From assembly GCF_030285785.1 (NCBI RefSeq), contig NZ_CP127247.1:4673501-4737500 (forward strand): 64,000 nt of DNA, given 5' to 3'. Below the pieces are notes generated by a model, which was not told where the DNA came from, did no database searches, and saw only the letters and a list, made by a program, of their open reading frames with translations. This document shows, piece by piece, positions 1 to 64,000 of this stretch. Source of the DNA: Parasedimentitalea psychrophila. Its GTDB lineage: Bacteria; Pseudomonadota; Alphaproteobacteria; Rhodobacterales; Rhodobacteraceae. Position 1 is the stretch's first letter; the number at the start of each line of letters is the position of its first letter. The position numbers were made by a program, and so were the translations under genes.

Positions 1-2
1 TC

Positions 3-548
3 TCCAGACAGCCGCAGTTGGTTTCGGTGCAAGAGAAAATGCCGATGAACCTCGAATCGCAGCAGCCCAGTTCCCGGCCCGAATGGGGCGCAGAGGCCGC
101 GGACATTCAATCGGAGCCGGTGGTCGACCCGTTGCCCGAAACCAATGTTCAGCCCGAGCCAGTACCGGACTCTGTACCAGCTTATGTACCGGGCTCTGAA
201 TCGGAGCCGCAGGGCGACTCGGATGCGGGTGCCCCGGCTGAAACATCGCAAGGCGCCAGTGAAACGCAAGACCCCAGTGAAACGCCCGACAACCCCGGTG
301 GCAGCCCAGATTCCCCGGCTGAGGTGATGGCTGAGACTGGCTCCGAAACGGCCGCAGCGACAGGGCGTCCTCGAATCATTGAGATAGACGACACCGCCGA
401 TGACGCACTGAGCGTCAGCCATACAGGGGTTCTTGCGCAATTTGCCGGCATCACCTCGCTGCCCCGGTCTTCACAGGCCGAGGCGCTGATTTGCGCCGAT
501 CAGCTGCGCTCCCTGGCCAGTCCTCAGAACAATCCGACAGCCAATTGA
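3..548 (+). CDS. C-terminal part of a Pro/Glu/Ser-rich protein of unknown function (5' partial)
   Basis: The frame is open from the left edge of the window to a TGA at 546-548, so the visible ~181 residues are probably the end of a longer protein. The first ~110 residues are low complexity, rich in Pro, Glu, Ser and Gly. The last ~60 residues (from about RPRIIEID onward) have normal composition and could form a small folded tail. No signal peptide, membrane segment or known motif is visible. It lies just upstream of tRNA-Pro. I do not recognise the family. A start inside the window (GTG or ATG near 27-45) cannot be excluded. Confidence 0.55.
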   Translation, partial: SRQPQLVSVQEKMPMNLESQQPSSRPEWGAEAADIQSEPVVDPLPETNVQPEPVPDSVPAYVPGSESEPQGDSDAGAPAETSQGASETQDPSETPDNPGGSPDSPAEVMAETGSETAAATGRPRIIEIDDTADDALSVSHTGVLAQFAGITSLPRSSQAEALICADQLRSLASPQNNPTAN

Positions 549-607
549 AAAAAGACTGATTTTGCCTCTTGCCCCTGCCCTCAGATACAGTAAAACGCTC
601 TCAATAA

Positions 608-684
608 CGGGCTATGGCGCAGTCTGGTAGCGCGTCCGTCTGGGGGACGGAAGGTCGCAGGTTCGAGTCCTGCTAGCCCGACCA
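608..684 (+). tRNA. tRNA-Pro (anticodon GGG)
   Basis: This is a 77-nt cloverleaf. The acceptor stem CGGGCTA pairs with TAGCCCG, the TTCGAGTCC T-arm is present and CCA is encoded. The anticodon stem TCCGT/ACGGA encloses the loop CTGGGGG, which gives anticodon GGG. A hairpin with a T-tract follows directly. Confidence 0.97.
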
Positions 685-686
685 TA

Positions 687-724
687 CAAAAACGCCCGGG
701 TGAGTGATCACCCGGGCGTTTTGT
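687..724 (+). terminator. Rho-independent terminator of tRNA-Pro
   Basis: The arms ACGCCCGGGTGA and TCACCCGGGCGT form a stem of about 12 bp with a very short loop, flanked by an A-run and a T-run. It sits 3 nt after the tRNA CCA end and could act in both directions. Confidence 0.85.
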
Positions 725-829
725 ATATCAACAGCCCCCAACCGCATGCGGGATCAATTGCATAGCGCCCAAAAATAGGCCAGCATCACCGGGCGTTCCG
801 TCTTGGAGCTGCATTTAAAGGAACCAGTC

Positions 830-1903
830 ATGACCGGTGTATTGCCCAGCCAAGCCATTGAAAAAATGCTTGAACACGGTGAGATCACCGTCAGTGAACC
901 CACCGTGGACGGGCAAATTCAGCCGGCCAGTCTGGACCTGCGGCTGGGCCATGTTGCTTACCGCGTCCGGGCCTCGTTTCTGGCCGGTGAAGGTCAGAGC
1001 GTGGCCGACCGGCTCCGTGAATTTGAAATGCACCGCATAGATCTGAGCCAAGGGGCAGTGCTGGAAAAAGGCTGCGTCTACGTGGTGCCGCTGATGGAGC
1101 ACCTGTCCCTGCCCGAGCATATCGCCGCAGTGGCAAACGCCAAAAGCTCAACCGGACGTCTGGACCTGCTGACCCGTACCATCACCGATGGCAGCGCCGA
1201 ATTTGACCGGATCAAACCGGGCTACTGCGGGCCGCTCTACGCTGAAATCTGCCCGCGATCGTTTTCCGTGCTGGTGCGACCGGGAATGCGCCTGAACCAA
1301 ATTCGCTTCCGCAGCGGCCAGGCGGTGCTGACGGACGCCCAATTGAGCGCGCTGCACCAACACTCCCCCCTGGTGGACGGCCCGGCGCTCATTCAGGACG
1401 GTCTGGGCTTCTCGGTGGACCTGCAACTGCCCGGCAGCGACCTGGTCGGCTATCGCGCCAAACCCCATACAGGTGTGATCGATCTGGACCGGATCGGCGC
1501 CTATGATCCGCGCGACTATTGGGAAGAGGTCCGCAGCAGCGAGGGACGCATCATTCTGGACCCCGGCGCCTTCTACATCCTGGTCAGCCGCGAAGCCGTC
1601 CACATCCCGCCTGAATACGCCGCTGAAATGGCGCCTTATCTGGCCATGGTCGGCGAATTCCGGGTCCATTACGCCGGCTTCTTTGATCCCGGCTTCGGCC
1701 ATGACGCGGCGGGCGGCGCGGGCTCCCGCGGGGTTCTCGAAGTGCGCTGCCACGAGGCGCCCTTTGTGCTGGAACATGGCCAGATCGTCGGCCGCCTGGT
1801 CTATGAAAAAATGGCGCAGGTGCCAGAGCAACTCTATGGCTCCGGCATCGCCTCCAATTATCAGGGCCAGGGGCTCAAGCTGTCAAAACATTTCAAATCC
1901 TGA
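830..1903 (+). CDS. dcd: 2'-deoxycytidine 5'-triphosphate deaminase, double-length form
   Basis: The 357-aa protein should deaminate dCTP to dUTP in the cytosol, feeding dUMP/dTMP synthesis. The N-terminal half has the Dcd signatures: an IQPASLDLRLG strand near residue 30, KSSTGR at 105-110, and a PGYCGPLYAE segment holding the likely catalytic Glu. The C-terminal half repeats the fold, with DPGFG followed by LEVR. The protein is thus about twice the usual ~190-aa Dcd and matches the long alphaproteobacterial type. I chose ATG 830 because of the AAAGGAAC ribosome site just upstream; an earlier TTG at 803 lacks one. A shared bidirectional terminator separates it from convergent sodB. Confidence 0.93.
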   Translation: MTGVLPSQAIEKMLEHGEITVSEPTVDGQIQPASLDLRLGHVAYRVRASFLAGEGQSVADRLREFEMHRIDLSQGAVLEKGCVYVVPLMEHLSLPEHIAAVANAKSSTGRLDLLTRTITDGSAEFDRIKPGYCGPLYAEICPRSFSVLVRPGMRLNQIRFRSGQAVLTDAQLSALHQHSPLVDGPALIQDGLGFSVDLQLPGSDLVGYRAKPHTGVIDLDRIGAYDPRDYWEEVRSSEGRIILDPGAFYILVSREAVHIPPEYAAEMAPYLAMVGEFRVHYAGFFDPGFGHDAAGGAGSRGVLEVRCHEAPFVLEHGQIVGRLVYEKMAQVPEQLYGSGIASNYQGQGLKLSKHFKS

Positions 1904-1950
1904 CTCCAGCTCAGATCTGCCACTCCGCCTGCGCCGCCCTGTTGCCATTC

Positions 1951-1980
1951 TTCTTGTCAAAAATACCTCCGCCGGAGGCC
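1951..1980 (-). repeat. Terminator-like dispersed repeat, copy A1
   Basis: Read on the minus strand this is CCTCCGGCGGAGGTATTTTT followed by GACAAGAAGAA. Near-identical copies lie at 10430-10462 and 37591-37621. All three lie downstream of a stop codon in the same orientation as the preceding gene, here sodB. Confidence 0.7.
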
Positions 1981-1988
1981 CAAAAACA

Positions 1989-2018
1989 AAAACGCCCGGC
2001 ACTTTGGCCGGGCGTTTT
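1989..2018. terminator. Bidirectional terminator between dcd and sodB
   Basis: The arms CGCCCGGC and GCCGGGCG are flanked by AAAAA on the left and TTTT on the right. The structure can therefore end transcription from dcd (plus) and sodB (minus). Confidence 0.85.
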
Positions 2019-2048
2019 CAAATCAATACCATCCAGGCAGTCCAGGGA

Positions 2049-2651
2049 TTATCCCAGACGGGACGCAACATTTTCCCAGTCAACCAGAGTGTCGAGGAAG
2101 TTCGACAGATAGGCAGGCCGTTTGTTGCGGAAATCGATGTAGTAGGAATGCTCCCAGACATCACAGCCCAACAGCGCGGTCTGACCAAAGCACAGCGGGT
2201 TGACGCCGTTTTCGGTCTTGGTCACTGCCAGCGATCCGTCTGCATTCTTAACCAGCCAAGCCCAGCCTGCGCCAAACTGACCAGCGCCAGCAGCCGAGAA
2301 CTGTGATTTGAAATCGTCAACCGAGCCAAAATTCTCAACCAGAGCCTTCTCCAGCTCTGACGGCATCACGTCACCCTTTGGACCCATCATGGTCCAGAAT
2401 TCATTGTGGTTCCACAGTTGTGAGATATTGTTGAAGATACCGTTTTGGGCAACGCTGGATGCGTCATAGGTGCCCACGATGATCTCTTCGAGAGATTTGC
2501 CGGCCCAGTCGGTCCCCTCGATCAGTTTGTTGCCATTGGTGACATAGGCATTGTGGTGCAGATCATGGTGATACTCCATGGTTTCAGCCGACATGCCTTT
2601 GGCAGCCAGCGCATCATGAGCATAGGGAAGATCGGGAAGTTCAAAAGCCAT
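2049..2651 (-). CDS. sodB: Superoxide dismutase, Fe type
   Basis: The 200-aa cytosolic enzyme dismutates superoxide to peroxide and oxygen. The metal ligands are clear: His28 in YHHDLHH, His82 in WNHNEFW, and Asp164 and His168 in DVWEHSYYIDF. Gln78 precedes the WNH motif, as in iron enzymes; manganese enzymes carry the equivalent Gln elsewhere. The length is typical and the Met start fits the family (MAFELP). The gene stands alone and converges on dcd. Confidence 0.97.
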   Translation of the reverse strand: MAFELPDLPYAHDALAAKGMSAETMEYHHDLHHNAYVTNGNKLIEGTDWAGKSLEEIIVGTYDASSVAQNGIFNNISQLWNHNEFWTMMGPKGDVMPSELEKALVENFGSVDDFKSQFSAAGAGQFGAGWAWLVKNADGSLAVTKTENGVNPLCFGQTALLGCDVWEHSYYIDFRNKRPAYLSNFLDTLVDWENVASRLG

Positions 2652-2981
2652 GGTGGCACCCTTCTAGAATTGTTGTGTTCTAAAAATATCTTATGTGCCA
2701 ATGTGCGGTACAGATCAAGCCAAAGCCGACAGGCTGCGCGGCTTCAGCCCCCCCGACCCCGAGCGCTTCAGATCCACTGCGAGATCCACTGGCAAATATT
2801 CGGTCAGATCTTGTGACAGGTTCCCGAGGCAAGACTGTCATTATCATAGGCCAACAGAGAATCACTGACATGGGCTTTGCCAGAATCCATTCCACCTATG
2901 GGTGATGGATGATGTAATTGAATTTTCATCAATACACCCCACACCGCGCCGAAACCGGGCGGTGTGGGGTGTCAAAATCGG
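2652..2981. other. Intergenic region, sodB promoter side and sox operon end
   Basis: About 330 bp lie between the sodB start and the soxG stop. I see a terminator for the sox operon at 2934-2972 and otherwise only presumptive sodB promoter sequence. No convincing gene or RNA was recognised. Confidence 0.6.
2934..2972 (-). terminator. Terminator of the soxBDAG operon
   Basis: The 14-nt arms ACACCCCACACCGC and GCGGTGTGGGGTGT form a long stem 10 nt after the soxG stop codon. No strong T-run is seen on the minus strand, but the stem is very stable. Confidence 0.75.
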
Positions 2982-3548
2982 TTAGTAAACACCGACTTTT
3001 GAGTGAGGATGCGCGGCGTTGCTCAACAGTTTGAACACATAATCCCCCACAGAGCGGAAGCACACGATAGTGAACACGCCGCCCTCATCCAGCCAGAATG
3101 CAGCGGCGACCTGGGCCATCCGGGTGCGACGGAACTGACCCGCCACAAAAGCCTCGGCTGACAGATCCACCGGGCAAACCTTAGCCAGTGTCTCCCGCGC
3201 GCCCTCACCGGACAGGCGGAACACGGCGCGAGCGTCAGAGACGTTGACCGCCAGAGCATGTTCGCCCGTCAACGCCTCGGTCAGCGCCGCCAGTTTCCCT
3301 TCCACTTCGGTGTAGGGCACCATCAGCAGCAGTTCATCCGGCGACATCCAGGCCGCACCGCCCTCATCGGACAGGGCAACCCTGTTGGCAGCAGGGACAT
3401 CAACGCCGGTGACGGCCTTGATCGCAGCGCCCAGTGTTTTAGAGCCCAGATCTCCGCGGAGGGTAATCATCCCCGCCAGGCCAGCTTCTTCAACAGTGGC
3501 GATACCGCTGAACGCAGCGCCGTTCAGTGCGCTTACAGGATCAGACAT
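2982..3548 (-). CDS. soxG: Sarcosine oxidase gamma subunit
   Basis: The 188-aa protein is the fourth gene of the sox operon and completes heterotetrameric sarcosine oxidase. That enzyme converts sarcosine, oxygen and tetrahydrofolate to glycine, peroxide and 5,10-methylene-THF. The sequence shows the gamma-subunit pattern (TLRGDLGSK, WMSPDELLLMVP, a C-terminal GDYVFKLL). I chose ATG 3548 (MSDPVSALNG) because it overlaps the soxA stop by 8 nt, which suggests translational coupling; an upstream extension has no family support. Confidence 0.92.
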   Translation of the reverse strand: MSDPVSALNGAAFSGIATVEEAGLAGMITLRGDLGSKTLGAAIKAVTGVDVPAANRVALSDEGGAAWMSPDELLLMVPYTEVEGKLAALTEALTGEHALAVNVSDARAVFRLSGEGARETLAKVCPVDLSAEAFVAGQFRRTRMAQVAAAFWLDEGGVFTIVCFRSVGDYVFKLLSNAAHPHSKVGVY

Positions 3549-6500
3549 TCTGCTTCTCCCCTTCCTTGTCATAAAACACCTGATCAACGATCTTGGCTTT
3601 GTAGATCTTACCATCGGTGCCCGGGAACTCGATCACCTCGTCCATGCGCTTGCGGCCGTTGTGCACCAGCCCCATGGCGATGCCCTTGTTCATGGTCGGC
3701 GAGTGATAGGTCGAGGTCACCCGGCCAATCACATTGCGCTGGCCATTGGCATTGACACCATTGCCGGTGGCATAGGCGCCATCCGGCAGCACCGATCCGT
3801 CGACGGTCTCGAGACCCACCAGCTGCCAGCGATCCGGGTCCGCCATATGCGAGCGCAGCTGCGCCCGTTTGCCAAGGAAATCGTCCTTTTTCTTGGAGAT
3901 CGCCCAGCTCAGCCCCAGATCCTGTGGGATCACGGTGCCGTCGGATTCATCTCCGATCATGATAAAGCCCTTCTCGGCCCGCAGGATGTGCAGACATTCG
4001 GTGCCATAAGGCATCACCCCGAACTCTTTGCCCGCCTCCATCAGCGCCGTCCAGAACGCCTGACCCTGGCTGGCAGGAACGGCGATCTCATAGGAGAGTT
4101 CACCCGAGAACGAGATCCGGTAGGCGCGGCAGTCAAAGCCACCGATCTGACCATCCCGCCATTCCATGAACGGCAGCGCCTCTTTACTGACATCCATGCC
4201 GCCCAGTTTCTCCAGCACCTTGCGGGCATTGGGACCAACCACGGCGACCTGCGCCAGCTGCTCGGTGATATTGGCGACATAGACATTCCAGTCCCACCAT
4301 TCGGTCTGCAGCCATTCTTCCATGTGGCCATGGATACGTTCGGCACCGCCAGTGGTGGTGTGACACAGCCAGGTGTCTTCATCGATGCGGGCAACAACGC
4401 CGTCGTCGATCAGGAAACCGTTTTCCGAACACATCAACCCATAGCGGCATTTGCCGATCTTCAGGTTGGACATCATGTTGGTATACATCATGTCCATGAA
4501 GCGACCAGCATCAGCGCCTTTGACGATCAATTTGCCCAGGGTTGAGGCATCCAGCAGCCCGAGGTTCTCGCGGGTGTTGGTCACCTCACGCGCCACCGCC
4601 TGCTCAACAGTTTCGTTGGATCCAACAAAGGCATAGGCCCGGCGCCACTGCCCCACCGGCTCCCAATCAGCGCCACTGGCCTGATGCCAGTCGTGCATCG
4701 GGGTTTTGCGGATCGGCTGGAAAATCTCGCCGCGTGCCTCGCCACCAATCGCACCCATTGAAATCGGCGTGTACGGTGGCCGGAACGTGGTGGTTCCGAC
4801 TTGTGGAATTTTCGCGCCTAACGTATCAGCAAGCACTGCCAAGCCGTTGATGTTGGAAAGTTTCCCCTGATCAGTTGCCATGCCCAGCGTGGTATAACGC
4901 TTGGTATGCTCGACGCTTTCATAGCCTTCACGCGCCGCCAGCTGCACATCGGAAACCTTGACGTCGTTTTGATAGTCCAGCCAGGTTTTCATCCGCAGTT
5001 TGATGTCTGCCTTGGCGGGCATCAGCCAGACCGGCAGCATCGGGGCTTCCTCGCTCTGCGAGGCAACCGGAGCGGACGCATCCCCGGCGGCAAACCCTGC
5101 CGCCGCAGCCGCGGCAGATCCCGCAGCCGTAGCATCCACCAGTACGCCGCTTAGATCCATCGCGCCATTGGCAGAGCCCGCCGCGATCACAAAACCAGCA
5201 CCATCGTCGCCCAGTGGCGGCCGGGTGGCATCGGGGCGGAAATGCGCCTGGGCGTCATCCCAGATCAGTTTGCCGCCACAATGGGACCACAGGTGCACAA
5301 CCGGAGACCAGCCGCCGGACATCGCCACCGCATCTGCTGCGATGTCTTCCTGGGCACCGCCTTCGCCGTCCTGGGCGCAGATCGAAACCTTGGTGACCCG
5401 CTTGCCGCCGGTGACCTTGGCGATGGCGCGACCGGGCTCGACCCGAATACCCAACTGGCGAGCCTCTTCCATCAGAGAGCCGCCACCAGCGGGTCGTGCA
5501 TCCAGAATACGGACCACCTCGACTCCGGCCTTATGCAGGGTAATGGCGGTGCGATAGGCATCGTCATTGTTGGTGACAACCACCACCCGCTGACCCGGAG
5601 TTACCCCCCAGTTCACCACATAGTCGCGCATGGCACCGGCCAGCATAACACCCGGAACGTCGTTGCCCGCAAAGGACAGCGGCCGCTCGATTGCACCGGT
5701 AGCGGTGACAATCTGGCTGGCCCGGATGCGCCACAGACGATGGCGCGGGCCTGGCTCTCCGGGGGTGTGATCAGTCAGACGCTCATAACCCAGAGCATAG
5801 CCATGGTCATAGACACCTGCCCCCATGCAGCGGGTGCGCAGGGTGACATTGTCCATCGCGGTCAGTTCAGCCAGGGTCTGCTCGATCCAGGCCTCGGGGT
5901 CGGTTCCGTCAATGGTGCCGCCATCCACCGGCGCCCGTCCGCCCCAATGGGCGGTCTGCTCCATCAGCAGCACCTTGGCACCGCTGAGCGCTGCTGCTTT
6001 GGCCGCCTGCAGGCCTGCAATGCCGCCGCCGACCACCAGAACATCCGCGAAGAAGTAGAAATGTTCGTAGTGATCAGCGTCAATCAGGTCTTTGTCTGGC
6101 GCTTTGCCCAGACCGGCAGACTTGCGGATAATCGGCTCGTAGACATGCTTCCAGAACGAGCGAGGATACATGAACATCTTGTAATAGAACCCGGCCGGCA
6201 GGAACCGAGACAGATGCGTATTGATGGCACCCACGTCGAAGTCCAGGCTGGGCCAGTGGTTCTGCGACTGCGCCGACAGACCGGCGAACAGTTCAGTCGT
6301 GGTGACCCGCTGGTTTGGCTCAAACCGGTCGCCATTGCCCAGGCCCACCAGGGCGTTGGGTTCTTCGGCGCCGGAGGCAACCACGCCGCGGGGGCGGTGA
6401 TATTTGAAGGAGCGGCCCATCATCATCTGATCATTGGCCAGCAGGGCCGAGGCCAGGGTATCGCCGGCGTAGCCGCTCATACGGGAGCCGTTAAAGGTGA

Positions 6501-6558
6501 ATTCGATGGGTTGGGAGCGGTCGATCAACCGGCCCTGTTTGGCAAGACGCGTGCTCAT
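3541..6558 (-). CDS. soxA: Sarcosine oxidase alpha subunit
   Basis: The 1005-aa multidomain subunit begins with an Fer2-like domain that lacks cysteines (residues ~18-105). An FAD/NAD-binding domain with GGGIAG at 177-182 follows, then a middle SoxA domain, and in the C-terminal ~400 residues an aminomethyltransferase-type (GCV_T) folate-binding domain. The folate domain channels formaldehyde equivalents to THF. Length and domain order match heterotetrameric sarcosine oxidases. The gene follows soxD by 64 nt and overlaps soxG. The operon suits growth on glycine betaine, choline or creatine breakdown products. Confidence 0.97.
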   Translation of the reverse strand: MSTRLAKQGRLIDRSQPIEFTFNGSRMSGYAGDTLASALLANDQMMMGRSFKYHRPRGVVASGAEEPNALVGLGNGDRFEPNQRVTTTELFAGLSAQSQNHWPSLDFDVGAINTHLSRFLPAGFYYKMFMYPRSFWKHVYEPIIRKSAGLGKAPDKDLIDADHYEHFYFFADVLVVGGGIAGLQAAKAAALSGAKVLLMEQTAHWGGRAPVDGGTIDGTDPEAWIEQTLAELTAMDNVTLRTRCMGAGVYDHGYALGYERLTDHTPGEPGPRHRLWRIRASQIVTATGAIERPLSFAGNDVPGVMLAGAMRDYVVNWGVTPGQRVVVVTNNDDAYRTAITLHKAGVEVVRILDARPAGGGSLMEEARQLGIRVEPGRAIAKVTGGKRVTKVSICAQDGEGGAQEDIAADAVAMSGGWSPVVHLWSHCGGKLIWDDAQAHFRPDATRPPLGDDGAGFVIAAGSANGAMDLSGVLVDATAAGSAAAAAAGFAAGDASAPVASQSEEAPMLPVWLMPAKADIKLRMKTWLDYQNDVKVSDVQLAAREGYESVEHTKRYTTLGMATDQGKLSNINGLAVLADTLGAKIPQVGTTTFRPPYTPISMGAIGGEARGEIFQPIRKTPMHDWHQASGADWEPVGQWRRAYAFVGSNETVEQAVAREVTNTRENLGLLDASTLGKLIVKGADAGRFMDMMYTNMMSNLKIGKCRYGLMCSENGFLIDDGVVARIDEDTWLCHTTTGGAERIHGHMEEWLQTEWWDWNVYVANITEQLAQVAVVGPNARKVLEKLGGMDVSKEALPFMEWRDGQIGGFDCRAYRISFSGELSYEIAVPASQGQAFWTALMEAGKEFGVMPYGTECLHILRAEKGFIMIGDESDGTVIPQDLGLSWAISKKKDDFLGKRAQLRSHMADPDRWQLVGLETVDGSVLPDGAYATGNGVNANGQRNVIGRVTSTYHSPTMNKGIAMGLVHNGRKRMDEVIEFPGTDGKIYKAKIVDQVFYDKEGEKQNV

Positions 6559-6622
6559 GTGGCGGACCTTTCGCGCAGAGGGGCGGTCGGGATTTGAGTA
6601 TTTTCAGCAAAAAGAAGGCTCA

Positions 6623-6949
6623 TTAGAGGTCTCTCCAGCGCCAACCGGGGCGTTTGGCGCTGACCGCATCGCGGATGGCCTGTGGCGGTTCCAGTGTTTG
6701 CGCCGAATAGGTGCCAAACACCTCGAGCGTTGTGGTGCAGCGGGCGGCGTGGAACCACTTGCCGCAGCCATTGATGTGACGCCAGCGTTCAAAATGCACC
6801 CCGCGCGGGTTTTCGCGCATGAACAGGTAGTCGTGGAACTCAGCGTCGGAGGAGCCGGGACCAAAGCGGGTCAGATGTGCTTCGCCGCCGGCGTGCAATT
6901 CACTTTCTTCGGCTTTGACGCCGCAATATGGGCATTCAAGGATCAGCAT
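6623..6949 (-). CDS. soxD: Sarcosine oxidase delta subunit (zinc protein)
   Basis: The 108-aa small subunit carries the expected Zn ligands: Cys6 and Cys9 in CPYC, then His58 and Cys62. It lies between soxB (51 nt upstream) and soxA (64 nt downstream), the usual order. It is structural in the tetramer and has no enzymatic role of its own. Confidence 0.95.
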   Translation of the reverse strand: MLILECPYCGVKAEESELHAGGEAHLTRFGPGSSDAEFHDYLFMRENPRGVHFERWRHINGCGKWFHAARCTTTLEVFGTYSAQTLEPPQAIRDAVSAKRPGWRWRDL

Positions 6950-7000
6950 GTCATTGTCCTTTGAGCGGCAGGGCAGCCTGCACGGAAGTATTACAGGTCA

Positions 7001-8245
7001 TCAGTGCGCCACCCCGGCGGCGACGCTTTCGTCGATGAACTGGCCTTCTTTGAAACGGTCGATGGTGAAGGCCTCGGTCAGGGATGAGTGGCCGGTGGCC
7101 ATCAGCTCGGCCATGCCCCAGCCGGATCCGGGGATCGATTTGAAGCCGCCGGTGCCCCAACCGCAGTTGACAAAGACATTGCCCACCGGGGTTTTGGAGA
7201 TGATTGGCGAGCGGTCGCCTGTGACATCGACAATGCCGCCCCACTGGCGCAGCATCTTAAGGCGGCTGACCATTGGGAAGGTCTCAACCAGAGCGCGCAC
7301 GGTCTCTTCGATGTGATGGAACGAGCCGCGCTGGGTGTAGTTGTTGAAACCGTCGGTGCCGCCGCCGATGACCATTTCACCCTTGTCGGACTGGCTCATG
7401 TAGCCGTGCACAGTATTGGCCATCACCACCACATCCATGCAGGGCTTGATCGGCTCAGACACCAGCGCCTGCAGCGCCACGCTCTCCATTGGCAGCCGGA
7501 AGCCGGCCATCTCAGACAGCACCGAGGCATTGCCCGCCACCAGCATACCCAGTTTGTCGCAGTCAATCGGGCCTTTGGAGGTATCGACACCGGCCACCCG
7601 GCCGCCTTCGACCCGTACGCCGGTGACTTCGCATTGCTGGATGATATCCATGCCCATGTCAGAGCAGGCGCGGGCATAGCCCCAGGCCACCGCATCGTGA
7701 CGGGCGGTGCCGCCGCGTTCCTGCCACAGGGCGCCCAGCACCGGATAGCGCGGCCCGTCCAGATTGATGATCGGCACGATTTCCTTGACCCGCTGCGGCG
7801 AGACAAATTCGGTTTTGACGCCCTGCAGGGCATTGGCATGGGCGGTGCGCTGGTAGCCGCGGATTTCATGCTGGGTCTGCGCCAGCATCAACACGCCACG
7901 GGGGCTGAACATGACGTTATAGTTCAGATCCTGGCTCAGGTTTTCGTATAATCCCCGCGCCTTTTCGTAGATCGCCGCCGAGGGGTCCTGCAGGTAGTTG
8001 GAGCGGATGATGGTGGTATTGCGGCCGGTGTTGCCGCCGCCCAGCCAGCCCTTTTCAATCACTGCGACATTGGTGATGCCGTAGTTCTTGCCAAGATAGT
8101 AAGCGGTGGCCAATCCATGGCCGCCAGCGCCTACAATGATGACGTCATAGTGACGTTTGGGGGTGGGCGAGCGCCAGGCGCGCTCCCATCCGGAGTGGTA
8201 GCGCAGGGCCTCGCGCGCGACAGCAAATACCGAGTAGCGTTTCAT
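7001..8245 (-). CDS. soxB: Sarcosine oxidase beta subunit
   Basis: The 414-aa FAD-dependent amine oxidase subunit performs sarcosine oxidation. It has the dinucleotide-binding motif IVGAGGHGLATAYYLG at ~38-52 and a GGNTGRNTT segment. GGTARHDAVAWGY places His183 at the position of the histidine that covalently holds FMN in this family. It is the first gene of the operon, and its promoter should lie in 8246-8431, divergent from ccmI. Confidence 0.97.
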   Translation of the reverse strand: MKRYSVFAVAREALRYHSGWERAWRSPTPKRHYDVIIVGAGGHGLATAYYLGKNYGITNVAVIEKGWLGGGNTGRNTTIIRSNYLQDPSAAIYEKARGLYENLSQDLNYNVMFSPRGVLMLAQTQHEIRGYQRTAHANALQGVKTEFVSPQRVKEIVPIINLDGPRYPVLGALWQERGGTARHDAVAWGYARACSDMGMDIIQQCEVTGVRVEGGRVAGVDTSKGPIDCDKLGMLVAGNASVLSEMAGFRLPMESVALQALVSEPIKPCMDVVVMANTVHGYMSQSDKGEMVIGGGTDGFNNYTQRGSFHHIEETVRALVETFPMVSRLKMLRQWGGIVDVTGDRSPIISKTPVGNVFVNCGWGTGGFKSIPGSGWGMAELMATGHSSLTEAFTIDRFKEGQFIDESVAAGVAH

Positions 8246-8431
8246 GGCGAATCCAATTGGGTCGAGATATCAAAAGGTATGCCTCAGCCGCAGCTGGAGA
8301 CCGCGCCGTTAATCGTCGTAATTGCGTGGGATTGCGACATCACTGTGGCGTGAGACCGCAGGCGGTATGGCAAGTTTACTCTTTTTTCCCCAGTCCTGGC
8401 CCTATAGACGAGGGCAAAATAGGGAAACGCT

Positions 8432-9670
8432 ATGACCTTCTGGATTGTTACCTCGTTTATGGCGCTGGCCGTTTGTCTGCTGATTGCCATGGTTCTTTTG
8501 CGCGCCCGAAAACAGGGCGCGCCGGCAGCTGCATATGATCTGAAAGTCTATCGCCAGCAATTGCGCGAATTGGACAAGGATCTGGCCCGTGGGGTCATCA
8601 ACCAAGGGGATGCCGAACGCACCCAGACCGAAATCTCGCGCCGCATTCTGGCCGCGGATGAGCAGCTTCAAAACCATCCCGCCAATCTAGCGCAGCCCCG
8701 GCGCGTGACCGTGGGAATGGCGGTGCTGGTTGCGGTGCTGGTCCTTGGCGGATCAATGGGGCTGTATTACCGGCTGGGGGTGCATGGCTATGGCGACATG
8801 CCACTGGCCGATCGCATAGAACAGGCGCAAGAACGGGCCACCGACCGACCCTCGCAGGCGCAGGCCGAAGCAGGCGCACCGCCGCAACCGCAGCAGCAGG
8901 TCGAGGACAGCTATTTGCAATTGGTGGAGCAGTTGCGCCAGACCGCTGGCGAACGCAGCAATGATGCCCAGGGTCAGGCGTTGCTGGTGCAACATGAGGC
9001 CAATCTGGGTAATTTTGTCGCCGCCTATCAGGCCAAGCAGAACTACATCCGCATCCTGTCGGGTGACGGTGTGGCCAAGGATCATGCCGAGACCGCCGAA
9101 CTGATGATCATGGCCGCCGGTGGTTATGTCTCTCTGGAAGCTGAGGATGAATTGCGCCGCGCCCTGGAGCTGGACAAGGGCAATGGCCCGGCGCGATATT
9201 ATTGGGGGCTGATGCTGGGGCAAATTGGCCGTCCGGACAGGGCCTATCAGATCTGGTCGGAGACCTTGCAGGCGGGGCCGGCAACGGCTGCCTGGATCCC
9301 GGGAATACAGGCGCAGATCGCCGAGATGGCCTATCGCGCCGGGGTTGACCACAGCCCGATCACCCCGCAGCCCGAAGCTGGCGGCGCTCTGTCCGGGCCC
9401 ACCGCCGAGGAGATGGCCGGCGCACAAGATATGAGCAGTGAAGACCGCCAGCAGATGATCCGGGGCATGGTTTCGAACCTTGCAGAACGGCTGGCCAGCG
9501 AAGGCGGCTCGGCGCAGGAATGGGCCCGGTTGATTGTCGCCTTGAGCGTGCTGAACGAGGGCGATCGCGCCCGCACCATTCACCGCGAGGCCTTGCAGAA
9601 TTTTGCCGAGGATGCGGAGGCCGTGGCCTTGATTACCGGTGCGGCCCAGCAGGCAGGACTATTGCAATGA
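8432..9670 (+). CDS. ccmI: Cytochrome c biogenesis protein CcmI
   Basis: The 412-aa inner-membrane protein presents apocytochrome c to the haem ligation machinery. Residues ~4-22 form a first membrane helix. A cytoplasmic helical segment (KVYRQQLRELDKDL, typical of CcmI) follows, then a second helix near residues 100-120. The periplasmic C-terminal part has TPR-like repeats, for example RRALELDKGNGPARYYWGLML. ATG 8432 follows AGGGAAA. Its stop overlaps the ruvX start (ATGA). No other ccm genes are in the window. Confidence 0.93.
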   Translation: MTFWIVTSFMALAVCLLIAMVLLRARKQGAPAAAYDLKVYRQQLRELDKDLARGVINQGDAERTQTEISRRILAADEQLQNHPANLAQPRRVTVGMAVLVAVLVLGGSMGLYYRLGVHGYGDMPLADRIEQAQERATDRPSQAQAEAGAPPQPQQQVEDSYLQLVEQLRQTAGERSNDAQGQALLVQHEANLGNFVAAYQAKQNYIRILSGDGVAKDHAETAELMIMAAGGYVSLEAEDELRRALELDKGNGPARYYWGLMLGQIGRPDRAYQIWSETLQAGPATAAWIPGIQAQIAEMAYRAGVDHSPITPQPEAGGALSGPTAEEMAGAQDMSSEDRQQMIRGMVSNLAERLASEGGSAQEWARLIVALSVLNEGDRARTIHREALQNFAEDAEAVALITGAAQQAGLLQ

Positions 9671-10140
9671 TCCGGGACCCGTTCGAAGAATTTGCAGCCT
9701 GCCTGCCCAGGCATCGCGCCCTGATTGGTCTGGATCTGGGGGATAAGACCGTCGGAGTGGCGGTTTCGGACCTGATGGGGACGGTGGCAACGCCGCTGTT
9801 GACGGTGCGGCGGAAAAAATTCACTCTGGATGCCGCCCAGCTGCTGGATATTATCAAGGGCCGCGACATCGCTGGCATTGTGCTGGGACTGCCGCGCAAT
9901 ATGGATGGCTCGGAAGGGTCACGCTGCCAGAAAACCCGCGCCTTTGCCCGCAACCTGAGCCGGCTGACCGAGTTGCCAATCGGGTTTTGGGATGAACGGC
10001 TCAGCACCGTGGCCGCTGAAAGGGCCCTGCTGGAGGCGGATACCTCCCGAAAGCGTCGTTCCGAAGTCATTGATCACGTGGCGGCTGCTTATATTCTACA
10101 AGGTGCGCTGGATCGCATGGCGCATTTGAGGAATGGATAG
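9667..10140 (+). CDS. ruvX: Holliday junction resolvase-like protein RuvX/YqgF
   Basis: The 157-aa RNase H-fold nuclease family member is implicated in pre-16S rRNA processing and Holliday junction resolution. Acidic motif residues appear in GLDLGDKTVGVAVSD (Asp23), FWDERLST and the C-terminal DHVAAAYILQ, with VLGLPRNMDGSEG between. ATG 9667 gives a 4-nt ATGA overlap with ccmI. A longer upstream frame is antisense-free but has no family similarity. Confidence 0.93.
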   Translation: MIRDPFEEFAACLPRHRALIGLDLGDKTVGVAVSDLMGTVATPLLTVRRKKFTLDAAQLLDIIKGRDIAGIVLGLPRNMDGSEGSRCQKTRAFARNLSRLTELPIGFWDERLSTVAAERALLEADTSRKRRSEVIDHVAAAYILQGALDRMAHLRNG

Positions 10141-10144
10141 AGAC

Positions 10145-10384
10145 ATGAATCGCGACGTCTGGACCCGTGACGAGGTCGACTCTCCCTGCACCCAGGTCTG
10201 CGTCGTGCACCCCGAGACCCAACTCTGTGCCGGCTGTGCCCGGTCGCTGGATGAAATCAGCCGCTGGTCCCTGATGTCAGTGACTGAGCGTCATGCAATT
10301 GTCGCAGACCTGCCCAACCGAAATGCGGTGCCAAAAAAACGCCGCGGCGGTCGGGCTGGCCGGGCGGATCGGGTTCAACCGTGA
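10145..10384 (+). CDS. DUF1289 small cysteine protein
   Basis: The 79-aa protein has the DUF1289 signature: SPCTQVC, then LCAGCARSLDEISRW, with four conserved cysteines that may bind metal, and a basic tail (PKKRRGGRAGR). Its function is unknown. ATG 10145 gives the usual N-terminus directly before WTRDEVDSPC. ATG 10133, which overlaps ruvX, is an alternative adding four residues. It is probably cotranscribed with ccmI-ruvX. Confidence 0.85.
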   Translation: MNRDVWTRDEVDSPCTQVCVVHPETQLCAGCARSLDEISRWSLMSVTERHAIVADLPNRNAVPKKRRGGRAGRADRVQP

Positions 10385-10429
10385 CCGGTGCCTGACGGCG
10401 CGACGTTATTGCGCGCCTGGCGGCGCGAC

Positions 10430-10462
10430 GCCTCCGGCGGAGGTATTTTTAACAAGAAGAAG
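10430..10462 (+). repeat. Terminator-like dispersed repeat, copy A2
   Basis: CCTCCGGCGGAGGTATTTTT is followed by AACAAGAAGAAG. It lies 46 nt after the DUF1289 stop codon in the same orientation, preceded by GC-rich GCCTGACGGC-type sequence also found by copy A3. It probably acts as a terminator. Confidence 0.7.
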
Positions 10463-10523
10463 TGGGCGCCCGTATCCTTTTCAGCCGGCGGCGGCTGTCA
10501 TCAGGTCCAACTGGGCACCCGGA

Positions 10524-11348
10524 TCAATAGCCCAGAGCCTTGCGCAGCATATTCAGGGCGACCGCGATCAGGAACACCGCAAAGATCCGCTTTAGCGGCT
10601 TTGGGTCCATCGCATGAGCCAGCCGCACCCCCCAGGGCGCGGTGACCAGCGTCATTGCGATCACGACACCAAAGGCCACCAGATTGACCGCGCCAATGGT
10701 CAGGGGTGGCCGCACTGCCGGGTCAATCGGCAGCAACAGGAAGCCAATCACCGAGGGCACTGCGATGATGACGCCAAACCCGGCGGCGGTGGCCACAGCC
10801 CGGTGGATCGGCGTGTTATACAGGCTCATCAGTGGCACGCCGAAACTGCCGCCGCCAATGCCCATCAGCACCGACAGAAAGCCAACCAAAGGGGACAAGA
10901 CCAGACGGCGCGCGCCTTTGGGCATTGCCTCGCCCAATCGCCACTCACTGCGCCCCAAGCCCAGATACAGCCCGATCACCAGCGCCAGAACCCCAAACAG
11001 CCCCTGCAGCGTGGTGGATCGCAGCGCCGAGGCCGCCAGCACCCCGGCGATGGCGCCGACAACAATCCCCGGCGCCCAGCTCCGTAGGATCTGCCAGTCA
11101 ACGGCACCTTTCTTGTGATGGCTCATCACTGATCGCAGCGAGGTCACGATGATGGTCGCCAGCGAGGTGGCCAGACAGAGCTGCATCAGCTGATCACCGC
11201 CATAGCCCAGCGTCTGAAACGCGTAGAAAAAGGCTGGCACCAAGACGATTCCGCCGCCAACCCCCAGCAACCCCGCCAACACTCCGGCGACAGCGCCGAT
11301 CACCGCAAGCATCAGCAGCATTTGGGTTAGTAGCATTGCATCGGGCAT
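10524..11348 (-). CDS. TauE/SafE family membrane exporter
   Basis: The 274-aa inner-membrane protein has about eight hydrophobic segments and the two family repeats with glycine-rich loops (GLLGVGGGIVLVP at ~27-39 and MGIGGGSFGVP at ~162-172). This family (DUF81) includes exporters of sulfite, sulfoacetate and other organosulfonates. The substrate cannot be told from sequence, and no sulfonate genes adjoin it. GGAGAG precedes the ATG. Confidence 0.88.
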   Translation of the reverse strand: MPDAMLLTQMLLMLAVIGAVAGVLAGLLGVGGGIVLVPAFFYAFQTLGYGGDQLMQLCLATSLATIIVTSLRSVMSHHKKGAVDWQILRSWAPGIVVGAIAGVLAASALRSTTLQGLFGVLALVIGLYLGLGRSEWRLGEAMPKGARRLVLSPLVGFLSVLMGIGGGSFGVPLMSLYNTPIHRAVATAAGFGVIIAVPSVIGFLLLPIDPAVRPPLTIGAVNLVAFGVVIAMTLVTAPWGVRLAHAMDPKPLKRIFAVFLIAVALNMLRKALGY

Positions 11349-11438
11349 CGGGCTCTCCTTCAGGTATCGCGTTCCCCGGACAAAACGGTGTCCGGGGGCA
11401 AGAGTCCAGTTGCAAAAGGGCTGGGGCTGGGGTTGGGC

Positions 11439-12422
11439 TCAGCCGGTGATTGCCGTCAGCGCGGTTTCGACCAGCGCCGGTCCGGCACTGTCGCGATGGG
11501 CACCCTCGGACAGGGTCCGCCGCCATTGTCTGGCGCCGGGACGCCCCGCGAACAATCCCAGCATGTGACGGGTCACCTGATGCAAGCGACCGCCGCCGCT
11601 GAGATGCCGCTCAATGTAGGGCAACATCTGCCGGGCGACCTCAACCGGGTCACTGACCGCGCCAGTGCCATAGATCTGTTGATCCGCAGCGCGCAGGACA
11701 TCGCCGGGCTGGTGATAGGCCGCCCGACCGACCATCACCCCATCTAGGCCACGGTCGAGCTGCGCCTTGGCCTCTTCCAGGGTGGTGATGCCGCCATTGA
11801 TCGAGATATGCAGATCCGGAAAATCGGCTTTCATCTGGTGCACGATCTCGTAGTCCAGCGGCGGAATATCCCGATTTTCCTTGGGGCTGAGGCCCTGCAG
11901 CCAAGCCTTGCGGGCATGGATCGTCACCCGGGTGCAGCCAGCAGCGCGGATCTTTTGCAGGAAGTCGGGCAGGATCTGCCGGGGTTCCTGCTCATCGACG
12001 CCGATGCGGCACTTGACGGTCACCTCGACATCAACCGCTTCGCGGATGGCGGTGACACAGTCTGCCACCAATTCGGAACGCTGCATCAACACTGCACCAA
12101 AGGCACCGGACTGCACCCGGTCGGACGGGCAGCCGCAATTGAGGTTGATCTCATCATAGCCTGCCTCGGCCCCTAGCCTGGCGGCTGCGGCCAGCTCGAC
12201 CGGGTCAGACCCGCCAAGTTGCAAAGCCAGTGGATGTTCCTGCGGACTGTAGGCCAAAAGGTGCAGAGCCCCGCCGCGCACCAAAGCCGGAGCGGTCACC
12301 ATTTCAGTATACAGCAGCACCTCACGGCTGAGCAGACGGTGCATGTAGCGACAATGGCGGTCGCTCCAGTCCATCATCGGCGCCACACTTAAACGTGCCG
12401 CATTTTTTATGTTACTTTTCAA
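11439..12422 (-). CDS. dusA: tRNA-dihydrouridine(20/20a) synthase DusA
   Basis: The ~327-aa flavoenzyme reduces U20/U20a in the tRNA D-loop using NADPH. FMN-barrel motifs are present: APMMDWSDRHCR near residue 14, NCGCPS with catalytic Cys98, KCRIGVD, and INGGI plus GVMVGRAAY for phosphate binding. No ATG exists before the conserved core. The best start is TTG 12422, preceded by GGAG at good spacing and directly after an in-frame stop. The first ~12 codons are AT-rich, unlike the rest. DusA 5' ends are known integration targets for genomic islands, and a decayed block begins here. Confidence 0.92.
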   Translation of the reverse strand: MKSNIKNAARLSVAPMMDWSDRHCRYMHRLLSREVLLYTEMVTAPALVRGGALHLLAYSPQEHPLALQLGGSDPVELAAAARLGAEAGYDEINLNCGCPSDRVQSGAFGAVLMQRSELVADCVTAIREAVDVEVTVKCRIGVDEQEPRQILPDFLQKIRAAGCTRVTIHARKAWLQGLSPKENRDIPPLDYEIVHQMKADFPDLHISINGGITTLEEAKAQLDRGLDGVMVGRAAYHQPGDVLRAADQQIYGTGAVSDPVEVARQMLPYIERHLSGGGRLHQVTRHMLGLFAGRPGARQWRRTLSEGAHRDSAGPALVETALTAITG

Positions 12423-12430
12423 ACTATTAG

Positions 12431-12640
12431 CTCCACATCAGCCGGTCACCCATGTCGCAGGATTCCCCCGTATTTGCCCGTATTTCAGGGGGTTTCAGGG
12501 GATTTTCGATTCGAGCGTGCCACCGTGTAGCACATCCGAACGGCGCAAACAGCGTCCTCTCAGGGCGCGACTGCGATGCCGTAGCCCCCCCTCTTCCCAA
12601 GAGCAAATTCTCTCTCGAAAACCGGCAATCAAATTTCGAA
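12431..12640. other. Non-coding or degenerate island sequence beside dusA
   Basis: The ~210 bp upstream of dusA contain C-rich and G-rich short repeats (CCCCCGTATTT and TTTCAGGGG around 12470-12500). A minus-strand open stretch ends GDRLMWS-stop at 12428-12430. I cannot assign it to a family. It may be the tail of a lost integrase or an attachment region. Confidence 0.35.
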
Positions 12641-13563
12641 CTATTTTTCGTGGTTTCGAACCAACTTCCCTATCATCGCAACCCAGATGGGAAGAAAACC
12701 AAGGTGCAGGATCTGAACGTAATCGCGCTTACCCGCTGGCTGGCAATGTCGGGTCGCGAACTCATCTGGCAAGTCCCAGCCTTTGAGCGGCACAGCCTGG
12801 TCCACCGCGCCTACTTTCTGCGCCAATAATGGCAGGTGGCGCATCGGAGCGAACACCATGTCGGCCTTCTCATAGGCGTCATAGGGCACGGGCGGCTGAG
12901 CCATTACTGAAATCGAGCCCCGCATCAACCGCTCGCCGAAGGTCTCACTATGCGGGCAGCAAAGCTTCTGGATGGTGGACGAGGCATGGTGTTGATTGCA
13001 CGCCAATATTTCACGCAGGACGTTCACCTGAACTGTTGCAGATTTTTCAAATTCAGAACTGAGCGGATCAAGAAGCCCGAAATGCCCTTTGTCAATTTGG
13101 CACAGTCGCTTATTTGCCGGGATTAATTCAAAAACCGCATGTTGTATGTCTGGCGCACAATGTTCCATCTCATCGTTCTTGCCAATGATCATCAACTTCT
13201 GCGCAAATATTTATTGAGCCGCCAGAGCTGGTGGAAACGGCCCCCCCCCGTTTCAGGGCTGGCTCGAGTCTCCAGATTTTGCCAGCCACTGCCATGTCGT
13301 CCGCCATGCTCAATGAACCAGCGGTAGGCCTGTATCGACTTGAGCAATGAGGGCGCATTCGCCTGATCGCTTGATACGACGGGGATTGGCCCAATCGTAT
13401 TCTCAGGTGTGCCACTGACGTCTCCAGACTCAAAAACATTTCCCAGAAGAGTGAATGCCTCAAGGCCAGGAACGGCGTCGGGCTGGGTATTTCCGCAGGC
13501 CGGGATCTGGGCAATAATGCCAGCTAATTTCCCGATCAGAGCGCCGACAACGAGCGTGACCAT
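12641..13563 (-). pseudogene. Frameshifted, N-truncated alpha/beta hydrolase
   Basis: Two minus-strand segments in different frames together resemble the C-terminal two thirds of a serine hydrolase. The first (13563 to ~13240) has QIPACGNTQPD, SGTPENTIGP and YRWFIEHGGRHGSGWQN. The second (13195 to ~12990) has IGKNDEMEHC, with the likely catalytic Asp, and DKGHFGLLD, with the likely catalytic His. The reading frame breaks near a run of nine C at 13241-13249, and stops follow in each frame. The nucleophile-elbow region is missing because the 5' end stops at 13563, where a truncated plus-strand gene begins. The open tail from ~12990 to 12641 has no recognised similarity. Confidence 0.65.
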
Positions 13564-14205
13564 TGCCGAATAGCTGTCGCCCCAATCGCATCATAAGCCG
13601 GGACGAAATGATCGAAAAGGTTTGGAATGGCAGGATCGTCTCAGAAACGGCTATCGGCTCGCGGATCAGTGCGGCGCTTGCTGCGATAGGCGGCAGTGGG
13701 CGGGCGCAACACTGCATCAAAACCGGGCCACGCAAAGGGTGCAGATTTATTGCATCGGTCCATTTCGATGATCCCGTTGAGAAGCCACAGATAGAGGTCA
13801 GGCAGACCCTTTCCGACAGTCAGAAAGTCTATTATTGTCAGTCGCGCGACGGCACAGACATTGCATATTCGCGCACGGGTCGCGGCTATCCGATGGTTCG
13901 GGTCGGGCATTGGCTGACCCATTTGGAATATGACTGGCGTAGCCCCATATGGCGCCCGTTTCAGGAGGCTTTGGGTCAAAGTTTTAGCCTGCACCGGTAT
14001 GATCAGCGTGGGTCAGGCCTATCGGCGCGGGATGTAACAGAGTTGTCATTGGCTCGGTTTACAGAGGAACTGGAAGCTGTTGTGGCGGCAACCGGGCTCG
14101 AACGGTTGCCGCTGACCGTCACAGGGCGCGCCTGTTGCAATCAGCTATGCCGCACAAAAGCCCGATCGAGTGAGCCATCTGATCTTGCAAGGGGAATATG
14201 ACGTT
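13563..14205 (+). pseudogene. Truncated winged-helix regulator / alpha-beta hydrolase fusion
   Basis: From about 13577 the protein reads as the second half of an OmpR/CadC-type winged helix (RIISRDEMIEKVWNGR, ETAIGSRISAALAAIG, then GCRFI). An alpha/beta hydrolase start follows (YSRTGRGYPMV, YDQRGSGLSARD). The beginning of the wHTH domain is missing. Near 14120-14135 a frameshift occurs: the expected PVAISYAAQKPDRVSHLILQ continues in another frame to 14205. The IS element at 14206 then cuts it off. The family joins a DNA-binding domain to a hydrolase domain in one chain. The gene is not functional. Confidence 0.65.
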
Positions 14206-14511
14206 GGCTTTGTTGCACAAATCGGATTGCGTCTGGACTTCTCCTTACCCCTGACGGATTTATCCTACGGTAACAGTTTCGGGTATGCCAAGTGCTGTGA
14301 ATCCGTTTAGGATCGCAGCACGAATTTGGATCTCCGCAACCTGCCTATCAAAGTCTCGCGCAGAGGGGCGCTGACCCAGCAGTTTCACACAGTGCTTTTT
14401 TATCTCCACGCAGCTTTGGCGGTGGTATCCGGTCAGTTGTCGCCACAATGCGCGGCCCAGATACTTTGAGGAACGGACCGCGTCCGTTTCGCGCCCTGGC
14501 CCCGGGCGTGT

Positions 14512-14550
14512 CCATTGCACGGCAGTGCATGTCTGCATGCACGAGAGGCG
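14512..14550 (-). repeat. Double-hairpin insertion element, copy C
   Basis: The minus strand reads CCTCTCG, a hairpin GTGCATGCAGACATGCAC, then CTGCCGTGCAATGG. It matches copy A (14744-14782) closely and interrupts the transposase remnant between PPRKNAKLWE and PGARAR. Confidence 0.65.
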
Positions 14551-14642
14551 GGCTCCCATAACTTGGCGTTCTTGCGTGGCGGGACCGCCATGCTTGCGTG
14601 CGTTCCACTCGCCCTCCCCCTCGGCTTTGATGCCAGTGCTAT

Positions 14643-14680
14643 CCACTGCCTGGCAGTCGTTGCTTGCAGCGATGAGAGGG
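14643..14680 (-). repeat. Double-hairpin insertion element, copy B
   Basis: The minus strand begins CCCTCTC and ends CTGCCAGGCAGTGG, the same termini as copy A. The central hairpin differs (CGCTGCAAGCAACG). Its 38-nt size breaks the transposase frame between PLHLLI and DSTGIK. Confidence 0.65.
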
Positions 14681-14743
14681 GATCAGAAGGTGCAATGGTC
14701 CCGGTGAACTCCGGTATGGAATGGCAACCGACAACGTCTTCTG

Positions 14744-14782
14744 TCCCTCTCGTGCATGTAAACATGCACTGCCAGGCAGTGG
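14744..14782 (+). repeat. Double-hairpin insertion element, copy A
   Basis: The plus strand reads CCCTCTCGTGCATG, TAAA, CATGCAC, then the perfect palindrome CACTGCCAGGCAGTG. It lies in the opposite orientation to copies B and C. It adds about 13 in-frame codons to the transposase between STLCR and QKTLS. Confidence 0.65.
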
Positions 14783-15140
14783 GCGACACAAGGTGCTGAA
14801 ATCGGGCACCGCCCAGTCAAGCCCGACCAGTTCCAGTAGGCTTTCCACAAACCCGGTCGCCTGCCTCAAAGGCAAGCCGAACAGCACTTTGATGGTCAGG
14901 CAGGCTTGTATCGCCGCATCGCCATAAACCTGCTGACGTCCACGTTGGCCTGACGGCTTCGCCTCCCACGCCATCTCTGTGTCAAACCAGATTGATAAAG
15001 ACCCGCGCCGCTTCAGGGAAAGGATATAGGTCGACCAGTTCTTGGTCTTATAAGTCGTCGGTGTCCAGCTGCTCATGACCGCCAGATATCACGCTGGATT
15101 CACGAGATGAATCCCCTCAATCGATTTGTGCAACAAGGCC

Positions 15141-15375
15141 GTGGTCGACCTCTTTTCCCGCCGCAGCATCGGCCCGCTCTCGGTGATGCATGCATCATCA
15201 GACGGTAACGGGGTTAATGCAGAGCAGGACATGCAAAACCAGAGAACCCGCAAGGCACGATATCTTCGGCGACATCGAGATGTTCTATAATTCGAGGCGC
15301 AAACACGCTAGCAACGGGATGCTGTCGCCAGTAGCCTTGGAAAGACAGCAGGCACGGAAGCTGCAAGGCAGCTAG
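15141..15375 (+). pseudogene. IS3-family transposase (OrfB) remnant
   Basis: Directly after the IS5 end the sequence reads VVDLFSRRSIGPLSV, typical of the integrase core of IS3-family OrfB. After a gap and frame change it continues FGDIEMFYNSRRKHASNGMLSPVALE, the usual C-terminus, with a stop at 15375. Most of the gene is missing. Confidence 0.75.
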
Positions 15376-15399
15376 GAAACTCGGGGCTAACCAATCTTC

Positions 15400-15783
15400 A
15401 TGACAGAAGAATCACACTCAGGCAGCATGTTACTCGACGAAATTCTGGCGCTGGAAACACAGGTCTGGCGGGCGCTGGTGGCGGGTGATCCCGAGGCTGA
15501 CGCAAGCCTGCTTTCGGCTGATTTCCTCGGTGTATACCCGTCAGGATTTGCCACCAAGGCCGAGCATTGTGGTCAATTGACCGACGGCCCGGTGATGCAG
15601 GTATTTTTGCTTGATCACACACAACTGCGGGTGATTTCTCCGGACGCCGTCCTGTTGAGTTACCGGGCGCAGTATCAGCGAACCGGGCGCCCACACCAAG
15701 AGGTGATGTATATCACATCCCTGTGGCAGCGTCGCGCAGATGGCTGGTTGAACAGCTTCAGCCAAGACACCCCCACAGCCTGA
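15400..15783 (+). CDS. NTF2-like (DUF4440-type) small protein
   Basis: The 127-aa protein has the cone-fold pattern of the SnoaL/NTF2 superfamily: an N-terminal helix (LLDEILALETQVWRALVAGDPEA), then ADFLGVYPSGF, and a terminal strand YITSLWQRRADGWLNSFSQDTP. Such proteins range from ketosteroid isomerase-like enzymes to ligand-binding subunits, and the role here is unknown. ATG 15427 (MLLDEIL) is an alternative start. It borders the decayed island, so it may be part of it. Confidence 0.8.
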   Translation: MTEESHSGSMLLDEILALETQVWRALVAGDPEADASLLSADFLGVYPSGFATKAEHCGQLTDGPVMQVFLLDHTQLRVISPDAVLLSYRAQYQRTGRPHQEVMYITSLWQRRADGWLNSFSQDTPTA

Positions 15784-16020
15784 CCGCGACAGGCTTCCAA
15801 GGACGATGGGCTCCCGCCCGGGCCTCAATCCTTGAGGATCGGCCCCGTTGGGCTTGGCAGCGTGCCTGCGGCCCGCTGCGGCTGTATCCCGCCTTCAATC
15901 GAAGTCACTTGTGGCTGACGTCGCTTGGGCAGACGTCACTGTGGTGTCAATGTGGCGCCAGAGCCCGGAGATATCCCGGAGACATCAAGGCGAGTCACAC
16001 TGAAATGGATTTGGGGAAAG

Positions 16021-16097
16021 TGGCGCGGTTGACGGGGCTCGAACCCGCGACCTCCGGCGTGACAGGCCGGCACTCTAACCAGCTGAGCTACAACCGC
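16021..16097 (-). tRNA. tRNA-Asp (GTC), copy 1
   Basis: A 77-nt gene including CCA. The acceptor stem GCGGTTG pairs with CAACCGC, and the anticodon stem CCGGC/GCCGG encloses CTGTCAC, giving anticodon GTC. It is the last of three tandem copies on the minus strand. Confidence 0.97.
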
Positions 16098-16165
16098 GCA
16101 ATGACCTTACGGTCACGTCCCCTCCGGGGCGGATCCTGATATCCTCAGGATAGGATGAAAAGTAG

Positions 16166-16242
16166 TGGCGCGGTTGACGGGGCTCGAACCCGCGACCTCC
16201 GGCGTGACAGGCCGGCACTCTAACCAGCTGAGCTACAACCGC
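16166..16242 (-). tRNA. tRNA-Asp (GTC), copy 2
   Basis: Identical to copy 1 over 77 nt, with encoded CCA and anticodon GTC. The 68-nt spacer to copy 1 contains GTCCCCTCCGGGGCGGA, which recurs in the other spacer. Confidence 0.97.
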
Positions 16243-16322
16243 GCATTTTCTTCTCACCGGATCTTGCGACCCAGTCCCCTCCGGGGCGGACCTTGATTTC
16301 CCCAAGGCGGGTAAGACAGCAG

Positions 16323-16399
16323 TGGCGCGGTTGACGGGGCTCGAACCCGCGACCTCCGGCGTGACAGGCCGGCACTCTAACCAACTGAGCTACAACCGC
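16323..16399 (-). tRNA. tRNA-Asp (GTC), copy 3
   Basis: The 77-nt gene differs from the other two by one base in the D-arm (CTCAGTTGG instead of CTCAGCTGG). The anticodon is GTC and CCA is encoded. It is first in the transcription direction. Confidence 0.97.
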
Positions 16400-17040
16400 T
16401 TGCTATCCATCCAACATCGCTGCTGAATGTTGGGCTGTAATATTCCCAGCGCTCGGGCATCGTCAAGCGGTGTTTCGGCTTTTTCGCAGCTTTCCGGAAA
16501 AAAAATGCACTTCCCCGGACAAGTCGCTGTAAATAAGCACTTACTCTCGCCGGGGATGATCTCCAAAAGCCACCAATTCTTCCGGGTATACCGGCGTGCC
16601 GTGCAGAAGCGACCCGAATGGCATCTGCAGGTCCCTGCAGGCGCCCCAGGTTCTCTGAAACAGCGCCAGGTCTGGCGCCGTCAGGCATTGATTCTGCCGC
16701 CGTCGGCGTTGATTCAATGGGGTCGCTTATCCATTGCATGGATTTTCAGTCACCACGCGCCCCAAGAGGACCCTGCACCCTGCCTTAACCAGGCCTGCAG
16801 CGAGCCGGGCGGGCTGATTGCCCAGGTCCGGCAGATATCTCCATTTTAGGGAAAATTCTATCTATGCAATTCCTGCCATTAGCACTCCTTTAGCACCTGT
16901 TGCGCCAATGTCTGCTTGCATATCGGACCGGGCAGCACGACTGCCTCCGGCCGACCACAACTGTCAGAAACGACATGAGAAGCCATGCCCGTCAGGGCCG
17001 AATACGCTGGGTAAAATCCTGGCAGATCAAGGAACAGAAT
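16400..17040. other. Long intergenic region between tRNA-Asp and flagellin genes
   Basis: About 640 bp should hold the tRNA-Asp array promoter (minus strand) and the flagellin promoter and leader (plus strand). Open stretches on both strands lack family resemblance. A short palindrome CTGCAGGTCCCTGCAG lies near 16625. No sigma-54 or sigma-28 consensus could be assigned with confidence. Confidence 0.5.
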
Positions 17041-17886
17041 ATGACCAGCATTTTGACCAACAGTGGCGCAATGGTTGCCCTGCAAACTCTGCAATCCGTG
17101 AACAACAACCTGACCGATGCGCAAAACGAGATTTCGACCGGGAAACAGGTTGGGGCCGCCAAAGACAACGCCGCCGTCTGGGCCATTTCCAAAACCATGG
17201 AATCTGACATTGCAGGCTTCAACGCGATCTCGGAAAGCCTGGCCATTGGCGAAGCGACTGTCGCCGTGGCCTCTGCCGGCGCCGAACAGATCGTGGATAA
17301 ACTGATCGAAATCAAAGAGCTGATTGTTTCCGCTCAGTCCGAGAACGTCGATCACGACAAAATTCAGCTCGACATTGACAAGAAGTCCGCTCAGGTTGCT
17401 GCGATTATTTCTGCGGCCCAGTTCAACGGCGCCAACCTGCTAGCATCTGACATCGACGGCAATTCCACCACTCAACTGGGTGTTCTGGCCTCGCTTGACC
17501 GTATCGGCGCAACCGGTACGCCCACAGGCACTAAAATTCTCATTGATACGGTTGATTTTGAAGCCGACATTGATCTTACCGGCATGCAGACAATTTCCGA
17601 TTCCACTGAAGCGGCCCAAGCCATGATTGACATCGAGCTCTTCCTGGAAAAGGCCATTACCGGCGCGGCGCAACTGGGGTCCGACAGCGCCCGCCTGAAG
17701 GACCAGGGCGAATTTGTCTCCAAGCTGACCGATTCCATGAAAATGGGTGTCAGCGCGATGACCGATACCGACATGGAAGAGGCCTCGGCGCGATTGAAAG
17801 CCCTGCAAACCCAGCAGCAACTGGCGGTGCAATCGCTGTCGATTGCCAATAGCGCGCCAGAAACACTGATGACACTGTTCCGCTAA
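17041..17886 (+). CDS. fliC: Flagellin
   Basis: The 281-aa filament subunit is exported through the flagellar type III apparatus. The conserved N-terminal helix (SILTNSGAMVALQTLQSVNNNL, then QNEISTGKQVGAAKDNAAVWAIS) and C-terminal helix (ARLKALQTQQQLAVQSLSIANSAPETLMTLFR) are intact. The variable centre is short, as in alphaproteobacterial flagellins. ATG 17041 (MTSILTN) follows AAGGAAC; a longer upstream frame has no flagellin similarity. FlaF and FlbT regulators follow directly. Confidence 0.96.
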   Translation: MTSILTNSGAMVALQTLQSVNNNLTDAQNEISTGKQVGAAKDNAAVWAISKTMESDIAGFNAISESLAIGEATVAVASAGAEQIVDKLIEIKELIVSAQSENVDHDKIQLDIDKKSAQVAAIISAAQFNGANLLASDIDGNSTTQLGVLASLDRIGATGTPTGTKILIDTVDFEADIDLTGMQTISDSTEAAQAMIDIELFLEKAITGAAQLGSDSARLKDQGEFVSKLTDSMKMGVSAMTDTDMEEASARLKALQTQQQLAVQSLSIANSAPETLMTLFR

Positions 17887-17962
17887 GAACTCTGAGCCGG
17901 GGCGTCACCGCGCCCCGGCTTCCCATCTCAGAGAATCTGAAGATACTACGTAAGGAATTGAC

Positions 17963-18334
17963 GTGAACGCGCTCAGACATGCGAAGCAAGCCTATTCGGC
18001 GGCAAAAGCCCCGACCCGCACCCTTAAAAACCTTGAGTACGACGCCATTGCGCGGGTGACTCACCGGCTGGTTGCAGCCGCAAACAAGGGCCCCGACGGG
18101 TTCAACACTCTGGCAGCTGCCCTCACCGACAATCGCAAGCTGTGGTCCATTTTCATGGCCGATATTGCCAGCCCCAACAACCAGCTGCCGTTGGAGCTGA
18201 AGGACCATCTCACCTATCTGACCGAGTTCACGCGACAACACACCAGTAAAGTGCTGGCCCGCAAAGCCGGCGTCACACCTCTGGTTGAAATCAACACGGC
18301 CATTATGCGTGGCCTACGAAGCGGAGCCCCATGA
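17963..18334 (+). CDS. flaF: Flagellar biosynthesis regulator FlaF
   Basis: The 123-aa protein starts at GTG 17963 behind TAAGGAA. FlaF is required for flagellin synthesis in Caulobacter and relatives, where it works against FlbT. Family features include the N-terminal AYSAAKAPTRTLKNLEYDAIARVT segment and DNRKLWSIFMADIASPNN. Its stop lies one base before the flbT start. Confidence 0.93.
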   Translation: MNALRHAKQAYSAAKAPTRTLKNLEYDAIARVTHRLVAAANKGPDGFNTLAAALTDNRKLWSIFMADIASPNNQLPLELKDHLTYLTEFTRQHTSKVLARKAGVTPLVEINTAIMRGLRSGAP

Positions 18335-18335
18335 A

Positions 18336-18740
18336 ATGAGCGGACTTGTCCTTAAACTTGCCCCCAAAGAACGCGTTCTGGTCAATGGCGCGGTGATTGA
18401 AAACGGCGACCGGCGCAGCCGGTTGTCGATCGTAACGCCGGACGCCAATATCCTGCGCCTGCGCGATGCAATCCACCCCGAGGACGCCAACACTCCGGTG
18501 CGTCGGGTCTGTTACGCCGCCCAGCTGGTCCTGACCGGCGACATCGATCCGCAGGAGGATCGGTTGCCGATGCTGCGCCGCATCGAAGACCTGAGCCAGG
18601 TCTTCACCGACCCCGACAGCCGCACCTCACTGGCCGAGGCGACGGAGGCGGTGATCCAGAACAACCACTATCGCTGCCTCAAGGCGCTGCGCTGCCTACT
18701 GCCGCGCGAGGAAAGATTAATCGCGGTGAACCCAACATAA
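18336..18740 (+). CDS. flbT: Flagellar biosynthesis repressor FlbT
   Basis: The 134-aa protein binds the flagellin mRNA leader and limits translation in Caulobacter. The sequence LVLKLAPKERVLVNGAVIENGDRRSRLSIVTPDANILRLRDAI is characteristic. ATG 18336 (MSGLVLKL) is one base after the flaF stop, suggesting coupled translation. The long untranslated stretch ahead of fliC is where such control would act. Confidence 0.94.
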   Translation: MSGLVLKLAPKERVLVNGAVIENGDRRSRLSIVTPDANILRLRDAIHPEDANTPVRRVCYAAQLVLTGDIDPQEDRLPMLRRIEDLSQVFTDPDSRTSLAEATEAVIQNNHYRCLKALRCLLPREERLIAVNPT

Positions 18741-18806
18741 GCTTTAGCTTTCGGCCGATTGCTGCCAGAACAGCGGCATCAGCTAAATCCCCCTCTCAGC
18801 AAATGA

Positions 18807-18827
18807 GGCGCGTGTAGAACACGCGCC
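18807..18827. terminator. Hairpin between convergent flbT and queF
   Basis: GGCGCGTGT and ACACGCGCC form a 9-bp stem with a 3-nt loop, placed between two convergent genes. No T-run follows on either strand, so the assignment as terminator is tentative. Confidence 0.45.
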
Positions 18828-18874
18828 CCTCAGAGATCGCTGGGTCGGCGATCACAGGATCAGCCAGCATTTCA

Positions 18875-19342
18875 TTACCCCCGGCCACGATAGGTCGGAA
18901 CACCCTGATCAGGAATCCACACCCCCACAGGCTGCTCTCCGGTTTGATAAAAGATATCAATCGGAATTCCGCCGCGCGGATACCAATAGCCGCCGACCCT
19001 CAGCCATTGCGGCTGCAGCACCTCCACCAGTCGCTTGCCGATGGTAACCGTGCAATCCTCGTGAAAGGCACCGTGATTGCGGAACGACCCAAGGAAAAGT
19101 TTCAGCGATTTGCTTTCGACCAGCCAGTCACCAGGCACGTAATCCAGCACGATATGCGCAAAATCCGGTTGCCCGGTCATTGGGCACAGCGACGTGAACT
19201 CGGGGGCGGTAAAGCGGACCGCATAGTTAGTGCCAGCCTGAGGGTTCGGCACCCGTTCCAGCACCGCCTCTTCGGGCGAGTTCGGCAGCTTGGTCGCGCC
19301 GCCAAGTTGGGTCAGGTTTGCATAGATGTCTTCGTTTGCCAT
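18875..19342 (-). CDS. queF: NADPH-dependent 7-cyano-7-deazaguanine reductase QueF
   Basis: The 155-aa enzyme reduces preQ0 to preQ1, the last free-base step of queuosine synthesis. Cys53 in [12 protein letters not shown] forms the thioimide with substrate, and Asp60 and the [12 protein letters not shown] segment are conserved. The length fits the short (type I) QueF. It lies 71 nt downstream of queE in the same direction and may be read from the queCDE transcript. Confidence 0.96.
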
Positions 19343-19413
19343 TTGTCATATCCTTTGGTCACGGCGCGCCCTATTCCCGGTCAGTCATCCCTACCAGGCG
19401 GCCCGCCTTTTTG

Positions 19414-20133
19414 TCACACGCCGCGTTTGTTGCCCCAAACAAGCACATGCAGCTGCGGCAGAATGGTGGGGTCGTACCAGCGATCGCCCAGGGCTTTGTC
19501 GATCAGCCATTGATAACGGCTCATGATGCCGTCCAGGTCGATCTCGGCGTCGTCGGCGTCTGGCGGTGGTGGGGTATGATTGCCCGGTTGCAGATAGAGC
19601 GGCAGATCCGGGTAGCGCCGCGCGACCGCTCGCGCCCAGGCATAATCCACATCGTCAAAGACCACGATTTTCATCACCGTCTGCACCTGCCCGGCCCGCG
19701 CCAGACAATCCTCAAACCTGGCCCAGTCCACCGTTTCCCCCGAGGATGGCGGCTTGGGGCTGAGGATCAGCATCGACAGCGCGCTGAACCAGTCCTGCGC
19801 AACCGAGCCCTGGGTCTCCATGGCAAAACCATATCCCCGCGCCTTGCCCAGGGAGATCAGCGGCGCAAAGTTCTGGATCGCCGGGTTGCCGCCGGACAGC
19901 GACACCGTCAACGGTACCCCGCCTGAGAGCTCCTCGACCCGCGTCAGGATGGCCGCCGCAGTCATCCGTGACCAGTCATGACGATAGGCACTGTCCACCG
20001 CATGCAGGCTGTCACACCAGCTGCACCGGTAGTCACAGCCCCCGGCCCGCACAAAGACGGTCGGAACCCCGATCACCGCGCCCTCGCCCTGAATGGTTGG
20101 GCCAAATATTTCCGCGATACGCAGCGCACTCAT
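19414..20133 (-). CDS. queE: 7-carboxy-7-deazaguanine synthase QueE
   Basis: The 239-aa radical SAM enzyme converts carboxytetrahydropterin to CDG. The cluster motif is CDYRCSWC (Cys33, Cys37, Cys40), preceded by FGPTIQGEG, which binds substrate. An [10 protein letters not shown] segment contacts SAM. Its ATG overlaps the queD stop by 4 nt. Confidence 0.95.
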
Positions 20134-20486
20134 GGTCTGTACTCGGCCCAGGTCTTGGGGGTCTCGCTGATTCGCACGGCGCTGGTCTGTGGCCAGTGTT
20201 TCTTGCAGAAATCAAAGATTTCCCTGGCCAGGAATTCCGAGGTGATCCCGTCATGGCCAAACACAACATTGAGATGGCGATGGTCCAATCCGTCGTCGAT
20301 CCAGGTCTTTAGCGGCTTTAACTCGCGGTAATCCAACACAAAACCGTTGCGGTCCAATGTCGCAGCACTCAGCTCGACCTCGACGATATAATTATGCCCA
20401 TGCAGCCGCGCGCAGGGGTGGTCATCCGGCAAGTTGCACAGCTGGTGACTGGCGGAAAAATGGAACTCTTTGGTGATGCGGAACAT
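20130..20486 (-). CDS. queD: 6-carboxytetrahydropterin synthase QueD
   Basis: The 118-aa zinc enzyme converts dihydroneopterin triphosphate to carboxytetrahydropterin. The Zn ligands His14, His29 and His31 and the catalytic Cys25 (CARLHGHNY) are present. ATG 20486 (MFRITKEF) overlaps the queC stop by one base (TGATG), and the stop overlaps queE, so the three genes form a tightly coupled operon. Confidence 0.95.
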
Positions 20487-21178
20487 CAGGACGCCTCCAC
20501 TACAGATTTCCAATAGTCGCGATCGGCATAATCAGTTGGATCGCTGATCCCCGCCAGATCAAAGGCCTCGCGGCGTTCCACACAGGTGCCACAGCGGCCA
20601 CAATGCAAGTCACCGCCTTTGTAACAGGACCAGGTATCGGCGAACGGGGTGTGGTGTCTGGCGCCCTCGGTCACAATCGCGGATTTTGGCACATGCACAA
20701 AAGGCGTATACAGCTTGACCGAGGCATAGCCATCCAGCGCCCGGTCCTGCATCACCTGAAATGCGTCGATAAAATCGGGGCGGCAGTCCGGGTAGATAAA
20801 GTGATCGCCGCCATGCACCGCTGCGGCAACGGCATCGGCCTGCTTGGCGGCGGCAACGCCAAAGGCAATGGCCAGCATGATCGCATTTCGATTGGGCACC
20901 ACCGTCACCTTCATGCTGTCTTCGGCGTAGTGGCCGTCTGGCACATCCACATCATCGGTCAGCGCAGAGCCGCTGAGAAACTGGCCAATGTGGCGCATGT
21001 CAATCAGCTCAAACGGCACCTCCAGCCGATCAGCTGCCCGTTCGGCAAATCTGAGCTCCTTTTTGTGACGCTGTCCATAGTCGAAAGAAATCAGGCCGAC
21101 CAATTCCTGTTCCGCGGCCACCTTATGGGCAAGCGAAACCGAATCGAGTCCGCCTGAGCAGATAACGAGTGTCTTCAT
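20486..21178 (-). CDS. queC: 7-cyano-7-deazaguanine synthase QueC
   Basis: The 230-aa ATP-dependent enzyme makes preQ0 from CDG and ammonia. The PP-loop SGGLDS lies at residues ~8-13, and the C-terminal CxxCxxC (CGRCGTC), with a cysteine about eight residues earlier, binds zinc. ATG 21178 (MKTLVICSGG) is the usual family start; ATG 21190 would add four residues. A structured leader at 21208-21263 precedes the operon. Confidence 0.95.
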   Translation of the reverse strand: MKTLVICSGGLDSVSLAHKVAAEQELVGLISFDYGQRHKKELRFAERAADRLEVPFELIDMRHIGQFLSGSALTDDVDVPDGHYAEDSMKVTVVPNRNAIMLAIAFGVAAAKQADAVAAAVHGGDHFIYPDCRPDFIDAFQVMQDRALDGYASVKLYTPFVHVPKSAIVTEGARHHTPFADTWSCYKGGDLHCGRCGTCVERREAFDLAGISDPTDYADRDYWKSVVEAS

Positions 21179-21207
21179 TTTCAGATCCATGTTTTATAAG
21201 CCGGGTT

Positions 21208-21263
21208 GGCTGCGACCGGCGCTCACACCGTGTGAGCAGTGCGTCTATAGCACAGTCGCAGCC
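21208..21263 (-). promoter_or_regulatory. Putative structured leader of the queCDE operon
   Basis: GGCTGCGAC at one end pairs with GTCGCAGCC at the other (9 bp). Inside are two hairpins, GCTCACA/TGTGAGC and GTGC/GCAC, giving a three-way junction 18 nt before ATG 21190. It does not match the preQ1-I consensus I know. A TATAGA-like -10 box also lies within it, so it may instead be a promoter/operator. Confidence 0.35.
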
Positions 21264-21318
21264 TGGGGAAAACCACATTGCGGTCCTCCCCTTGGCCTAT
21301 GGATCTTAGCCGACCAGT

Positions 21319-22722
21319 TTAGCCAACCAGTGACGGCAGGTACAAAACGATACCCGGAAAAGCCACTAGCAGGGCGATGGTCACCCCGTCGGCAATGAAA
21401 AACGGCATCACGCCGCGGAACACGTCCTGTACCGTCAGATCATCGCGCACCCCTGCCACCACAAAGCAGTTCAACCCGATTGGCGGGGTGATCAGGCAGA
21501 ACTCGGCCATTTTCACCACCAGGATGCCAAACCAGATCGCGCACATGGTGCCACTCATGCCAAAGGCACTGTCAGCAGCGGCAACGCTCTCGCCACCATT
21601 CAGCGCCATCACCGCCGGGTAGACAACAGGCAGCGTCAGCAACAGCATGCCAATGGCATCCATGAACATGCCCAACACTGCATAGGCCAGCAAAATGCAG
21701 ATCAGGATCACCATCGGCGCCATATCCAGGCTGGTGATCCAGTCCGAGAACGCCCCAGGCAGATCAGCAAAGCCCAGGAAGCGCACATAGATAAGCACGC
21801 CCCAGATGATAGTGAAAATCATCACCGTCAGCTTGGCGGTTTCCAGCAGTGCAGATTTCAACTGCTCCCATTTCATGCCGTTGTAGATCGCCATGCAGAA
21901 CACAACAAATGCCCCCAGTGCGCCGCCTTCGGTCGGGGTGCCCCAAGCCTGGTCTCCGAAAGGATTGTAGACAAAGCAAATGATGATCACGACGACAAAG
22001 ATGATTGGCATGGCGGCAGGCAGAGATTCAAACCGCTGGCGCCAAGTATAGCCGGTCACTGGCGGACCGACATTTTTGAACACCACCGCGATGCCAACGA
22101 TCAGCATCACATAGACCACAGCACTAAAAGCACCGGGAATGAACCCGGCCAGCAGCAGCTTGCCCACGTCCTGTTCCACGATGATCGCATAGATCACCAG
22201 AATCGCCGAAGGCGGGATCAGCGAGGCCAGGGTGCCAGCCGCAGCGACAACACCGGCGGCGAACTGCTTGTTGTAACCAAGCGCCAGCATTTCCGGGATG
22301 GCAATGCGGGCAAAGACAGCCGAGGTGGCCACCGAGGCGCCAGAGACCGCGGCAAAGCCCGCCGTGGCAAACACCGTCGCCACCGCCAGCCCGCCGGGCA
22401 ACCAGGCGATCCAACGCTTGGCGGCCTCAAACAGCGCCTTGGTCAGGCCGGCATAATAGGCCAGATAACCGATCAGGATAAAGGTCGGGATCAGGCTCAA
22501 CGCCTGGCTTGAGACCTTTGAGTGCGGCACCTGCCCTGCCACCTTGACCGAAACGGTCAGGGCTTTGAGGAATTTATCCGGTGCATAGCCAAACTTGGCC
22601 CAGAAAATCCACACCAGTCCAACAAGGCCGGCCATTGCAGCGGCAAAGGCCACCCGCATTCCAGCCACCACCATAACCAGCATAAAGCCGGTGACCCAAA
22701 GGCCAATTTCGATTGGTTCCAT
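21319..22722 (-). CDS. dctM: TRAP transporter large permease (DctM family)
   Basis: The 467-aa membrane protein of the IT superfamily has about 12 hydrophobic segments. Family motifs include FILIGYLAYYAGLTKALFEAA, GASVATSAVFARIAIPEML, SLIPPSAILVIYA and GMFMDAIGMLLLTLPVVYP. It carries substrate in exchange for sodium. ATG 22722 (MEPIEIGLW) is the family start; the open frame further upstream runs inside dctQ. It lies 12 nt after dctQ. Confidence 0.93.
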   Translation of the reverse strand: MEPIEIGLWVTGFMLVMVVAGMRVAFAAAMAGLVGLVWIFWAKFGYAPDKFLKALTVSVKVAGQVPHSKVSSQALSLIPTFILIGYLAYYAGLTKALFEAAKRWIAWLPGGLAVATVFATAGFAAVSGASVATSAVFARIAIPEMLALGYNKQFAAGVVAAAGTLASLIPPSAILVIYAIIVEQDVGKLLLAGFIPGAFSAVVYVMLIVGIAVVFKNVGPPVTGYTWRQRFESLPAAMPIIFVVVIIICFVYNPFGDQAWGTPTEGGALGAFVVFCMAIYNGMKWEQLKSALLETAKLTVMIFTIIWGVLIYVRFLGFADLPGAFSDWITSLDMAPMVILICILLAYAVLGMFMDAIGMLLLTLPVVYPAVMALNGGESVAAADSAFGMSGTMCAIWFGILVVKMAEFCLITPPIGLNCFVVAGVRDDLTVQDVFRGVMPFFIADGVTIALLVAFPGIVLYLPSLVG

Positions 22723-22733
22723 GTTCCTGCCCC

Positions 22734-23393
22734 TTAGTCTTCTGTGCCGCTGTTGACGGCGCCGGTGTCGGCCCCGCTCAGCTGGTCTGCTTCTGCTGCC
22801 GCCTGCGCCGCCGCGCTTTGCACCAGTGGCACCGCCACCGGGTGTCTCAGCCCCAGAACCAGTGCGCGCCCATAGCCCCAGGCCTGCAACACCAGTCGCA
22901 GGCACAGCACCGAAAATGCCACCGGCACCAGCAGTTTGGCAGGCCAGATCGGCAGGCTGATATCGATCGAGCTGTCCCGGCTCCACAGCGGTGCGGCGAA
23001 ATCAAACGAGCGGCTGAAATGCGAGTAGCTGCCCCAGACCAGCGCCAGCATCAGCAGCAGGATCAGCAGCACCGAGATCAGCTCGAACAGCCACAGGGCG
23101 CGCCCCTTCAGGGCTGCGACCAGAATATCCATGCGGATATGGCCACCGTCGCGCTGCACATAGGAAATCCCCATAAAAGCAATCAGCGGCATCGCTTGTT
23201 CAATCCAGTCAACATAGCCCGGCAAAGGCGCGTTAAACGCATTGCGCCCGCCCACCGAAACCACCGCCAGCACCATCAATGAAAACACTGCCAAGCCGCT
23301 GACCAGCGCCAGCAGCTGCTCTAACTTCAGCAACTGACCATCCAACCGGCTGATCAGACTGCCATCTTCTAAAACCGCAGCGCTTGTCGCCAT
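22734..23393 (-). CDS. dctQ: TRAP transporter small permease (DctQ family)
   Basis: The 219-aa protein has four predicted membrane helices, the DctQ arrangement, with the typical PGYVDWIEQAMPLIAFMGISYVQRDGGHIRMDIL region. The C-terminal ~45 residues are Ala-rich and probably flexible. It works with DctM and DctP; the substrate is unknown. Confidence 0.92.
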   Translation of the reverse strand: MATSAAVLEDGSLISRLDGQLLKLEQLLALVSGLAVFSLMVLAVVSVGGRNAFNAPLPGYVDWIEQAMPLIAFMGISYVQRDGGHIRMDILVAALKGRALWLFELISVLLILLLMLALVWGSYSHFSRSFDFAAPLWSRDSSIDISLPIWPAKLLVPVAFSVLCLRLVLQAWGYGRALVLGLRHPVAVPLVQSAAAQAAAEADQLSGADTGAVNSGTED

Positions 23394-23429
23394 GGAACAG
23401 ATCCTCGTCTATATATTGAAATCAAAATG

Positions 23430-23451
23430 GGCCGGGCAATGCTGCCCGGCC
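23430..23451 (-). terminator. Hairpin between dctP and dctQ
   Basis: GGCCGGGCA and TGCCCGGCC form a 9-bp stem with a 4-nt loop, 20 nt after the dctP stop, followed on the minus strand by an ATTTTGATTTC stretch. Such attenuating or stabilising hairpins commonly raise binding-protein output above permease output. Confidence 0.65.
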
Positions 23452-23470
23452 CCAATCACATATCGCCGGC

Positions 23471-24481
23471 TTACTTGCGGGTGTCAGCCAGAGTGTCCAT
23501 CAGCAGGTCATACAGCTCTTGTGCGGGAATACCCTGCGCCGTCATGTCCGAAATCCACTGTTCGCGAATTGGATCGGCTGCCACGGTGCGGAACTCGGCC
23601 AGCTGTGCTTCGGAAAACTCAACCTTATGCACACCCTTTTCGTCCAGCACTTCATCCCACTTGGCCAAGAGCTCGCCATAGTTGGCGAGGTAGTGCGAAA
23701 TCGCCTCATCGACCGAGCTGTCCAGCGCCTCACGCTCACCATCGCTGAGCGCATCATAGGCATCAGTATTGACCACCACCGGGCAGTTCACGGTGCCCGG
23801 GTTCAGGTTTGCAGTCCACCAATCGGCGCGGTTGATGGTGCCATAGGACAAATGCGCATGCTGAGCAAAGGCCACAGTATCAACAACACCGGATTCCATC
23901 GCGTTATAGGCTTCGGTTGCGGTCACGGATGTTGGCACCGCACCAACAGCGGCAAAGGCCTTGCCGATACCACCGGTGGCCCGAACCCGCATATCCTTGA
24001 ACGAGTCCAGTGTCGCGCGCGGATCACCTGTGCCAACCAGATTGTACTGCGGCATGGGCGAGGTCATCAGCAGCTTGGCGTTCCAGCGGGCCAGATCAGC
24101 CTGAACGGCCGGATGCGCATAGACCGCATTGGCAACGGCGACTTCTTCTTCCAGCGTATTCACCCCCAGGAATGGCAGTTCCAGCACGGTGATGGTTGGG
24201 TTCTTGTCGCGGTGATAGCCCGCACAGAACTGTGCCATCTCAAAGGCACCAATGGAAATTCCGTCCAGGTTTTCTTTGTTCTTGGACAGCCCACCGTAGG
24301 AGATATTCAGCGTGAAATCGCCATTGGTCTTTTCGCTGACCAGTTCAGCCAGACGTTCAACATGTTCGGTAAAGGCGCGGCGCTTACCCCAGACAGAGAC
24401 ATTCCACTCCGTGGCGGCAGCTTCCGAGACAATGGCAAATCCCGCTGTGGCCATCAGGGCCGCGGTCAACATCTTGGTCAT
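23471..24481 (-). CDS. dctP: TRAP transporter periplasmic binding protein (DctP family)
   Basis: The 336-aa protein has a Sec signal peptide (MTKMLTAALMATAGFAIVSEAAA, cleavage near residue 23). The DctP fold follows: ELPFLGVNTLEEE, the conserved arginine region DMRVRATGGIGKAFAAVGAVP, and EAYNAMESGVVD. The last segment resembles uptake systems for organic acids, but the ligand cannot be set. ATG 24481 is chosen for the signal peptide. It is the first gene of the dctPQM operon. Confidence 0.93.
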   Translation of the reverse strand: MTKMLTAALMATAGFAIVSEAAATEWNVSVWGKRRAFTEHVERLAELVSEKTNGDFTLNISYGGLSKNKENLDGISIGAFEMAQFCAGYHRDKNPTITVLELPFLGVNTLEEEVAVANAVYAHPAVQADLARWNAKLLMTSPMPQYNLVGTGDPRATLDSFKDMRVRATGGIGKAFAAVGAVPTSVTATEAYNAMESGVVDTVAFAQHAHLSYGTINRADWWTANLNPGTVNCPVVVNTDAYDALSDGEREALDSSVDEAISHYLANYGELLAKWDEVLDEKGVHKVEFSEAQLAEFRTVAADPIREQWISDMTAQGIPAQELYDLLMDTLADTRK

Positions 24482-24986
24482 AATTTCTCTCCCTATTTGC
24501 ACCCTTGATACGAGGCACTTATCGGCCAAACTAGCGATAAGACCTGCCGCTGCCAAGCCCTGCGCGCCACAAGATCACGCCGCTATTATCAGGCGGGGAA
24601 AAGGTTTGAAATTCCGCTTGCCGACACTGCAAGAAAGCGGCCGGAGTCGCCTAATCCTCCAGGTTGCCACTAAATGTCACATCTATACTCTGCATCAAAA
24701 TTGACTTTCGCAGCCCTTGGCAAAATGGCAGATTGGCTTCAACCACAGGCATCAGTGACAACAAAATCCTTTCAATTCAATGATATCCCAGCCCCTTACT
24801 GTATCAAGTTTACTGATTGCTGGGGTCATCGGAAAATCGTTTACAAGCAAATCGTTATTTTCCCGTCGCTTATTCACATATTTTCAACCTGCTCTATGAT
24901 CATCGACGAGGAATAAACCGGTTTGACAGAACTGCCCTAGGGCTGTGCTGTGCCAAGCTGAGAACATTAAGAGGGAGGGACCCAGG
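24482..24986. other. Divergent promoter region dctP / acs
   Basis: About 500 bp, noticeably AT-richer from 24660 to 24900 than the neighbouring genes. TTGACA at 24922 is a possible -35 element for acs. A plus-strand open stretch (24674-24916) has no recognisable similarity or good ribosome site, so I do not call it a gene. Confidence 0.5.
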
Positions 24987-26945
<1,959 letters not shown>

Positions 26946-26949
26946 GGGG

Positions 26950-27639
26950 ATGAGCATGGAAGCCGACACACTTATCACCCCGGCAGTTCTGATATTGCTG
27001 GGACCACCCGGGGCCGGCAAGGGCACCCAGGCCCGTATGCTGGAAGAACGGTTCGGCCTGGTGCAACTGTCAACGGGTGACTTACTGCGCGCCGCCGTCG
27101 GTGCCGGCACCGAAGCAGGCAAAGCGGCAAAGGCGGTGATGGAAGCCGGCGAATTGGTCAGCGACCAGATCGTCATCGACATCCTCAGGGATCGTCTGGC
27201 CGCGCCTGATTGCGCCAATGGGGTCATTCTGGATGGCTTCCCGCGGACCACGGTCCAGGCCGAAGCGCTGGATGATCTGCTGGCCGAGTCCAAACAGCAG
27301 ATCAACACAGCCATCAGCCTCAACGTCGATGACGCCGCGATGGTACAGCGCATATCAGGCCGCTTTACCTGTGGCAGCTGCGGTGAGGGCTATCATGACA
27401 GCTTCAAGGCTCCGGCCCGGGACGGGATCTGCGACAAATGCGGCGCCACAGATATGAAACGCCGCGCCGATGATAATGCCGAGACCGTTGGCGCCCGCCT
27501 GGAGGCCTATCACGCGCAGACCGCACCGCTGATTGCCTATTACGGCGACAAAGGCGTGCTGAAATCTGTCGATGCGATGGGGGAAATCCCCACCATCGCC
27601 ACTGCAATGGCGGCGCTGGCTGCTGATGCTATGCGCTGA
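26950..27639 (+). CDS. adk: Adenylate kinase
   Basis: The 229-aa enzyme interconverts ATP+AMP and 2 ADP, which suits its place directly after the AMP-forming acs. It has the P-loop GPPGAGKGTQ, the AMP-binding LSTGDLLRAAV and DGFPRT, and a LID domain with four zinc-type cysteines (CGSCGEGYH...CDKCGA). The ATG lies 4 nt after acs; ATG 26956 has better spacing from AAGGGG. It may be a second adk copy, since alphaproteobacterial adk often sits in the ribosomal protein region. Confidence 0.92.
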   Translation: MSMEADTLITPAVLILLGPPGAGKGTQARMLEERFGLVQLSTGDLLRAAVGAGTEAGKAAKAVMEAGELVSDQIVIDILRDRLAAPDCANGVILDGFPRTTVQAEALDDLLAESKQQINTAISLNVDDAAMVQRISGRFTCGSCGEGYHDSFKAPARDGICDKCGATDMKRRADDNAETVGARLEAYHAQTAPLIAYYGDKGVLKSVDAMGEIPTIATAMAALAADAMR

Positions 27640-27647
27640 TCTTATGC

Positions 27648-27668
27648 GGCCCCAGTCTTTCTGGGGCC
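27648..27668 (+). terminator. Hairpin after adenylate kinase
   Basis: GGCCCCAG and CTGGGGCC form an 8-bp stem 9 nt after the adk stop codon. There is no clear T-run, so termination is only likely. Confidence 0.5.
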
Positions 27669-27750
27669 CATGAACAATCTGCGCATTCCAGTGGACAATA
27701 CCCCTGCCCCATGTCAGTTCGGCAGCAGAGATCACTAAGGGTCACAGCAG

Positions 27751-28251
27751 ATGTCCGAAACCAGCTTTACTCCCGGACCAGAGACAACTCGGGCCTTTCG
27801 CAATGCGCTGGGGTGTTTTGGTACGGGGGTGACGATTGTCACCACACTGACCAGCCGTGGGCCCTTGGCGATTACCGTCAATAGCTTCACCTCGGTGTCA
27901 ATGGATCCCGCCCTGCTGTTGTGGTGCCCCGCAAAACGCTCGCTTCGCCACGACGCCTTTGTCAGCGCAGACCGTTTCGCAGTTCATGTGGTGGCCGAGG
28001 ATCAATTGGAGCTGGCACGGCATTTTGCCCTCAACGGCGAAGACTTTGACACCGTGGACTGGCAGCCCAATGACGAGGGAACCCCGACCCTCTCCGGCTG
28101 CATCGCCCGTTTTGAATGCCGCCATTTCGGCTGCCATCCCGGCGGCGACCATTCGATCGTGATTGGGGCCGTTCACCGCGTCACCACCCGTCCCGGCAAG
28201 GGGCTGATCTTCAAACACGGGCTTTATGGCGGATTTCTCGAACAGTCCTGA
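27751..28251 (+). CDS. Flavin reductase family protein
   Basis: The 166-aa protein has the FMN-binding split-barrel signature: FRNALGCFGTGVTIVTT, GPLAITVNSFTSVSMDPALLLWC, and a C-terminal HSIVIGAVHRV segment. Members supply reduced flavin to two-component monooxygenases or act as stand-alone FMN reductases. No oxygenase partner adjoins it, so the role is open. Confidence 0.88.
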   Translation: MSETSFTPGPETTRAFRNALGCFGTGVTIVTTLTSRGPLAITVNSFTSVSMDPALLLWCPAKRSLRHDAFVSADRFAVHVVAEDQLELARHFALNGEDFDTVDWQPNDEGTPTLSGCIARFECRHFGCHPGGDHSIVIGAVHRVTTRPGKGLIFKHGLYGGFLEQS

Positions 28252-28266
28252 ATAACATCCCGATTG

Positions 28267-29352
28267 TCACCGGCCGCGTCTTGGCTCTGAATGCATCAGT
28301 TCAGCCTTGGCCAGCAGTCGGTTGCGAGCCTGCTGAGACTCGCGGGCACGGCAAGTGCGACAGAGCCGGGCCGACCGCTGCCTAACTGGTGAAGCAGGCC
28401 TCAGCCCGCTCCCTAAAAACCGCGTCAGAAGTCGATCCATCACCCGCGAACCAGTAACGGGATCGCCACAAGACAGGCAATATAAAGGCGCAGCCTGATG
28501 CAGGGATTTTCGCGTATCCGCATCGGGTGACGACAGTATCCTGGGTTCCAGCTGCAGCGCATTTTCGGGGCAAATGGACCGGCACATGCCACACTGGATG
28601 CAGTGGCTTTCCACAAACAACAGATCACTGGTGCGGTCGCCGAGAGACAGGGCATCGGTGGGGCATAGCCACACGCAGCTCTGACACTTGGTGCAGGCAG
28701 AAACATCCAGCTGCAGTGTTCCATAGGGCGCATCCACCGGCAATGGGGTCGCCCCATAACCCTCAGTCATCAAAACCGCGGCACAGGCCCGCGCGGTGCC
28801 CTGACGGCTGGCCACTATAGCAGGCGGTGACGTTCTCCAGCGACCAGCCATCTTGGAGGCCGCTGCCAAGCCACTACAAAGCTGTTTGGCCGAAGCGAAG
28901 ATATCCAGCCGACTGCCGCCCCCCATCGCCCGCGCCAACTCGATTTCCTGAGCTTGCACAGCAGCAGTGTCCAAAGCCGACGATTGCTGGAGCAACACAC
29001 GGTCAAATCCCATCGCCAGCGCCAGCAGAACCTCCACGTGACCAATATGCTCCAGCGCACAGACCTCGACCGCCTGCGTCCAGATCTCTCCTGCGCAGGC
29101 TTCTGCCGTGGTGACATCGCCGGCTCCCGATTCATCATATAGTATCAAGACCTGCGCCCGCGCCGCCTTTAAACGCTGCTTCAATGCCTGCCGGCAGGTC
29201 TCAAGGATAAGAACATCAGCCCCACCGCTCGCCCTGCGATTTGCCCCAACACCCCAGCTCCACTGCCGGGCTTCGCTACGCTGACAAAACCCCGCGCCAG
29301 CCAGTTCGTCACTGCGGCACAGACAAAGACCGGATCGCTGCCAATCGGACAT
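28267..29352 (-). CDS. 4Fe-4S binding protein, short form
   Basis: The 361-aa protein has two ferredoxin motifs, CTKCQSCVWLCP and CIQCGMCRSICP, for two 4Fe-4S clusters. Further pairs CLSC and CRTC lie near the C-terminus. Upstream lies a segment resembling a cysteine-regulated electron-transfer module (EHIGHVEVLLALAMGFDRVLL). From memory it aligns with the C-terminal half of a ~650-aa Rhodobacteraceae 4Fe-4S protein found near formate dehydrogenase genes; the N-terminal clusters are missing here. ATG 29352 (MSDWQRSG) is preferred over an upstream alternative. It may be a truncated paralogue. Confidence 0.75.
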   Translation of the reverse strand: MSDWQRSGLCLCRSDELAGAGFCQRSEARQWSWGVGANRRASGGADVLILETCRQALKQRLKAARAQVLILYDESGAGDVTTAEACAGEIWTQAVEVCALEHIGHVEVLLALAMGFDRVLLQQSSALDTAAVQAQEIELARAMGGGSRLDIFASAKQLCSGLAAASKMAGRWRTSPPAIVASRQGTARACAAVLMTEGYGATPLPVDAPYGTLQLDVSACTKCQSCVWLCPTDALSLGDRTSDLLFVESHCIQCGMCRSICPENALQLEPRILSSPDADTRKSLHQAAPLYCLSCGDPVTGSRVMDRLLTRFLGSGLRPASPVRQRSARLCRTCRARESQQARNRLLAKAELMHSEPRRGR

Positions 29353-29483
29353 TCTCACTCCTCCGGGCTGGCTACATTTTCGAACAATGTTCAAGAACAA
29401 GCCAGCAATACTTATACGGGAGTTAGGACCGGCTGGAGTCAATTCAAGGCAATTTCAGCTAATGTAAACCTGCCTTGTTTTTC

Positions 29484-29521
29484 AAAAAATTCGCCCGCAG
29501 TAATTTCAACTACGAGCGAAT
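29484..29521 (-). terminator. Terminator after the pyrimidine-locus binding protein gene
   Basis: On the minus strand ATTCGCTCG pairs with CGGGCGAAT (one G-T pair), followed by TTTTTT. It lies 38 nt after the binding-protein stop. Confidence 0.8.
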
Positions 29522-29558
29522 CATGTATTTTCTATTCAGCTATAAGATTAGCCAAAAC

Positions 29559-30542
29559 TTACTTCAGCGCCGCATCGGTGATGATGTGTGTCCAGGCCCC
29601 TTCGGGGGTCTTTGTGATCACCGGATCCGAACCTCCACCCAGCAATGTCGCCACTGTGCGGTCGAAATCGGCCGGGTCTAGTGTGCCATTGCTGCCAGCG
29701 GTCAGCTTGGCAATCTCAACCATCATCCGCTGCTGGTGCGCTTCGGTCTGAGCCCCGGAGGCATCATTTTCCAGAACGATATCAGCAGCCTCGCCTGGAT
29801 TGGCCTCGGCGTATTTCCAGCCCTTCATGGAGGCCCGAACAAAGCGGACCATTTTGTCCTGGAATTTCGGATCTTCAAGTTTGTCTTCCAGCGCATAGAT
29901 ACCGTCTTCCAGCGTCGCAACACCCATGTCTTCATACTTGAAGGTCACCAGTTCGTCCTCGGACACACCGGAATCCAGCACCTGACCATATTCGTTGTAA
30001 GTCATCGTCGAAATACAATCCGCCTGACGCTGCAGCAGGGGGTCGACGTTGAAACCCTGTTTCAACACAGTGACGCCATCAGGGCCGCCGTCGGTGCTGA
30101 TGCCTTCTTTGCTCATCCAGCTCAGGAACGGGTATTCATTGCCAAAGAACCAGACACCAATGGTCTTGCCTTTGAAATCAGCCGGGCTGGTGATGCCGGT
30201 GTCTTTCCAGCAGGTCAGCATCAGCCCCGAGCTTTTGAACGGCTGCGCGATATTGACCAAGGGCAGACCTTTTTCACGGGCCGCCAGCGCCGACGGCATC
30301 CAGTTCAGCATCACATCAGCGCCACCGCCGGCCAGAACCTGTGGCGGCGCAATATCCGGCCCCCCCGGCAGGATGGAGACATCCAGGTCTTCTTCGCCAT
30401 AAAATCCCTTGTCCAGCGCGACATAATAGCCAGCGAATTGTGCCTGTGTCACCCATTGCAACTGCAGACGAACCTCGTCGGCGGCCTGAGCGGTGCCCGC
30501 AGCACCCAGCGCCAGAGCGGCGGCTGTCAAAATGTGTTTCAT
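29559..30542 (-). CDS. ABC transporter binding protein, NMT1/THI5-like (pyrimidine or hydantoin type)
   Basis: The 327-aa protein has a Sec signal peptide (cleavage after AQAA, near residue 21). The NMT1/THI5 fold follows: LQLQWVTQAQFAGYYVALDKGFYGEEDLDVSI, ADVMLNWMPSALAAREKG and GKTIGVWFFGNEYPFLSW. Such proteins bind pyrimidine-like rings (HMP, riboflavin, pyrimidines). The locus context of pyrimidine reduction and ring opening points to a pyrimidine or hydantoin ligand; that is inference. A RutR-like palindrome lies 43 nt upstream, so it probably has its own promoter. Confidence 0.9.
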   Translation of the reverse strand: MKHILTAAALALGAAGTAQAADEVRLQLQWVTQAQFAGYYVALDKGFYGEEDLDVSILPGGPDIAPPQVLAGGGADVMLNWMPSALAAREKGLPLVNIAQPFKSSGLMLTCWKDTGITSPADFKGKTIGVWFFGNEYPFLSWMSKEGISTDGGPDGVTVLKQGFNVDPLLQRQADCISTMTYNEYGQVLDSGVSEDELVTFKYEDMGVATLEDGIYALEDKLEDPKFQDKMVRFVRASMKGWKYAEANPGEAADIVLENDASGAQTEAHQQRMMVEIAKLTAGSNGTLDPADFDRTVATLLGGGSDPVITKTPEGAWTHIITDAALK

Positions 30543-30584
30543 TGGTCGTTTCTCCCTGTGGTTATGGCCAAAGCTTGCGCGAAT

Positions 30585-30600
30585 TTGACCATCCGTTCAA
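30585..30600. promoter_or_regulatory. RutR-like operator upstream of the ABC binding protein
   Basis: TTGACCATCCGTTCAA matches the E. coli RutR consensus TTGACCAnnTGGTCAA at 12 of 14 positions. It lies 43 nt before the start codon. Related sites occur at 36783 and 40416. Confidence 0.55.
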
Positions 30601-30740
30601 AGTTTTTATTATCCCTGCGGCAAAGCGTTAATGGCTCTGCACAGGTTTTGAGCCCTCTCGGTCACAGAAAATATGACCCCGGTGCGCCCAACCGCTGGCG
30701 CAGCCCTGTGCAAACTCACAAGGCCGCGGCATTTCAAACC

Positions 30741-31586
30741 TCACCCCCGTTGCGATGGATGCCAGAAGGTCAGTATTTTCTCCACCATCGCCACTGCGCC
30801 ATAAAACATCGACCCGGCCAGCGCCGCGACAACAATCTCGGCCCATACCATATCGAGCGACAATTTTCCGACGCTGGTGGAAATCCGAAACCCCATACCT
30901 ACGGTGGGCGAGCCAAAGAACTCGGCCACAATAGCCCCCACCAGCGCCAGGGTGGTGGAGATCTTCAAGCCGTTGAATACAAAGGGCAAGGCCGCCGGCA
31001 GGCGCAGCTTGAAAAAGCTCTGCCAATAGCTGGCAGCATAGGTCTGCATCAGATCTCGCTGCATGGCGCTGGTCTCGCGCAAGCCCGCAACCGTGTTCAC
31101 CAGCACCGGGAAGAACACCATTACCACCACCACCGCAGCCTTGGAGTGCCAGTCAAAGCCAAACCACATCACCAGGATCGGCGCGGTGCCGACAATCGGC
31201 AGGGCGGCAACAAAATTGCCCACCGGCAGCAATCCCCGCCGCAGGAAATCACTGCGATCCATCACAATCGCCATCAGGAACGCTGCCGAACAGCCCATCA
31301 CATAGCCACTCAAAGCCCCCTTGACAAAGGTCTGCAGGAAATCCTGCCAAAGCTTCGACAGATTGGCGCCAAAAGCCACCGCAATATCGACAGGCGAGGG
31401 CAAGATCACCATAGGGATCTGCAACCCCTTCACCAACAATTGCCAAACCAGCAACAGGGTGACACCAAAAATCACCGGCACCAGCAACTGCACCCCCCGG
31501 CTGTCAGACTGCGGCCCATTGGCCAACCGGGCATTCACCCACCAACCGCCACACCAGACCAGCGCGGCAAGAATAACCAACATCAT
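30741..31586 (-). CDS. ABC transporter permease 1 of the pyrimidine locus
   Basis: The 281-aa protein has about six membrane helices and the BPD inner-membrane-component (SsuC/ThiX-type) fold. The cytoplasmic EAA-like loop (YAASYWQSFFKLRLPAALPFVFNGLKIS) contacts the ATPase. It is separated from permease 2 by a terminator-like repeat at 31601-31663. Either Met of the MM start is possible. Confidence 0.9.
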   Translation of the reverse strand: MMLVILAALVWCGGWWVNARLANGPQSDSRGVQLLVPVIFGVTLLLVWQLLVKGLQIPMVILPSPVDIAVAFGANLSKLWQDFLQTFVKGALSGYVMGCSAAFLMAIVMDRSDFLRRGLLPVGNFVAALPIVGTAPILVMWFGFDWHSKAAVVVVMVFFPVLVNTVAGLRETSAMQRDLMQTYAASYWQSFFKLRLPAALPFVFNGLKISTTLALVGAIVAEFFGSPTVGMGFRISTSVGKLSLDMVWAEIVVAALAGSMFYGAVAMVEKILTFWHPSQRG

Positions 31587-31600
31587 GATGCGCTCCCCTC

Positions 31601-31663
31601 GTTCATCTGGCCAAAAATATCCCCGGGGAGCCGCGCAGCGGCGGGGGCAGAGCCCCCAGTTCT
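31601..31663 (-). repeat. Terminator-like dispersed repeat, copy B1
   Basis: On the minus strand GGGGGCTCTGCCCCC is followed by CCGCTGCGCGG, then CCCCGGGGATATTTTTGG and CCAGATGAA. It begins 9 nt after the permease 2 stop, in the same orientation, inside the transporter operon. Related copies lie at 35391-35455 and 40704-40750. Confidence 0.65.
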
Positions 31664-31671
31664 ACAACCCA

Positions 31672-32601
31672 TCATGCACTCATCCCCATTCGTTTCAGAA
31701 CAACCCGCTCGATCACCCCCAACAGGGCCACCAGACAGGCCGCAAGGATCGCCGCCGCAAACAGCGCCGACCAGATCTGCACCGTCTGGCCATAATAACT
31801 GCCGCCCAGCAAGCGCGCCCCCAGTCCAGCCACTGCCCCGGTTGGCAACTCGCCAACGATGGCGCCAACCAATGATGCCGCAATACCAATTTTCAACGAG
31901 GTGAACAGATAGGGCATCGAGGCTGGCAGCCGCAGCGCCCAGAACCCCTGATTGGCGCTGGCATTATAGGTCCGCAACAGATCCAGTTGCATCGCGTCGG
32001 GACTGCGCAGACCTTTGACCATGCCCACCACAACCGGGAAAAAGCTCAGATAGGCCGAGATAATGGCCTTGGGCAGGATCCCCTGCACGCCAACAGAATA
32101 CAGCACCACAATGATCATCGGCGCCAGGGCAATGATCGGAATGGTCTGACTGACAATCGCCCAGGGCATCACCGACATATCCATCACCTTGGAATGCACA
32201 ATGCCCACCGCCAGCAGGATGCCCAGCCCGGTGCCCATGGCAAAGCCCAACAGCGTCGCACTCAGCGTCACCCAGCCGTGAAAAATAAGGCTGCGCTTGG
32301 ACATTGGTTTACCCTTCAGCACCATCGCGCCGGTGGTTTTCCACAACTCCACCGCCACCTGATGCGGTGCCGGCAACCGTGGCCGGTCCTGCGACCAGGT
32401 GGCTGCAATGGCGAACTGATTGCCCAGCACCAGGCCAATCTCACCCAGATCCCGTCGCTCTTTCGCGCCCACGGGCACAACCTCGGCCCCGGCCCGTTCC
32501 GCCTGTGTCAAAACACCCTTGATATTCATCGGCAGACAGGCTGCATACCAAAAGGCGATGATCACCGCGAGTACGGTTAGGACAGCAATCAACGTCTTCA
32601 T
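31672..32601 (-). CDS. ABC transporter permease 2 of the pyrimidine locus
   Basis: The 309-aa protein has an N-terminal helix, a periplasmic segment, then five to six helices with the EAA loop (YNASANQGFWALRLPASMPYLFTSLKIG). Two different permeases in one NMT1-type system is the known arrangement. ATG 32601 (MKTLIAVL) overlaps the GNAT stop by 4 nt (ATGA), which decided the start. Confidence 0.9.
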   Translation of the reverse strand: MKTLIAVLTVLAVIIAFWYAACLPMNIKGVLTQAERAGAEVVPVGAKERRDLGEIGLVLGNQFAIAATWSQDRPRLPAPHQVAVELWKTTGAMVLKGKPMSKRSLIFHGWVTLSATLLGFAMGTGLGILLAVGIVHSKVMDMSVMPWAIVSQTIPIIALAPMIIVVLYSVGVQGILPKAIISAYLSFFPVVVGMVKGLRSPDAMQLDLLRTYNASANQGFWALRLPASMPYLFTSLKIGIAASLVGAIVGELPTGAVAGLGARLLGGSYYGQTVQIWSALFAAAILAACLVALLGVIERVVLKRMGMSA

Positions 32602-33056
32602 GCGTGCCACTCCATTCTAAGTTCTCGAATTCCAGTCGCTTTGCGCTTCTCATGCACGCCTAAGGTACTAGGCACCCCCTCTTCCATTTCCCCAACAGGC
32701 GCAAAACCCTCCCGCAGGTAAAACAGTTGGGCGCCCTTATTTGGAACATGGGTATTCAAAGACAGGAAACTGCGCCCCTGTTTGGCGCGGTCCAACAACA
32801 GTTTGCCAATTCCGTTCCCAGGTTGGGCACAATAAAATCCCCAGATATGGGCGGCTTCGCTGTCTAGCGAAAGATACCCCTGCACCGGATCGCCAGCCAC
32901 CCAGATCTCCCGGTGATCAAGCCCCTCGGTCAGCATTTCAGCAATCTCTTCTACCGGTACAACGCGCAGCATCCATTTGGTGCCGTCTATCCAGCCGTTC
33001 ACGATATCAGCCATTCCGGGCACGTCCCGAAGTTCTGCCCGGCGCAGCTTAGTCAT
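32598..33056 (-). CDS. GNAT-family N-acetyltransferase
   Basis: The 152-aa protein has the GNAT pattern: RRAELRDVPGMADIVNGW at the start, a core strand IWGFYCAQPGNGIGKLLLDRA in place of the usual acetyl-CoA loop, and a final NTHVPNKGAQLFYLREGF. ATG 33056 (MTKLRRAEL) overlaps the ATPase stop by 8 nt, and the gene overlaps permease 2, so it is embedded in the transporter operon. The substrate is unknown. The context suggests an amine or beta-alanine-like product of ring opening, as inference only. Confidence 0.82.
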   Translation of the reverse strand: MTKLRRAELRDVPGMADIVNGWIDGTKWMLRVVPVEEIAEMLTEGLDHREIWVAGDPVQGYLSLDSEAAHIWGFYCAQPGNGIGKLLLDRAKQGRSFLSLNTHVPNKGAQLFYLREGFAPVGEMEEGVPSTLGVHEKRKATGIRELRMEWHA

Positions 33057-33846
33057 CGCCATGCCCCGCCCGCAGACCTTCCCGCACCCGGTGCGCGATC
33101 TCGATAAATTCAGGACTATCACGAATATCCAGCGGCCGCTCTTTCGGCAGTGGGCTCTCAATCACATCGGTGATCCGTCCCGGTCGCGGGCTCATCACCA
33201 CGATCTTGGTCGACAGATAGACCGCCTCCGGGATCGAGTGGGTGACAAAACCAATCGTCTTGTTGGTGCGCGCCCAAAGCTTCAGCAGCTGCTCGTTCAA
33301 ATGGTCGCGCACGATCTCGTCCAGCGCCCCAAACGGCTCATCCATCAACAGGATATCCGCATCAAACGCCAAGGCCCGCGCAATTGAGGCCCGCTGCTGC
33401 ATTCCGCCCGATAACTGCCAGGGGTATTTGCCCTCAAACCCTGACAATTCAACAAGTTCCAACACTTCGTTAAGGCGCTTTTCCCGCTCGGCCTTGGTAT
33501 ATCCCATGATCTCAAGCGGCAGCTTGATATTGCGCGCAATATTGCGCCAGGGGTACAGCCCCGAGGCCTGGAATACATAGCCATAGGCGCGCTGTCGGCG
33601 GGCCTCGTCCGGGGTCATACCATTGACGGTGATCTCGCCGCCGGTGGGTTGCTCCAGCGCCGCCATCACCCGCAGGAACGTCGTCTTGCCACAGCCCGAC
33701 GGGCCGATAAAGCTGACAAAGTCACCCTTGTTGATGGTCAGGTTCACATCCCTGAGCGCCTGTACAGGACCGTCATTGGTCTGGAATACCAGATCCAAGT
33801 TCCGGGCCTCTATGACAGCCTGGGTAGTTGTTTCAGTAGTCATCAT
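33049..33846 (-). CDS. ABC transporter ATPase of the pyrimidine locus
   Basis: The 265-aa nucleotide-binding subunit has Walker A GPSGCGKTT, the signature LSGGMQQRASIARAL, Walker B ILLMDEPFGALD and the switch histidine in FVTHSIPEA. It is of the SsuB/TauB/ThiZ type that pairs with NMT1-like binding proteins. It lies 54 nt after hydA. Confidence 0.94.
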   Translation of the reverse strand: MMTTETTTQAVIEARNLDLVFQTNDGPVQALRDVNLTINKGDFVSFIGPSGCGKTTFLRVMAALEQPTGGEITVNGMTPDEARRQRAYGYVFQASGLYPWRNIARNIKLPLEIMGYTKAEREKRLNEVLELVELSGFEGKYPWQLSGGMQQRASIARALAFDADILLMDEPFGALDEIVRDHLNEQLLKLWARTNKTIGFVTHSIPEAVYLSTKIVVMSPRPGRITDVIESPLPKERPLDIRDSPEFIEIAHRVREGLRAGHGDD

Positions 33847-33900
33847 AATGCCTTGATAAGACAGGTTTTTGGGGCGCCGCTTGCAGCACCCCTGCCTGAG

Positions 33901-35355
33901 TTAAACGCCAGTTACCGGAATGCCCGACCGCTCAACCGGTCTGGGTGAAGTCAGCTCTTTCCAGGTGCTCAGCGCGGTGTTCACCGGGGTATTGGCCTCA
34001 CGTGCCACAAACTCGCCGTGCCCCTCCTGACAGCGGATCTCGCCATCATGAACCGCCACATGCCCACGGGTCAGGGTAAAGCGCGGCAGGCCCTTGACCT
34101 CATGTCCCTCAAACACGTTGTAATCAATTGAGCTTTGCTGGGTAGAGGCCTGAATAGTCTTGATTTTTTCAGGATCCCAGACCACCAGGTCGGCATCCGC
34201 CCCAACCAGAACCGCGCCCTTCTTGGGATAGCAATTCAGGATCTTGGCAATATTGGTCGAGGTCACCGCGACAAATTCATTTGGCGTCAACCGGCCGGTG
34301 GCCACCCCATGCGTCCACAACATCGGCATCCGGTCTTCCAAGCCGCCAGTGCCATTGGGGATTTGGGTGAAATCGCCAATACCGTTGCGTTTCTGCTCGG
34401 TGGTAAAGGCACAGTGATCGGTAGCGACAACCGACAGTGATCCCGATTGCAGCCCAGCCCAGAGGCTGTCCTGATGCTTTTTATTGCGGAACGGAGGCGA
34501 CATAACCCGCCGCGCCGCATGGTCCCAATCGGGATTGAAGTACTCAGATTCGTCCAGCGTCAGATGCTGGATCAGCGGCTCACCCCAGACCCGTTTGCCC
34601 TGCATCCGGGCGCGGCGAATGGCCTCGTGACTGTCCTCGCAGGAGGTATGCACCACATAGAGCGGCACCCCCGCCATATCGGCAATCATGATCGCCCGGT
34701 TGGTGGCCTCACCCTCGACCTGCGGCGGCCGTGAATAGGCATGCGCCTCGGGGCCAGTGTTGCCAGCCGCCAGCAGCTTGGCCGACAGTTCCGCCACCAC
34801 ATCGCCGTTCTCGGCATGCACCATGGCAATACCGCCCAGCTCAGCCAGGCGCTGGAATGACGAATAGAGCTCGTCATCATTGACCATCAACGCGCCCTTA
34901 TAGGCCATGAAATGCTTGAACGTGTTGATACCGCGTTCCTGAATGACGGTCTTGATGTCGTCAAACACCTGCTCGCCCCACCAGGTCACCGCCATATGGA
35001 ACGAATAATCACAATTGGCGCGGGTCGATTTATTGTCCCAACGCTTCAGCGCATCCAACAGGCTTTCGCCCGGGCTTGGCAGCGCAAAATCCACGACCAT
35101 CGTTGTCCCGCCGGCCAATCCAGCCCGTGTGCCCGATTCAAAATCATCGGTGCTATAAGTGCCCATGAACGGCATCTCAAGATGGGTATGCGGATCAATG
35201 CCACCCGGCATCACGTAACAGCCGGTGGCGTCCAGCTCCTCGTCCCCCTTCAAATTGGGCCCGATCTGCGCGATAACCCCATTCTCAATCAAGACGTCCG
35301 CCTTGTAGGTCAAGTCAGCGGTGACAATGGTCCCGTTCTTGATGACTTTACTCAT
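33901..35355 (-). CDS. hydA: Dihydropyrimidinase (D-hydantoinase)
   Basis: The 484-aa cyclic amidohydrolase opens dihydrouracil or dihydrothymine to the N-carbamoyl-beta-amino acid. Binuclear metal ligands are His56 and His58 (DPHTH), carbamylated Lys153 (FMAYKG), His180 (MVHAEN), His236 (VVHTSC) and Asp313 (ATDHCAF). Length and motifs are typical. It lies between the carbamoyl-amidohydrolase and transporter genes, the second step of the reductive pathway. Confidence 0.96.
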   Translation of the reverse strand: MSKVIKNGTIVTADLTYKADVLIENGVIAQIGPNLKGDEELDATGCYVMPGGIDPHTHLEMPFMGTYSTDDFESGTRAGLAGGTTMVVDFALPSPGESLLDALKRWDNKSTRANCDYSFHMAVTWWGEQVFDDIKTVIQERGINTFKHFMAYKGALMVNDDELYSSFQRLAELGGIAMVHAENGDVVAELSAKLLAAGNTGPEAHAYSRPPQVEGEATNRAIMIADMAGVPLYVVHTSCEDSHEAIRRARMQGKRVWGEPLIQHLTLDESEYFNPDWDHAARRVMSPPFRNKKHQDSLWAGLQSGSLSVVATDHCAFTTEQKRNGIGDFTQIPNGTGGLEDRMPMLWTHGVATGRLTPNEFVAVTSTNIAKILNCYPKKGAVLVGADADLVVWDPEKIKTIQASTQQSSIDYNVFEGHEVKGLPRFTLTRGHVAVHDGEIRCQEGHGEFVAREANTPVNTALSTWKELTSPRPVERSGIPVTGV

Positions 35356-35390
35356 GATTATTACTCCCTGCAGACGCCATCGGCGATCCG

Positions 35391-35455
35391 TCCTTCATCT
35401 GGCCATAAATATCCCGGGGGAGCGGCCCCAAGGGGCCGCGGGGGCAGCGCCCCAA
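35391..35455 (-). repeat. Terminator-like dispersed repeat, copy B2
   Basis: On the minus strand GGGGCGCTGCCCCC is followed by GCGGCCCCTTGGGGCCGC, then CCCCCGGGATATTTATGG and CCAGATGAA. It starts 2 nt after the carbamoyl-amidohydrolase stop and before hydA, in gene orientation. Confidence 0.65.
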
Positions 35456-35456
35456 A

Positions 35457-36707
35457 TCACTCCACGATTACGGCGGTTTCAACAACTGCGTGGAACAGAA
35501 CATTTGTCCCGGCAGCCGCCCACTCCGGGCTGATCTCCTCGGCCTCATTGTGGCTCAACCCATCCACACAGGGGCACATCACCATCGCGGTTGGAGCCAC
35601 ACGGTTGATCCAGCAGGCGTCATGCCCGGCACCCGAGATCAGATCCATATGGGAATACCCCAACCGTTCTGCCGCATTGCGCACCGCCGCGACACAGCCC
35701 TCGTCAAAGGTCACCGGATCAAATCCACCGACCTTTTCAAACTCGATCTGCACCCCCATGGCTTCAGCGATGTCCTGAGCATCCTCGCGCAGACGCAGCT
35801 CCATATCCTCGATCACCTCCAGATCGGGCGAGCGGAAATCAACGGTGAGCACCACCTTTCCGGGGATCACATTGCGCGAGTTAGGAAAGACATCGATATG
35901 CCCCGCCGCCCCCACCGCATGGGGTGCATGGCTCCAGGCAATCTCGTCCACCGCCTCCAGAACCCGCGCCATTGCCAGCCCGGCGTTGCGCCGCATCGGC
36001 ATCGGAGTCGATCCGGTATGAGCATCCTTGCCGGTGATGGTCACCTGGGTCCAGCTCAGCCCCTGACCATGGGTCACAATACCAATGTCCTTCGCATCAG
36101 CTTCCAGGATCGGCCCCTGTTCAATATGCAATTCAAAGAACGCATGCATCTTGCGGGCGCCGACCTCTTCATCGCCACGCCAGCCAATCCGGGAGAGCTC
36201 ATCGCCAAAGGTCTTGCCCTCGGCATCCTCACGCCCATAGGCCCAATCCTGCGTATGAATGCCGGCAAACACCCCCGACGACAGCATCGCCGGCGCATAT
36301 CGCGTGCCCTCTTCATTGGTGAAATTGGTCACCACGATGGGGTGTTTTGTCTTGATATTCATATCGTTGAGCGAGCGCAGGATTTCCAACCCGCCAAGCA
36401 CCCCCAACACGCCATCATATTTGCCACCGGTCGGCTGGGTATCCAGGTGCGAGCCAACATAGACCGGCAAGGCCTCCGGATCGGTGCCCTCGCGGCGGGC
36501 AAACATATTGCCCATCTGATCCAACCCCATGCTACAGCCAGCCGCCTCGCACCAACTCTGGAACAGGGCGCGGCCTTCGCCATCCTCATCTGTCAGGGTC
36601 TGGCGATTATTGCCACCGGCCACACCGGGGCCAATCTTGGCCATATCCATCAGACTGTCCCACAGTCTTTCGCCATTGATTGTCAGATTCTGTCCAAGCG
36701 CAACCAT
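35457..36707 (-). CDS. Zn-dependent N-carbamoyl amidohydrolase (beta-ureidopropionase-type)
   Basis: The 416-aa M20-family enzyme (HyuC/AmaB/PydC group) should hydrolyse N-carbamoyl-beta-alanine to beta-alanine, CO2 and ammonia, the third pathway step. Metal-site residues are His87 (GSHLDT), Asp98 (KYDGVLG), Glu132-Glu133 (TNEEG) and HIEQGP, with a late SHNEAE histidine. Related allantoate amidohydrolases share these motifs; the neighbours favour ureidopropionase. It is first in the minus-strand operon, 76 nt downstream of a RutR-like site. Confidence 0.93.
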   Translation of the reverse strand: MVALGQNLTINGERLWDSLMDMAKIGPGVAGGNNRQTLTDEDGEGRALFQSWCEAAGCSMGLDQMGNMFARREGTDPEALPVYVGSHLDTQPTGGKYDGVLGVLGGLEILRSLNDMNIKTKHPIVVTNFTNEEGTRYAPAMLSSGVFAGIHTQDWAYGREDAEGKTFGDELSRIGWRGDEEVGARKMHAFFELHIEQGPILEADAKDIGIVTHGQGLSWTQVTITGKDAHTGSTPMPMRRNAGLAMARVLEAVDEIAWSHAPHAVGAAGHIDVFPNSRNVIPGKVVLTVDFRSPDLEVIEDMELRLREDAQDIAEAMGVQIEFEKVGGFDPVTFDEGCVAAVRNAAERLGYSHMDLISGAGHDACWINRVAPTAMVMCPCVDGLSHNEAEEISPEWAAAGTNVLFHAVVETAVIVE

Positions 36708-36782
36708 GGTGTGATCCTTCCCCGTCTGTCCGCCTTAAGGCGATATTGTTTTGCTGGTCGCACCCTGCCGCAGGACATTGAT

Positions 36783-36798
36783 TTGACCAACTGGTAAA
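36783..36798. promoter_or_regulatory. RutR-like operator between the amidohydrolase and tetR genes
   Basis: TTGACCAACTGGTAAA matches TTGACCAnnTGGTCAA at 13 of 14 positions. It sits in the divergent region, 76 nt from the amidohydrolase start and 137 nt from the regulator start, and could control both. Confidence 0.65.
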
Positions 36799-36934
36799 AC
36801 TCACGCTATCACGGGTCAGGCACCAGTCAAGAAATTGCGGAGCAACAAGCTCAAAAACCCTGAAAAACATGGAATTTTACTGAACATTCAGGCACCAACG
36901 GAATACGACCCAAGTCAGGACCATAGACACAGTA

Positions 36935-37549
36935 ATGAGCAAAGCCCCCAATCCGACCCGTATTCAGAAAAAGAATCGCGCCGCCATTCTGGACGCCGCC
37001 CTCGAGATCTTCTCCACCCATGGATTTCGCGGCGCAACGGTCGACCAAATCGCCACCGAAGCGGGGTTGAGCAAACCCAATCTGCTGTATTATTTCCCCT
37101 CGAAAGAGGCCATCTTCAATGAATTGATGGCCGGATTACTGGACACCTGGCTGGACCCTCTGCGGTCTCTCGATCCCAACGGCGACCCGCTGCAGGAAAT
37201 CCTCTCCTACGTCCAACGCAAACTGCAGATGAGCCGTGATTTCCCCCGTGAAAGCCGTCTTTACGCCAATGAAATCGTCCAGGGCGCCCCGCGTCTGCTG
37301 GACACGATTGCCAGCGATCTAAAACCACTGGTCGAGGAAAAATCCGCTCTGCTGGACACTTGGATGGCGGCGGGCAAGATCAACCGGACCCACCCCAAAC
37401 ACCTGTTGTTTTCAATCTGGTCGCTCACTCAGCACTATGCCGATTTCGACGTGCAGGTCCGCACCCTGATGGGCAGTGAAGCCCCTTATGACGCGGCCCC
37501 CGAATACTTGGAAACCCTGTATCGTCGCCTGTTGACGCCCCGCGACTGA
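36935..37549 (+). CDS. TetR-family regulator, RutR-like
   Basis: The 204-aa repressor has an N-terminal HTH (AAILDAALEIFSTHGFRGATVDQIATEAGLSKPNLLYYFPSKEAIF) and a YcdC/RutR-type ligand domain (DFPRESRLYANEIVQGAPRL, FSIWSLTQHYADFDVQV). RutR binds uracil or thymine. Its position between preTA and the amidohydrolase operon, plus three RutR-like palindromes, supports control of this locus. It is the only plus-strand gene in the cluster. Confidence 0.9.
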   Translation: MSKAPNPTRIQKKNRAAILDAALEIFSTHGFRGATVDQIATEAGLSKPNLLYYFPSKEAIFNELMAGLLDTWLDPLRSLDPNGDPLQEILSYVQRKLQMSRDFPRESRLYANEIVQGAPRLLDTIASDLKPLVEEKSALLDTWMAAGKINRTHPKHLLFSIWSLTQHYADFDVQVRTLMGSEAPYDAAPEYLETLYRRLLTPRD

Positions 37550-37590
37550 CCCGAACACGACAAAGGCGGCCCTTTCGAGCCGCCCTCTTT

Positions 37591-37621
37591 CTTCTTGTCG
37601 AAAATACCTCCGCCGGAGGCC
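37591..37621 (-). repeat. Terminator-like dispersed repeat, copy A3
   Basis: On the minus strand CCTCCGGCGGAGGTATTTTC is followed by GACAAGAAGAA, 46 nt after the preA stop and in its orientation. It also lies after tetR on the other strand, so it may serve both convergent genes. Confidence 0.7.
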
Positions 37622-37624
37622 GGC

Positions 37625-37676
37625 GCCGTCAGGTGCCTCTTTCGTTAGCTGCCGTCAGGCGCCCCTTTATTCAGCC
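37625..37676. repeat. Imperfect 26-bp tandem duplication at the preA 3' end
   Basis: The units at 37625-37650 and 37651-37676 both start GCCGTCAGG and share most of their length. The second unit covers the last codons and stop of preA. GCCTGACGGC-like sequence also adjoins repeat copy A2. Confidence 0.6.
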
Positions 37677-38971
37677 GCCGTAGCGGACGGATTGTTGGGA
37701 TGTGTAGTCCAGTTGGCATAATCCTCTGACACCAGATCGCCAGTCCGCTCATCCAATTGCCCCGGAGCTACCTGCTCCAGAGTGATGCAATTTTCAACCG
37801 GGCAGACATTGACGCAAAGGTTGCAGGCGACACATTCGTCATTCTTCACCGTGAACACCCGGTCCTCGGACATTTCAATCGCCTGATGCGAGGTATCTTC
37901 ACAGGCCGCGAAACAGCGCCCACACTTGATGCAATCATCCTGATTGATCACCGCCTTGGCGACATAATTCAGGTTCAGATACTGCCAGTCCGTAACATTC
38001 GGAACCGCCTGCCCCATGAAATCCGCAATCGAGGCATGCCCCTTCTCGTCCATCCATTGAGACAGACCGGAAATCATTTCTTCAACCACTTTGAACCCAT
38101 AGGTCATCGCCGCGGTGCAGACCTGAACATTGCCGGCGCCTAGCGAAATGAACTCCGCCGCATCGCGCCAGGTGGTTATCCCGCCAATGGCCGAGATCGG
38201 CAATCCATGGGTCTCAGGATCGCGGGCGATTTCCGCCACCATGTTCAGCGCAATCGGCTTGACTGCCGGCCCACAATAGCCACCATGGGTGCCCTTGTCG
38301 CCAATGGTGGGGTTGGGCGCCATGATATCCAGATCCACCGAGATGATCGAATTGATCGTATTGATCAGGCTGACCGCATCAGCGCCACCCTTTTTGGCAG
38401 CCCGCGCTGGCAGACGGATATCCGAAATATTCGGCGTCAGTTTGACAATGACCGGCTTGGAATAGTATTTTTTGCACCATTCGGTAACCATCTGAATATA
38501 CTCGGGCACCTGCCCAACAGCCGAGCCCATACCCCGTTCGGCCATGCCATGGGGGCAGCCAAAGTTCAGCTCGATACCATCCGCTCCAGTCGCCTCAACC
38601 CGGGGCAGGATGTCCTTCCAAGCCTGTTCCACACAGGGCACCATCAGCGACACGATGATCGCGTGACCCGGGTAATCCTTTTTGACCCGGGTGATCTCCT
38701 CTAGGTTAACCTCCAGGGGGCGATCGGTGATCAGCTCAATATTGTTCAACCCCAGCAAGCGACGGTCGGCACCAAAGATCGCGCCATAGCGCGGCCCATT
38801 GACGTTGACCACAGGCGGGCCTTCCTCGCCCAGAGTTTTCCACACCACGCCGCCCCATCCGGCCTCAAAGGCGCGGCGGACGTTATATTCCTTGTCCGTT
38901 GGCGGCGCCGAGGCCAGCCAAAACGGGTTAGGAGATTTAATCCCCAAAAATTCTGTTGTCAGATCAGCCAT
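37667..38971 (-). CDS. preA: NAD-dependent dihydropyrimidine dehydrogenase subunit PreA
   Basis: The 434-aa flavoprotein subunit reduces uracil or thymine to the dihydro form. A DHOD-like FMN barrel (SPNPFWLASAPPT, ELNFGCPHGM with the catalytic Cys, ISAIGGI) is followed by two 4Fe-4S motifs, CIKCGRCFAAC and CVACNLCVNVCP. ATG 38971 (MADLTTEFLGI) is the family start. It lies 55 nt after preT. With PreT, HydA and the amidohydrolase it completes the reductive route. Confidence 0.96.
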   Translation of the reverse strand: MADLTTEFLGIKSPNPFWLASAPPTDKEYNVRRAFEAGWGGVVWKTLGEEGPPVVNVNGPRYGAIFGADRRLLGLNNIELITDRPLEVNLEEITRVKKDYPGHAIIVSLMVPCVEQAWKDILPRVEATGADGIELNFGCPHGMAERGMGSAVGQVPEYIQMVTEWCKKYYSKPVIVKLTPNISDIRLPARAAKKGGADAVSLINTINSIISVDLDIMAPNPTIGDKGTHGGYCGPAVKPIALNMVAEIARDPETHGLPISAIGGITTWRDAAEFISLGAGNVQVCTAAMTYGFKVVEEMISGLSQWMDEKGHASIADFMGQAVPNVTDWQYLNLNYVAKAVINQDDCIKCGRCFAACEDTSHQAIEMSEDRVFTVKNDECVACNLCVNVCPVENCITLEQVAPGQLDERTGDLVSEDYANWTTHPNNPSATAAE

Positions 38972-39026
38972 TTGTCTGCTCCTTGAAGTGCAAGCCTGGA
39001 ACCGCCGTAGCGATCCCAAGATTGGC

Positions 39027-40361
39027 TCAGCCCATCAGGCTGGAATGAATGTCAATCGCGCCATCACGGCCTTCGGCCACGGCTGTCACCGTCAGATCTT
39101 CGCCGCCCGAGGCACAGTCGCCCCCAGCCCAGACGCCTTTGACCGAGGTGCGGCCCGCGTCATCAACTTTGATCTTGCGTCCTTCCAGCACCAACCCCTC
39201 GGGTTGACCTTCCAGGGTTTGGCCAATGGCCTTGAACACCTGCTCTGCCGCCAGACGGAACCTCTCGCCGGTACCCGACACTTTGCCCTCTTCAACGGTG
39301 GTGTATTCCAGCTCGATCTCGCTGGCAGCGCCGTTACCATGCACAGCAACCGGCATCACGTTGAACATCAGCTTGACGCCTTTGGAGGTCGCCAGATCCT
39401 GCTCAAAGCGGCTGGCCCCCATGGCCTCCTGGCCGCGCCGATAGGCAATGGTGACATTCTCAGCCCCCAGCAGCTTGGACTGCACCGCAGCATCCACCGC
39501 GGTCATACCGCCGCCAATCACCACCACATTGCGGCCCACTGCCAGCTTCGACAGATCATCCGCCTGGCGCAGCTCCGCGATAAACTCAACCGCGTCGCGC
39601 GTCCCATCCTTGTTCTCGCCGGGTGCCCGCAGGGCATTGACCCCAGCCAGACCAATCGACAGGAACACCGCGTCAAAGTCAGCCCTCAGCGCCTCCAGCG
39701 ACAATCCACCGCCCAGACCCTGACCATAGACAACGCTGATGCCACCAATCTGCATCAGCCAATTGACCTCACGCGCGGCAAAATCATTGGGGCTCTTGTA
39801 GGCGGCAATGCCAAATTCGTTCAATCCACCCGATTTACCCTTCATCTCGTGGATCACCACCTCGTGACCCAGCATGGCCAACCGGTGCGCCGCCGCCAGC
39901 CCGGCAGGGCCAGCGCCAACAACCGCAATCCGCTTGCCGGTGCTCGCGGCACGGCTGAACGGGTGGCTGCCCTTGGCCATCATCACATCGGTCGCATAAC
40001 GCTGCAGGCGGCCAATCTCCACCGGCTTGCCCTCGGCGGTTTCCCGAACGCAGACCTCTTCACACAGGGTCTCAGTCGGACAGACCCGGGCACACATACC
40101 GCCCAGAATATTCTGCTTCAGAATACTGCGCGCCGCGGCTTCCGGATTGCCGGTCTGAATCTCCCGGATGAACTGAGGGATATCGATGCTGGTTGGGCAT
40201 GCGGTCATGCAGGGCGCATCATAACAGAAATAACAGCGATCCGCTGCCACCGCCGCTTCATGCGCATCATATGCAGGATGCAGATCGCCAAAATTGTCGG
40301 CGATCTCCTGGCTGGGCAATCGCCCTGCCTGAATGCCGGATGCCTGATGGCTACTCGCCAT
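39027..40361 (-). CDS. preT: NAD-dependent dihydropyrimidine dehydrogenase subunit PreT
   Basis: The 444-aa electron-transfer subunit takes electrons from NADH through FAD to PreA. N-terminal cysteine clusters (CYFCYDAPCMTACP and CARVCPTETLCEEVC) resemble the GltD-type iron-sulfur domain. Two dinucleotide folds (AVVGAGPAGLAAAHRLA and NVVVIGGGMTAVDAA) follow. I chose ATG 40361 (MASSHQASG) because AGGGAGA precedes it; an upstream ATG at 40412 would place the operator only 3 nt before the start codon. Confidence 0.95.
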   Translation of the reverse strand: MASSHQASGIQAGRLPSQEIADNFGDLHPAYDAHEAAVAADRCYFCYDAPCMTACPTSIDIPQFIREIQTGNPEAAARSILKQNILGGMCARVCPTETLCEEVCVRETAEGKPVEIGRLQRYATDVMMAKGSHPFSRAASTGKRIAVVGAGPAGLAAAHRLAMLGHEVVIHEMKGKSGGLNEFGIAAYKSPNDFAAREVNWLMQIGGISVVYGQGLGGGLSLEALRADFDAVFLSIGLAGVNALRAPGENKDGTRDAVEFIAELRQADDLSKLAVGRNVVVIGGGMTAVDAAVQSKLLGAENVTIAYRRGQEAMGASRFEQDLATSKGVKLMFNVMPVAVHGNGAASEIELEYTTVEEGKVSGTGERFRLAAEQVFKAIGQTLEGQPEGLVLEGRKIKVDDAGRTSVKGVWAGGDCASGGEDLTVTAVAEGRDGAIDIHSSLMG

Positions 40362-40415
40362 TGGGTGTCTCCCTGGATGTGTTTTTGTTACATCCAGAGT
40401 GCCACATTTCATTTT

Positions 40416-40431
40416 TTTATCAACTGGTAAA
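40416..40431. promoter_or_regulatory. RutR-like operator upstream of preT
   Basis: TTTATCAACTGGTAAA matches the RutR consensus at 11 of 14 positions. It shares CAACTGGTAAAA exactly with the site at 36783, located 55 nt before the preT start. Confidence 0.5.
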
Positions 40432-40703
40432 ATTTTGAAAAGATGGTTTTCTTTGCAAAACGTGGCGAGTTCCCGGCTTAAGACTTTGTAATTACGTCGA
40501 TATCAATCAGGCTCTGCACCCCGATCAATGGACGGAATGTGGCAAGCCCACTCAAAATCTGGTTGATTTCCCGCCAAAATGGGCATCGGCAACAAGCCTG
40601 AAACACCGCACCCGCCCCTCAAACCCGAGGTCTCTCAAATCTAAACCGGCCTCCCCGAATGGCCGCCACAACGCAGCAGGGGCGCCCCCAACGGTCCGCC
40701 CCT

Positions 40704-40750
40704 GCTTCATCTTTTCAAAAATACTCCGGGGTTTGGGGCAGCGCCCCAAG
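40704..40750 (-). repeat. Terminator-like dispersed repeat, copy B3
   Basis: On the minus strand GGGGCGCTGCCCC is followed by CCCCGGAGTATTTTTG and AAAAGATGAAG, 15 nt after the gapR stop and in its orientation. The TATTTTT and GATGAAG parts are shared with the other copies. Confidence 0.6.
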
Positions 40751-40764
40751 TCACCGGCCAGGCG

Positions 40765-41028
40765 TCACATGCCCAAAGCTTCCTTGTACATTTCCAACAC
40801 CGCTTCTTCCTCGGCGATGTCGTCCTTGTCACGCTTGCGCAGGGCGACCAATTTGCGGATCACCTTGGTGTCGTAGCCACGACCCTTGGCCTCAGCCATG
40901 ACTTCCTTCATCTGGTCAGCCAGATCTTTCTTTTCCGTATCCAGGCGTTCCAGCCGTTCGATAAACTGACGCAGCTCCCCTGCGGTCACCCGGTAGCTGT
41001 CACTTTTTTCTTGTTCGGTCACGTCCAT
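40765..41028 (-). CDS. gapR: Nucleoid-associated protein GapR (DUF2312)
   Basis: The 87-aa protein matches DUF2312/GapR: VTAGELRQFIERLERLDTEKKDLADQMKEV, then AKGRGYDTKVIRKLVALRK. In Caulobacter GapR tetramers clamp overtwisted DNA ahead of forks and RNA polymerase and stimulate topoisomerases. ATG 41028 (MDVTEQEK) is the usual start. It is highly charged and coiled-coil rich. Confidence 0.93.
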   Translation of the reverse strand: MDVTEQEKSDSYRVTAGELRQFIERLERLDTEKKDLADQMKEVMAEAKGRGYDTKVIRKLVALRKRDKDDIAEEEAVLEMYKEALGM

Positions 41029-41168
41029 TTTTGGCTCCGTCGCGTTGGATTTAGGGCTCGGGATACAATCCCTCACCCGCCACCGCAAGCCGCGATTGCC
41101 GAGCTGGCCCTTGCGCGCAGCTCACAGATCCATTAGGCGCGACACCGCAATCACACAGGAGCCCAGCC

Positions 41169-41387
41169 ATGTTTGAAATCCTTGTCTGGATCGGAGCCAT
41201 CACGTCCATCGCTGGTCTGGGGGGGCTGATCTGGTGTATTTTCCGGGTCCTGCGCGCCCGCAAACAGCAATTGGATGACGAAGCCTTGCGGGCTGTGGTG
41301 CAGTCGGTATTGCCCTATAATCTTGGCGCCTTGCTGCTCTCTATGCTGGGGCTGATGCTGGTGGTGGTTGGGGTTATTCTGGGATAA
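41169..41387 (+). CDS. Small two-helix membrane protein of unknown function
   Basis: The 72-aa protein has a hydrophobic helix at residues ~3-26 and another at ~52-72, joined by a basic then acidic linker (RARKQQLDDEALR). A good ribosome site (ACAGGAG) precedes ATG 41169. I do not recognise the family. It is divergent from gapR and convergent with the next small gene. Confidence 0.65.
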   Translation: MFEILVWIGAITSIAGLGGLIWCIFRVLRARKQQLDDEALRAVVQSVLPYNLGALLLSMLGLMLVVVGVILG

Positions 41388-41392
41388 ACCTG

Positions 41393-41608
41393 TCAGACCG
41401 GAAAATTGTCAAAATAGGCTTCGATCGCCTCCTCACCAAGCGCCCGGTCCAACTTTAACAGATGCGATGGCACAGGGACTCCGCGAGCCCGCAATCGGCT
41501 CAATACGAGATTAAATTCAGGCTGCAGCGACCGCCGGGCGGCATAGTTGGCGCCTGCAAGTTTTCCTTCCAGCCGCTTTGCTGTCTGTAACAGTTCAGTG
41601 GTTTTCAT
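41393..41608 (-). CDS. Small hypothetical protein
   Basis: The 71-aa soluble, basic, helical protein (TAKRLEGKLAGANYAARRSLQPEFNLVLSRLRARG) has no motif I know. Codon use looks genuine and its stop lies 5 nt from the convergent membrane-protein gene. Downstream genes give no hint of function. Confidence 0.6.
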   Translation of the reverse strand: MKTTELLQTAKRLEGKLAGANYAARRSLQPEFNLVLSRLRARGVPVPSHLLKLDRALGEEAIEAYFDNFPV

Positions 41609-41838
41609 TTTGAAGTCCCCTATCTGACAGCTCCAGACTGACAGACCCAGGGCTTCAGAAAATGGAAAACCTGCCCTTGCTCCGCAATGGCGTTGCTTAT
41701 TTGCGCTGGCATTGCGCCGAGCCGCTGGCGGCGCCTCTCCGCTGCGTCAATCACCATGGGAGAGCACCATGAGTGGCAAGGCCACCGCCTCATGACACCG
41801 CAAAGGCTGACACTCCGCGGTCATTTCCCTTGATACAC

Positions 41839-41860
41839 ATTCATATTTCGTCATATGATT
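41839..41860. promoter_or_regulatory. Imperfect inverted repeat upstream of the sulfur operon (SqrR/BigR-like)
   Basis: ATTCATAT and ATATGATT, separated by 6 nt, form an AT-rich inverted repeat 25 nt before the dioxygenase start codon. ArsR-type sulfide sensors (BigR, SqrR) bind ATTC/GAAT-type palindromes upstream of such operons. The match is partial. Confidence 0.4.
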
Positions 41861-41884
41861 AAAGACATGACTGGAGATCCAACC

Positions 41885-42748
41885 ATGCAGCCAAACATAA
41901 AGGCCTTTTTTGACGAGACCACCAATACGGTGTCCTACGTTGTAACTGAACCCCAGGGCAAAGCCTGCGCCATCATCGATTCGGTGCTGGACTTTGATCA
42001 GGCCTCGGGCAGGACGAGCACCACATCGGCTGACGGCATCATCACCTGGATCACGGATCAGGGGCTGAGCGTAGACTGGATACTCGAAAGCCACGTCCAT
42101 GCCGATCACCTGTCGGCAGCCCCCTACCTGCAGGGTGAGTTGGGCGGAAAAATCGGCATCGGCGCCAATATCACCGTGGTGCAGGATACCTTTGGCAAGG
42201 TCTTCAACGAAGGCACCGAGTTTCAGCGTGACGGCAGCCAGTTCGACGCCCTCTTCAACCACGGCGATGCCTTTCACATCGGCCAGATGCGCATTGATGT
42301 GATGCATACTCCGGGCCACACTCCGGCCTGTATGACCTATGTGATGGGCGGTGCGGCCTTTGTCGGCGACACGCTGTTCATGCCTGATTTTGGCACCGCG
42401 CGCTGCGACTTCCCCGGCGGCTCCTCCCACATGCTATATGAGTCAATTCAGAAAATTCTGTCGCTGCCAGATGAAACCCGGATTTTTGTCGGCCACGACT
42501 ACAAGGCCCCGGGCCGCGATCAATACGCCTGGGAAACCACTGTCGGTGACCAAAAAGCGCTGAATGTGCACATTGGTCAGGGCCGCAGTATCGAAGATTT
42601 CACTGGCTTGCGCGATGCCCGCGATGCGACCTTGGGCGTGCCCCGCCTTATCCTGCCCTCGCTGCAGGTCAACATGCGGGCCGGCCAAATGCCCGAGCCG
42701 GACGACCAGGGCGACGTTTTCCTGAAGATACCGCTGAACAAGCTCTGA
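41885..42748 (+). CDS. MBL-fold hydrolase, persulfide dioxygenase-like (Blh/ETHE1 type)
   Basis: The 287-aa metallo-beta-lactamase-fold protein has HVHADH (His70, His72, Asp74, His75), MHTPGHTPACMTY, VGDTLFMPDFGTARCDFPGG and the final ligand in VGHDY. This resembles ETHE1/Blh enzymes that oxidise glutathione persulfide to sulfite. ATG 41885 (MQPNIKAFFD) follows GGAG with good spacing; earlier Met codons overlap the inverted repeat. The three following genes belong to the same sulfur theme. Confidence 0.9.
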   Translation: MQPNIKAFFDETTNTVSYVVTEPQGKACAIIDSVLDFDQASGRTSTTSADGIITWITDQGLSVDWILESHVHADHLSAAPYLQGELGGKIGIGANITVVQDTFGKVFNEGTEFQRDGSQFDALFNHGDAFHIGQMRIDVMHTPGHTPACMTYVMGGAAFVGDTLFMPDFGTARCDFPGGSSHMLYESIQKILSLPDETRIFVGHDYKAPGRDQYAWETTVGDQKALNVHIGQGRSIEDFTGLRDARDATLGVPRLILPSLQVNMRAGQMPEPDDQGDVFLKIPLNKL

Positions 42749-42828
42749 TCCGCAATCGGATCCCGGCCATTTACCAAACAGATGTGACCCGCAGCGCCTG
42801 CAGCGGGCTTTGAACAAAGGATTTCAAT

Positions 42829-43269
42829 ATGGAAACGGATTGGCTCTGGGGCCTCATCGGCGGCGGCATTATTGGCTTGGGCGGCGCCGTCTATCTGCTG
42901 GGAAATGGCCGCATTATGGGCGCCAGCGGCATTGTCGGCGGCTTGGTCGACGGGCTGGCCGACGGCAGTGACCGCAAGATAGCTCTGGAAAGACTAATGT
43001 TCCTTGCGGGCGTCGTGCTGCTGCCTCTGCTGCTGCAACGCTTCTCTTCGACGCAGGCCAGCACCCATATGACCGACAATGTCATCCTCATCGTATCGGC
43101 CGGTCTGTTGGTCGGTATAGGAACCCGCATTGCCAATGGCTGCACCTCAGGTCACGGGGTCTGCGGCATCTCAAGGCTGTCCCTGCGCGGCCTCATAGCC
43201 ACTGTTTTCTACATCCTTGCAGGCGGCCTGACACTGGCCATTTTCCGTCACGGACTGGGGCTTATCTGA
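42829..43269 (+). CDS. YeeE/YedE-family membrane protein, PmpA-like half
   Basis: The 146-aa membrane protein has about four helices and the family signature GIGTRIANGCTSGHGVCGISRLS, with conserved cysteines. YeeE proteins conduct thiosulfate or sulfur compounds; in Rhodobacteraceae two half-size proteins pair. Its stop overlaps the next start by one base (TGATG). Confidence 0.9.
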   Translation: METDWLWGLIGGGIIGLGGAVYLLGNGRIMGASGIVGGLVDGLADGSDRKIALERLMFLAGVVLLPLLLQRFSSTQASTHMTDNVILIVSAGLLVGIGTRIANGCTSGHGVCGISRLSLRGLIATVFYILAGGLTLAIFRHGLGLI

Positions 43270-43700
43270 TGCGTCTATTTTTGTCCTTTCTGGCTGGAGG
43301 CCTCTTTGGCACCGGGCTTTTTCTCTCCGGTATGACCGACACCACCAAGGTGCAGGGCTGGCTGGATGTATTTGGTGACTGGGATCCAACCCTGGCCTTT
43401 GTGATGGGGGGTGCCATCCTTCCCATGTTCTTTGCCTGGCGCCTGACCGAGGGGCGCAAACCGCTGGCAGGCGGCAAATTTCCGACCCCATCAAACCAAG
43501 AACTGGACCGGCGGCTTATTGTCGGATCGGCAATGTTTGGCATCGGCTGGGGGCTGGTTGGGCTATGCCCGGGACCGGTGATCGCCTCGATCTCATACAA
43601 CGGCTGGGGCGGTGTCTGGTTCCTGGCGGCAATGCTCGCGGGCATGGCGGCGGCGCCTAAATTTGGCATACAACTGGACCGACTGATGACAAAGGCGTAA
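43269..43700 (+). CDS. YeeE/YedE-family membrane protein, PmpB-like half (DUF6691)
   Basis: The 143-aa partner half has GLFGTGLFLSGMTDTTKVQGWLDVFGDWDPTLAF and the cysteine motif GWGLVGLCPGPV. Together the two halves mimic one full YeeE. The overlap with the upstream gene suggests stoichiometric synthesis. Confidence 0.9.
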   Translation: MRLFLSFLAGGLFGTGLFLSGMTDTTKVQGWLDVFGDWDPTLAFVMGGAILPMFFAWRLTEGRKPLAGGKFPTPSNQELDRRLIVGSAMFGIGWGLVGLCPGPVIASISYNGWGGVWFLAAMLAGMAAAPKFGIQLDRLMTKA

Positions 43701-43710
43701 GGAGACGGTT

Positions 43711-44139
43711 ATGGATCCACGCTGTATCACCCCCCGCTACTTCGTCTCACCGCAAATTGCGGCTGAGGACCTGCAAGCTCTGGCCGAGGCTGGCTTCAAG
43801 GCGGTGATCTGCAATCGCCCCGACGCCGAAGTGCCGCCAAGCCATCAGGCCAATGCCATTCGTGTCGCCGCCGAGGCTGCGGGACTGCGGTTCGAGGAAC
43901 TGCCGCTGACACATCAGACCATGACGGCCGAGAATGTGGCCAGGCAACGTGCGCTGGCAGAGGTCTGCGACGGACCGGTGCTGGCCTATTGCGCATCAGG
44001 CACCCGTTGTTCTGTCATCTGGGCCCTGGGGCAGGTGGATGAAATGTCTGCTGACTCTATCCTGAGCAAGACGGCAGCTGCGGGCTATCAGCTGGACAAT
44101 CTCCGCCCGGCGCTGGAACAGCTTACCGGCAAACGCTGA
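43711..44139 (+). CDS. TIGR01244 family sulfur transferase
   Basis: The 142-aa phosphatase/rhodanese-like protein (DUF442) has ICNRPDAEVP and an active loop YCASGTRCS, with Cys94 and Arg99 in a CX4R arrangement. Homologues occur fused to or next to Blh-type dioxygenases in sulfide detoxification operons. It ends the operon, 10 nt after pmpB, before a terminator. Confidence 0.9.
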   Translation: MDPRCITPRYFVSPQIAAEDLQALAEAGFKAVICNRPDAEVPPSHQANAIRVAAEAAGLRFEELPLTHQTMTAENVARQRALAEVCDGPVLAYCASGTRCSVIWALGQVDEMSADSILSKTAAAGYQLDNLRPALEQLTGKR

Positions 44140-44161
44140 CTGCGCGCAGCAGCTATTACAA

Positions 44162-44189
44162 CGCGCCCGCCCTCAAAGCGGGCGTTTTT
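44162..44189 (+). terminator. Terminator of the sulfur operon
   Basis: CGCCCGC and GCGGGCG form a 7-bp stem followed by TTTTT, 23 nt after the sulfur transferase stop. Confidence 0.85.
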
Positions 44190-44217
44190 GCCCTGCCTTC
44201 CATGTCAAAGGCAAAAC

Positions 44218-45477
44218 TCAGGCCATATTCGGCAGTCCTGCCAGTTCCGAAATTTCAGCTAGGGCATCATTTTGGTCGAAATCGCCCAGGTCCGCCATTG
44301 GGCCGGCGCCCAATAAGGCGGGCATATCATCGGTCAGGTCGCCAAGACCCGCGTCCAGGCCTGCCATCGGCAGACCTCCCAGGCCTGCCATCGGCAGATC
44401 TCCCAGGCCAGCCATCGGCAACTCGCCCATATCCGCCATCGGCAGCCCGTCCATTGGGTCCTGCAACGTTTGTGCCGCGATCCCCAAGCCCATACCCGGT
44501 GGCTCAGGGCTGTATTCAATCGCCGTTTCCGCCCCAGTTTCTGCGGTAAAGGCCATGCTATCGGCGGCACCGCCAGTGGCATGAGAGCCTGCGTCACTAA
44601 GACGAACAGCGCGGGCACCGTTGATCTGCCCCAAACGACCACCAGAGATGCTTTGCCCATTGATCGAGACCAGGTCGGTTTCGTACAGAAAAGCCTGATC
44701 CAGCGGCAGAACATCGCCTATCCGAAGTGATGAAAAGGTACTGACCGGCACCTTCATCCGGCACAGAACGGCGGTCAATTCGACCCTCATCGCGCCCATG
44801 CTGTTCCCCAGAGAGGGCCCGGACTCCAGACCGCCACTGCCATCCTGACCCAGTTCAGCGGCTGTGGGCTCGGGAAGGATCAGAGTGATTGTCCCCTGCA
44901 TGGCGCCACAGGACAGGTCCAGGGTCAATTCAATGACCCGATAATCATCGGCTTCCAGCCCCAGCAACAGACTGCGCACATCCTCGATCCGGGCGCCGAA
45001 CTGGAACCCTTCAAACAGCTTCAGGTCGGCCTGACCCTCCAGCATCGACACCGCCTTGGCAAAGGCCCGGTCGATAAAATCAGCCGTCATCGCCGCATCG
45101 GTCGAGGTATAGTGGCGTTCGGTGGGGGCCTTGCCCATCACCTGCCCCATTGTTTGCTGCTGGATCAGCGCGGTAACCGTCGGCGCATCCAAGGTTGCAG
45201 CACCGATACGGCCGTTGGGGCCGTCCAGCACCACCAGCAATTTGTCGTCCGACAGGTAGCGGCCCAGATCTTCGGGGCTACAGTTCAACTGCCGGGCAGC
45301 GATCACCGCAAGTGGCAGCTCGCACAGGTCAGCAGCAGCCCGCGCCAGCGAACGGCGCAGAACCTTGAGAGTGGCCGAATTGGCGATACCACCGGCGCCT
45401 TCGCGCGCGGCAGAAAGCTTACGCGCAAGAGCGCCTGCACCGCCATTCACCTTATTTTCTGTTACTGTCTCTGACAT
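44218..45477 (-). CDS. FliM/FliN-family flagellar motor switch-like protein
   Basis: The 419-aa protein has a FliM-like middle domain (residues ~50-220; LCELPLAVIAARQLNCSPEDLGRYLSDDKLLVVLDGPNGRIGAATLD). A SpoA/FliN-type C-terminal domain follows (VELTAVLCRMKVPVSTFSSLRIGDVLPL...INGQSISGGRLGQINGARAVRL). A tail of ~100 residues then contains four tandem 8-residue units (LPMAGLGD-like). FliM sets rotor direction and binds CheY. The long repeated tail is unusual, and no other motor genes adjoin it. Confidence 0.8.
   Translation of the reverse strand: MSETVTENKVNGGAGALARKLSAAREGAGGIANSATLKVLRRSLARAAADLCELPLAVIAARQLNCSPEDLGRYLSDDKLLVVLDGPNGRIGAATLDAPTVTALIQQQTMGQVMGKAPTERHYTSTDAAMTADFIDRAFAKAVSMLEGQADLKLFEGFQFGARIEDVRSLLLGLEADDYRVIELTLDLSCGAMQGTITLILPEPTAAELGQDGSGGLESGPSLGNSMGAMRVELTAVLCRMKVPVSTFSSLRIGDVLPLDQAFLYETDLVSINGQSISGGRLGQINGARAVRLSDAGSHATGGAADSMAFTAETGAETAIEYSPEPPGMGLGIAAQTLQDPMDGLPMADMGELPMAGLGDLPMAGLGGLPMAGLDAGLGDLTDDMPALLGAGPMADLGDFDQNDALAEISELAGLPNMA
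44356..44451 (-). repeat. Four tandem 24-bp units in the FliM-like gene
   Basis: Units start at 44356, 44380, 44404 and 44428, sharing CAGGCCTGCCATCGGCAG-like sequence. They encode LPMAGLGG, LPMAGLGD, LPMADMGE-type octapeptides. The first two are nearly identical, showing recent expansion. Confidence 0.8.
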
Positions 45478-45559
45478 AGGCTCCCAACCTGCACCTTCTG
45501 CTCCCCTTTAGATATCTTTTAGCCCGAAGTTGGTTACCATAGTCTTTATAAACGCCCAT

Positions 45560-48238
45560 TTACGCAGCCATTTCCGAACTCAAAGGCAAAGAAACCCGAA
45601 AGGCGCCGCCTGGGTGCCCGGGCAGGTATCGCACGTCGCCCCCCAGGCGCTGCATGATCTCGCGGCAAATGGCCAAGCCAAGCCCCGCGCCGCCCGCTTT
45701 TTCCGGGTTAACCCTAGAGAACTTCTCGAAAATCAATTGTTGAGAGGCCGTGGGAATCCCGCTGCCGTTGTCGACAAAATCAATCCGCAACCGTCCCCGC
45801 TTGGTGGACACCTCGATGCGAATCTCCGGGGCCTCTGCATCACAGTATTTTTGCGCATTGGCGATCAGATTGATAAAGACCTGTGCCAACCGGTCCAGAT
45901 CTGACGATATGCGCACAGTTTCGCTTGGCCCGTGACGAACAACCGTCAGCGGTTGCGCCGATCCGGCCAATGCGGTCGACACCGCGTGATCCAGAACCTC
46001 TGCCAAATTGCCAACCGTCATGTTCAGGCTCACCTGACCGCTTTCCAGCACGCTGAGGTCCAGCAGGTCATTCAACAATCTAGTCAACCGCAGGGCCTCA
46101 TCGTGAATGATACTGGCGTAGCGGATATTGTCTGTCTCGCTGCGCCCGCCCGTGTCGCGCAGAATTTCCGAAAAGGCCCGGATGGAGGTCATAGGGGTGC
46201 GCAACTCATGGCTCACCTGGCTCAAAAATGCATCTTTTTGTTGTGATATTTGAGTAAGTTTTTCATTGGTTTCCCGTAACTTACGGGCGGTGCGCGCCAG
46301 TTCCGCCGATTGTGATTCCAGCTGACTCGAATACTCCAGCATTTGCGCCGTTTCATCTGCCACAGCCAATAGATCCTCGACCGACACCGACGACCCGCCC
46401 GCGATTTGCCCAACCATAGCATGTGCCGCCGCGGTTCCAACCGAGCCGCTAAGCTCGCGCTCCAACCGTTCCAAAAACGCCGGGGTTGGCTCGGGGAAAT
46501 CATTATGTGCCCCCTGGCGCAGCGCTTCTTTTTGGAAGAACGCCTGCGCCTCGTCAGCCCCAAGAATCCGCTGCGACATCACCATCAGATCTTCGCTCTG
46601 GGCCACCTGACCGGTCCAGCCACGCGGGCCAACCGAGTGCTCGAACACATTGACAAACTGGGCGCCTTGCAGCCGTTCCATCGGGCTGGGAAATGTCGCC
46701 AGTGAGACAAAGCAAAACGCTGCCGTGTTCAGCGTCATTGACCACATCACCGCATGGACAATCGGGTCCAGCCCCTCAATGCCAAACAGCGCCTGCGGCC
46801 GCAGCCAGGACAGACCAAACAACCCGTCACTCAGAACCGAGTCCGGCAGCAAGCCCCCCCCGAGGGCGGGCAAAAGCATGGTGAACAACCACAGCACAAA
46901 CCCCACCGTCAACCCGGACAGCGCCCCCGAACGGGTGGCGCCGCGCCAGAACAGACCGCCAACTAGGGCGGGCAGGATTTGGGCAATGCCGGCAAAGGAA
47001 ATCAACCCAATTGAGGCCAGCGCCGCGCCCTGGCCAGAGACCCGAAAATAGAAATACCCCAGCGCCATGATGGCGGCGATCGACAGCCGACGCGACAGCA
47101 GCACCACATTGCGGACATCGCCCGAGACCGAGGCCCCATCCCCCTGCATCCGCAGCCAGATAGGCATCACGATATGGTTCGACACCATCGTCGACAGCGC
47201 CATGGCGGCGACAATCACCATCGAGGTGGCGGAGGAAAAACCGCCCAGGAAGGCCAGCACCGCCAGCCCGTCGCGGCCCTGGCTCAGCGGCAGGGTGAGC
47301 ACAAACAGGTCGGGATTTGATCCCACCGGCAGCAGTTCCAGCCCGATGGCCGCAATCGGCACCACAAACAGGCTCATCAGCAGCAGATACAGCGGAAAGG
47401 CCCAGGCCGCGGTGCGCAGGTGCCTTTCGTCCTCGTTTTCGACCACCATCACCTGAAACATGCGCGGCAGGCAGACAAAGGCGGCCGCCGCCAGAAATGT
47501 TATCGTGGCCCAGCGATCCCCCTGCACCCGCCATTGACCAATCGGCGAGGCATCAATGCGGGCCATGGTTTCACTGACCCCGTCCGACAGCCCCCAAACC
47601 ACAAAAATACCCACCGCCAGCAGGGCCAGCAGCTTGACCACCGCCTCAACCGCCACCGCCGTCACCACCCCGTGGTGGCGCTCATTGGCGTTCAGATTGC
47701 GGGTGCCGAACAGGATGGCAAACACCGCCAGCCCGGCGGCCACCCAAAACACCGTCGAGGTCTCGTTCAACTGGCGCGCCGGGTCGGCCTCGGCAAAGGT
47801 CGAGAACGACAGGGTGATCGATTGCAGCTGCAGCGCAATATAGGGGGTCACCCCGATCACCGCCAGAATGGTCACACAGATCGCCAGCGTGTTGGACTTG
47901 CCATATCGGGCCGAGATGAGATCCGCGATCGAGGTAACCCGCTGGCTGCGGCCAATCCGCACCAGTTTGCGCAAGCCCCACCACCATCCGATCATCACCA
48001 ATGTCGGCCCCAGATAGATGGTAATAAACTCCAGTCCGGAGCGCGCCGCATAACCAACCGCGCCGTAAAAAGTCCAAGCAGTACAATAGATTGAAAGGGA
48101 CAGCGTATAGATCAGCGGCGATTGCAACCAGCCTGCCCGGTGGCCTCGGCTGGCACTGCGGTCCGCCACAAAAGCCACCAGAAAAAGCAGTGCGACATAG
48201 GCCATGCAGATGACGACAAGCACATTCAGAGAGGCCAT
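45560..48238 (-). CDS. Sodium/solute symporter-histidine kinase hybrid (CrbS-like)
   Basis: The 892-aa protein begins with a sodium:solute symporter domain of ~12 helices (residues ~1-550; YTLSLSIYCTAWTFYGAVGYAARSG, GGFSSATSMVIVAAMALSTMVSN). A linker and coiled coil lead to the kinase: H-box SHELRTPMTSIRAFSE, then NLIANAQKYC, DNGSGIP and GAGLGLAI. CrbS sensors of this build control acs in Vibrio and Pseudomonas. ATG 48238 overlaps the stop of the small membrane protein (TAATG). Confidence 0.92.
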   Translation of the reverse strand: MASLNVLVVICMAYVALLFLVAFVADRSASRGHRAGWLQSPLIYTLSLSIYCTAWTFYGAVGYAARSGLEFITIYLGPTLVMIGWWWGLRKLVRIGRSQRVTSIADLISARYGKSNTLAICVTILAVIGVTPYIALQLQSITLSFSTFAEADPARQLNETSTVFWVAAGLAVFAILFGTRNLNANERHHGVVTAVAVEAVVKLLALLAVGIFVVWGLSDGVSETMARIDASPIGQWRVQGDRWATITFLAAAAFVCLPRMFQVMVVENEDERHLRTAAWAFPLYLLLMSLFVVPIAAIGLELLPVGSNPDLFVLTLPLSQGRDGLAVLAFLGGFSSATSMVIVAAMALSTMVSNHIVMPIWLRMQGDGASVSGDVRNVVLLSRRLSIAAIMALGYFYFRVSGQGAALASIGLISFAGIAQILPALVGGLFWRGATRSGALSGLTVGFVLWLFTMLLPALGGGLLPDSVLSDGLFGLSWLRPQALFGIEGLDPIVHAVMWSMTLNTAAFCFVSLATFPSPMERLQGAQFVNVFEHSVGPRGWTGQVAQSEDLMVMSQRILGADEAQAFFQKEALRQGAHNDFPEPTPAFLERLERELSGSVGTAAAHAMVGQIAGGSSVSVEDLLAVADETAQMLEYSSQLESQSAELARTARKLRETNEKLTQISQQKDAFLSQVSHELRTPMTSIRAFSEILRDTGGRSETDNIRYASIIHDEALRLTRLLNDLLDLSVLESGQVSLNMTVGNLAEVLDHAVSTALAGSAQPLTVVRHGPSETVRISSDLDRLAQVFINLIANAQKYCDAEAPEIRIEVSTKRGRLRIDFVDNGSGIPTASQQLIFEKFSRVNPEKAGGAGLGLAICREIMQRLGGDVRYLPGHPGGAFRVSLPLSSEMAA

Positions 48239-48573
48239 TAAGGAGCCTCCTCGCCCGGTTGATCGGTGCCGTCGCTCCAGTTTTCGGCCCAGCGGCGCAC
48301 CGCGCCTCCAAAGGCCAGGCTGGCCAGGATCAACAAAGTCCAGACCACAAACATATAGGTAATTGCCTCGGACATCGCCATGCCACCCGATGTATCCGGT
48401 GCCGGATAAGGATCGGGGTTGGGCCACATCAAGGGCACACAAAACAGCAACGCCCCGGTCAGGGGCAACAGGCGGGCAAGATCCATCAGCCGTCTATGGC
48501 GATAGGTCCTGCGCTCAACAAACAGTGCTGTCTGCTGCCGACCGCTTGCCTCATCACGGTCGGTCTGGCTCAT
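48238..48573 (-). CDS. Small two-helix membrane protein linked to the symporter-kinase
   Basis: The 111-aa protein has two hydrophobic segments (LLPLTGALLFCVPLMW and AITYMFVVWTLLILASLAFGGAV) between a basic N-terminus and an acidic tail. Its gene overlaps the receiver gene (ATGA) on one side and the kinase on the other. Solute symporters often pair with a small two-helix subunit (DUF485/DUF4212 types), so it may be the symporter partner; the family itself was not recognised. Confidence 0.75.
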   Translation of the reverse strand: MSQTDRDEASGRQQTALFVERRTYRHRRLMDLARLLPLTGALLFCVPLMWPNPDPYPAPDTSGGMAMSEAITYMFVVWTLLILASLAFGGAVRRWAENWSDGTDQPGEEAP

Positions 48574-48950
48574 CCCTGATTGGCCTGCGCATGCAGATCA
48601 CGCACTGCGGCCAGAACCTCGGTGTTGGAAAAGGGTTTGGTCATAAACCGGCTAACCCCGGCCTTTTCGGCCATTTCCCGGTCCCGCGCCTGCCCGCGCG
48701 CCGTCAGCATTAGCACCGGAAGATTACGCAGATCTTCCTCGTTGCGAAGGTCCTTGATGATCTCCATGCCGCTTTTCCCCGGCAGCATCAGGTCCAGAAT
48801 CACCAGATCGGGATTCGCGGCCTTGATCACCTCAACCGCATCGCTGCCATCAGAATGGGCCTCAACGGTCCAGCCTTCCCGGGTCAGCAAAAACCGGATC
48901 GCCTCAATGATATTTGGCTCATCCTCAACCAAAACCACATGTCTGCCCAT
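48570..48950 (-). CDS. Single-domain response regulator
   Basis: The 126-aa CheY-like receiver has acidic pair Glu9-Asp10, phospho-acceptor Asp53 (LVILDLMLPGKSG), the Thr switch (LMLTARGQ) and Lys (FMTKPF). There is no output domain. ATG 48950 follows GGAGGGG. It is first in a three-gene operon with the small membrane protein and CrbS-like kinase, whose substrate it presumably is. Confidence 0.92.
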   Translation of the reverse strand: MGRHVVLVEDEPNIIEAIRFLLTREGWTVEAHSDGSDAVEVIKAANPDLVILDLMLPGKSGMEIIKDLRNEEDLRNLPVLMLTARGQARDREMAEKAGVSRFMTKPFSNTEVLAAVRDLHAQANQG

Positions 48951-49046
48951 GTTCAAATCCCCTCCAAACGCTGCCTCCCGGTCCCGCAGGACACCAGCGC
49001 CATATCTTCAAATTCTCCGCAGGTTAGACCTGCAGCAACAGAACTG

Positions 49047-50342
49047 TCAAAACTCTTCATCCAAAATAGAGGGCTCGCGGCGCGCCACACAGTCCCGGCC
49101 CGCGCAGACCCGGCAATTGGATCCCACCGCCAAGGGTGTGACCGGCACCGCTGCCAGCGGCAGGATCAGCATCACCGCGCGATACACTGGGTCCCGGTCA
49201 AAATCAGGCGGGGTCTGCGGCCAGGCGATGGCCAAACAGTCAAAACCCGCCGCATGTCGCCCATGCTGTATCACCTGCCGCCGCAGCGGAACCAAGGGCC
49301 GGGCAAGCGCCGCATACAGCGGCCACAACGGGCAGGCCGCGCCAAATCGGGGCAATGAAAACCCGGCAATCGGTTTGCGCAGCAAGACCGCCCCCGAGGC
49401 ATCGCAGATCACCAGCCCGCAGGGCTGCCCAAGAACCGCCTCCGGCAAGGCGGCCAAGCGGCGCAACACCTGCGGCAGATCGCTGTGAAACTCTGTCGCC
49501 AGTCTGGCCGGATCAAATCCACGGCTCAGGGACAGGGCAATCGCGGCCAATGGCATCTTCTCGGCGTCGGCGCGGTATTGCTTCAGGGCGCTCAGGGCGG
49601 TGCTGCGGGCTGCGTCACTCTGCAATTCAGCCGAGGCGGCGACCAGATCCTCGGGGCTGGCCTGGCCCTGCTCGAGAGAGCTGAAGTGATAATCATGCGC
49701 CGTAAAAAAGGCCTCCACCTCTTCCTGCGGCACCCCCCGACGCACTGACCCGCTGTTGCTCTGGTCCAGAAAACTCACCAGCGATTTACTGCTTTCAGCC
49801 AGCCGTCGGGAATCTTCGTTCAGGTTTCGGTGGAACCGGTCCCGCCATTCCTGCTCCAACTCACCGGTTTCCGCCAGAATGGATGCGGTCGAGCGAATGG
49901 ACGCGGCGGTTGATAGGACCTCGTGCAGAGAGGCCGCCAGATGCGGGTCATGGGTCAACCGGTCCGATAACACCTGCACCGTCCGCTCCAGCGATGCGAC
50001 CCGGCGGTGTTCGCCAGCCAGCACCTCGGCCCAGCCCGGAAACCGACCGGCAAATTCATCCGCATGGTCCAGTTCAGCAACCGGCTTTCCCGAATCCGCA
50101 GCCGCCTCGCGCAGCGCCGAGATCAAGGCCACCTCCGCCCCCTCGGTCAGCATCGACGGCTCCACAGCCAAGGCCTTGGCGATATCAACCAGCAGCTTGC
50201 CACCAATTCGGCGCCGGTTGTGTTCGATCAGGTTGAGATAAGAGGCTGAAATATCCACCTGTCGTGCCAGCGCCGCCTGACGCAGGTCAAGAAACAGCCT
50301 CCGTTCGCGGATCCGACTGCCAGTCAGGGTATCTCGAGCCAT
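49047..50342 (-). CDS. ScfR/RamB-type short-chain fatty acyl regulator (XRE family)
   Basis: The 431-aa protein has an N-terminal XRE HTH (IRERRLFLDLRQAALARQVDISASYLNLIEHNRRRIGG) and a C-terminal DUF2083-type domain ending with cysteines (CRVCAGRDC) that could bind metal. Relatives sense short-chain acyl-CoAs and control propionate, acetate and glyoxylate metabolism. ATG 50342 (MARDTLTGS) is the family start; the gene is divergent from the ABC operon. Confidence 0.88.
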   Translation of the reverse strand: MARDTLTGSRIRERRLFLDLRQAALARQVDISASYLNLIEHNRRRIGGKLLVDIAKALAVEPSMLTEGAEVALISALREAAADSGKPVAELDHADEFAGRFPGWAEVLAGEHRRVASLERTVQVLSDRLTHDPHLAASLHEVLSTAASIRSTASILAETGELEQEWRDRFHRNLNEDSRRLAESSKSLVSFLDQSNSGSVRRGVPQEEVEAFFTAHDYHFSSLEQGQASPEDLVAASAELQSDAARSTALSALKQYRADAEKMPLAAIALSLSRGFDPARLATEFHSDLPQVLRRLAALPEAVLGQPCGLVICDASGAVLLRKPIAGFSLPRFGAACPLWPLYAALARPLVPLRRQVIQHGRHAAGFDCLAIAWPQTPPDFDRDPVYRAVMLILPLAAVPVTPLAVGSNCRVCAGRDCVARREPSILDEEF

Positions 50343-50571
50343 GACACAGGCCTCTCTTTTTATGCCAATTTTACGGATTTGCTGCACTGCAACATAAGAA
50401 ACTTTACAACTCACCGGGGATGCTGTGCATTTATTTACAGAATTACCCCGAAAAACAAGGCTATTATTGCGAAATTTTACAAACCCTCCGCATAGTGTCT
50501 TTGCACAATTGTGCCTGCGCATCGTGGAACTAGAGGAGCCATGGCGCGTTTATCGTTTCAGGGAGGATTTT

Positions 50572-51915
50572 ATGTCCAATTCGAAGTTTACTCGTCGTGG
50601 TATGCTGAAAACCGGTGCTATCGCCGGGGCCGGTGTTGCACTTCCGACGATCTTTACCGCGTCTTCCGTCGCGGCCTATACCAATGAACCCACTGGCAGC
50701 TCTGTCACTCTGGGCTTTAACGTCCCACAAACTGGCCCCTACGCCGACGAAGGCGCCGACGAGTTGCGCGCCTATCAGCTGGCAGTCGAGCACCTGAACG
50801 GTGAAGGCGACGGCGGCATGATGAACACTTTCAGCTCCAAAGAGCTGCAGGGTAACGGCATCATGGGCAAAAAGGTCGAGTTCGTCACCGGCGATACCCA
50901 GACCAAATCTGACGCCGCCCGCGCATCGGCCAAGTCGATGATCGAAAAAGACGGCGCGGTGATGATCACTGGCGGTTCATCCTCGGGTGTTGCCATCGCG
51001 GTTCAGGGTCTGTGTCAGGAAGCAGGCGTGATCTTCATGGCCGGTCTGACCCACTCGAACGACACCACTGGCAAAGACAAGAAGGCCAACGGTTTCCGTC
51101 ACTTCTTTAACGGCTACATGTCGGCAGCGGCGCTGGCGCCAGTGCTTAAGGGCCTCTATGGCACCGACCGCAACGCCTATCACCTGACGGCTGACTACAC
51201 TTGGGGCTGGACCCAGGAAGAATCGATCGCAGCTGCAACCGAAGCGATGGGCTGGAACACAGTCAACAAGGTGCGCACCCCGCTCGCCTCGACTGACTTC
51301 TCATCCTATATCGCTCCGGTGCTGAACTCAGGCGCCGATGTTCTGGTTCTGAACCACTACGGCGGCAACATGGTGAACTCGCTGACCAACGCAGTTCAGT
51401 TTGGCCTGCGCGAGAAGATCGTCAACGGCAAGCAGTTCGAGATCGTTGTGCCGCTGTACTCGCGGCTGATGGCCAAAGGTGCTGGTGCCAACGTTAAGGG
51501 CATCCACGGATCCACCAACTGGCACTGGTCGCTGCAGGATGATGCCTCCAAGGCATTTGTTAAATCCTTCGGCACCAAATACGGCTTCCCACCAAGCCAG
51601 GCGGCGCACACCGTTTACTGCCAGACACTGCTTTATGCAGATGCTGCAACACGCGCGGGCACCTTTAACCCATGTGGTATCGGCGAAGCTCTCGAAGGCT
51701 TTGAGTTCGACGGTCTGGGCAATGGTAAAACATTGTACCGTGCTGGCGATCACCAGTGCTTCAAGGACGTGCTGGTTGTGCGCGGGAAAGAGAACCCAAC
51801 CTCCGAGTTCGACCTTCTTGAAGTTGTCGAAGTCACTCCGGCGGCTCAGGTCACCTACCCGATCGATCACCCGATGTTTGCAGGCGGTGCCCTGGGCACT
51901 TGTAACGCAGGCTAA
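50572..51915 (+). CDS. ABC transporter substrate-binding protein, Liv/Urt type, Tat-exported
   Basis: The 447-aa type I periplasmic binding protein (Peripla_BP_6) starts at ATG 50572 behind GGGAGG. The N-terminus has a twin-arginine signal (TRRGMLKTGA then a hydrophobic stretch to ~residue 30). Core features include SVTLGFNVPQTGPYADEGADE and ITGGSSSGVAIAVQGLCQEAGV. Ligands in this family are branched amino acids, urea, amides and others; it is undetermined here. A strong hairpin follows before the permease genes. Confidence 0.92.
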   Translation: MSNSKFTRRGMLKTGAIAGAGVALPTIFTASSVAAYTNEPTGSSVTLGFNVPQTGPYADEGADELRAYQLAVEHLNGEGDGGMMNTFSSKELQGNGIMGKKVEFVTGDTQTKSDAARASAKSMIEKDGAVMITGGSSSGVAIAVQGLCQEAGVIFMAGLTHSNDTTGKDKKANGFRHFFNGYMSAAALAPVLKGLYGTDRNAYHLTADYTWGWTQEESIAAATEAMGWNTVNKVRTPLASTDFSSYIAPVLNSGADVLVLNHYGGNMVNSLTNAVQFGLREKIVNGKQFEIVVPLYSRLMAKGAGANVKGIHGSTNWHWSLQDDASKAFVKSFGTKYGFPPSQAAHTVYCQTLLYADAATRAGTFNPCGIGEALEGFEFDGLGNGKTLYRAGDHQCFKDVLVVRGKENPTSEFDLLEVVEVTPAAQVTYPIDHPMFAGGALGTCNAG

Positions 51916-51927
51916 GGCCATCTGACC

Positions 51928-51958
51928 GGGCCGGGCGCGCAACACTTGCGCCCGGCCC
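51928..51958 (+). terminator. Hairpin after the binding-protein gene
   Basis: GGGCCGGGCGC and GCGCCCGGCCC form an 11-bp stem 12 nt after the stop. It lacks a T-run and is probably an attenuator or mRNA-stabilising stem that raises binding-protein output. Confidence 0.7.
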
Positions 51959-52060
51959 ATTCTCACCCGGCCGCCGGATCTAGCTGATCGACACGGGGGA
52001 CCCCCCCCGAGGCCGCCGGACTCTCATACAGACCAGACGACAAACCCAAAGGTGGGGGCT

Positions 52061-53083
52061 ATGGACGCAATCCTATTGCAAATCTTGAACGGGCTCGACA
52101 AGGGCTCTGCCTATGCGCTGATCGCGCTGGGACTGACACTCATTTTTGGCACGCTAGGCGTGGTGAACTTTGCCCACGGGGCCCTGTTTATGATCGGTGC
52201 CTTCTGCGCCGTCACCGTCCAGCGGCTTCTTAACATCAGCTTTGAAACGGTGGATGAAACCCAGACCGATTTTCTCGGCAATGCGCTGAAGGTGAAAACC
52301 CCCTATGTCGAGGCCTGGTTCGGCCCTGAGACGGGTGGAGTAATCATTGACTGGGCGGTGCCACTGGCGATCCTGTTTGCCGTGCCTATTATGGTTTTTG
52401 TTGGCTATGCGATGGAACGCGGGCTGATCAAACACTTCTACAAACGCCCCCATGCGGATCAGATTCTGGTGACCTTTGGCCTCGCCATCGTGCTGCAGGA
52501 AGTGATCAAGTTTTTCTACGGCGCCAACCCGATCCAGACCCCTGCCCCCGAGGTGCTGAGCGGGATTATCAATGTCGGTGCCATCATCGGCATGGATATC
52601 GTCTATCCGGTCTGGCGGGTTGTCTATTTCTTCTTCTCCCTGCTGGTTATCGGCGGCATCTTCTCGTTCCTGCAGTTCACCACCTTTGGCATGGTGGTGC
52701 GCGCTGGCATGGCCGACCGCGAGACCGTGGGCCTGCTGGGCATCAACATCGACAAGCGGTTCACCATCATGTTTGGCATCGCAGCCGCCGTCGCGGGTCT
52801 TGCCGGGGTGATGTATACCCCGATCAATTCACCCAACTATCACATGGGCATGGATTTCCTTGTGCTCAGCTTTGTGGTGGTGGTGGTTGGCGGCATGGGC
52901 TCACTGCCCGGTGCTGTGCTGGCCGGCTTCCTGCTGGGAATTCTCGAAAGCTTTGCCTCGATGAACGAGATCAAATCAATCATCCCCGGCATCGACCAAA
53001 TCATCATTTATCTGGTGGCAATCATCATTCTGCTTGTACGTCCCCGAGGCCTGATGGGCCGCAAAGGCGTGATGGAGGACTAA
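52061..53083 (+). CDS. Branched-chain/urea-type ABC permease (LivH family)
   Basis: The 340-aa membrane protein has about eight to nine helices with LivH motifs: [38 protein letters not shown] and a C-terminal [27 protein letters not shown] 52061 (MDAILLQ) follows AAAGGTGG; GTG 52052 is an alternative. It pairs with LivM in the next gene. Confidence 0.93.
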
Positions 53084-53087
53084 GAAC

Positions 53088-54290
53088 ATGCTCGGAATGA
53101 ACAAAAACGACACCTCAATGCTGCTGCTTGTCGCCGCATTGACGATGCTGGCCCCCTTTATCCTGAACCCGTTCCCGACGGACAGCGGATTGGCACAATT
53201 CAACGCCGGATACCCGGATCTGATGCAGCGGTTTGTGATCTTTGGCATCTTCGCCATTGGCTTCAACATCCTGTTTGGCCTCACTGGCTATCTCAGCTTT
53301 GGCCACGCCGCCTTTCTGGGTGTCGGCTCCTATTCAGCGGTTTGGATGTTCAAACTGCTCAGCATGAACGTCATCCCCGCCATTATGTTGTCGGTGGCCA
53401 TGGCGGGGCTCTTTGCACTGCTGATCGGCTATATCTCGCTGCGGCGCTCGGGGATCTATTTTTCAATCCTGACGCTGGCCTTTGCACAGATGTCGTTCAA
53501 TCTGGCCTATTCGGTGCTGACCCCGATCACCAATGGTGAAACCGGTCTGCAACTGACCCTGAATGACCCACGGATCTTAGGTGTGTCGCAGACGGCTGAC
53601 GGCTCGATCCCGGTGACCAGCCTGTTTGGTCTCGAAATGCGCTCGACCTTTGAAATGGTGGTCGGCCCCTGGGCGTTCCAGTTCAACGCTGGCTACTACC
53701 TCAGCGCATTGATCCTGCTGGCGGCTTTCTACCTGTCGATCCGCATCTTCCGCTCACCCTTTGGGCTGATGCTGCGCGCCGTGAAATCCAACCAGCAGCG
53801 GATGAACTACACCGGGTTGAACACCCGCCCCTACACCCTGGCCGCTTTTGTGATCTCCGGCATGTATGCCGGTCTGGCTGGCGGGCTGCTGGCCTCGATG
53901 GATCCGCTGGCAGGCGCCGAGCGGATGCAATGGACCGCCAGCGGCGAAGTGGTGCTGATGACCATTCTTGGCGGCGCCGGCACCCTGATCGGTCCGGTTC
54001 TGGGCGCAGGTTTCATCAAGTACTTCGAGAACATCTTCTCCAAGATCAACGAAAACGTATTGCACGGTTGGTTCGGCGCGCTGCCCGATGGGCTGGAGGA
54101 TCTGCTGGTCACACTGGTCTACCCCTTTGTCGGCAAAGGCTGGCACATGACGCTGGGCATTCTGTTTGTGCTGGTTGTGGTGTTCTTGCCCGGTGGCCTG
54201 GTCGAAGGCGGCCAACGCATCGCCAACTGGGTACGTCGTAAAAAGGCGGGCAATAACAAGCCCACCAGCACAATCGAACCTGCGGAATAA
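53088..54290 (+). CDS. Branched-chain/urea-type ABC permease (LivM family)
   Basis: The 400-aa protein has about ten hydrophobic segments and LivM motifs: [42 protein letters not shown] and [20 protein letters not shown]. It is longer than typical LivM (~330 aa), partly from an insert around residues 150-200. It lies 4 nt after livH. Confidence 0.93.
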
Positions 54291-54301
54291 GGAGACACAA
54301 G

Positions 54302-55057
54302 ATGGGAATTCTTGAAGTCAAAGGCGTCAACAAGCGGTTCGGCGGGCTCCAGGCGCTGGGGGATGTGAACCTCAGCGTCAAGGAAAACTCGGTCCATGCC
54401 ATCATCGGCCCCAACGGCGCCGGTAAATCCACCCTGCTGAACGTGCTGGTGGGCAAGCTGATCCCGGACACCGGATCGGTGATGTTCGATGGCAAATCAG
54501 TGTTGGGACGCGCCCCCTATGAGATCAACCAGATGGGCATCAGCCGAGTGTTCCAGACGCCGGAGATCTTTGGCGATCTGACGGTATTGGAAAACATGCT
54601 GATTCCCTGCTTTGCCAAGCGCGACGGGGCGTTTGAGATGAACGCCATCACCTCGGTGCTCGGCCAAAGGGATGTCATTGAGAAAGCCGAGCATATGCTG
54701 GAAGAGATGAACATGGCGGACAAGCGGCATATGCATGCCGCCGCCCTGTCCCGTGGTGACAAACGCCGGCTGGAGATTGGCATGTGCCTGTCGCAAGAGC
54801 CCCGGCTTTTGTTGCTGGATGAACCCACTGCCGGTATGGCGCGGGCTGACACCAACAACACCATCGACCTGTTGAAACAAATCAGTGACGAGCGCGACAT
54901 CACCATCGCCATCATTGAACACGACATGCATGTGGTATTCTCGCTGGCCGACCGGATCACCGTTCTGGCCCAAGGCAGGCCGCTGGTCGAAGACGATCCG
55001 CAAAACATCCGAGGCAACCCTCTGGTGCGCGAAGCGTATCTCGGTGAGCAAGCCTAG
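54302..55057 (+). CDS. ABC transporter ATPase (LivG family)
   Basis: The 251-aa protein has Walker A GPNGAGKST, an LSRGDKRRLEIGMCL signature in place of the standard LSGGQ, Walker B LLLLDEPTAGM and the switch His in IEHDMHVVF. The LSRGD form resembles urea/amide-type systems (UrtD) more than classical LivG. Confidence 0.92.
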   Translation: MGILEVKGVNKRFGGLQALGDVNLSVKENSVHAIIGPNGAGKSTLLNVLVGKLIPDTGSVMFDGKSVLGRAPYEINQMGISRVFQTPEIFGDLTVLENMLIPCFAKRDGAFEMNAITSVLGQRDVIEKAEHMLEEMNMADKRHMHAAALSRGDKRRLEIGMCLSQEPRLLLLDEPTAGMARADTNNTIDLLKQISDERDITIAIIEHDMHVVFSLADRITVLAQGRPLVEDDPQNIRGNPLVREAYLGEQA

Positions 55058-55076
55058 GGAGCATCGTCATTCACCC

Positions 55077-55099
55077 CGAAAACTGGACACCGGTTTTTG
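55077..55099 (+). other. Imperfect hairpin between the two ATPase genes
   Basis: CGAAAACTGG and CCGGTTTTTG pair with two mismatches around a 3-nt loop, in the 70-nt gap before the LivF gene. It may modulate relative expression. Confidence 0.35.
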
Positions 55100-55127
55100 A
55101 ATTGGTTGAGTGAGAAAGGAAATAACT

Positions 55128-55883
55128 ATGAACGTCAAACCCAATTTCTCCAAGAACGCCAATCAGGCGACCACCGCTCCGGCCTTTCTGTCGGTCTGGG
55201 ACATGCATGCCTATTACGGCGAAAGCTATATCGTGCAGGGTATTTCCTTCAATGTGCACGAGGGCGAGATCCTCGCCCTGTTGGGCCGCAACGGCGCGGG
55301 CAAAACCTCAACCCTGCGCGCCATCGCCCGGATGGACGATCCTCAGTTGAACAAGGGCGAGATCTGGCTGGATCACCAGCCGCTGCACAACATGGCCGCC
55401 TATCAGGCCGCGGCCGTCGGTCTGGCGCTGGTCCCCGAGGATCGCCGCATCATTGCCGGGCTGACTGTCGAGGAAAACCTGCAACTGGCGCAGATCGCAC
55501 CGCCAATCGGCTGGTCTCTTGACCGATTGTACCAGATGTTCCCGCGTCTGGGAGAACGCCGCAAGCAAGAGGGCGTCACCCTGTCGGGGGGCGAGCAGCA
55601 AATGCTGGCGATTGCCCGCGCCTTGGCCCGCGACATCAAGGTGCTGTTGCTGGATGAACCCTATGAAGGCCTGGCGCCAGTGATTGTCGATGAGATCGAA
55701 AAGACCCTCATTCACATCAAGGAACAGGGCATCACCACCATTATCGTTGAACAGAACGCAGTGCGGGCGCTGAAATTGGCTGACCGCGCCGTGATCCTCG
55801 ACACCGGCGGCATCGTGTTTGACGGGCTGGCCTCCGAGGTACTGGAAAACGAGGAATTGCGAGCAGAGTATTTGGCGATTTAG
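55128..55883 (+). CDS. ABC transporter ATPase (LivF family)
   Basis: The 251-aa protein has Walker A GRNGAGKTS, signature LSGGEQQMLAIARAL, Walker B VLLLDEPYEGLAP and an IVEQNAVRAL switch region with Gln-Asn in place of the usual His, as common in LivF. ATG 55128 is chosen for AAGGAAATAACT. An N-terminal extension of ~20 residues precedes the core. Confidence 0.93.
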   Translation: MNVKPNFSKNANQATTAPAFLSVWDMHAYYGESYIVQGISFNVHEGEILALLGRNGAGKTSTLRAIARMDDPQLNKGEIWLDHQPLHNMAAYQAAAVGLALVPEDRRIIAGLTVEENLQLAQIAPPIGWSLDRLYQMFPRLGERRKQEGVTLSGGEQQMLAIARALARDIKVLLLDEPYEGLAPVIVDEIEKTLIHIKEQGITTIIVEQNAVRALKLADRAVILDTGGIVFDGLASEVLENEELRAEYLAI

Positions 55884-55925
55884 AAAGTTCTCCTTGTCAT
55901 AGGTCTCGTCAATACACCGCAATTT

Positions 55926-55956
55926 AAGGGCTGCCTCCGTCTGGAGGTGGCCCTTT
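55926..55956 (+). terminator. Terminator after the ABC operon
   Basis: AAGGGCTGCCTCC and GGAGGTGGCCCTT pair with one mismatch around a 4-nt loop, followed by TTC. It lies ~45 nt after the livF-type stop. Confidence 0.75.
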
Positions 55957-56107
55957 CAATCTGCAAACATCAAAATGGACAGCGGCCAACAGTGGCTCTG
56001 CCTGCGTTGCAATTCGACGGGTTTGGCGCTGGTCCATTTAGACAGTAATCCTGCTCATTCTTATAGACGGCTTTAATTTTCTCGACAATCAGTCCACACA
56101 TGCCGCC

Positions 56108-56644
56108 ATGAGTGATATCGCCTTTGACCACGCCCCCATCGGGCTCGCCCAACTGGAACAGCGCATCATCCGGCGCTGCAATCTGCAATTCGCCGAGACC
56201 TTTGGCGACGACCCGGAGGCCTTTATTGGCATCGAGATCGCCGAGCTTTACCCCAGCCGCGAGGATTTTGACCGTATCGGCACCCGCTTGCAGCAAGATG
56301 ATGTTCAGGCCGGCCGATATGATGATGAACGCATCATGCGGCGGCTGTCGGGGGATTTGTTCTGGTGCCGTGTGCGCGGCCGCTCGCTCACCCCTGAGCA
56401 TCCGTTTCGCGCCGGAATCTGGTCTTTTGCGGATATTTCGGAAGACCGACCGGTGGTCTCTCTTACTCCGCGCGAACGGGATGTCGCGATCCTGACCTGT
56501 CATGGGCTGTCCGCCAAGGAAATCGGTGCCAAACTGAACCTGTCTTATCGCACCATCGAAACCCATCGGGCGCATCTGCTGAAGAAATTTGCCGCCCGCA
56601 AGCTGCCGGAACTGGTGGCCAAACTGACTGGTATGCCGCTGTAG
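56108..56644 (+). CDS. PAS-LuxR family transcriptional regulator
   Basis: The 178-aa protein has an N-terminal PAS-like sensor (IGLAQLEQRIIRRCNLQFAETFGDDPEAFIGIEIAELYPS) and a C-terminal LuxR HTH (LTPRERDVAILTCHGLSAKEIGAKLNLSYRTIETHRAHLLKKF). There is no receiver domain. It could regulate the upstream ABC operon, or serve as output for a separate sensor; both are inference. Confidence 0.88.
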   Translation: MSDIAFDHAPIGLAQLEQRIIRRCNLQFAETFGDDPEAFIGIEIAELYPSREDFDRIGTRLQQDDVQAGRYDDERIMRRLSGDLFWCRVRGRSLTPEHPFRAGIWSFADISEDRPVVSLTPRERDVAILTCHGLSAKEIGAKLNLSYRTIETHRAHLLKKFAARKLPELVAKLTGMPL

Positions 56645-56788
56645 ATCGAGACCAATTGCAAAACGGAGCGCAAGGTCCCATGTTAGCATCTGGTTAGGGT
56701 GCTTTCATTGCGGGCAAGCTTGCCCTATAAGCGCGTAAAAATTCGGCCTATGCTGCAAGCAGGCCATAGGGAACCGGCTGAGGATCAA

Positions 56789-57286
56789 ATGAAAAACAAA
56801 TCTCACGAAGCAGACGTAGCCTTTATCAAGGCATTGGCCGAAATGCTGCGCGACAACGATCTGACCGAATTGCAGGTCAAACGGGATTACGGCGATGACG
56901 ACAGCCTGAATGTGCGCGTCTCTCGCAAGATCACCGTCATGTCGGCCCCGGTTCAGGTTGCGGTGCCTGCCGCGGCTCCGGCCGCTGTTGCGGCTGCGGC
57001 CCCTGCAGCGGCCCCTGCGGCGGCGGCGCTGTCTGACGACCCTGCCAGCCACCCCGGCGCCGTGCCCTCTCCGATGGTCGGCACCGTCTACATCCAGGCA
57101 GAACCCGGCGCGCCAGCCTTTATTTCAGTCGGCTCCAAGGTCAGCGAAGGCGATACCCTGCTGATCATCGAAGCGATGAAGACGATGAACCACATTCCGG
57201 CCCCCAAGGGCGGCACGGTCAAGCGCATTCTGGTCGAAGACGGCGCCGCTGTGGAATTCGGAACACCTCTGGTCATCATAGAGTAA
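56789..57286 (+). CDS. accB: Acetyl-CoA carboxylase biotin carboxyl carrier protein
   Basis: The 165-aa protein has an N-terminal helix domain, an Ala/Pro-rich linker at ~60-85 and a biotinyl domain with [21 protein letters not shown] and the EAMKTMNH biotin-lysine motif. ATG 56789 ([12 protein letters not shown]) is the family start. It lies 9 nt before accC. It carries CO2 for fatty acid synthesis. Confidence 0.96.
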
Positions 57287-57295
57287 GGATCTGAC

Positions 57296-58645
57296 ATGTT
57301 TGACAAGATCCTGATTGCCAACCGCGGCGAAATCGCCCTCCGCGTGATCCGCGCGGCACGCGAAATGGGCATCGCCAGCGTTGCGGTGCACTCTACTGCC
57401 GACGCCGATGCCATGCATGTGCGGATGGCCGATGAATCGGTCTGTATCGGGCCGCCAGCCAGCATTAACAGCTACCTGTCGATCCCGGCCATCATCTCGG
57501 CCTGTGAAATCACCGGTGCGCAGGCGATCCACCCCGGCTATGGTTTCCTGTCGGAAAACGCCAATTTTGTGCAGATCGTCGAAGACCACGGCCTGACATT
57601 CATTGGCCCCACCGCGCAGCACATCCGCACCATGGGCGACAAGATCACCGCCAAGGACACTATGAAGGCGCTGGGTGTTCCCTGTGTTCCCGGCTCCGAA
57701 GGTGGCGTTCCAGACCTGGAAGCGGCGCAGAAAATTGGCGCTGAAATCGGCTATCCGGTTATCATCAAGGCCACAGCTGGTGGCGGCGGCAAGGGCATGA
57801 AAGTGGCCAAAACCGCTGCGGACATGGAAATGGCCTTTCGAACCGCACGCGCCGAGGGCAAGTCCAATTTTGGCAACGATGAAGTCTACATCGAGAAATA
57901 CCTGACCACGCCGCGTCACATCGAAATTCAGGTGTTTGGCGATGGCAAGGGCAAGGCCGTACATCTGGGCGAGCGCGATTGCTCACTGCAGCGCCGCCAC
58001 CAAAAGGTATTCGAGGAAGCCCCCGGCCCCAGCATCAGCGCAGAAGAACGCGCCAAAATCGGCAAGCTCTGCGCCGACGCGGTTGCCAATATCAACTATA
58101 TCGGCGCCGGCACCATTGAGTTCCTCTATGAGAACGGCGAGTTCTTTTTCATCGAGATGAACACCCGCCTGCAGGTGGAACACCCGGTCACAGAGGCGAT
58201 CTTTGGGGTTGATCTGGTGCGCGAACAGATTCGCGTCGCTGAAGGCCTGCCAATGTCGTTTGGTCAGGACGATCTGACGATCAATGGCCATGCCATCGAG
58301 GTGCGAATCAACGCCGAGAAACTGCCTAACTTTGCCCCCTGCCCCGGCAGAATCACCCAATACCACGCCCCCGGCGGATTGGGTGTGCGGATGGATTCAG
58401 CGCTGTATGACGGTTATTCAATCCCACCCTTTTACGACAGTCTGATCGGCAAACTGATCGTGCATGGCCGCGATCGCAACGAGGCAATTTCCCGCCTGAG
58501 CCGGGCTCTGGGCGAGCTGATTGTCGATGGGGTTGACACCACGGTGCCGCTGTTTGACGCCTTGCTGGCCGAGCCTGACATCCAGTCTGGCAATTACAAC
58601 ATTCACTGGCTGGAACGTTGGCTTGACGATAACCTTGCCAGTTAA
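57296..58645 (+). CDS. accC: Acetyl-CoA carboxylase biotin carboxylase subunit
   Basis: The 449-aa ATP-grasp enzyme carboxylates biotin on AccB. Motifs include [21 protein letters not shown], the ATP loop [23 protein letters not shown] and [16 protein letters not shown]. Length is standard. It forms a two-gene operon with accB. Confidence 0.98.
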
Positions 58646-58652
58646 AACCACC

Positions 58653-58681
58653 GTAGCGGTGCGTGCCAGCACGCACCCTAC
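58653..58681. repeat. Palindromic extragenic repeat between accC and aat
   Basis: GGTGCGTGC and GCACGCACC surround CA, extended by GTAG and CTAC at the outside. It is a compact, nearly perfect 29-bp inverted repeat of the kind scattered in many proteobacterial genomes. Confidence 0.6.
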
Positions 58682-58702
58682 AACCACCATCAGGGTCCTG
58701 CG

Positions 58703-59338
58703 ATGACAGGGCTGACAGCTGACTTACTGTTGTTGGCCTATGCATCCGGGGTCTTTCCCATGGCCGAGCATCAGGATGATCCGGAGGTTTTCTGGGTCGA
58801 TCCCAAGCGGCGTGGAATTTTGCCCTTGCACGGATTTCGTATGTCGCGCTCTCTGGCCCGCCGACTGCGCCGCGGTGACTATCAGATCACCATAAATCAG
58901 GATTTCGCGGCCGTTCTGACCGCCTGCGCCGACCGCGCCGAGACCTGGATCAATGCCGACATCCATGCCCGCTATGTTGAGTTGCACCAGATGGGCAAAG
59001 CCCACTCCGTCGAGGTCTGGCAAGACGGAGAGCTGTCGGGCGGTGTCTATGGCGTCACCCTGGGCGGCGCGTTTTTTGGCGAAAGCATGTTTTCACGCCG
59101 CCGCGATGCCTCCAAAATTGCCCTGTGTTACCTGATAGATCGCCTGAATCAAGCTGGGTTCACCCTGTGTGACACCCAGTTTCTCACCGCGCATCTCGCC
59201 TCGCTGGGCGGGGTCGAGATCAGCCGGGCCGCCTATCAGCGGCTCCTGCGCGATGCGCTACTGCTAAAGGCCGACTTCACCGCCCCAGCGGTGCCGACGG
59301 CTCAGGAATTGCTGCAGCGAAGAACCCAGATATCATAA
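58703..59338 (+). CDS. aat: Leucyl/phenylalanyl-tRNA-protein transferase
   Basis: The 211-aa enzyme adds Leu or Phe to N-terminal Arg/Lys of proteins, marking them for ClpS-ClpAP. Motifs include LLLAYASGVFPMAE, FWVDPKRRGILPL, GVYGVTLGGAFFGESMFSRRRDASK and CDTQFLTAHLASLGG. Its 3' end overlaps the convergent DUF2155 gene by 37 nt. Confidence 0.96.
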   Translation: MTGLTADLLLLAYASGVFPMAEHQDDPEVFWVDPKRRGILPLHGFRMSRSLARRLRRGDYQITINQDFAAVLTACADRAETWINADIHARYVELHQMGKAHSVEVWQDGELSGGVYGVTLGGAFFGESMFSRRRDASKIALCYLIDRLNQAGFTLCDTQFLTAHLASLGGVEISRAAYQRLLRDALLLKADFTAPAVPTAQELLQRRTQIS

Positions 59339-59670
59339 CGGCTGTGATCCAGCGCACTCAGCGCCGGGCTGGAGGCAATCATCCAGCCCTCGAACTGCAC
59401 CGCTCCGCTGTCCGGGTCACGAATAGTCAGGAACGCATAGGCATCGCCGGTGGGATTGTCCGCCGGGTAGCGACACTCTGACAGTGTCACCAACAGCCCG
59501 AACAGTTCGGCGCTGCCACCGCTCGGGATATTGGCATCCACGGTATGGCCGTTGACCTTGTCCAGCCCCCGCACGACCGCCCCAGGGGCGGAGACAGCGC
59601 TGTCCTGCGCCCAAATCGGGGCGCCCAGCCCCCAGGCCAGCATCAGCAGGCCGGAAAAAAATGGCTTCAC
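59302..59670 (-). CDS. DUF2155 secreted protein
   Basis: The 122-aa protein starts at GTG 59670, overlapping the mlaD stop (GTGA). A signal peptide ends near AQD (residues ~20-23). The DUF2155 core follows (VRGLDKVNGHTVDANIPSG, LLVTLSECRYPADNPTGDAYAFLTIRD, GWMIASSPALSALDHSRYDIWVLRC) with two cysteines likely disulfide-bonded. Function is unknown; the gene sits with mlaD in many alphaproteobacteria. Confidence 0.9.
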   Translation of the reverse strand: MKPFFSGLLMLAWGLGAPIWAQDSAVSAPGAVVRGLDKVNGHTVDANIPSGGSAELFGLLVTLSECRYPADNPTGDAYAFLTIRDPDSGAVQFEGWMIASSPALSALDHSRYDIWVLRCSNS

Positions 59671-60119
59671 GAGTCCTCACCACTGCCGGATACAAACTTC
59701 AGCAGCAGGGTAATCAGGCTGACTGCACCCTGGGTGTCTTCGATCTCGTCCCCCGGTTCAAAATTGAACGGCGATCCGCCGGGCATGATTTCCACGAAAT
59801 TCCCGCCCAACAACCCCTCGGAGGACACCACGATGGCGCTGTCGTCGGGGATATCAATGCCTTGCTGCACTGAAAAACGGGTGTCCGCGCGATAGGTCTG
59901 CGGGTTCAGTTCAACATCGGTCACAGTGCCGATCTTGACCCCGGCCAGACGCACATCGGTGCCAACGCCGACACCTTCGAGAGAGCGGAACGAGGCGTTG
60001 AGCCTATAATCTGCGCCGGATTGCGACAGACCCGTCGCCTGTCCCGCATAGACCGCAAAGCCAATTGCTGCGGCCAGAACGACGCCGCCGACCAGAACTT
60101 CGGTAGTGTTGTGGGACAT
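59667..60119 (-). CDS. mlaD: Outer-membrane lipid asymmetry protein MlaD
   Basis: The 150-aa MCE-domain protein has an N-terminal membrane anchor (residues ~8-27) and one MCE domain (YRLNASFRSLEGVGVGTDVRLAGVKIGTVTDVEL...VSSEGLLGGNFVEIMPGG). MlaD forms a hexameric ring that moves phospholipids. The other mla genes are not here. Confidence 0.94.
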   Translation of the reverse strand: MSHNTTEVLVGGVVLAAAIGFAVYAGQATGLSQSGADYRLNASFRSLEGVGVGTDVRLAGVKIGTVTDVELNPQTYRADTRFSVQQGIDIPDDSAIVVSSEGLLGGNFVEIMPGGSPFNFEPGDEIEDTQGAVSLITLLLKFVSGSGEDS

Positions 60120-60147
60120 TGTGTTGCGCCTCTACCGGGGCCGGATG

Positions 60148-60534
60148 TTACTCCGGCACCCATGCCTCATAATCGCTGCGCGCTGCCGGTTCGCCGGCCT
60201 GGCGAATCGATCCCTGCGGCGCATAAGCCATTGCCGTACCTGTCAGGTTTTCCTGATGCGGCTTTTCCCAGTCCTTGTGGACCAGTGGCTGTTCTGACGG
60301 CAGTTCATCAAAGGTCCGGTGCAGCCAGCCGTGCCAGTCCGCATTGATGCGCGTGGCCTCGATCTCGCCGTTGAAGATCACCCAGCGTTTGCTGTCATCG
60401 GCATTGTGATAATACACATTGCCCTGATCATCGTCGCCAACTTTGATCCCCTTGCGGGCAGTGAAGAGCTGTGTGTTCAGCGTCTGACCGTTCCACCAGG
60501 TGACGGCGCGCAGAAGAGTGCTTAGGATTGACAT
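60148..60534 (-). CDS. NADH:ubiquinone oxidoreductase accessory subunit NDUFA12
   Basis: The 128-aa protein resembles the mitochondrial complex I B17.2 subunit, shared with alphaproteobacteria: [53 protein letters not shown] and [16 protein letters not shown] 60534 ([11 protein letters not shown]) is the usual start. It is conserved near mlaD in this lineage. Confidence 0.94.
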
Positions 60535-60678
60535 GGATGCCTCCGTAAATTCCCCTTTGATATGACGCAGTTTGCATCCGAGGTCCAGATGCTGCACGAT
60601 CTCCAATGGCTCGCAAGGTCACGGATGTGCGCATTTTCCCACGGCCAGGCAGGATTCAGGGGGTATTGCAGTGTTGCT

Positions 60679-61038
60679 TCAAGGCGCCAGCGCCGTGACC
60701 TCGATCTCGATCCGGTACTTGGGATCAATAAGCCCACATTCGATCATGGTTGCCGCAGGTGGGTTCTCCCCAAATGTCTTGGCCAGGACCGGCCAGCAGG
60801 CGTCAAATTCCTGGGCGTCGGGCAGGTAATAATTTATCCTGACAATTTGTTCAAAACTGCTACCGGCATCGGTAAGAGCCTTGCCGATGATCGCCAGAGC
60901 CGACTGGCACTGCGCAACCACCCCATCGCCCTGCCCGACGGTGCCCGCAACATGAACAAACCCGCCGGCCACCACCGCCCGACAATAGCCAACCTTGGCT
61001 TCGAACTCGCCGCCTGAGGATATTCTTTTGATGGTCAT
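60679..61038 (-). CDS. RidA/YjgF-family protein
   Basis: The 119-aa protein has the RidA pattern: GYCRAVVAGGFVHVAGTVGQGDGVVAQCQSALAIIGKALTDAGSSFEQIVRINYYLPD, ending PPAATMIECGLIDPKYRIEIEVTALA. RidA proteins deaminate reactive enamines or imines. The catalytic arginine usual near the C-terminus (R in the VEIE-preceding region) is not clearly placed, so enzyme activity is uncertain. ATG 61038 (MTIKRISSGG) is the family start. Confidence 0.88.
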   Translation of the reverse strand: MTIKRISSGGEFEAKVGYCRAVVAGGFVHVAGTVGQGDGVVAQCQSALAIIGKALTDAGSSFEQIVRINYYLPDAQEFDACWPVLAKTFGENPPAATMIECGLIDPKYRIEIEVTALAP

Positions 61039-61148
61039 CTCAGCTCCCATGCGTCCCAAAGAAATCAGGAGGCCCATAAATTTGTATTGCACAGCAAAAC
61101 GGCGCGGGATGACCCGCGCCGCGTTGATCTTGTCTGGCACCACATGGG

Positions 61149-62417
61149 TTAGCCAGCAGAGGCTGGCTCTTTTTCCGCATCCGCGTGGATCATCAGCGGT
61201 TCAACCTTCGAATTCACCGCCTCCTCGTTCACCACCACCTTGGTCACACTGTCCATTCCGGGCAGATCAAACATGGTGTTGAGCAGGATATCCTCCAGAA
61301 TCGAGCGCAAGCCCCGGGCCCCGGTTTTACGTTGAATGGCGCGTTTGGCAATCGCACTCAGCGCATCATCGGTAAAGTCCAGTTCGGTGTCTTCAATCTC
61401 GAACAGGCGCTGGTACTGTTTGACCAAGGCGTTCTTGGGCTTGGACAGGATTGTAACCAGCGCATCTTCGTCCAGGTCTTCCAGTGTTGCCAGCACCGGC
61501 AAACGGCCGACAAATTCCGGGATCAGGCCGAATTTCAGCAGATCCTCGGGTTCCAGATCCTGAAAAACCTCGCCCACACCGCGTTCATCATTGTCACGAA
61601 CATCGGCGCCGAATCCCATCGCCGATCCCTTGCCGCGTGCGGCAATGATCTTGTCGAGACCAGCAAAGGCGCCACCACAGATGAACAGGATGTTGGTGGT
61701 ATCGACCTGCAGGAATTCCTGCTGCGGGTGCTTACGCCCGCCCTGCGGAGGAACGCTGGCAACGGTGCCTTCCATCAGTTTCAACAGCGCCTGCTGCACG
61801 CCCTCCCCCGAGACATCGCGGGTGATCGAAGGGTTTTCAGACTTGCGGGTGATCTTGTCGACCTCGTCAATGTAGACGATGCCACGCTGTGCGCGCTCAA
61901 CATTATATTCCGATGCCTGCAACAGTTTCAGGATGATGTTTTCCACGTCCTCGCCGACGTAACCGGCTTCGGTGAGGGTGGTGGCATCTGCCATCGTGAA
62001 CGGCACATCCAGAATCCGCGCCAACGTCTGTGCCAGCAGCGTTTTGCCGCAACCGGTTGGGCCGATCAGCAGAATATTGGATTTGGCCAGCTCAAGTTCC
62101 GAGCCCGCCTTTTCCGCATGGTTCAGACGCTTATAGTGATTGTGCACCGCAACCGAGAGCACCTTCTTGGCTTTCGCCTGGCCAATGACATAGTCATCCA
62201 GCACATCGCAAATATCCTTGGGAGTCGGCACTCCATCGGTGGTTTTCAATCCCGAGGCCTTGGTCTCTTCACGGATAATATCCATGCAAAGTTCGACGCA
62301 CTCGTCGCAAATGAACACGGTTGGGCCCGCGATCAGCTTGCGTACCTCGTGCTGGCTCTTGCCGCAGAAGCTGCAGTAAAGCGTATTCTTGCTATCGCCG
62401 CTTGAGTTCGTTGCCAT
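61149..62417 (-). CDS. clpX: ATP-dependent Clp protease ATP-binding subunit ClpX
   Basis: The 422-aa AAA+ unfoldase has an N-terminal zinc domain (Cys15, Cys18, Cys37, Cys40), Walker [13 protein letters not shown], Walker [12 protein letters not shown], the [23 protein letters not shown] pore region, and an IGF-type ClpP-binding loop region. It feeds substrates to ClpP, encoded 145 nt upstream. Confidence 0.98.
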
Positions 62418-62562
62418 GGTCTACCTTTCAGTCCGCGCTAGGAGGGGGCCATCGAGCCGTCTCCCACTTCCAAAACAGCTTAGGCCAGTGCCTCAGCCGC
62501 TACAATCGCAAAGTACGCCCCAGCCCTGCCGGGACGCACAAGTTTACTTGTTAAAAAGAGCC

Positions 62563-63195
62563 TCAGCTCTCTTCTGATTCGCCTTTAGGGCGGCTGGCGA
62601 CGATCTCGTCGATCAGACCAAATTCCTTGGCCTCTTCCGGCGACATGAAGTTATCGCGCTCCAGTGCCGCTTCCACCTTGTCCAGTTCCTGACCGGTGTG
62701 ATGCACATAAATCTCGTTCAGGCGCCGCTTCAGCTTCAGCGTCTCTTCGGCGTGAATCATGATGTCAGTGGCCTGACCCTGGAACCCGCCCGAGGGCTGG
62801 TGCACCATTACCCGGCTGTTTGGCAGCGAGAAACGCATGCCTTTTTCGCCCGCAGTCAACAGCAGGGACCCCATCGAGGCCGCCTGACCGATCACAAGCG
62901 TCGAAACCTTTGGCTTGATGTACTGCATGGTGTCGTAGATCGACAGCCCCGAGGTGACCACACCACCGGGGGAGTTGATATACATAGAGATTTCTTTGGA
63001 GGGGTTCTCAGCCTCAAGGTGAAGCAACTGCGCCACGATCAGCGAACTCATGCCGTCGTGAACCGGACCACTGAGAAAAATAATCCGCTCCTTCAGCAAG
63101 CGTGAGAAAATATCATAGGCCCGCTCGCCACGGGCGGTCTGCTCAACCACCATGGGGACCAGGGTGTTCATGTAGGTTTCTTTTGGATCAAACAT
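62563..63195 (-). CDS. clpP: ATP-dependent Clp protease proteolytic subunit ClpP
   Basis: The 210-aa serine peptidase has Ser107 (GQAASMGS), His132 (VMVHQPSGG) and Asp180 (ERDNF). It forms two heptamer rings with ClpX or ClpA. The gene order clpP-clpX is usual; in Caulobacter the complex degrades CtrA. Confidence 0.98.
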
Positions 63196-63447
63196 TTGGG
63201 CCTGCCTGCTTTGAATGTAATCGGGACCATACCCGACGATGTGTTACTTGATTCTTAGTATCGCGGCATAAGGGCCGCAAGAGGGTGGAATAAATTTGCT
63301 GATCGCCGCCGATGCGGCAGCAACTACGTCGCATTTTGCAAGTCCATGTCGCAAATTGATGGCATTCAGTGTATAACCGAGCTTACCAAACGGCAAGAAA
63401 CGCCTTCCCCGCCCTCATGGACGTCAGCCGCACCACAGGATTTCATT

Positions 63448-64000
63448 ATGCAGACAGATAGTTTTGTTCAAAAAGGGGCCGCGGCCCAGTTGGCGGTTCA
63501 ATTTGACGGCAGGGTACAGGATTTTTATTTTCTGATGCTGCCCAAGGCAACGATGCTCCCTGTTGCCGCTGCGATCGAGCCGTTGCGGATTGCCAATCAG
63601 GTCAGCAATACCGAGCTATACCGCTGGTACATCATGTCCGAAGATGGCGCCCCGGTGACCTGCTCCAACGGGATGACGGTGACGCCGGACATGCCACTGG
63701 AGCAAATTCAGCAGGACGCAGTGGTGTTTGTCTGCGCCGGTATTGAGCCACATCAGACCGCCAGCGAATCAACCATAAACTGGTTGCGCCGCGAACACCG
63801 ATTCGGCCGCCGGCTGGGGGCCATCTGCACTGGCGCGTTCGCGCTGGCCCAGGCTGGCCTGCTGCGCGGTCGGGATTTTACCCTGCACTGGGAGAATCAG
63901 CCGGGTTTCACCGAGATCTACCCGGACCTACAGCCCTCGTCGAACATCTATGAAATCACCGACACCTTACTGACCTGCGGTGGTGGCAATGCGGCCACTG
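63448..64000 (+). CDS. GlxA-family AraC transcriptional regulator (3' partial)
   Basis: The frame opens at ATG 63448 and runs past the window end, giving ~184 residues. This is the DJ-1/PfpI-like sensor domain of GlxA regulators: FYFLMLPKATMLPVAAAIEPLRIANQV, VFVCAGIEPHQT, GAICTGAFALAQAGLL and the start of the TLHWENQPGF region. The AraC HTH would follow outside. GbdR, a member, controls glycine betaine and sarcosine genes; whether this one governs soxBDAG is speculative. Confidence 0.88.
   Translation, partial: MQTDSFVQKGAAAQLAVQFDGRVQDFYFLMLPKATMLPVAAAIEPLRIANQVSNTELYRWYIMSEDGAPVTCSNGMTVTPDMPLEQIQQDAVVFVCAGIEPHQTASESTINWLRREHRFGRRLGAICTGAFALAQAGLLRGRDFTLHWENQPGFTEIYPDLQPSSNIYEITDTLLTCGGGNAAT

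Follow-up and report, generated by a model that had tools for sequence, protein, structure and literature searches.

Very small hairpin-forming mobile sequences form a widespread family found largely within other mobile elements in marine bacteria

The genome of Parasedimentitalea psychrophila (GCF_030285785.1) contains, within a stretch of 64,000 nucleotides of contig NZ_CP127247.1 (positions 4,673,501 to 4,737,500; hereafter the window), a transposase remnant whose recognizable peptides are interrupted by three short, related segments. The locus raises the question of whether these segments are native parts of the transposon or insertions and, if they are insertions, what kind of sequence they represent. 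The remnant is an IS5-group insertion sequence (IS) with a broken transposase on the minus strand (14205–15142), which carries terminal inverted repeats at 14206–14224 and 15122–15140 that are 95% complementary, matches DDE_Tnp_1_5 (PF13737) in 14639–15076 (E 3.6e-34), and has relatives at other sites of the genome. Apart from the three segments it shows further decay, since a comparison by BLAST pieces with the copy at locus L004 reveals a gap of about 220 nt in the middle of its transposase. Copy A of the segment (14513–14548, minus strand) reads CCTCTC GTGCATG CAGA CATGCAC TGCCGTGCA ATG, constitutes an insert of about 37 nt, and splits the peptide KLWE/PGAR. Copy B (14644–14681, minus strand) reads CCCCTCTC ATCGCTG CAAG CAACGAC TGCCAGGCA GTG and splits LLI/DSTG, and copy C (14746–14781, plus strand), with the sequence CCTCTC GTGCATG TAAA CATGCAC TGCCAGGCA GTG, is 36 nt long and splits FSTLCR/QKTL. 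Copies A and B break the reading frame, and copy C leaves it open (ORF 14639–15076). An initial annotation of this DNA had described three related segments inside one transposase remnant and named STLCR/QKT, PLHLLI/DSTG, and LWE/PGAR as the interrupted peptides; both statements were borne out, the intact relatives L095 and L096 being uninterrupted at these places. Its size of about 39 nt belongs to real inserts that proved to be 36–38 nt long, and its claim that copy A is inverted relative to B and C was wrong, as A and B share one orientation and C is inverted. Of the two hairpins that it assigned to each copy, the first forms a sound 7-bp stem in A and C, as read from their sequences, and is degenerate in B, where 5 of 7 pairs are left; the second is limited to a 3-bp core (TGC-CGG-GCA).

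Alignment of the window IS with relatives in the same genome that lack the three segments upheld the idea of insertion, and the segments are real insertions rather than native parts of the IS. Copy A is without counterpart in the IS copies L004, L005, and L006, whereas the IS copy L003/L034 is filled at this site by an element with an identical stem. Copy B is also absent from L004–L006, as well as from L097 (the same IS as L002), where the matched flanks are 92% identical over 64 nt and 96% over 24 nt; in other IS lineages its site is occupied by other stems. Copy C is absent from L097/L002, in which the empty site reads TTTCTGTC^GTCGACAC between matched flanks of 92% over 64 nt and 97% over 98 nt. 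When the window was searched for the core-half pattern with up to 3 mismatches, 5 matches were obtained, all within copies A–C, compared to 0.55 expected and to 0 of 100 shuffles that reached 5. Folding as single strands distinguished the window copies little or not at all from shuffled sequences (z -1.33 to +0.22), and two intact copies from elsewhere folded better (z -2.23 and -3.69). The IS copies at L208 and L163 are filled at both the copy A and copy B sites, one with unlike and the other with similar stems (pS 0.44, pN/pS 0.16).

A comparison of the window IS with its own genome found the segments elsewhere, and a strict pattern consisting of CCTCTC, 13–27 bases, and TGCCGGGCA matched 97 times in this genome and once in the reversed control. 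The family consensus is (C)CCTCTC-R-stem-loop-Y-TGCCGGGCA-RYG, in which TGCCGGGCA is the second, minimal hairpin, and elements are mostly 36–43 nt long. With many copies beyond the window IS, in its own and in other genomes, and with IS relatives that lack the segments, the suggestion of a small mobile element made in the initial annotation is supported; neither of the two outcomes that it had named as refuting was observed. All fetched loci were then scanned with a structural grammar of our own making, which yielded 313 occurrences representing 248 distinct element sequences, once seven implausible rows had been removed by eye (L033:1184, L018:1406, L110:2217, L119:7520, L121:2085, L121:2760, and L170:6701) and with at least one doubtful row kept (L320:5288, which is absent from alignment A1, below). 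The grammar misses diverged copies such as window copy A, in which the core TGCCGTGCA is diverged. Its reversed-sequence controls gave 1 match in 393 kb, 8 in 550 kb, and 11 in the 1.88 Mb of all loci. Element lengths fall into all classes modulo 3 (158, 117, and 38). Most loci had been chosen for their matches to the element or to ISs that host it and are therefore non-random; in an even sample of the chromosome (20 stretches of 12 kb, 240 kb), 4 stretches contained the 10 grammar hits obtained, of which 9 are well formed, with 0 in the reversed control. These numbers suggest about 180 elements, clustered, on the chromosome of P. psychrophila. The element-bearing stretches of the even sample have a G+C content below that of most others.

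Two main length classes were recognized: a stem region of 18 nt corresponds to a 7-bp stem with a 4-nt loop, and one of 22 nt to a 9-bp stem with one bulged base. Stems overall comprise 7 bp with a 4-nt loop, 9–10 bp with one bulge, and intermediates. For each main class an alignment was assembled from sequences picked to thin near-duplicates (A1, 61 of 93 distinct sequences; A2, 38 of 53). Among the 61 elements of the 22-nt class, 95.5% of cells are paired and 100 cells show double changes, compared to 28.2 in shuffles, with none of 500 shuffles as high; the double changes are spread over 8 of the 9 pairs of the first stem. The 38 elements of the 18-nt class gave 54 double-change cells compared to 14.8, again with 0 of 500 shuffles as high, and further pair types were less striking (1 and 71 of 500 shuffles as high). 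The stem is free in sequence and its pairing is under selection, and the case for structure is made chiefly by this covariation across copies, not by folding energy. Covariation is no test of the second hairpin, which hardly varies. Across the inner pairs of 184 distinct stems, read on the listed strand, there are 1268 Watson-Crick pairs, 20 G.T, 39 A.C, and 38 other mismatches. The lack of a G.T preference on the listed strand fits a constraint on DNA rather than RNA for that strand; the excess of A.C over G.T (39 versus 20, p 0.018) would read as tolerated wobble, compatible with an RNA constraint, if the opposite strand were considered.

The distribution of the element was examined with several searches. 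The strict pattern was matched in 38 of 101 genomes, including that of P. psychrophila, which has the most matches, and the single strict matches outside Rhodobacteraceae mostly look like chance when inspected by eye. A covariance model built from 61 elements matched at least 114 of 295 Rhodobacteraceae genomes, taken at one per genus and with up to 22 candidates scored in each. At least 119 matching stretches were found in a genome collection, and among the 80 matches listed 73 are from Rhodobacteraceae or Rhodobacterales according to their titles; the remaining ones listed are from Vreelandella neptunia (two rows on one contig), an unclassified alphaproteobacterial metagenome-assembled genome (MAG), three other MAGs, and Enemella. 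A search with one element sequence matched 100 plasmid records, and the ten genus names found among the matches listed (60 rows) are ones that we take to be Roseobacter-group genera; 39 of the plasmid records are from Pseudosulfitobacter. The same kind of search with one element sequence gave no match in a phage collection. The exact pattern was matched in four viral contigs (L354, L355, L356, and L357), each with a well-formed element. The two Vreelandella neptunia HM116 loci (L102 and L131), on one contig, have the element pattern outside the main family, perhaps on transferred DNA. These sequences are a family of mobile, hairpin-forming units of very small size that is widespread in marine bacteria and sits for the most part within other mobile elements.

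To define the insertion borders, filled sites were compared with empty ones in 15 rows with matched flanks of at least 90% identity, some rows representing the same site. The borders are exact or near-exact. At L042:1537 and its empty counterpart L247, the flanks are 100% identical over 100 nt on each side and the site reads GTACGTCC^GATCAGAC; further empty-site junctions are GAAACCAT^GACGAACA, CGAAACGAA^GATGCATT, and AATC^CATGAGCC. No target duplication was seen by eye in the 15 rows. One C at the left edge or one G at the right edge may be shared with the target, and usually no more than one base is shared or changed, with a few pairs showing changed bases at the left edge and a few showing more than one changed base at an edge (e.g., L224 versus L223). 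Insertion is thus precise, without target duplication, and recent, as IS copies that are identical in the 100-nt flanks compared occur with and without the element. Across 195 unique sites, the right side of the target has G at a frequency of 0.80, then A at 0.69, T at 0.59 or C at 0.27 (T/C 0.86), and G at 0.62, with little beyond, and the left side is chiefly C; the target is one-sided, a preference for ^G-A-Y-G that is not fixed. Relative to the transposase gene, 64 elements are in the sense and 49 in the antisense orientation. IS200/IS605 elements favor one replication strand, and a hand count of strict matches over the two halves of the chromosome defined by GC skew gave 29 plus and 31 minus in one and 17 and 20 in the other, which is no bias; transposition of the host ISs would blur such a signal.

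The neighborhood of the elements is rich in transposase genes. Of the 195 unique sites, 113 lie within 250 nt of a transposase as judged with 22 transposase references, compared to 27 of 926 positions away from elements, an enrichment that is inflated and partly circular as some of the references come from element-bearing loci. A Pfam scan of 50 ORFs adjoining elements gave matches for 26 and none for 24. Transposases or IS proteins account for 22 of the matches and a phage integrase for one; the remaining three include a weak YscW match in an antisense frame. These ORFs derive from two scans (30 ORFs from 40 sites drawn and 20 from 32 sites listed) and were selected by length or codon composition, so that some are probably in wrong frames. 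By our mapping of Pfam names, the hosts include IS3, IS4/5, IS91, IS630, IS256, IS21, IS66, IS6, and Mu types, and IS110 and IS30 hosts were recognized by eye from their proteins. At 49 recurrent sites, more than one stem sequence was found in 38 and a different stem length in 14. The site LLI^DSTG, at which window copy B also lies, has six occurrences with five stems in one cluster, and VTA^DGAYD has five occurrences with five stems; both precede an aspartate codon, which fits the ^GAY target.

Some ISs have multiplied while carrying 1–5 elements in or beside their transposase genes, and in doing so the elements hitch-hike with them. L038 and L084 share 1021 bp at 98.4% identity with five elements. 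One IS5-type IS is present in 8 full copies, four with two elements, four with one, and none empty, and an IS110 is present in 4 full copies and 1 split copy. Each of these IS110 copies has two elements, of which one lies within the transposase gene and the other 3' of it. Example loci are L042:1069-1995 (C1:445321) for the IS5-type IS and L074:655-2097 (C1:3448054) for the IS110. Distant relatives of this IS110 (69–75%) include L223, in which the site within the transposase gene is empty. In genome G020, six IS3 copies carry three elements each, and no full unfilled copy was found there. An IS30 of P. psychrophila has five filled copies and one empty copy (L226). Filled ISs that have multiplied imply either that the transposase was supplied in trans or that the insert does not abolish its function.

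Tests for selection on the filled transposases gave mixed results. For four filled IS30 copies compared with the near-ancestral empty copy, there are 30 synonymous and 22 nonsynonymous changes, fewer of the latter than under neutrality (S 30 : N 22; upstream of the element 14:3, downstream 16:19; p 3e-7 with no transition correction), a count that leaves out the fifth filled copy, L078, which has a stop, and the end of one copy after a frameshift. L078 looks relaxed, with pN/pS of 0.57–0.79 in pairs. In a tree of the IS30 copies, the filled copies of P. psychrophila group apart (support 0.97) with a filled copy from G002 outside, a topology from which the stem may have entered the same site twice or may have been moved by recombination. 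The IS110 copies show few changes (e.g., S 5 : N 1 and S 4 : N 0), and the IS5-type copies, with 0–3 S and 0–2 N per pair, show too few to judge. Other filled families are near neutral, with S 4 : N 8 for L038/L084, S 2 : N 5 for G020, and S 11.3 : N 28.7 for G122, whose alignment is partly poor. With elements masked, 8 of 11 filled copies of the IS5 group are without a stop in the aligned codons, and many filled copies carry stops.

The element was compared with known classes of small repeats and mobile sequences. Cyanobacterial small dispersed repeats (SDRs) are reportedly very small (21–27 nt), mobile, precisely inserted, and structured with compensatory changes. They differ from the present element in phylum and in sequence, and we know of no description of an association with ISs or of a ^GAYG target for them. 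The SDR work is Elhai et al. (2008, Genome Res 18:1484), as cited in PMC3116915. REP and REPIN sequences are described, in PMC3733652 and PMC2817692, as small palindromic repeats of 20–40 bp with high copy number. The present element resembles them in being small, palindromic, and abundant and differs in that it often lies inside genes and that the genome of P. psychrophila has no Y1 transposase; a GTAG or GGAG tag, anywhere and on either strand, was found in only 9 and 8 of the 248 distinct elements, respectively. IS200/IS605 elements have hairpin ends and a one-sided short target. According to PMC2817692, they lack terminal inverted repeats and produce no larger target duplication. The element shares with them hairpins near the ends, of which the first stem covaries, the absence of target duplication, and a one-sided preference for a short target, and differs from them in its total length of about 40 nt, its free stem sequence, and the absence of a Y1 gene from its own genome and from the vicinity of elements in the loci examined.

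The palindromic elements of Rickettsia, which the initial annotation had invoked for comparison, are, according to PMC10969869, about 150 bp long and endowed with an ORF, and for nearly half of them a fusion to the product of the host gene is possible. The likeness is superficial: both are palindromic and found inside genes, but the present elements measure about 40 nt, are mostly not a multiple of three in length, and lie largely beside transposase genes. Membership in that family was rejected on the basis of size (mostly 36–43 nt), of lengths in all classes modulo 3, and of the occurrence of both orientations. Miniature inverted-repeat elements (MITEs) have, according to the same paper, terminal inverted repeats of about 4–30 bp, direct repeats when young, and a normally intergenic location. 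The present element is likewise short, non-autonomous, and presumably moved in trans; it is not a MITE, as its ends match at 1–5 of the first 8 bases (mostly 2; 248 distinct elements) and no target duplication occurs in the 15 rows. The core motif of integron attC sites, GTTRRRY, is present in 0 of the 248 distinct elements on either strand, and attC membership was rejected. Rfam matched none of the elements in nine loci, where only a 16S rRNA was found, or in the window IS. Fungal mitochondrial double-hairpin elements and bypassing elements (byps) also place two hairpins in tens of nucleotides within genes; they are organellar, and their sequence and target are unlike those of the present element, for which any bypass is a candidate only. 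No prior description of the element was found in open-licence papers, a body of work that excludes most of the subscription literature.

The reading that we prefer, with middling confidence and from sequence comparison, is that the family comprises very small non-autonomous mobile elements of Rhodobacteraceae, which an enzyme supplied in trans would move in the form of a folded single strand. One DNA strand of the element would fold into hairpins, the enzyme would recognize the fixed arms together with the fold, and the element would be cut out and pasted at ^GAYG in a manner similar to the handling of IS200/IS605 ends, with ISs probably serving as safe landing sites and vehicles. No mobilizing enzyme was found. 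Y1_Tnp has 0 matches in the genome of P. psychrophila; it is present in 14 of the 61 genomes examined for it, and four of the six genomes that have at least 10 strict element matches are among these 14; six Y1 loci examined in other genomes contain no element. Y2_Tnp (IS91-type) was found in 12 of 101 genomes. That of P. psychrophila is one of them, with 4 matches of which three are full-length, and of the same six element-rich genomes G000, G006, G007, and G014 have it and G002 and G020 do not; Y2_Tnp is only a lead toward the mobilizing enzyme. Made up of two fixed arms and a paired stem of free sequence in about 40 nt, such a mobile unit would rank among the smallest transposable units known, and its abundance in a major marine bacterial family, largely within transposons, would make it a parasite or passenger of mobile DNA.

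The multiplication of ISs with several inserts in their transposase genes raises the question of whether these genes are expressed despite the inserts or the enzyme is supplied in trans. It is possible, though improbable, that filled transposases still work through bypass or removal of the element at expression, whether by translational hopping, RNA removal, or frequent precise excision from DNA. The IS5-type, IS110, G020 IS3, and L038/L084 families, all multiplied with elements in or beside the transposase gene, speak for such a process, as do the 8 of 11 IS5-group copies that are free of stops when masked and the predominance of synonymous changes in IS30 and, among few changes, in IS110. 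Against it stand the near-neutral L038/L084, G020, and G122 families, the scarcity of changes in the IS5-type copies, the relaxed L078, the stops in many filled copies, and the weaker IS30 signal downstream of the element; the occurrence of every length class modulo 3 in both orientations corresponds to no single known bypass rule, and the empty IS30 (L226) and distant empty IS110 (L223) of P. psychrophila could provide transposase in trans. The related and doubtful proposal that the elements are transparent micro-inserts beside conserved codons, such as the GAY of LLI^DSTG and VTA^DGAYD, would have them removed or bypassed in expression, or excising precisely and often, with a host IS that works. 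If true, such inserts would be a bacterial counterpart of introns and byps, 40 nt in size, in both orientations, and independent of frame. Judged by eye, a hop during translation between take-off and landing codons that match would suit one site (GTG/GTG at HAV^DAIGRP, L042) and not others, and was rejected as a general rule.

Movement of a folded RNA that is reverse-spliced or ligated into RNA, or reverse-transcribed, and returned to DNA would account for the strong covariation and the lack of target duplication, and, seen from the opposite strand, the A.C excess of the listed one becomes an excess of G.T (39 versus 20). We nevertheless regard this retro-type route as doubtful, as the elements occur in both orientations to host genes (64 and 49), unlike insertion into mRNA, and wobble pairs are rare beside 1268 Watson-Crick pairs. 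Size, hairpins, copy number, absent target duplication, and the presence of Y1_Tnp in four of the six element-rich genomes are shared with REP/REPIN-type repeats moved by a REP-associated Y1 transposase; that origin is very unlikely given that the genome richest in strict matches among the 101 has no Y1_Tnp, that GTAG and GGAG tags are so infrequent, that elements often lie inside genes, and that the six Y1 loci are without them. Old, immobile insertions that persist and spread only with their carrier ISs would explain the many copies in multiplied ISs and the finding of the copy A stem in a second IS copy at the corresponding site, but are contradicted by the filled and empty L042 and L247 with identical flanks, by the different stems per site, and by the 195 unique targets, and we consider this explanation highly improbable. 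Chance hairpins or normal IS parts have next to no probability, being refuted by the empty relatives and the genome-wide copies, and nothing was found in their favor.

Movement as a folded strand remains our preferred reading, and two further observations concern the fate of elements once inserted. The IS110 copies L076 and L088 have 19 differences in 1445 positions, 7 of which are in elements, and at L076:1595-1634 the element stem differs from that in the near-identical IS110s L074 and L088 by compensating changes. This comparison suggests that an element was replaced or changed rapidly in place. In addition, L048:1637 has a left flank in common with L018:2009 and L026:1574 and a different element and right flank, and 91 pairs that share one flank only were counted; elements may mark recombination junctions between ISs.
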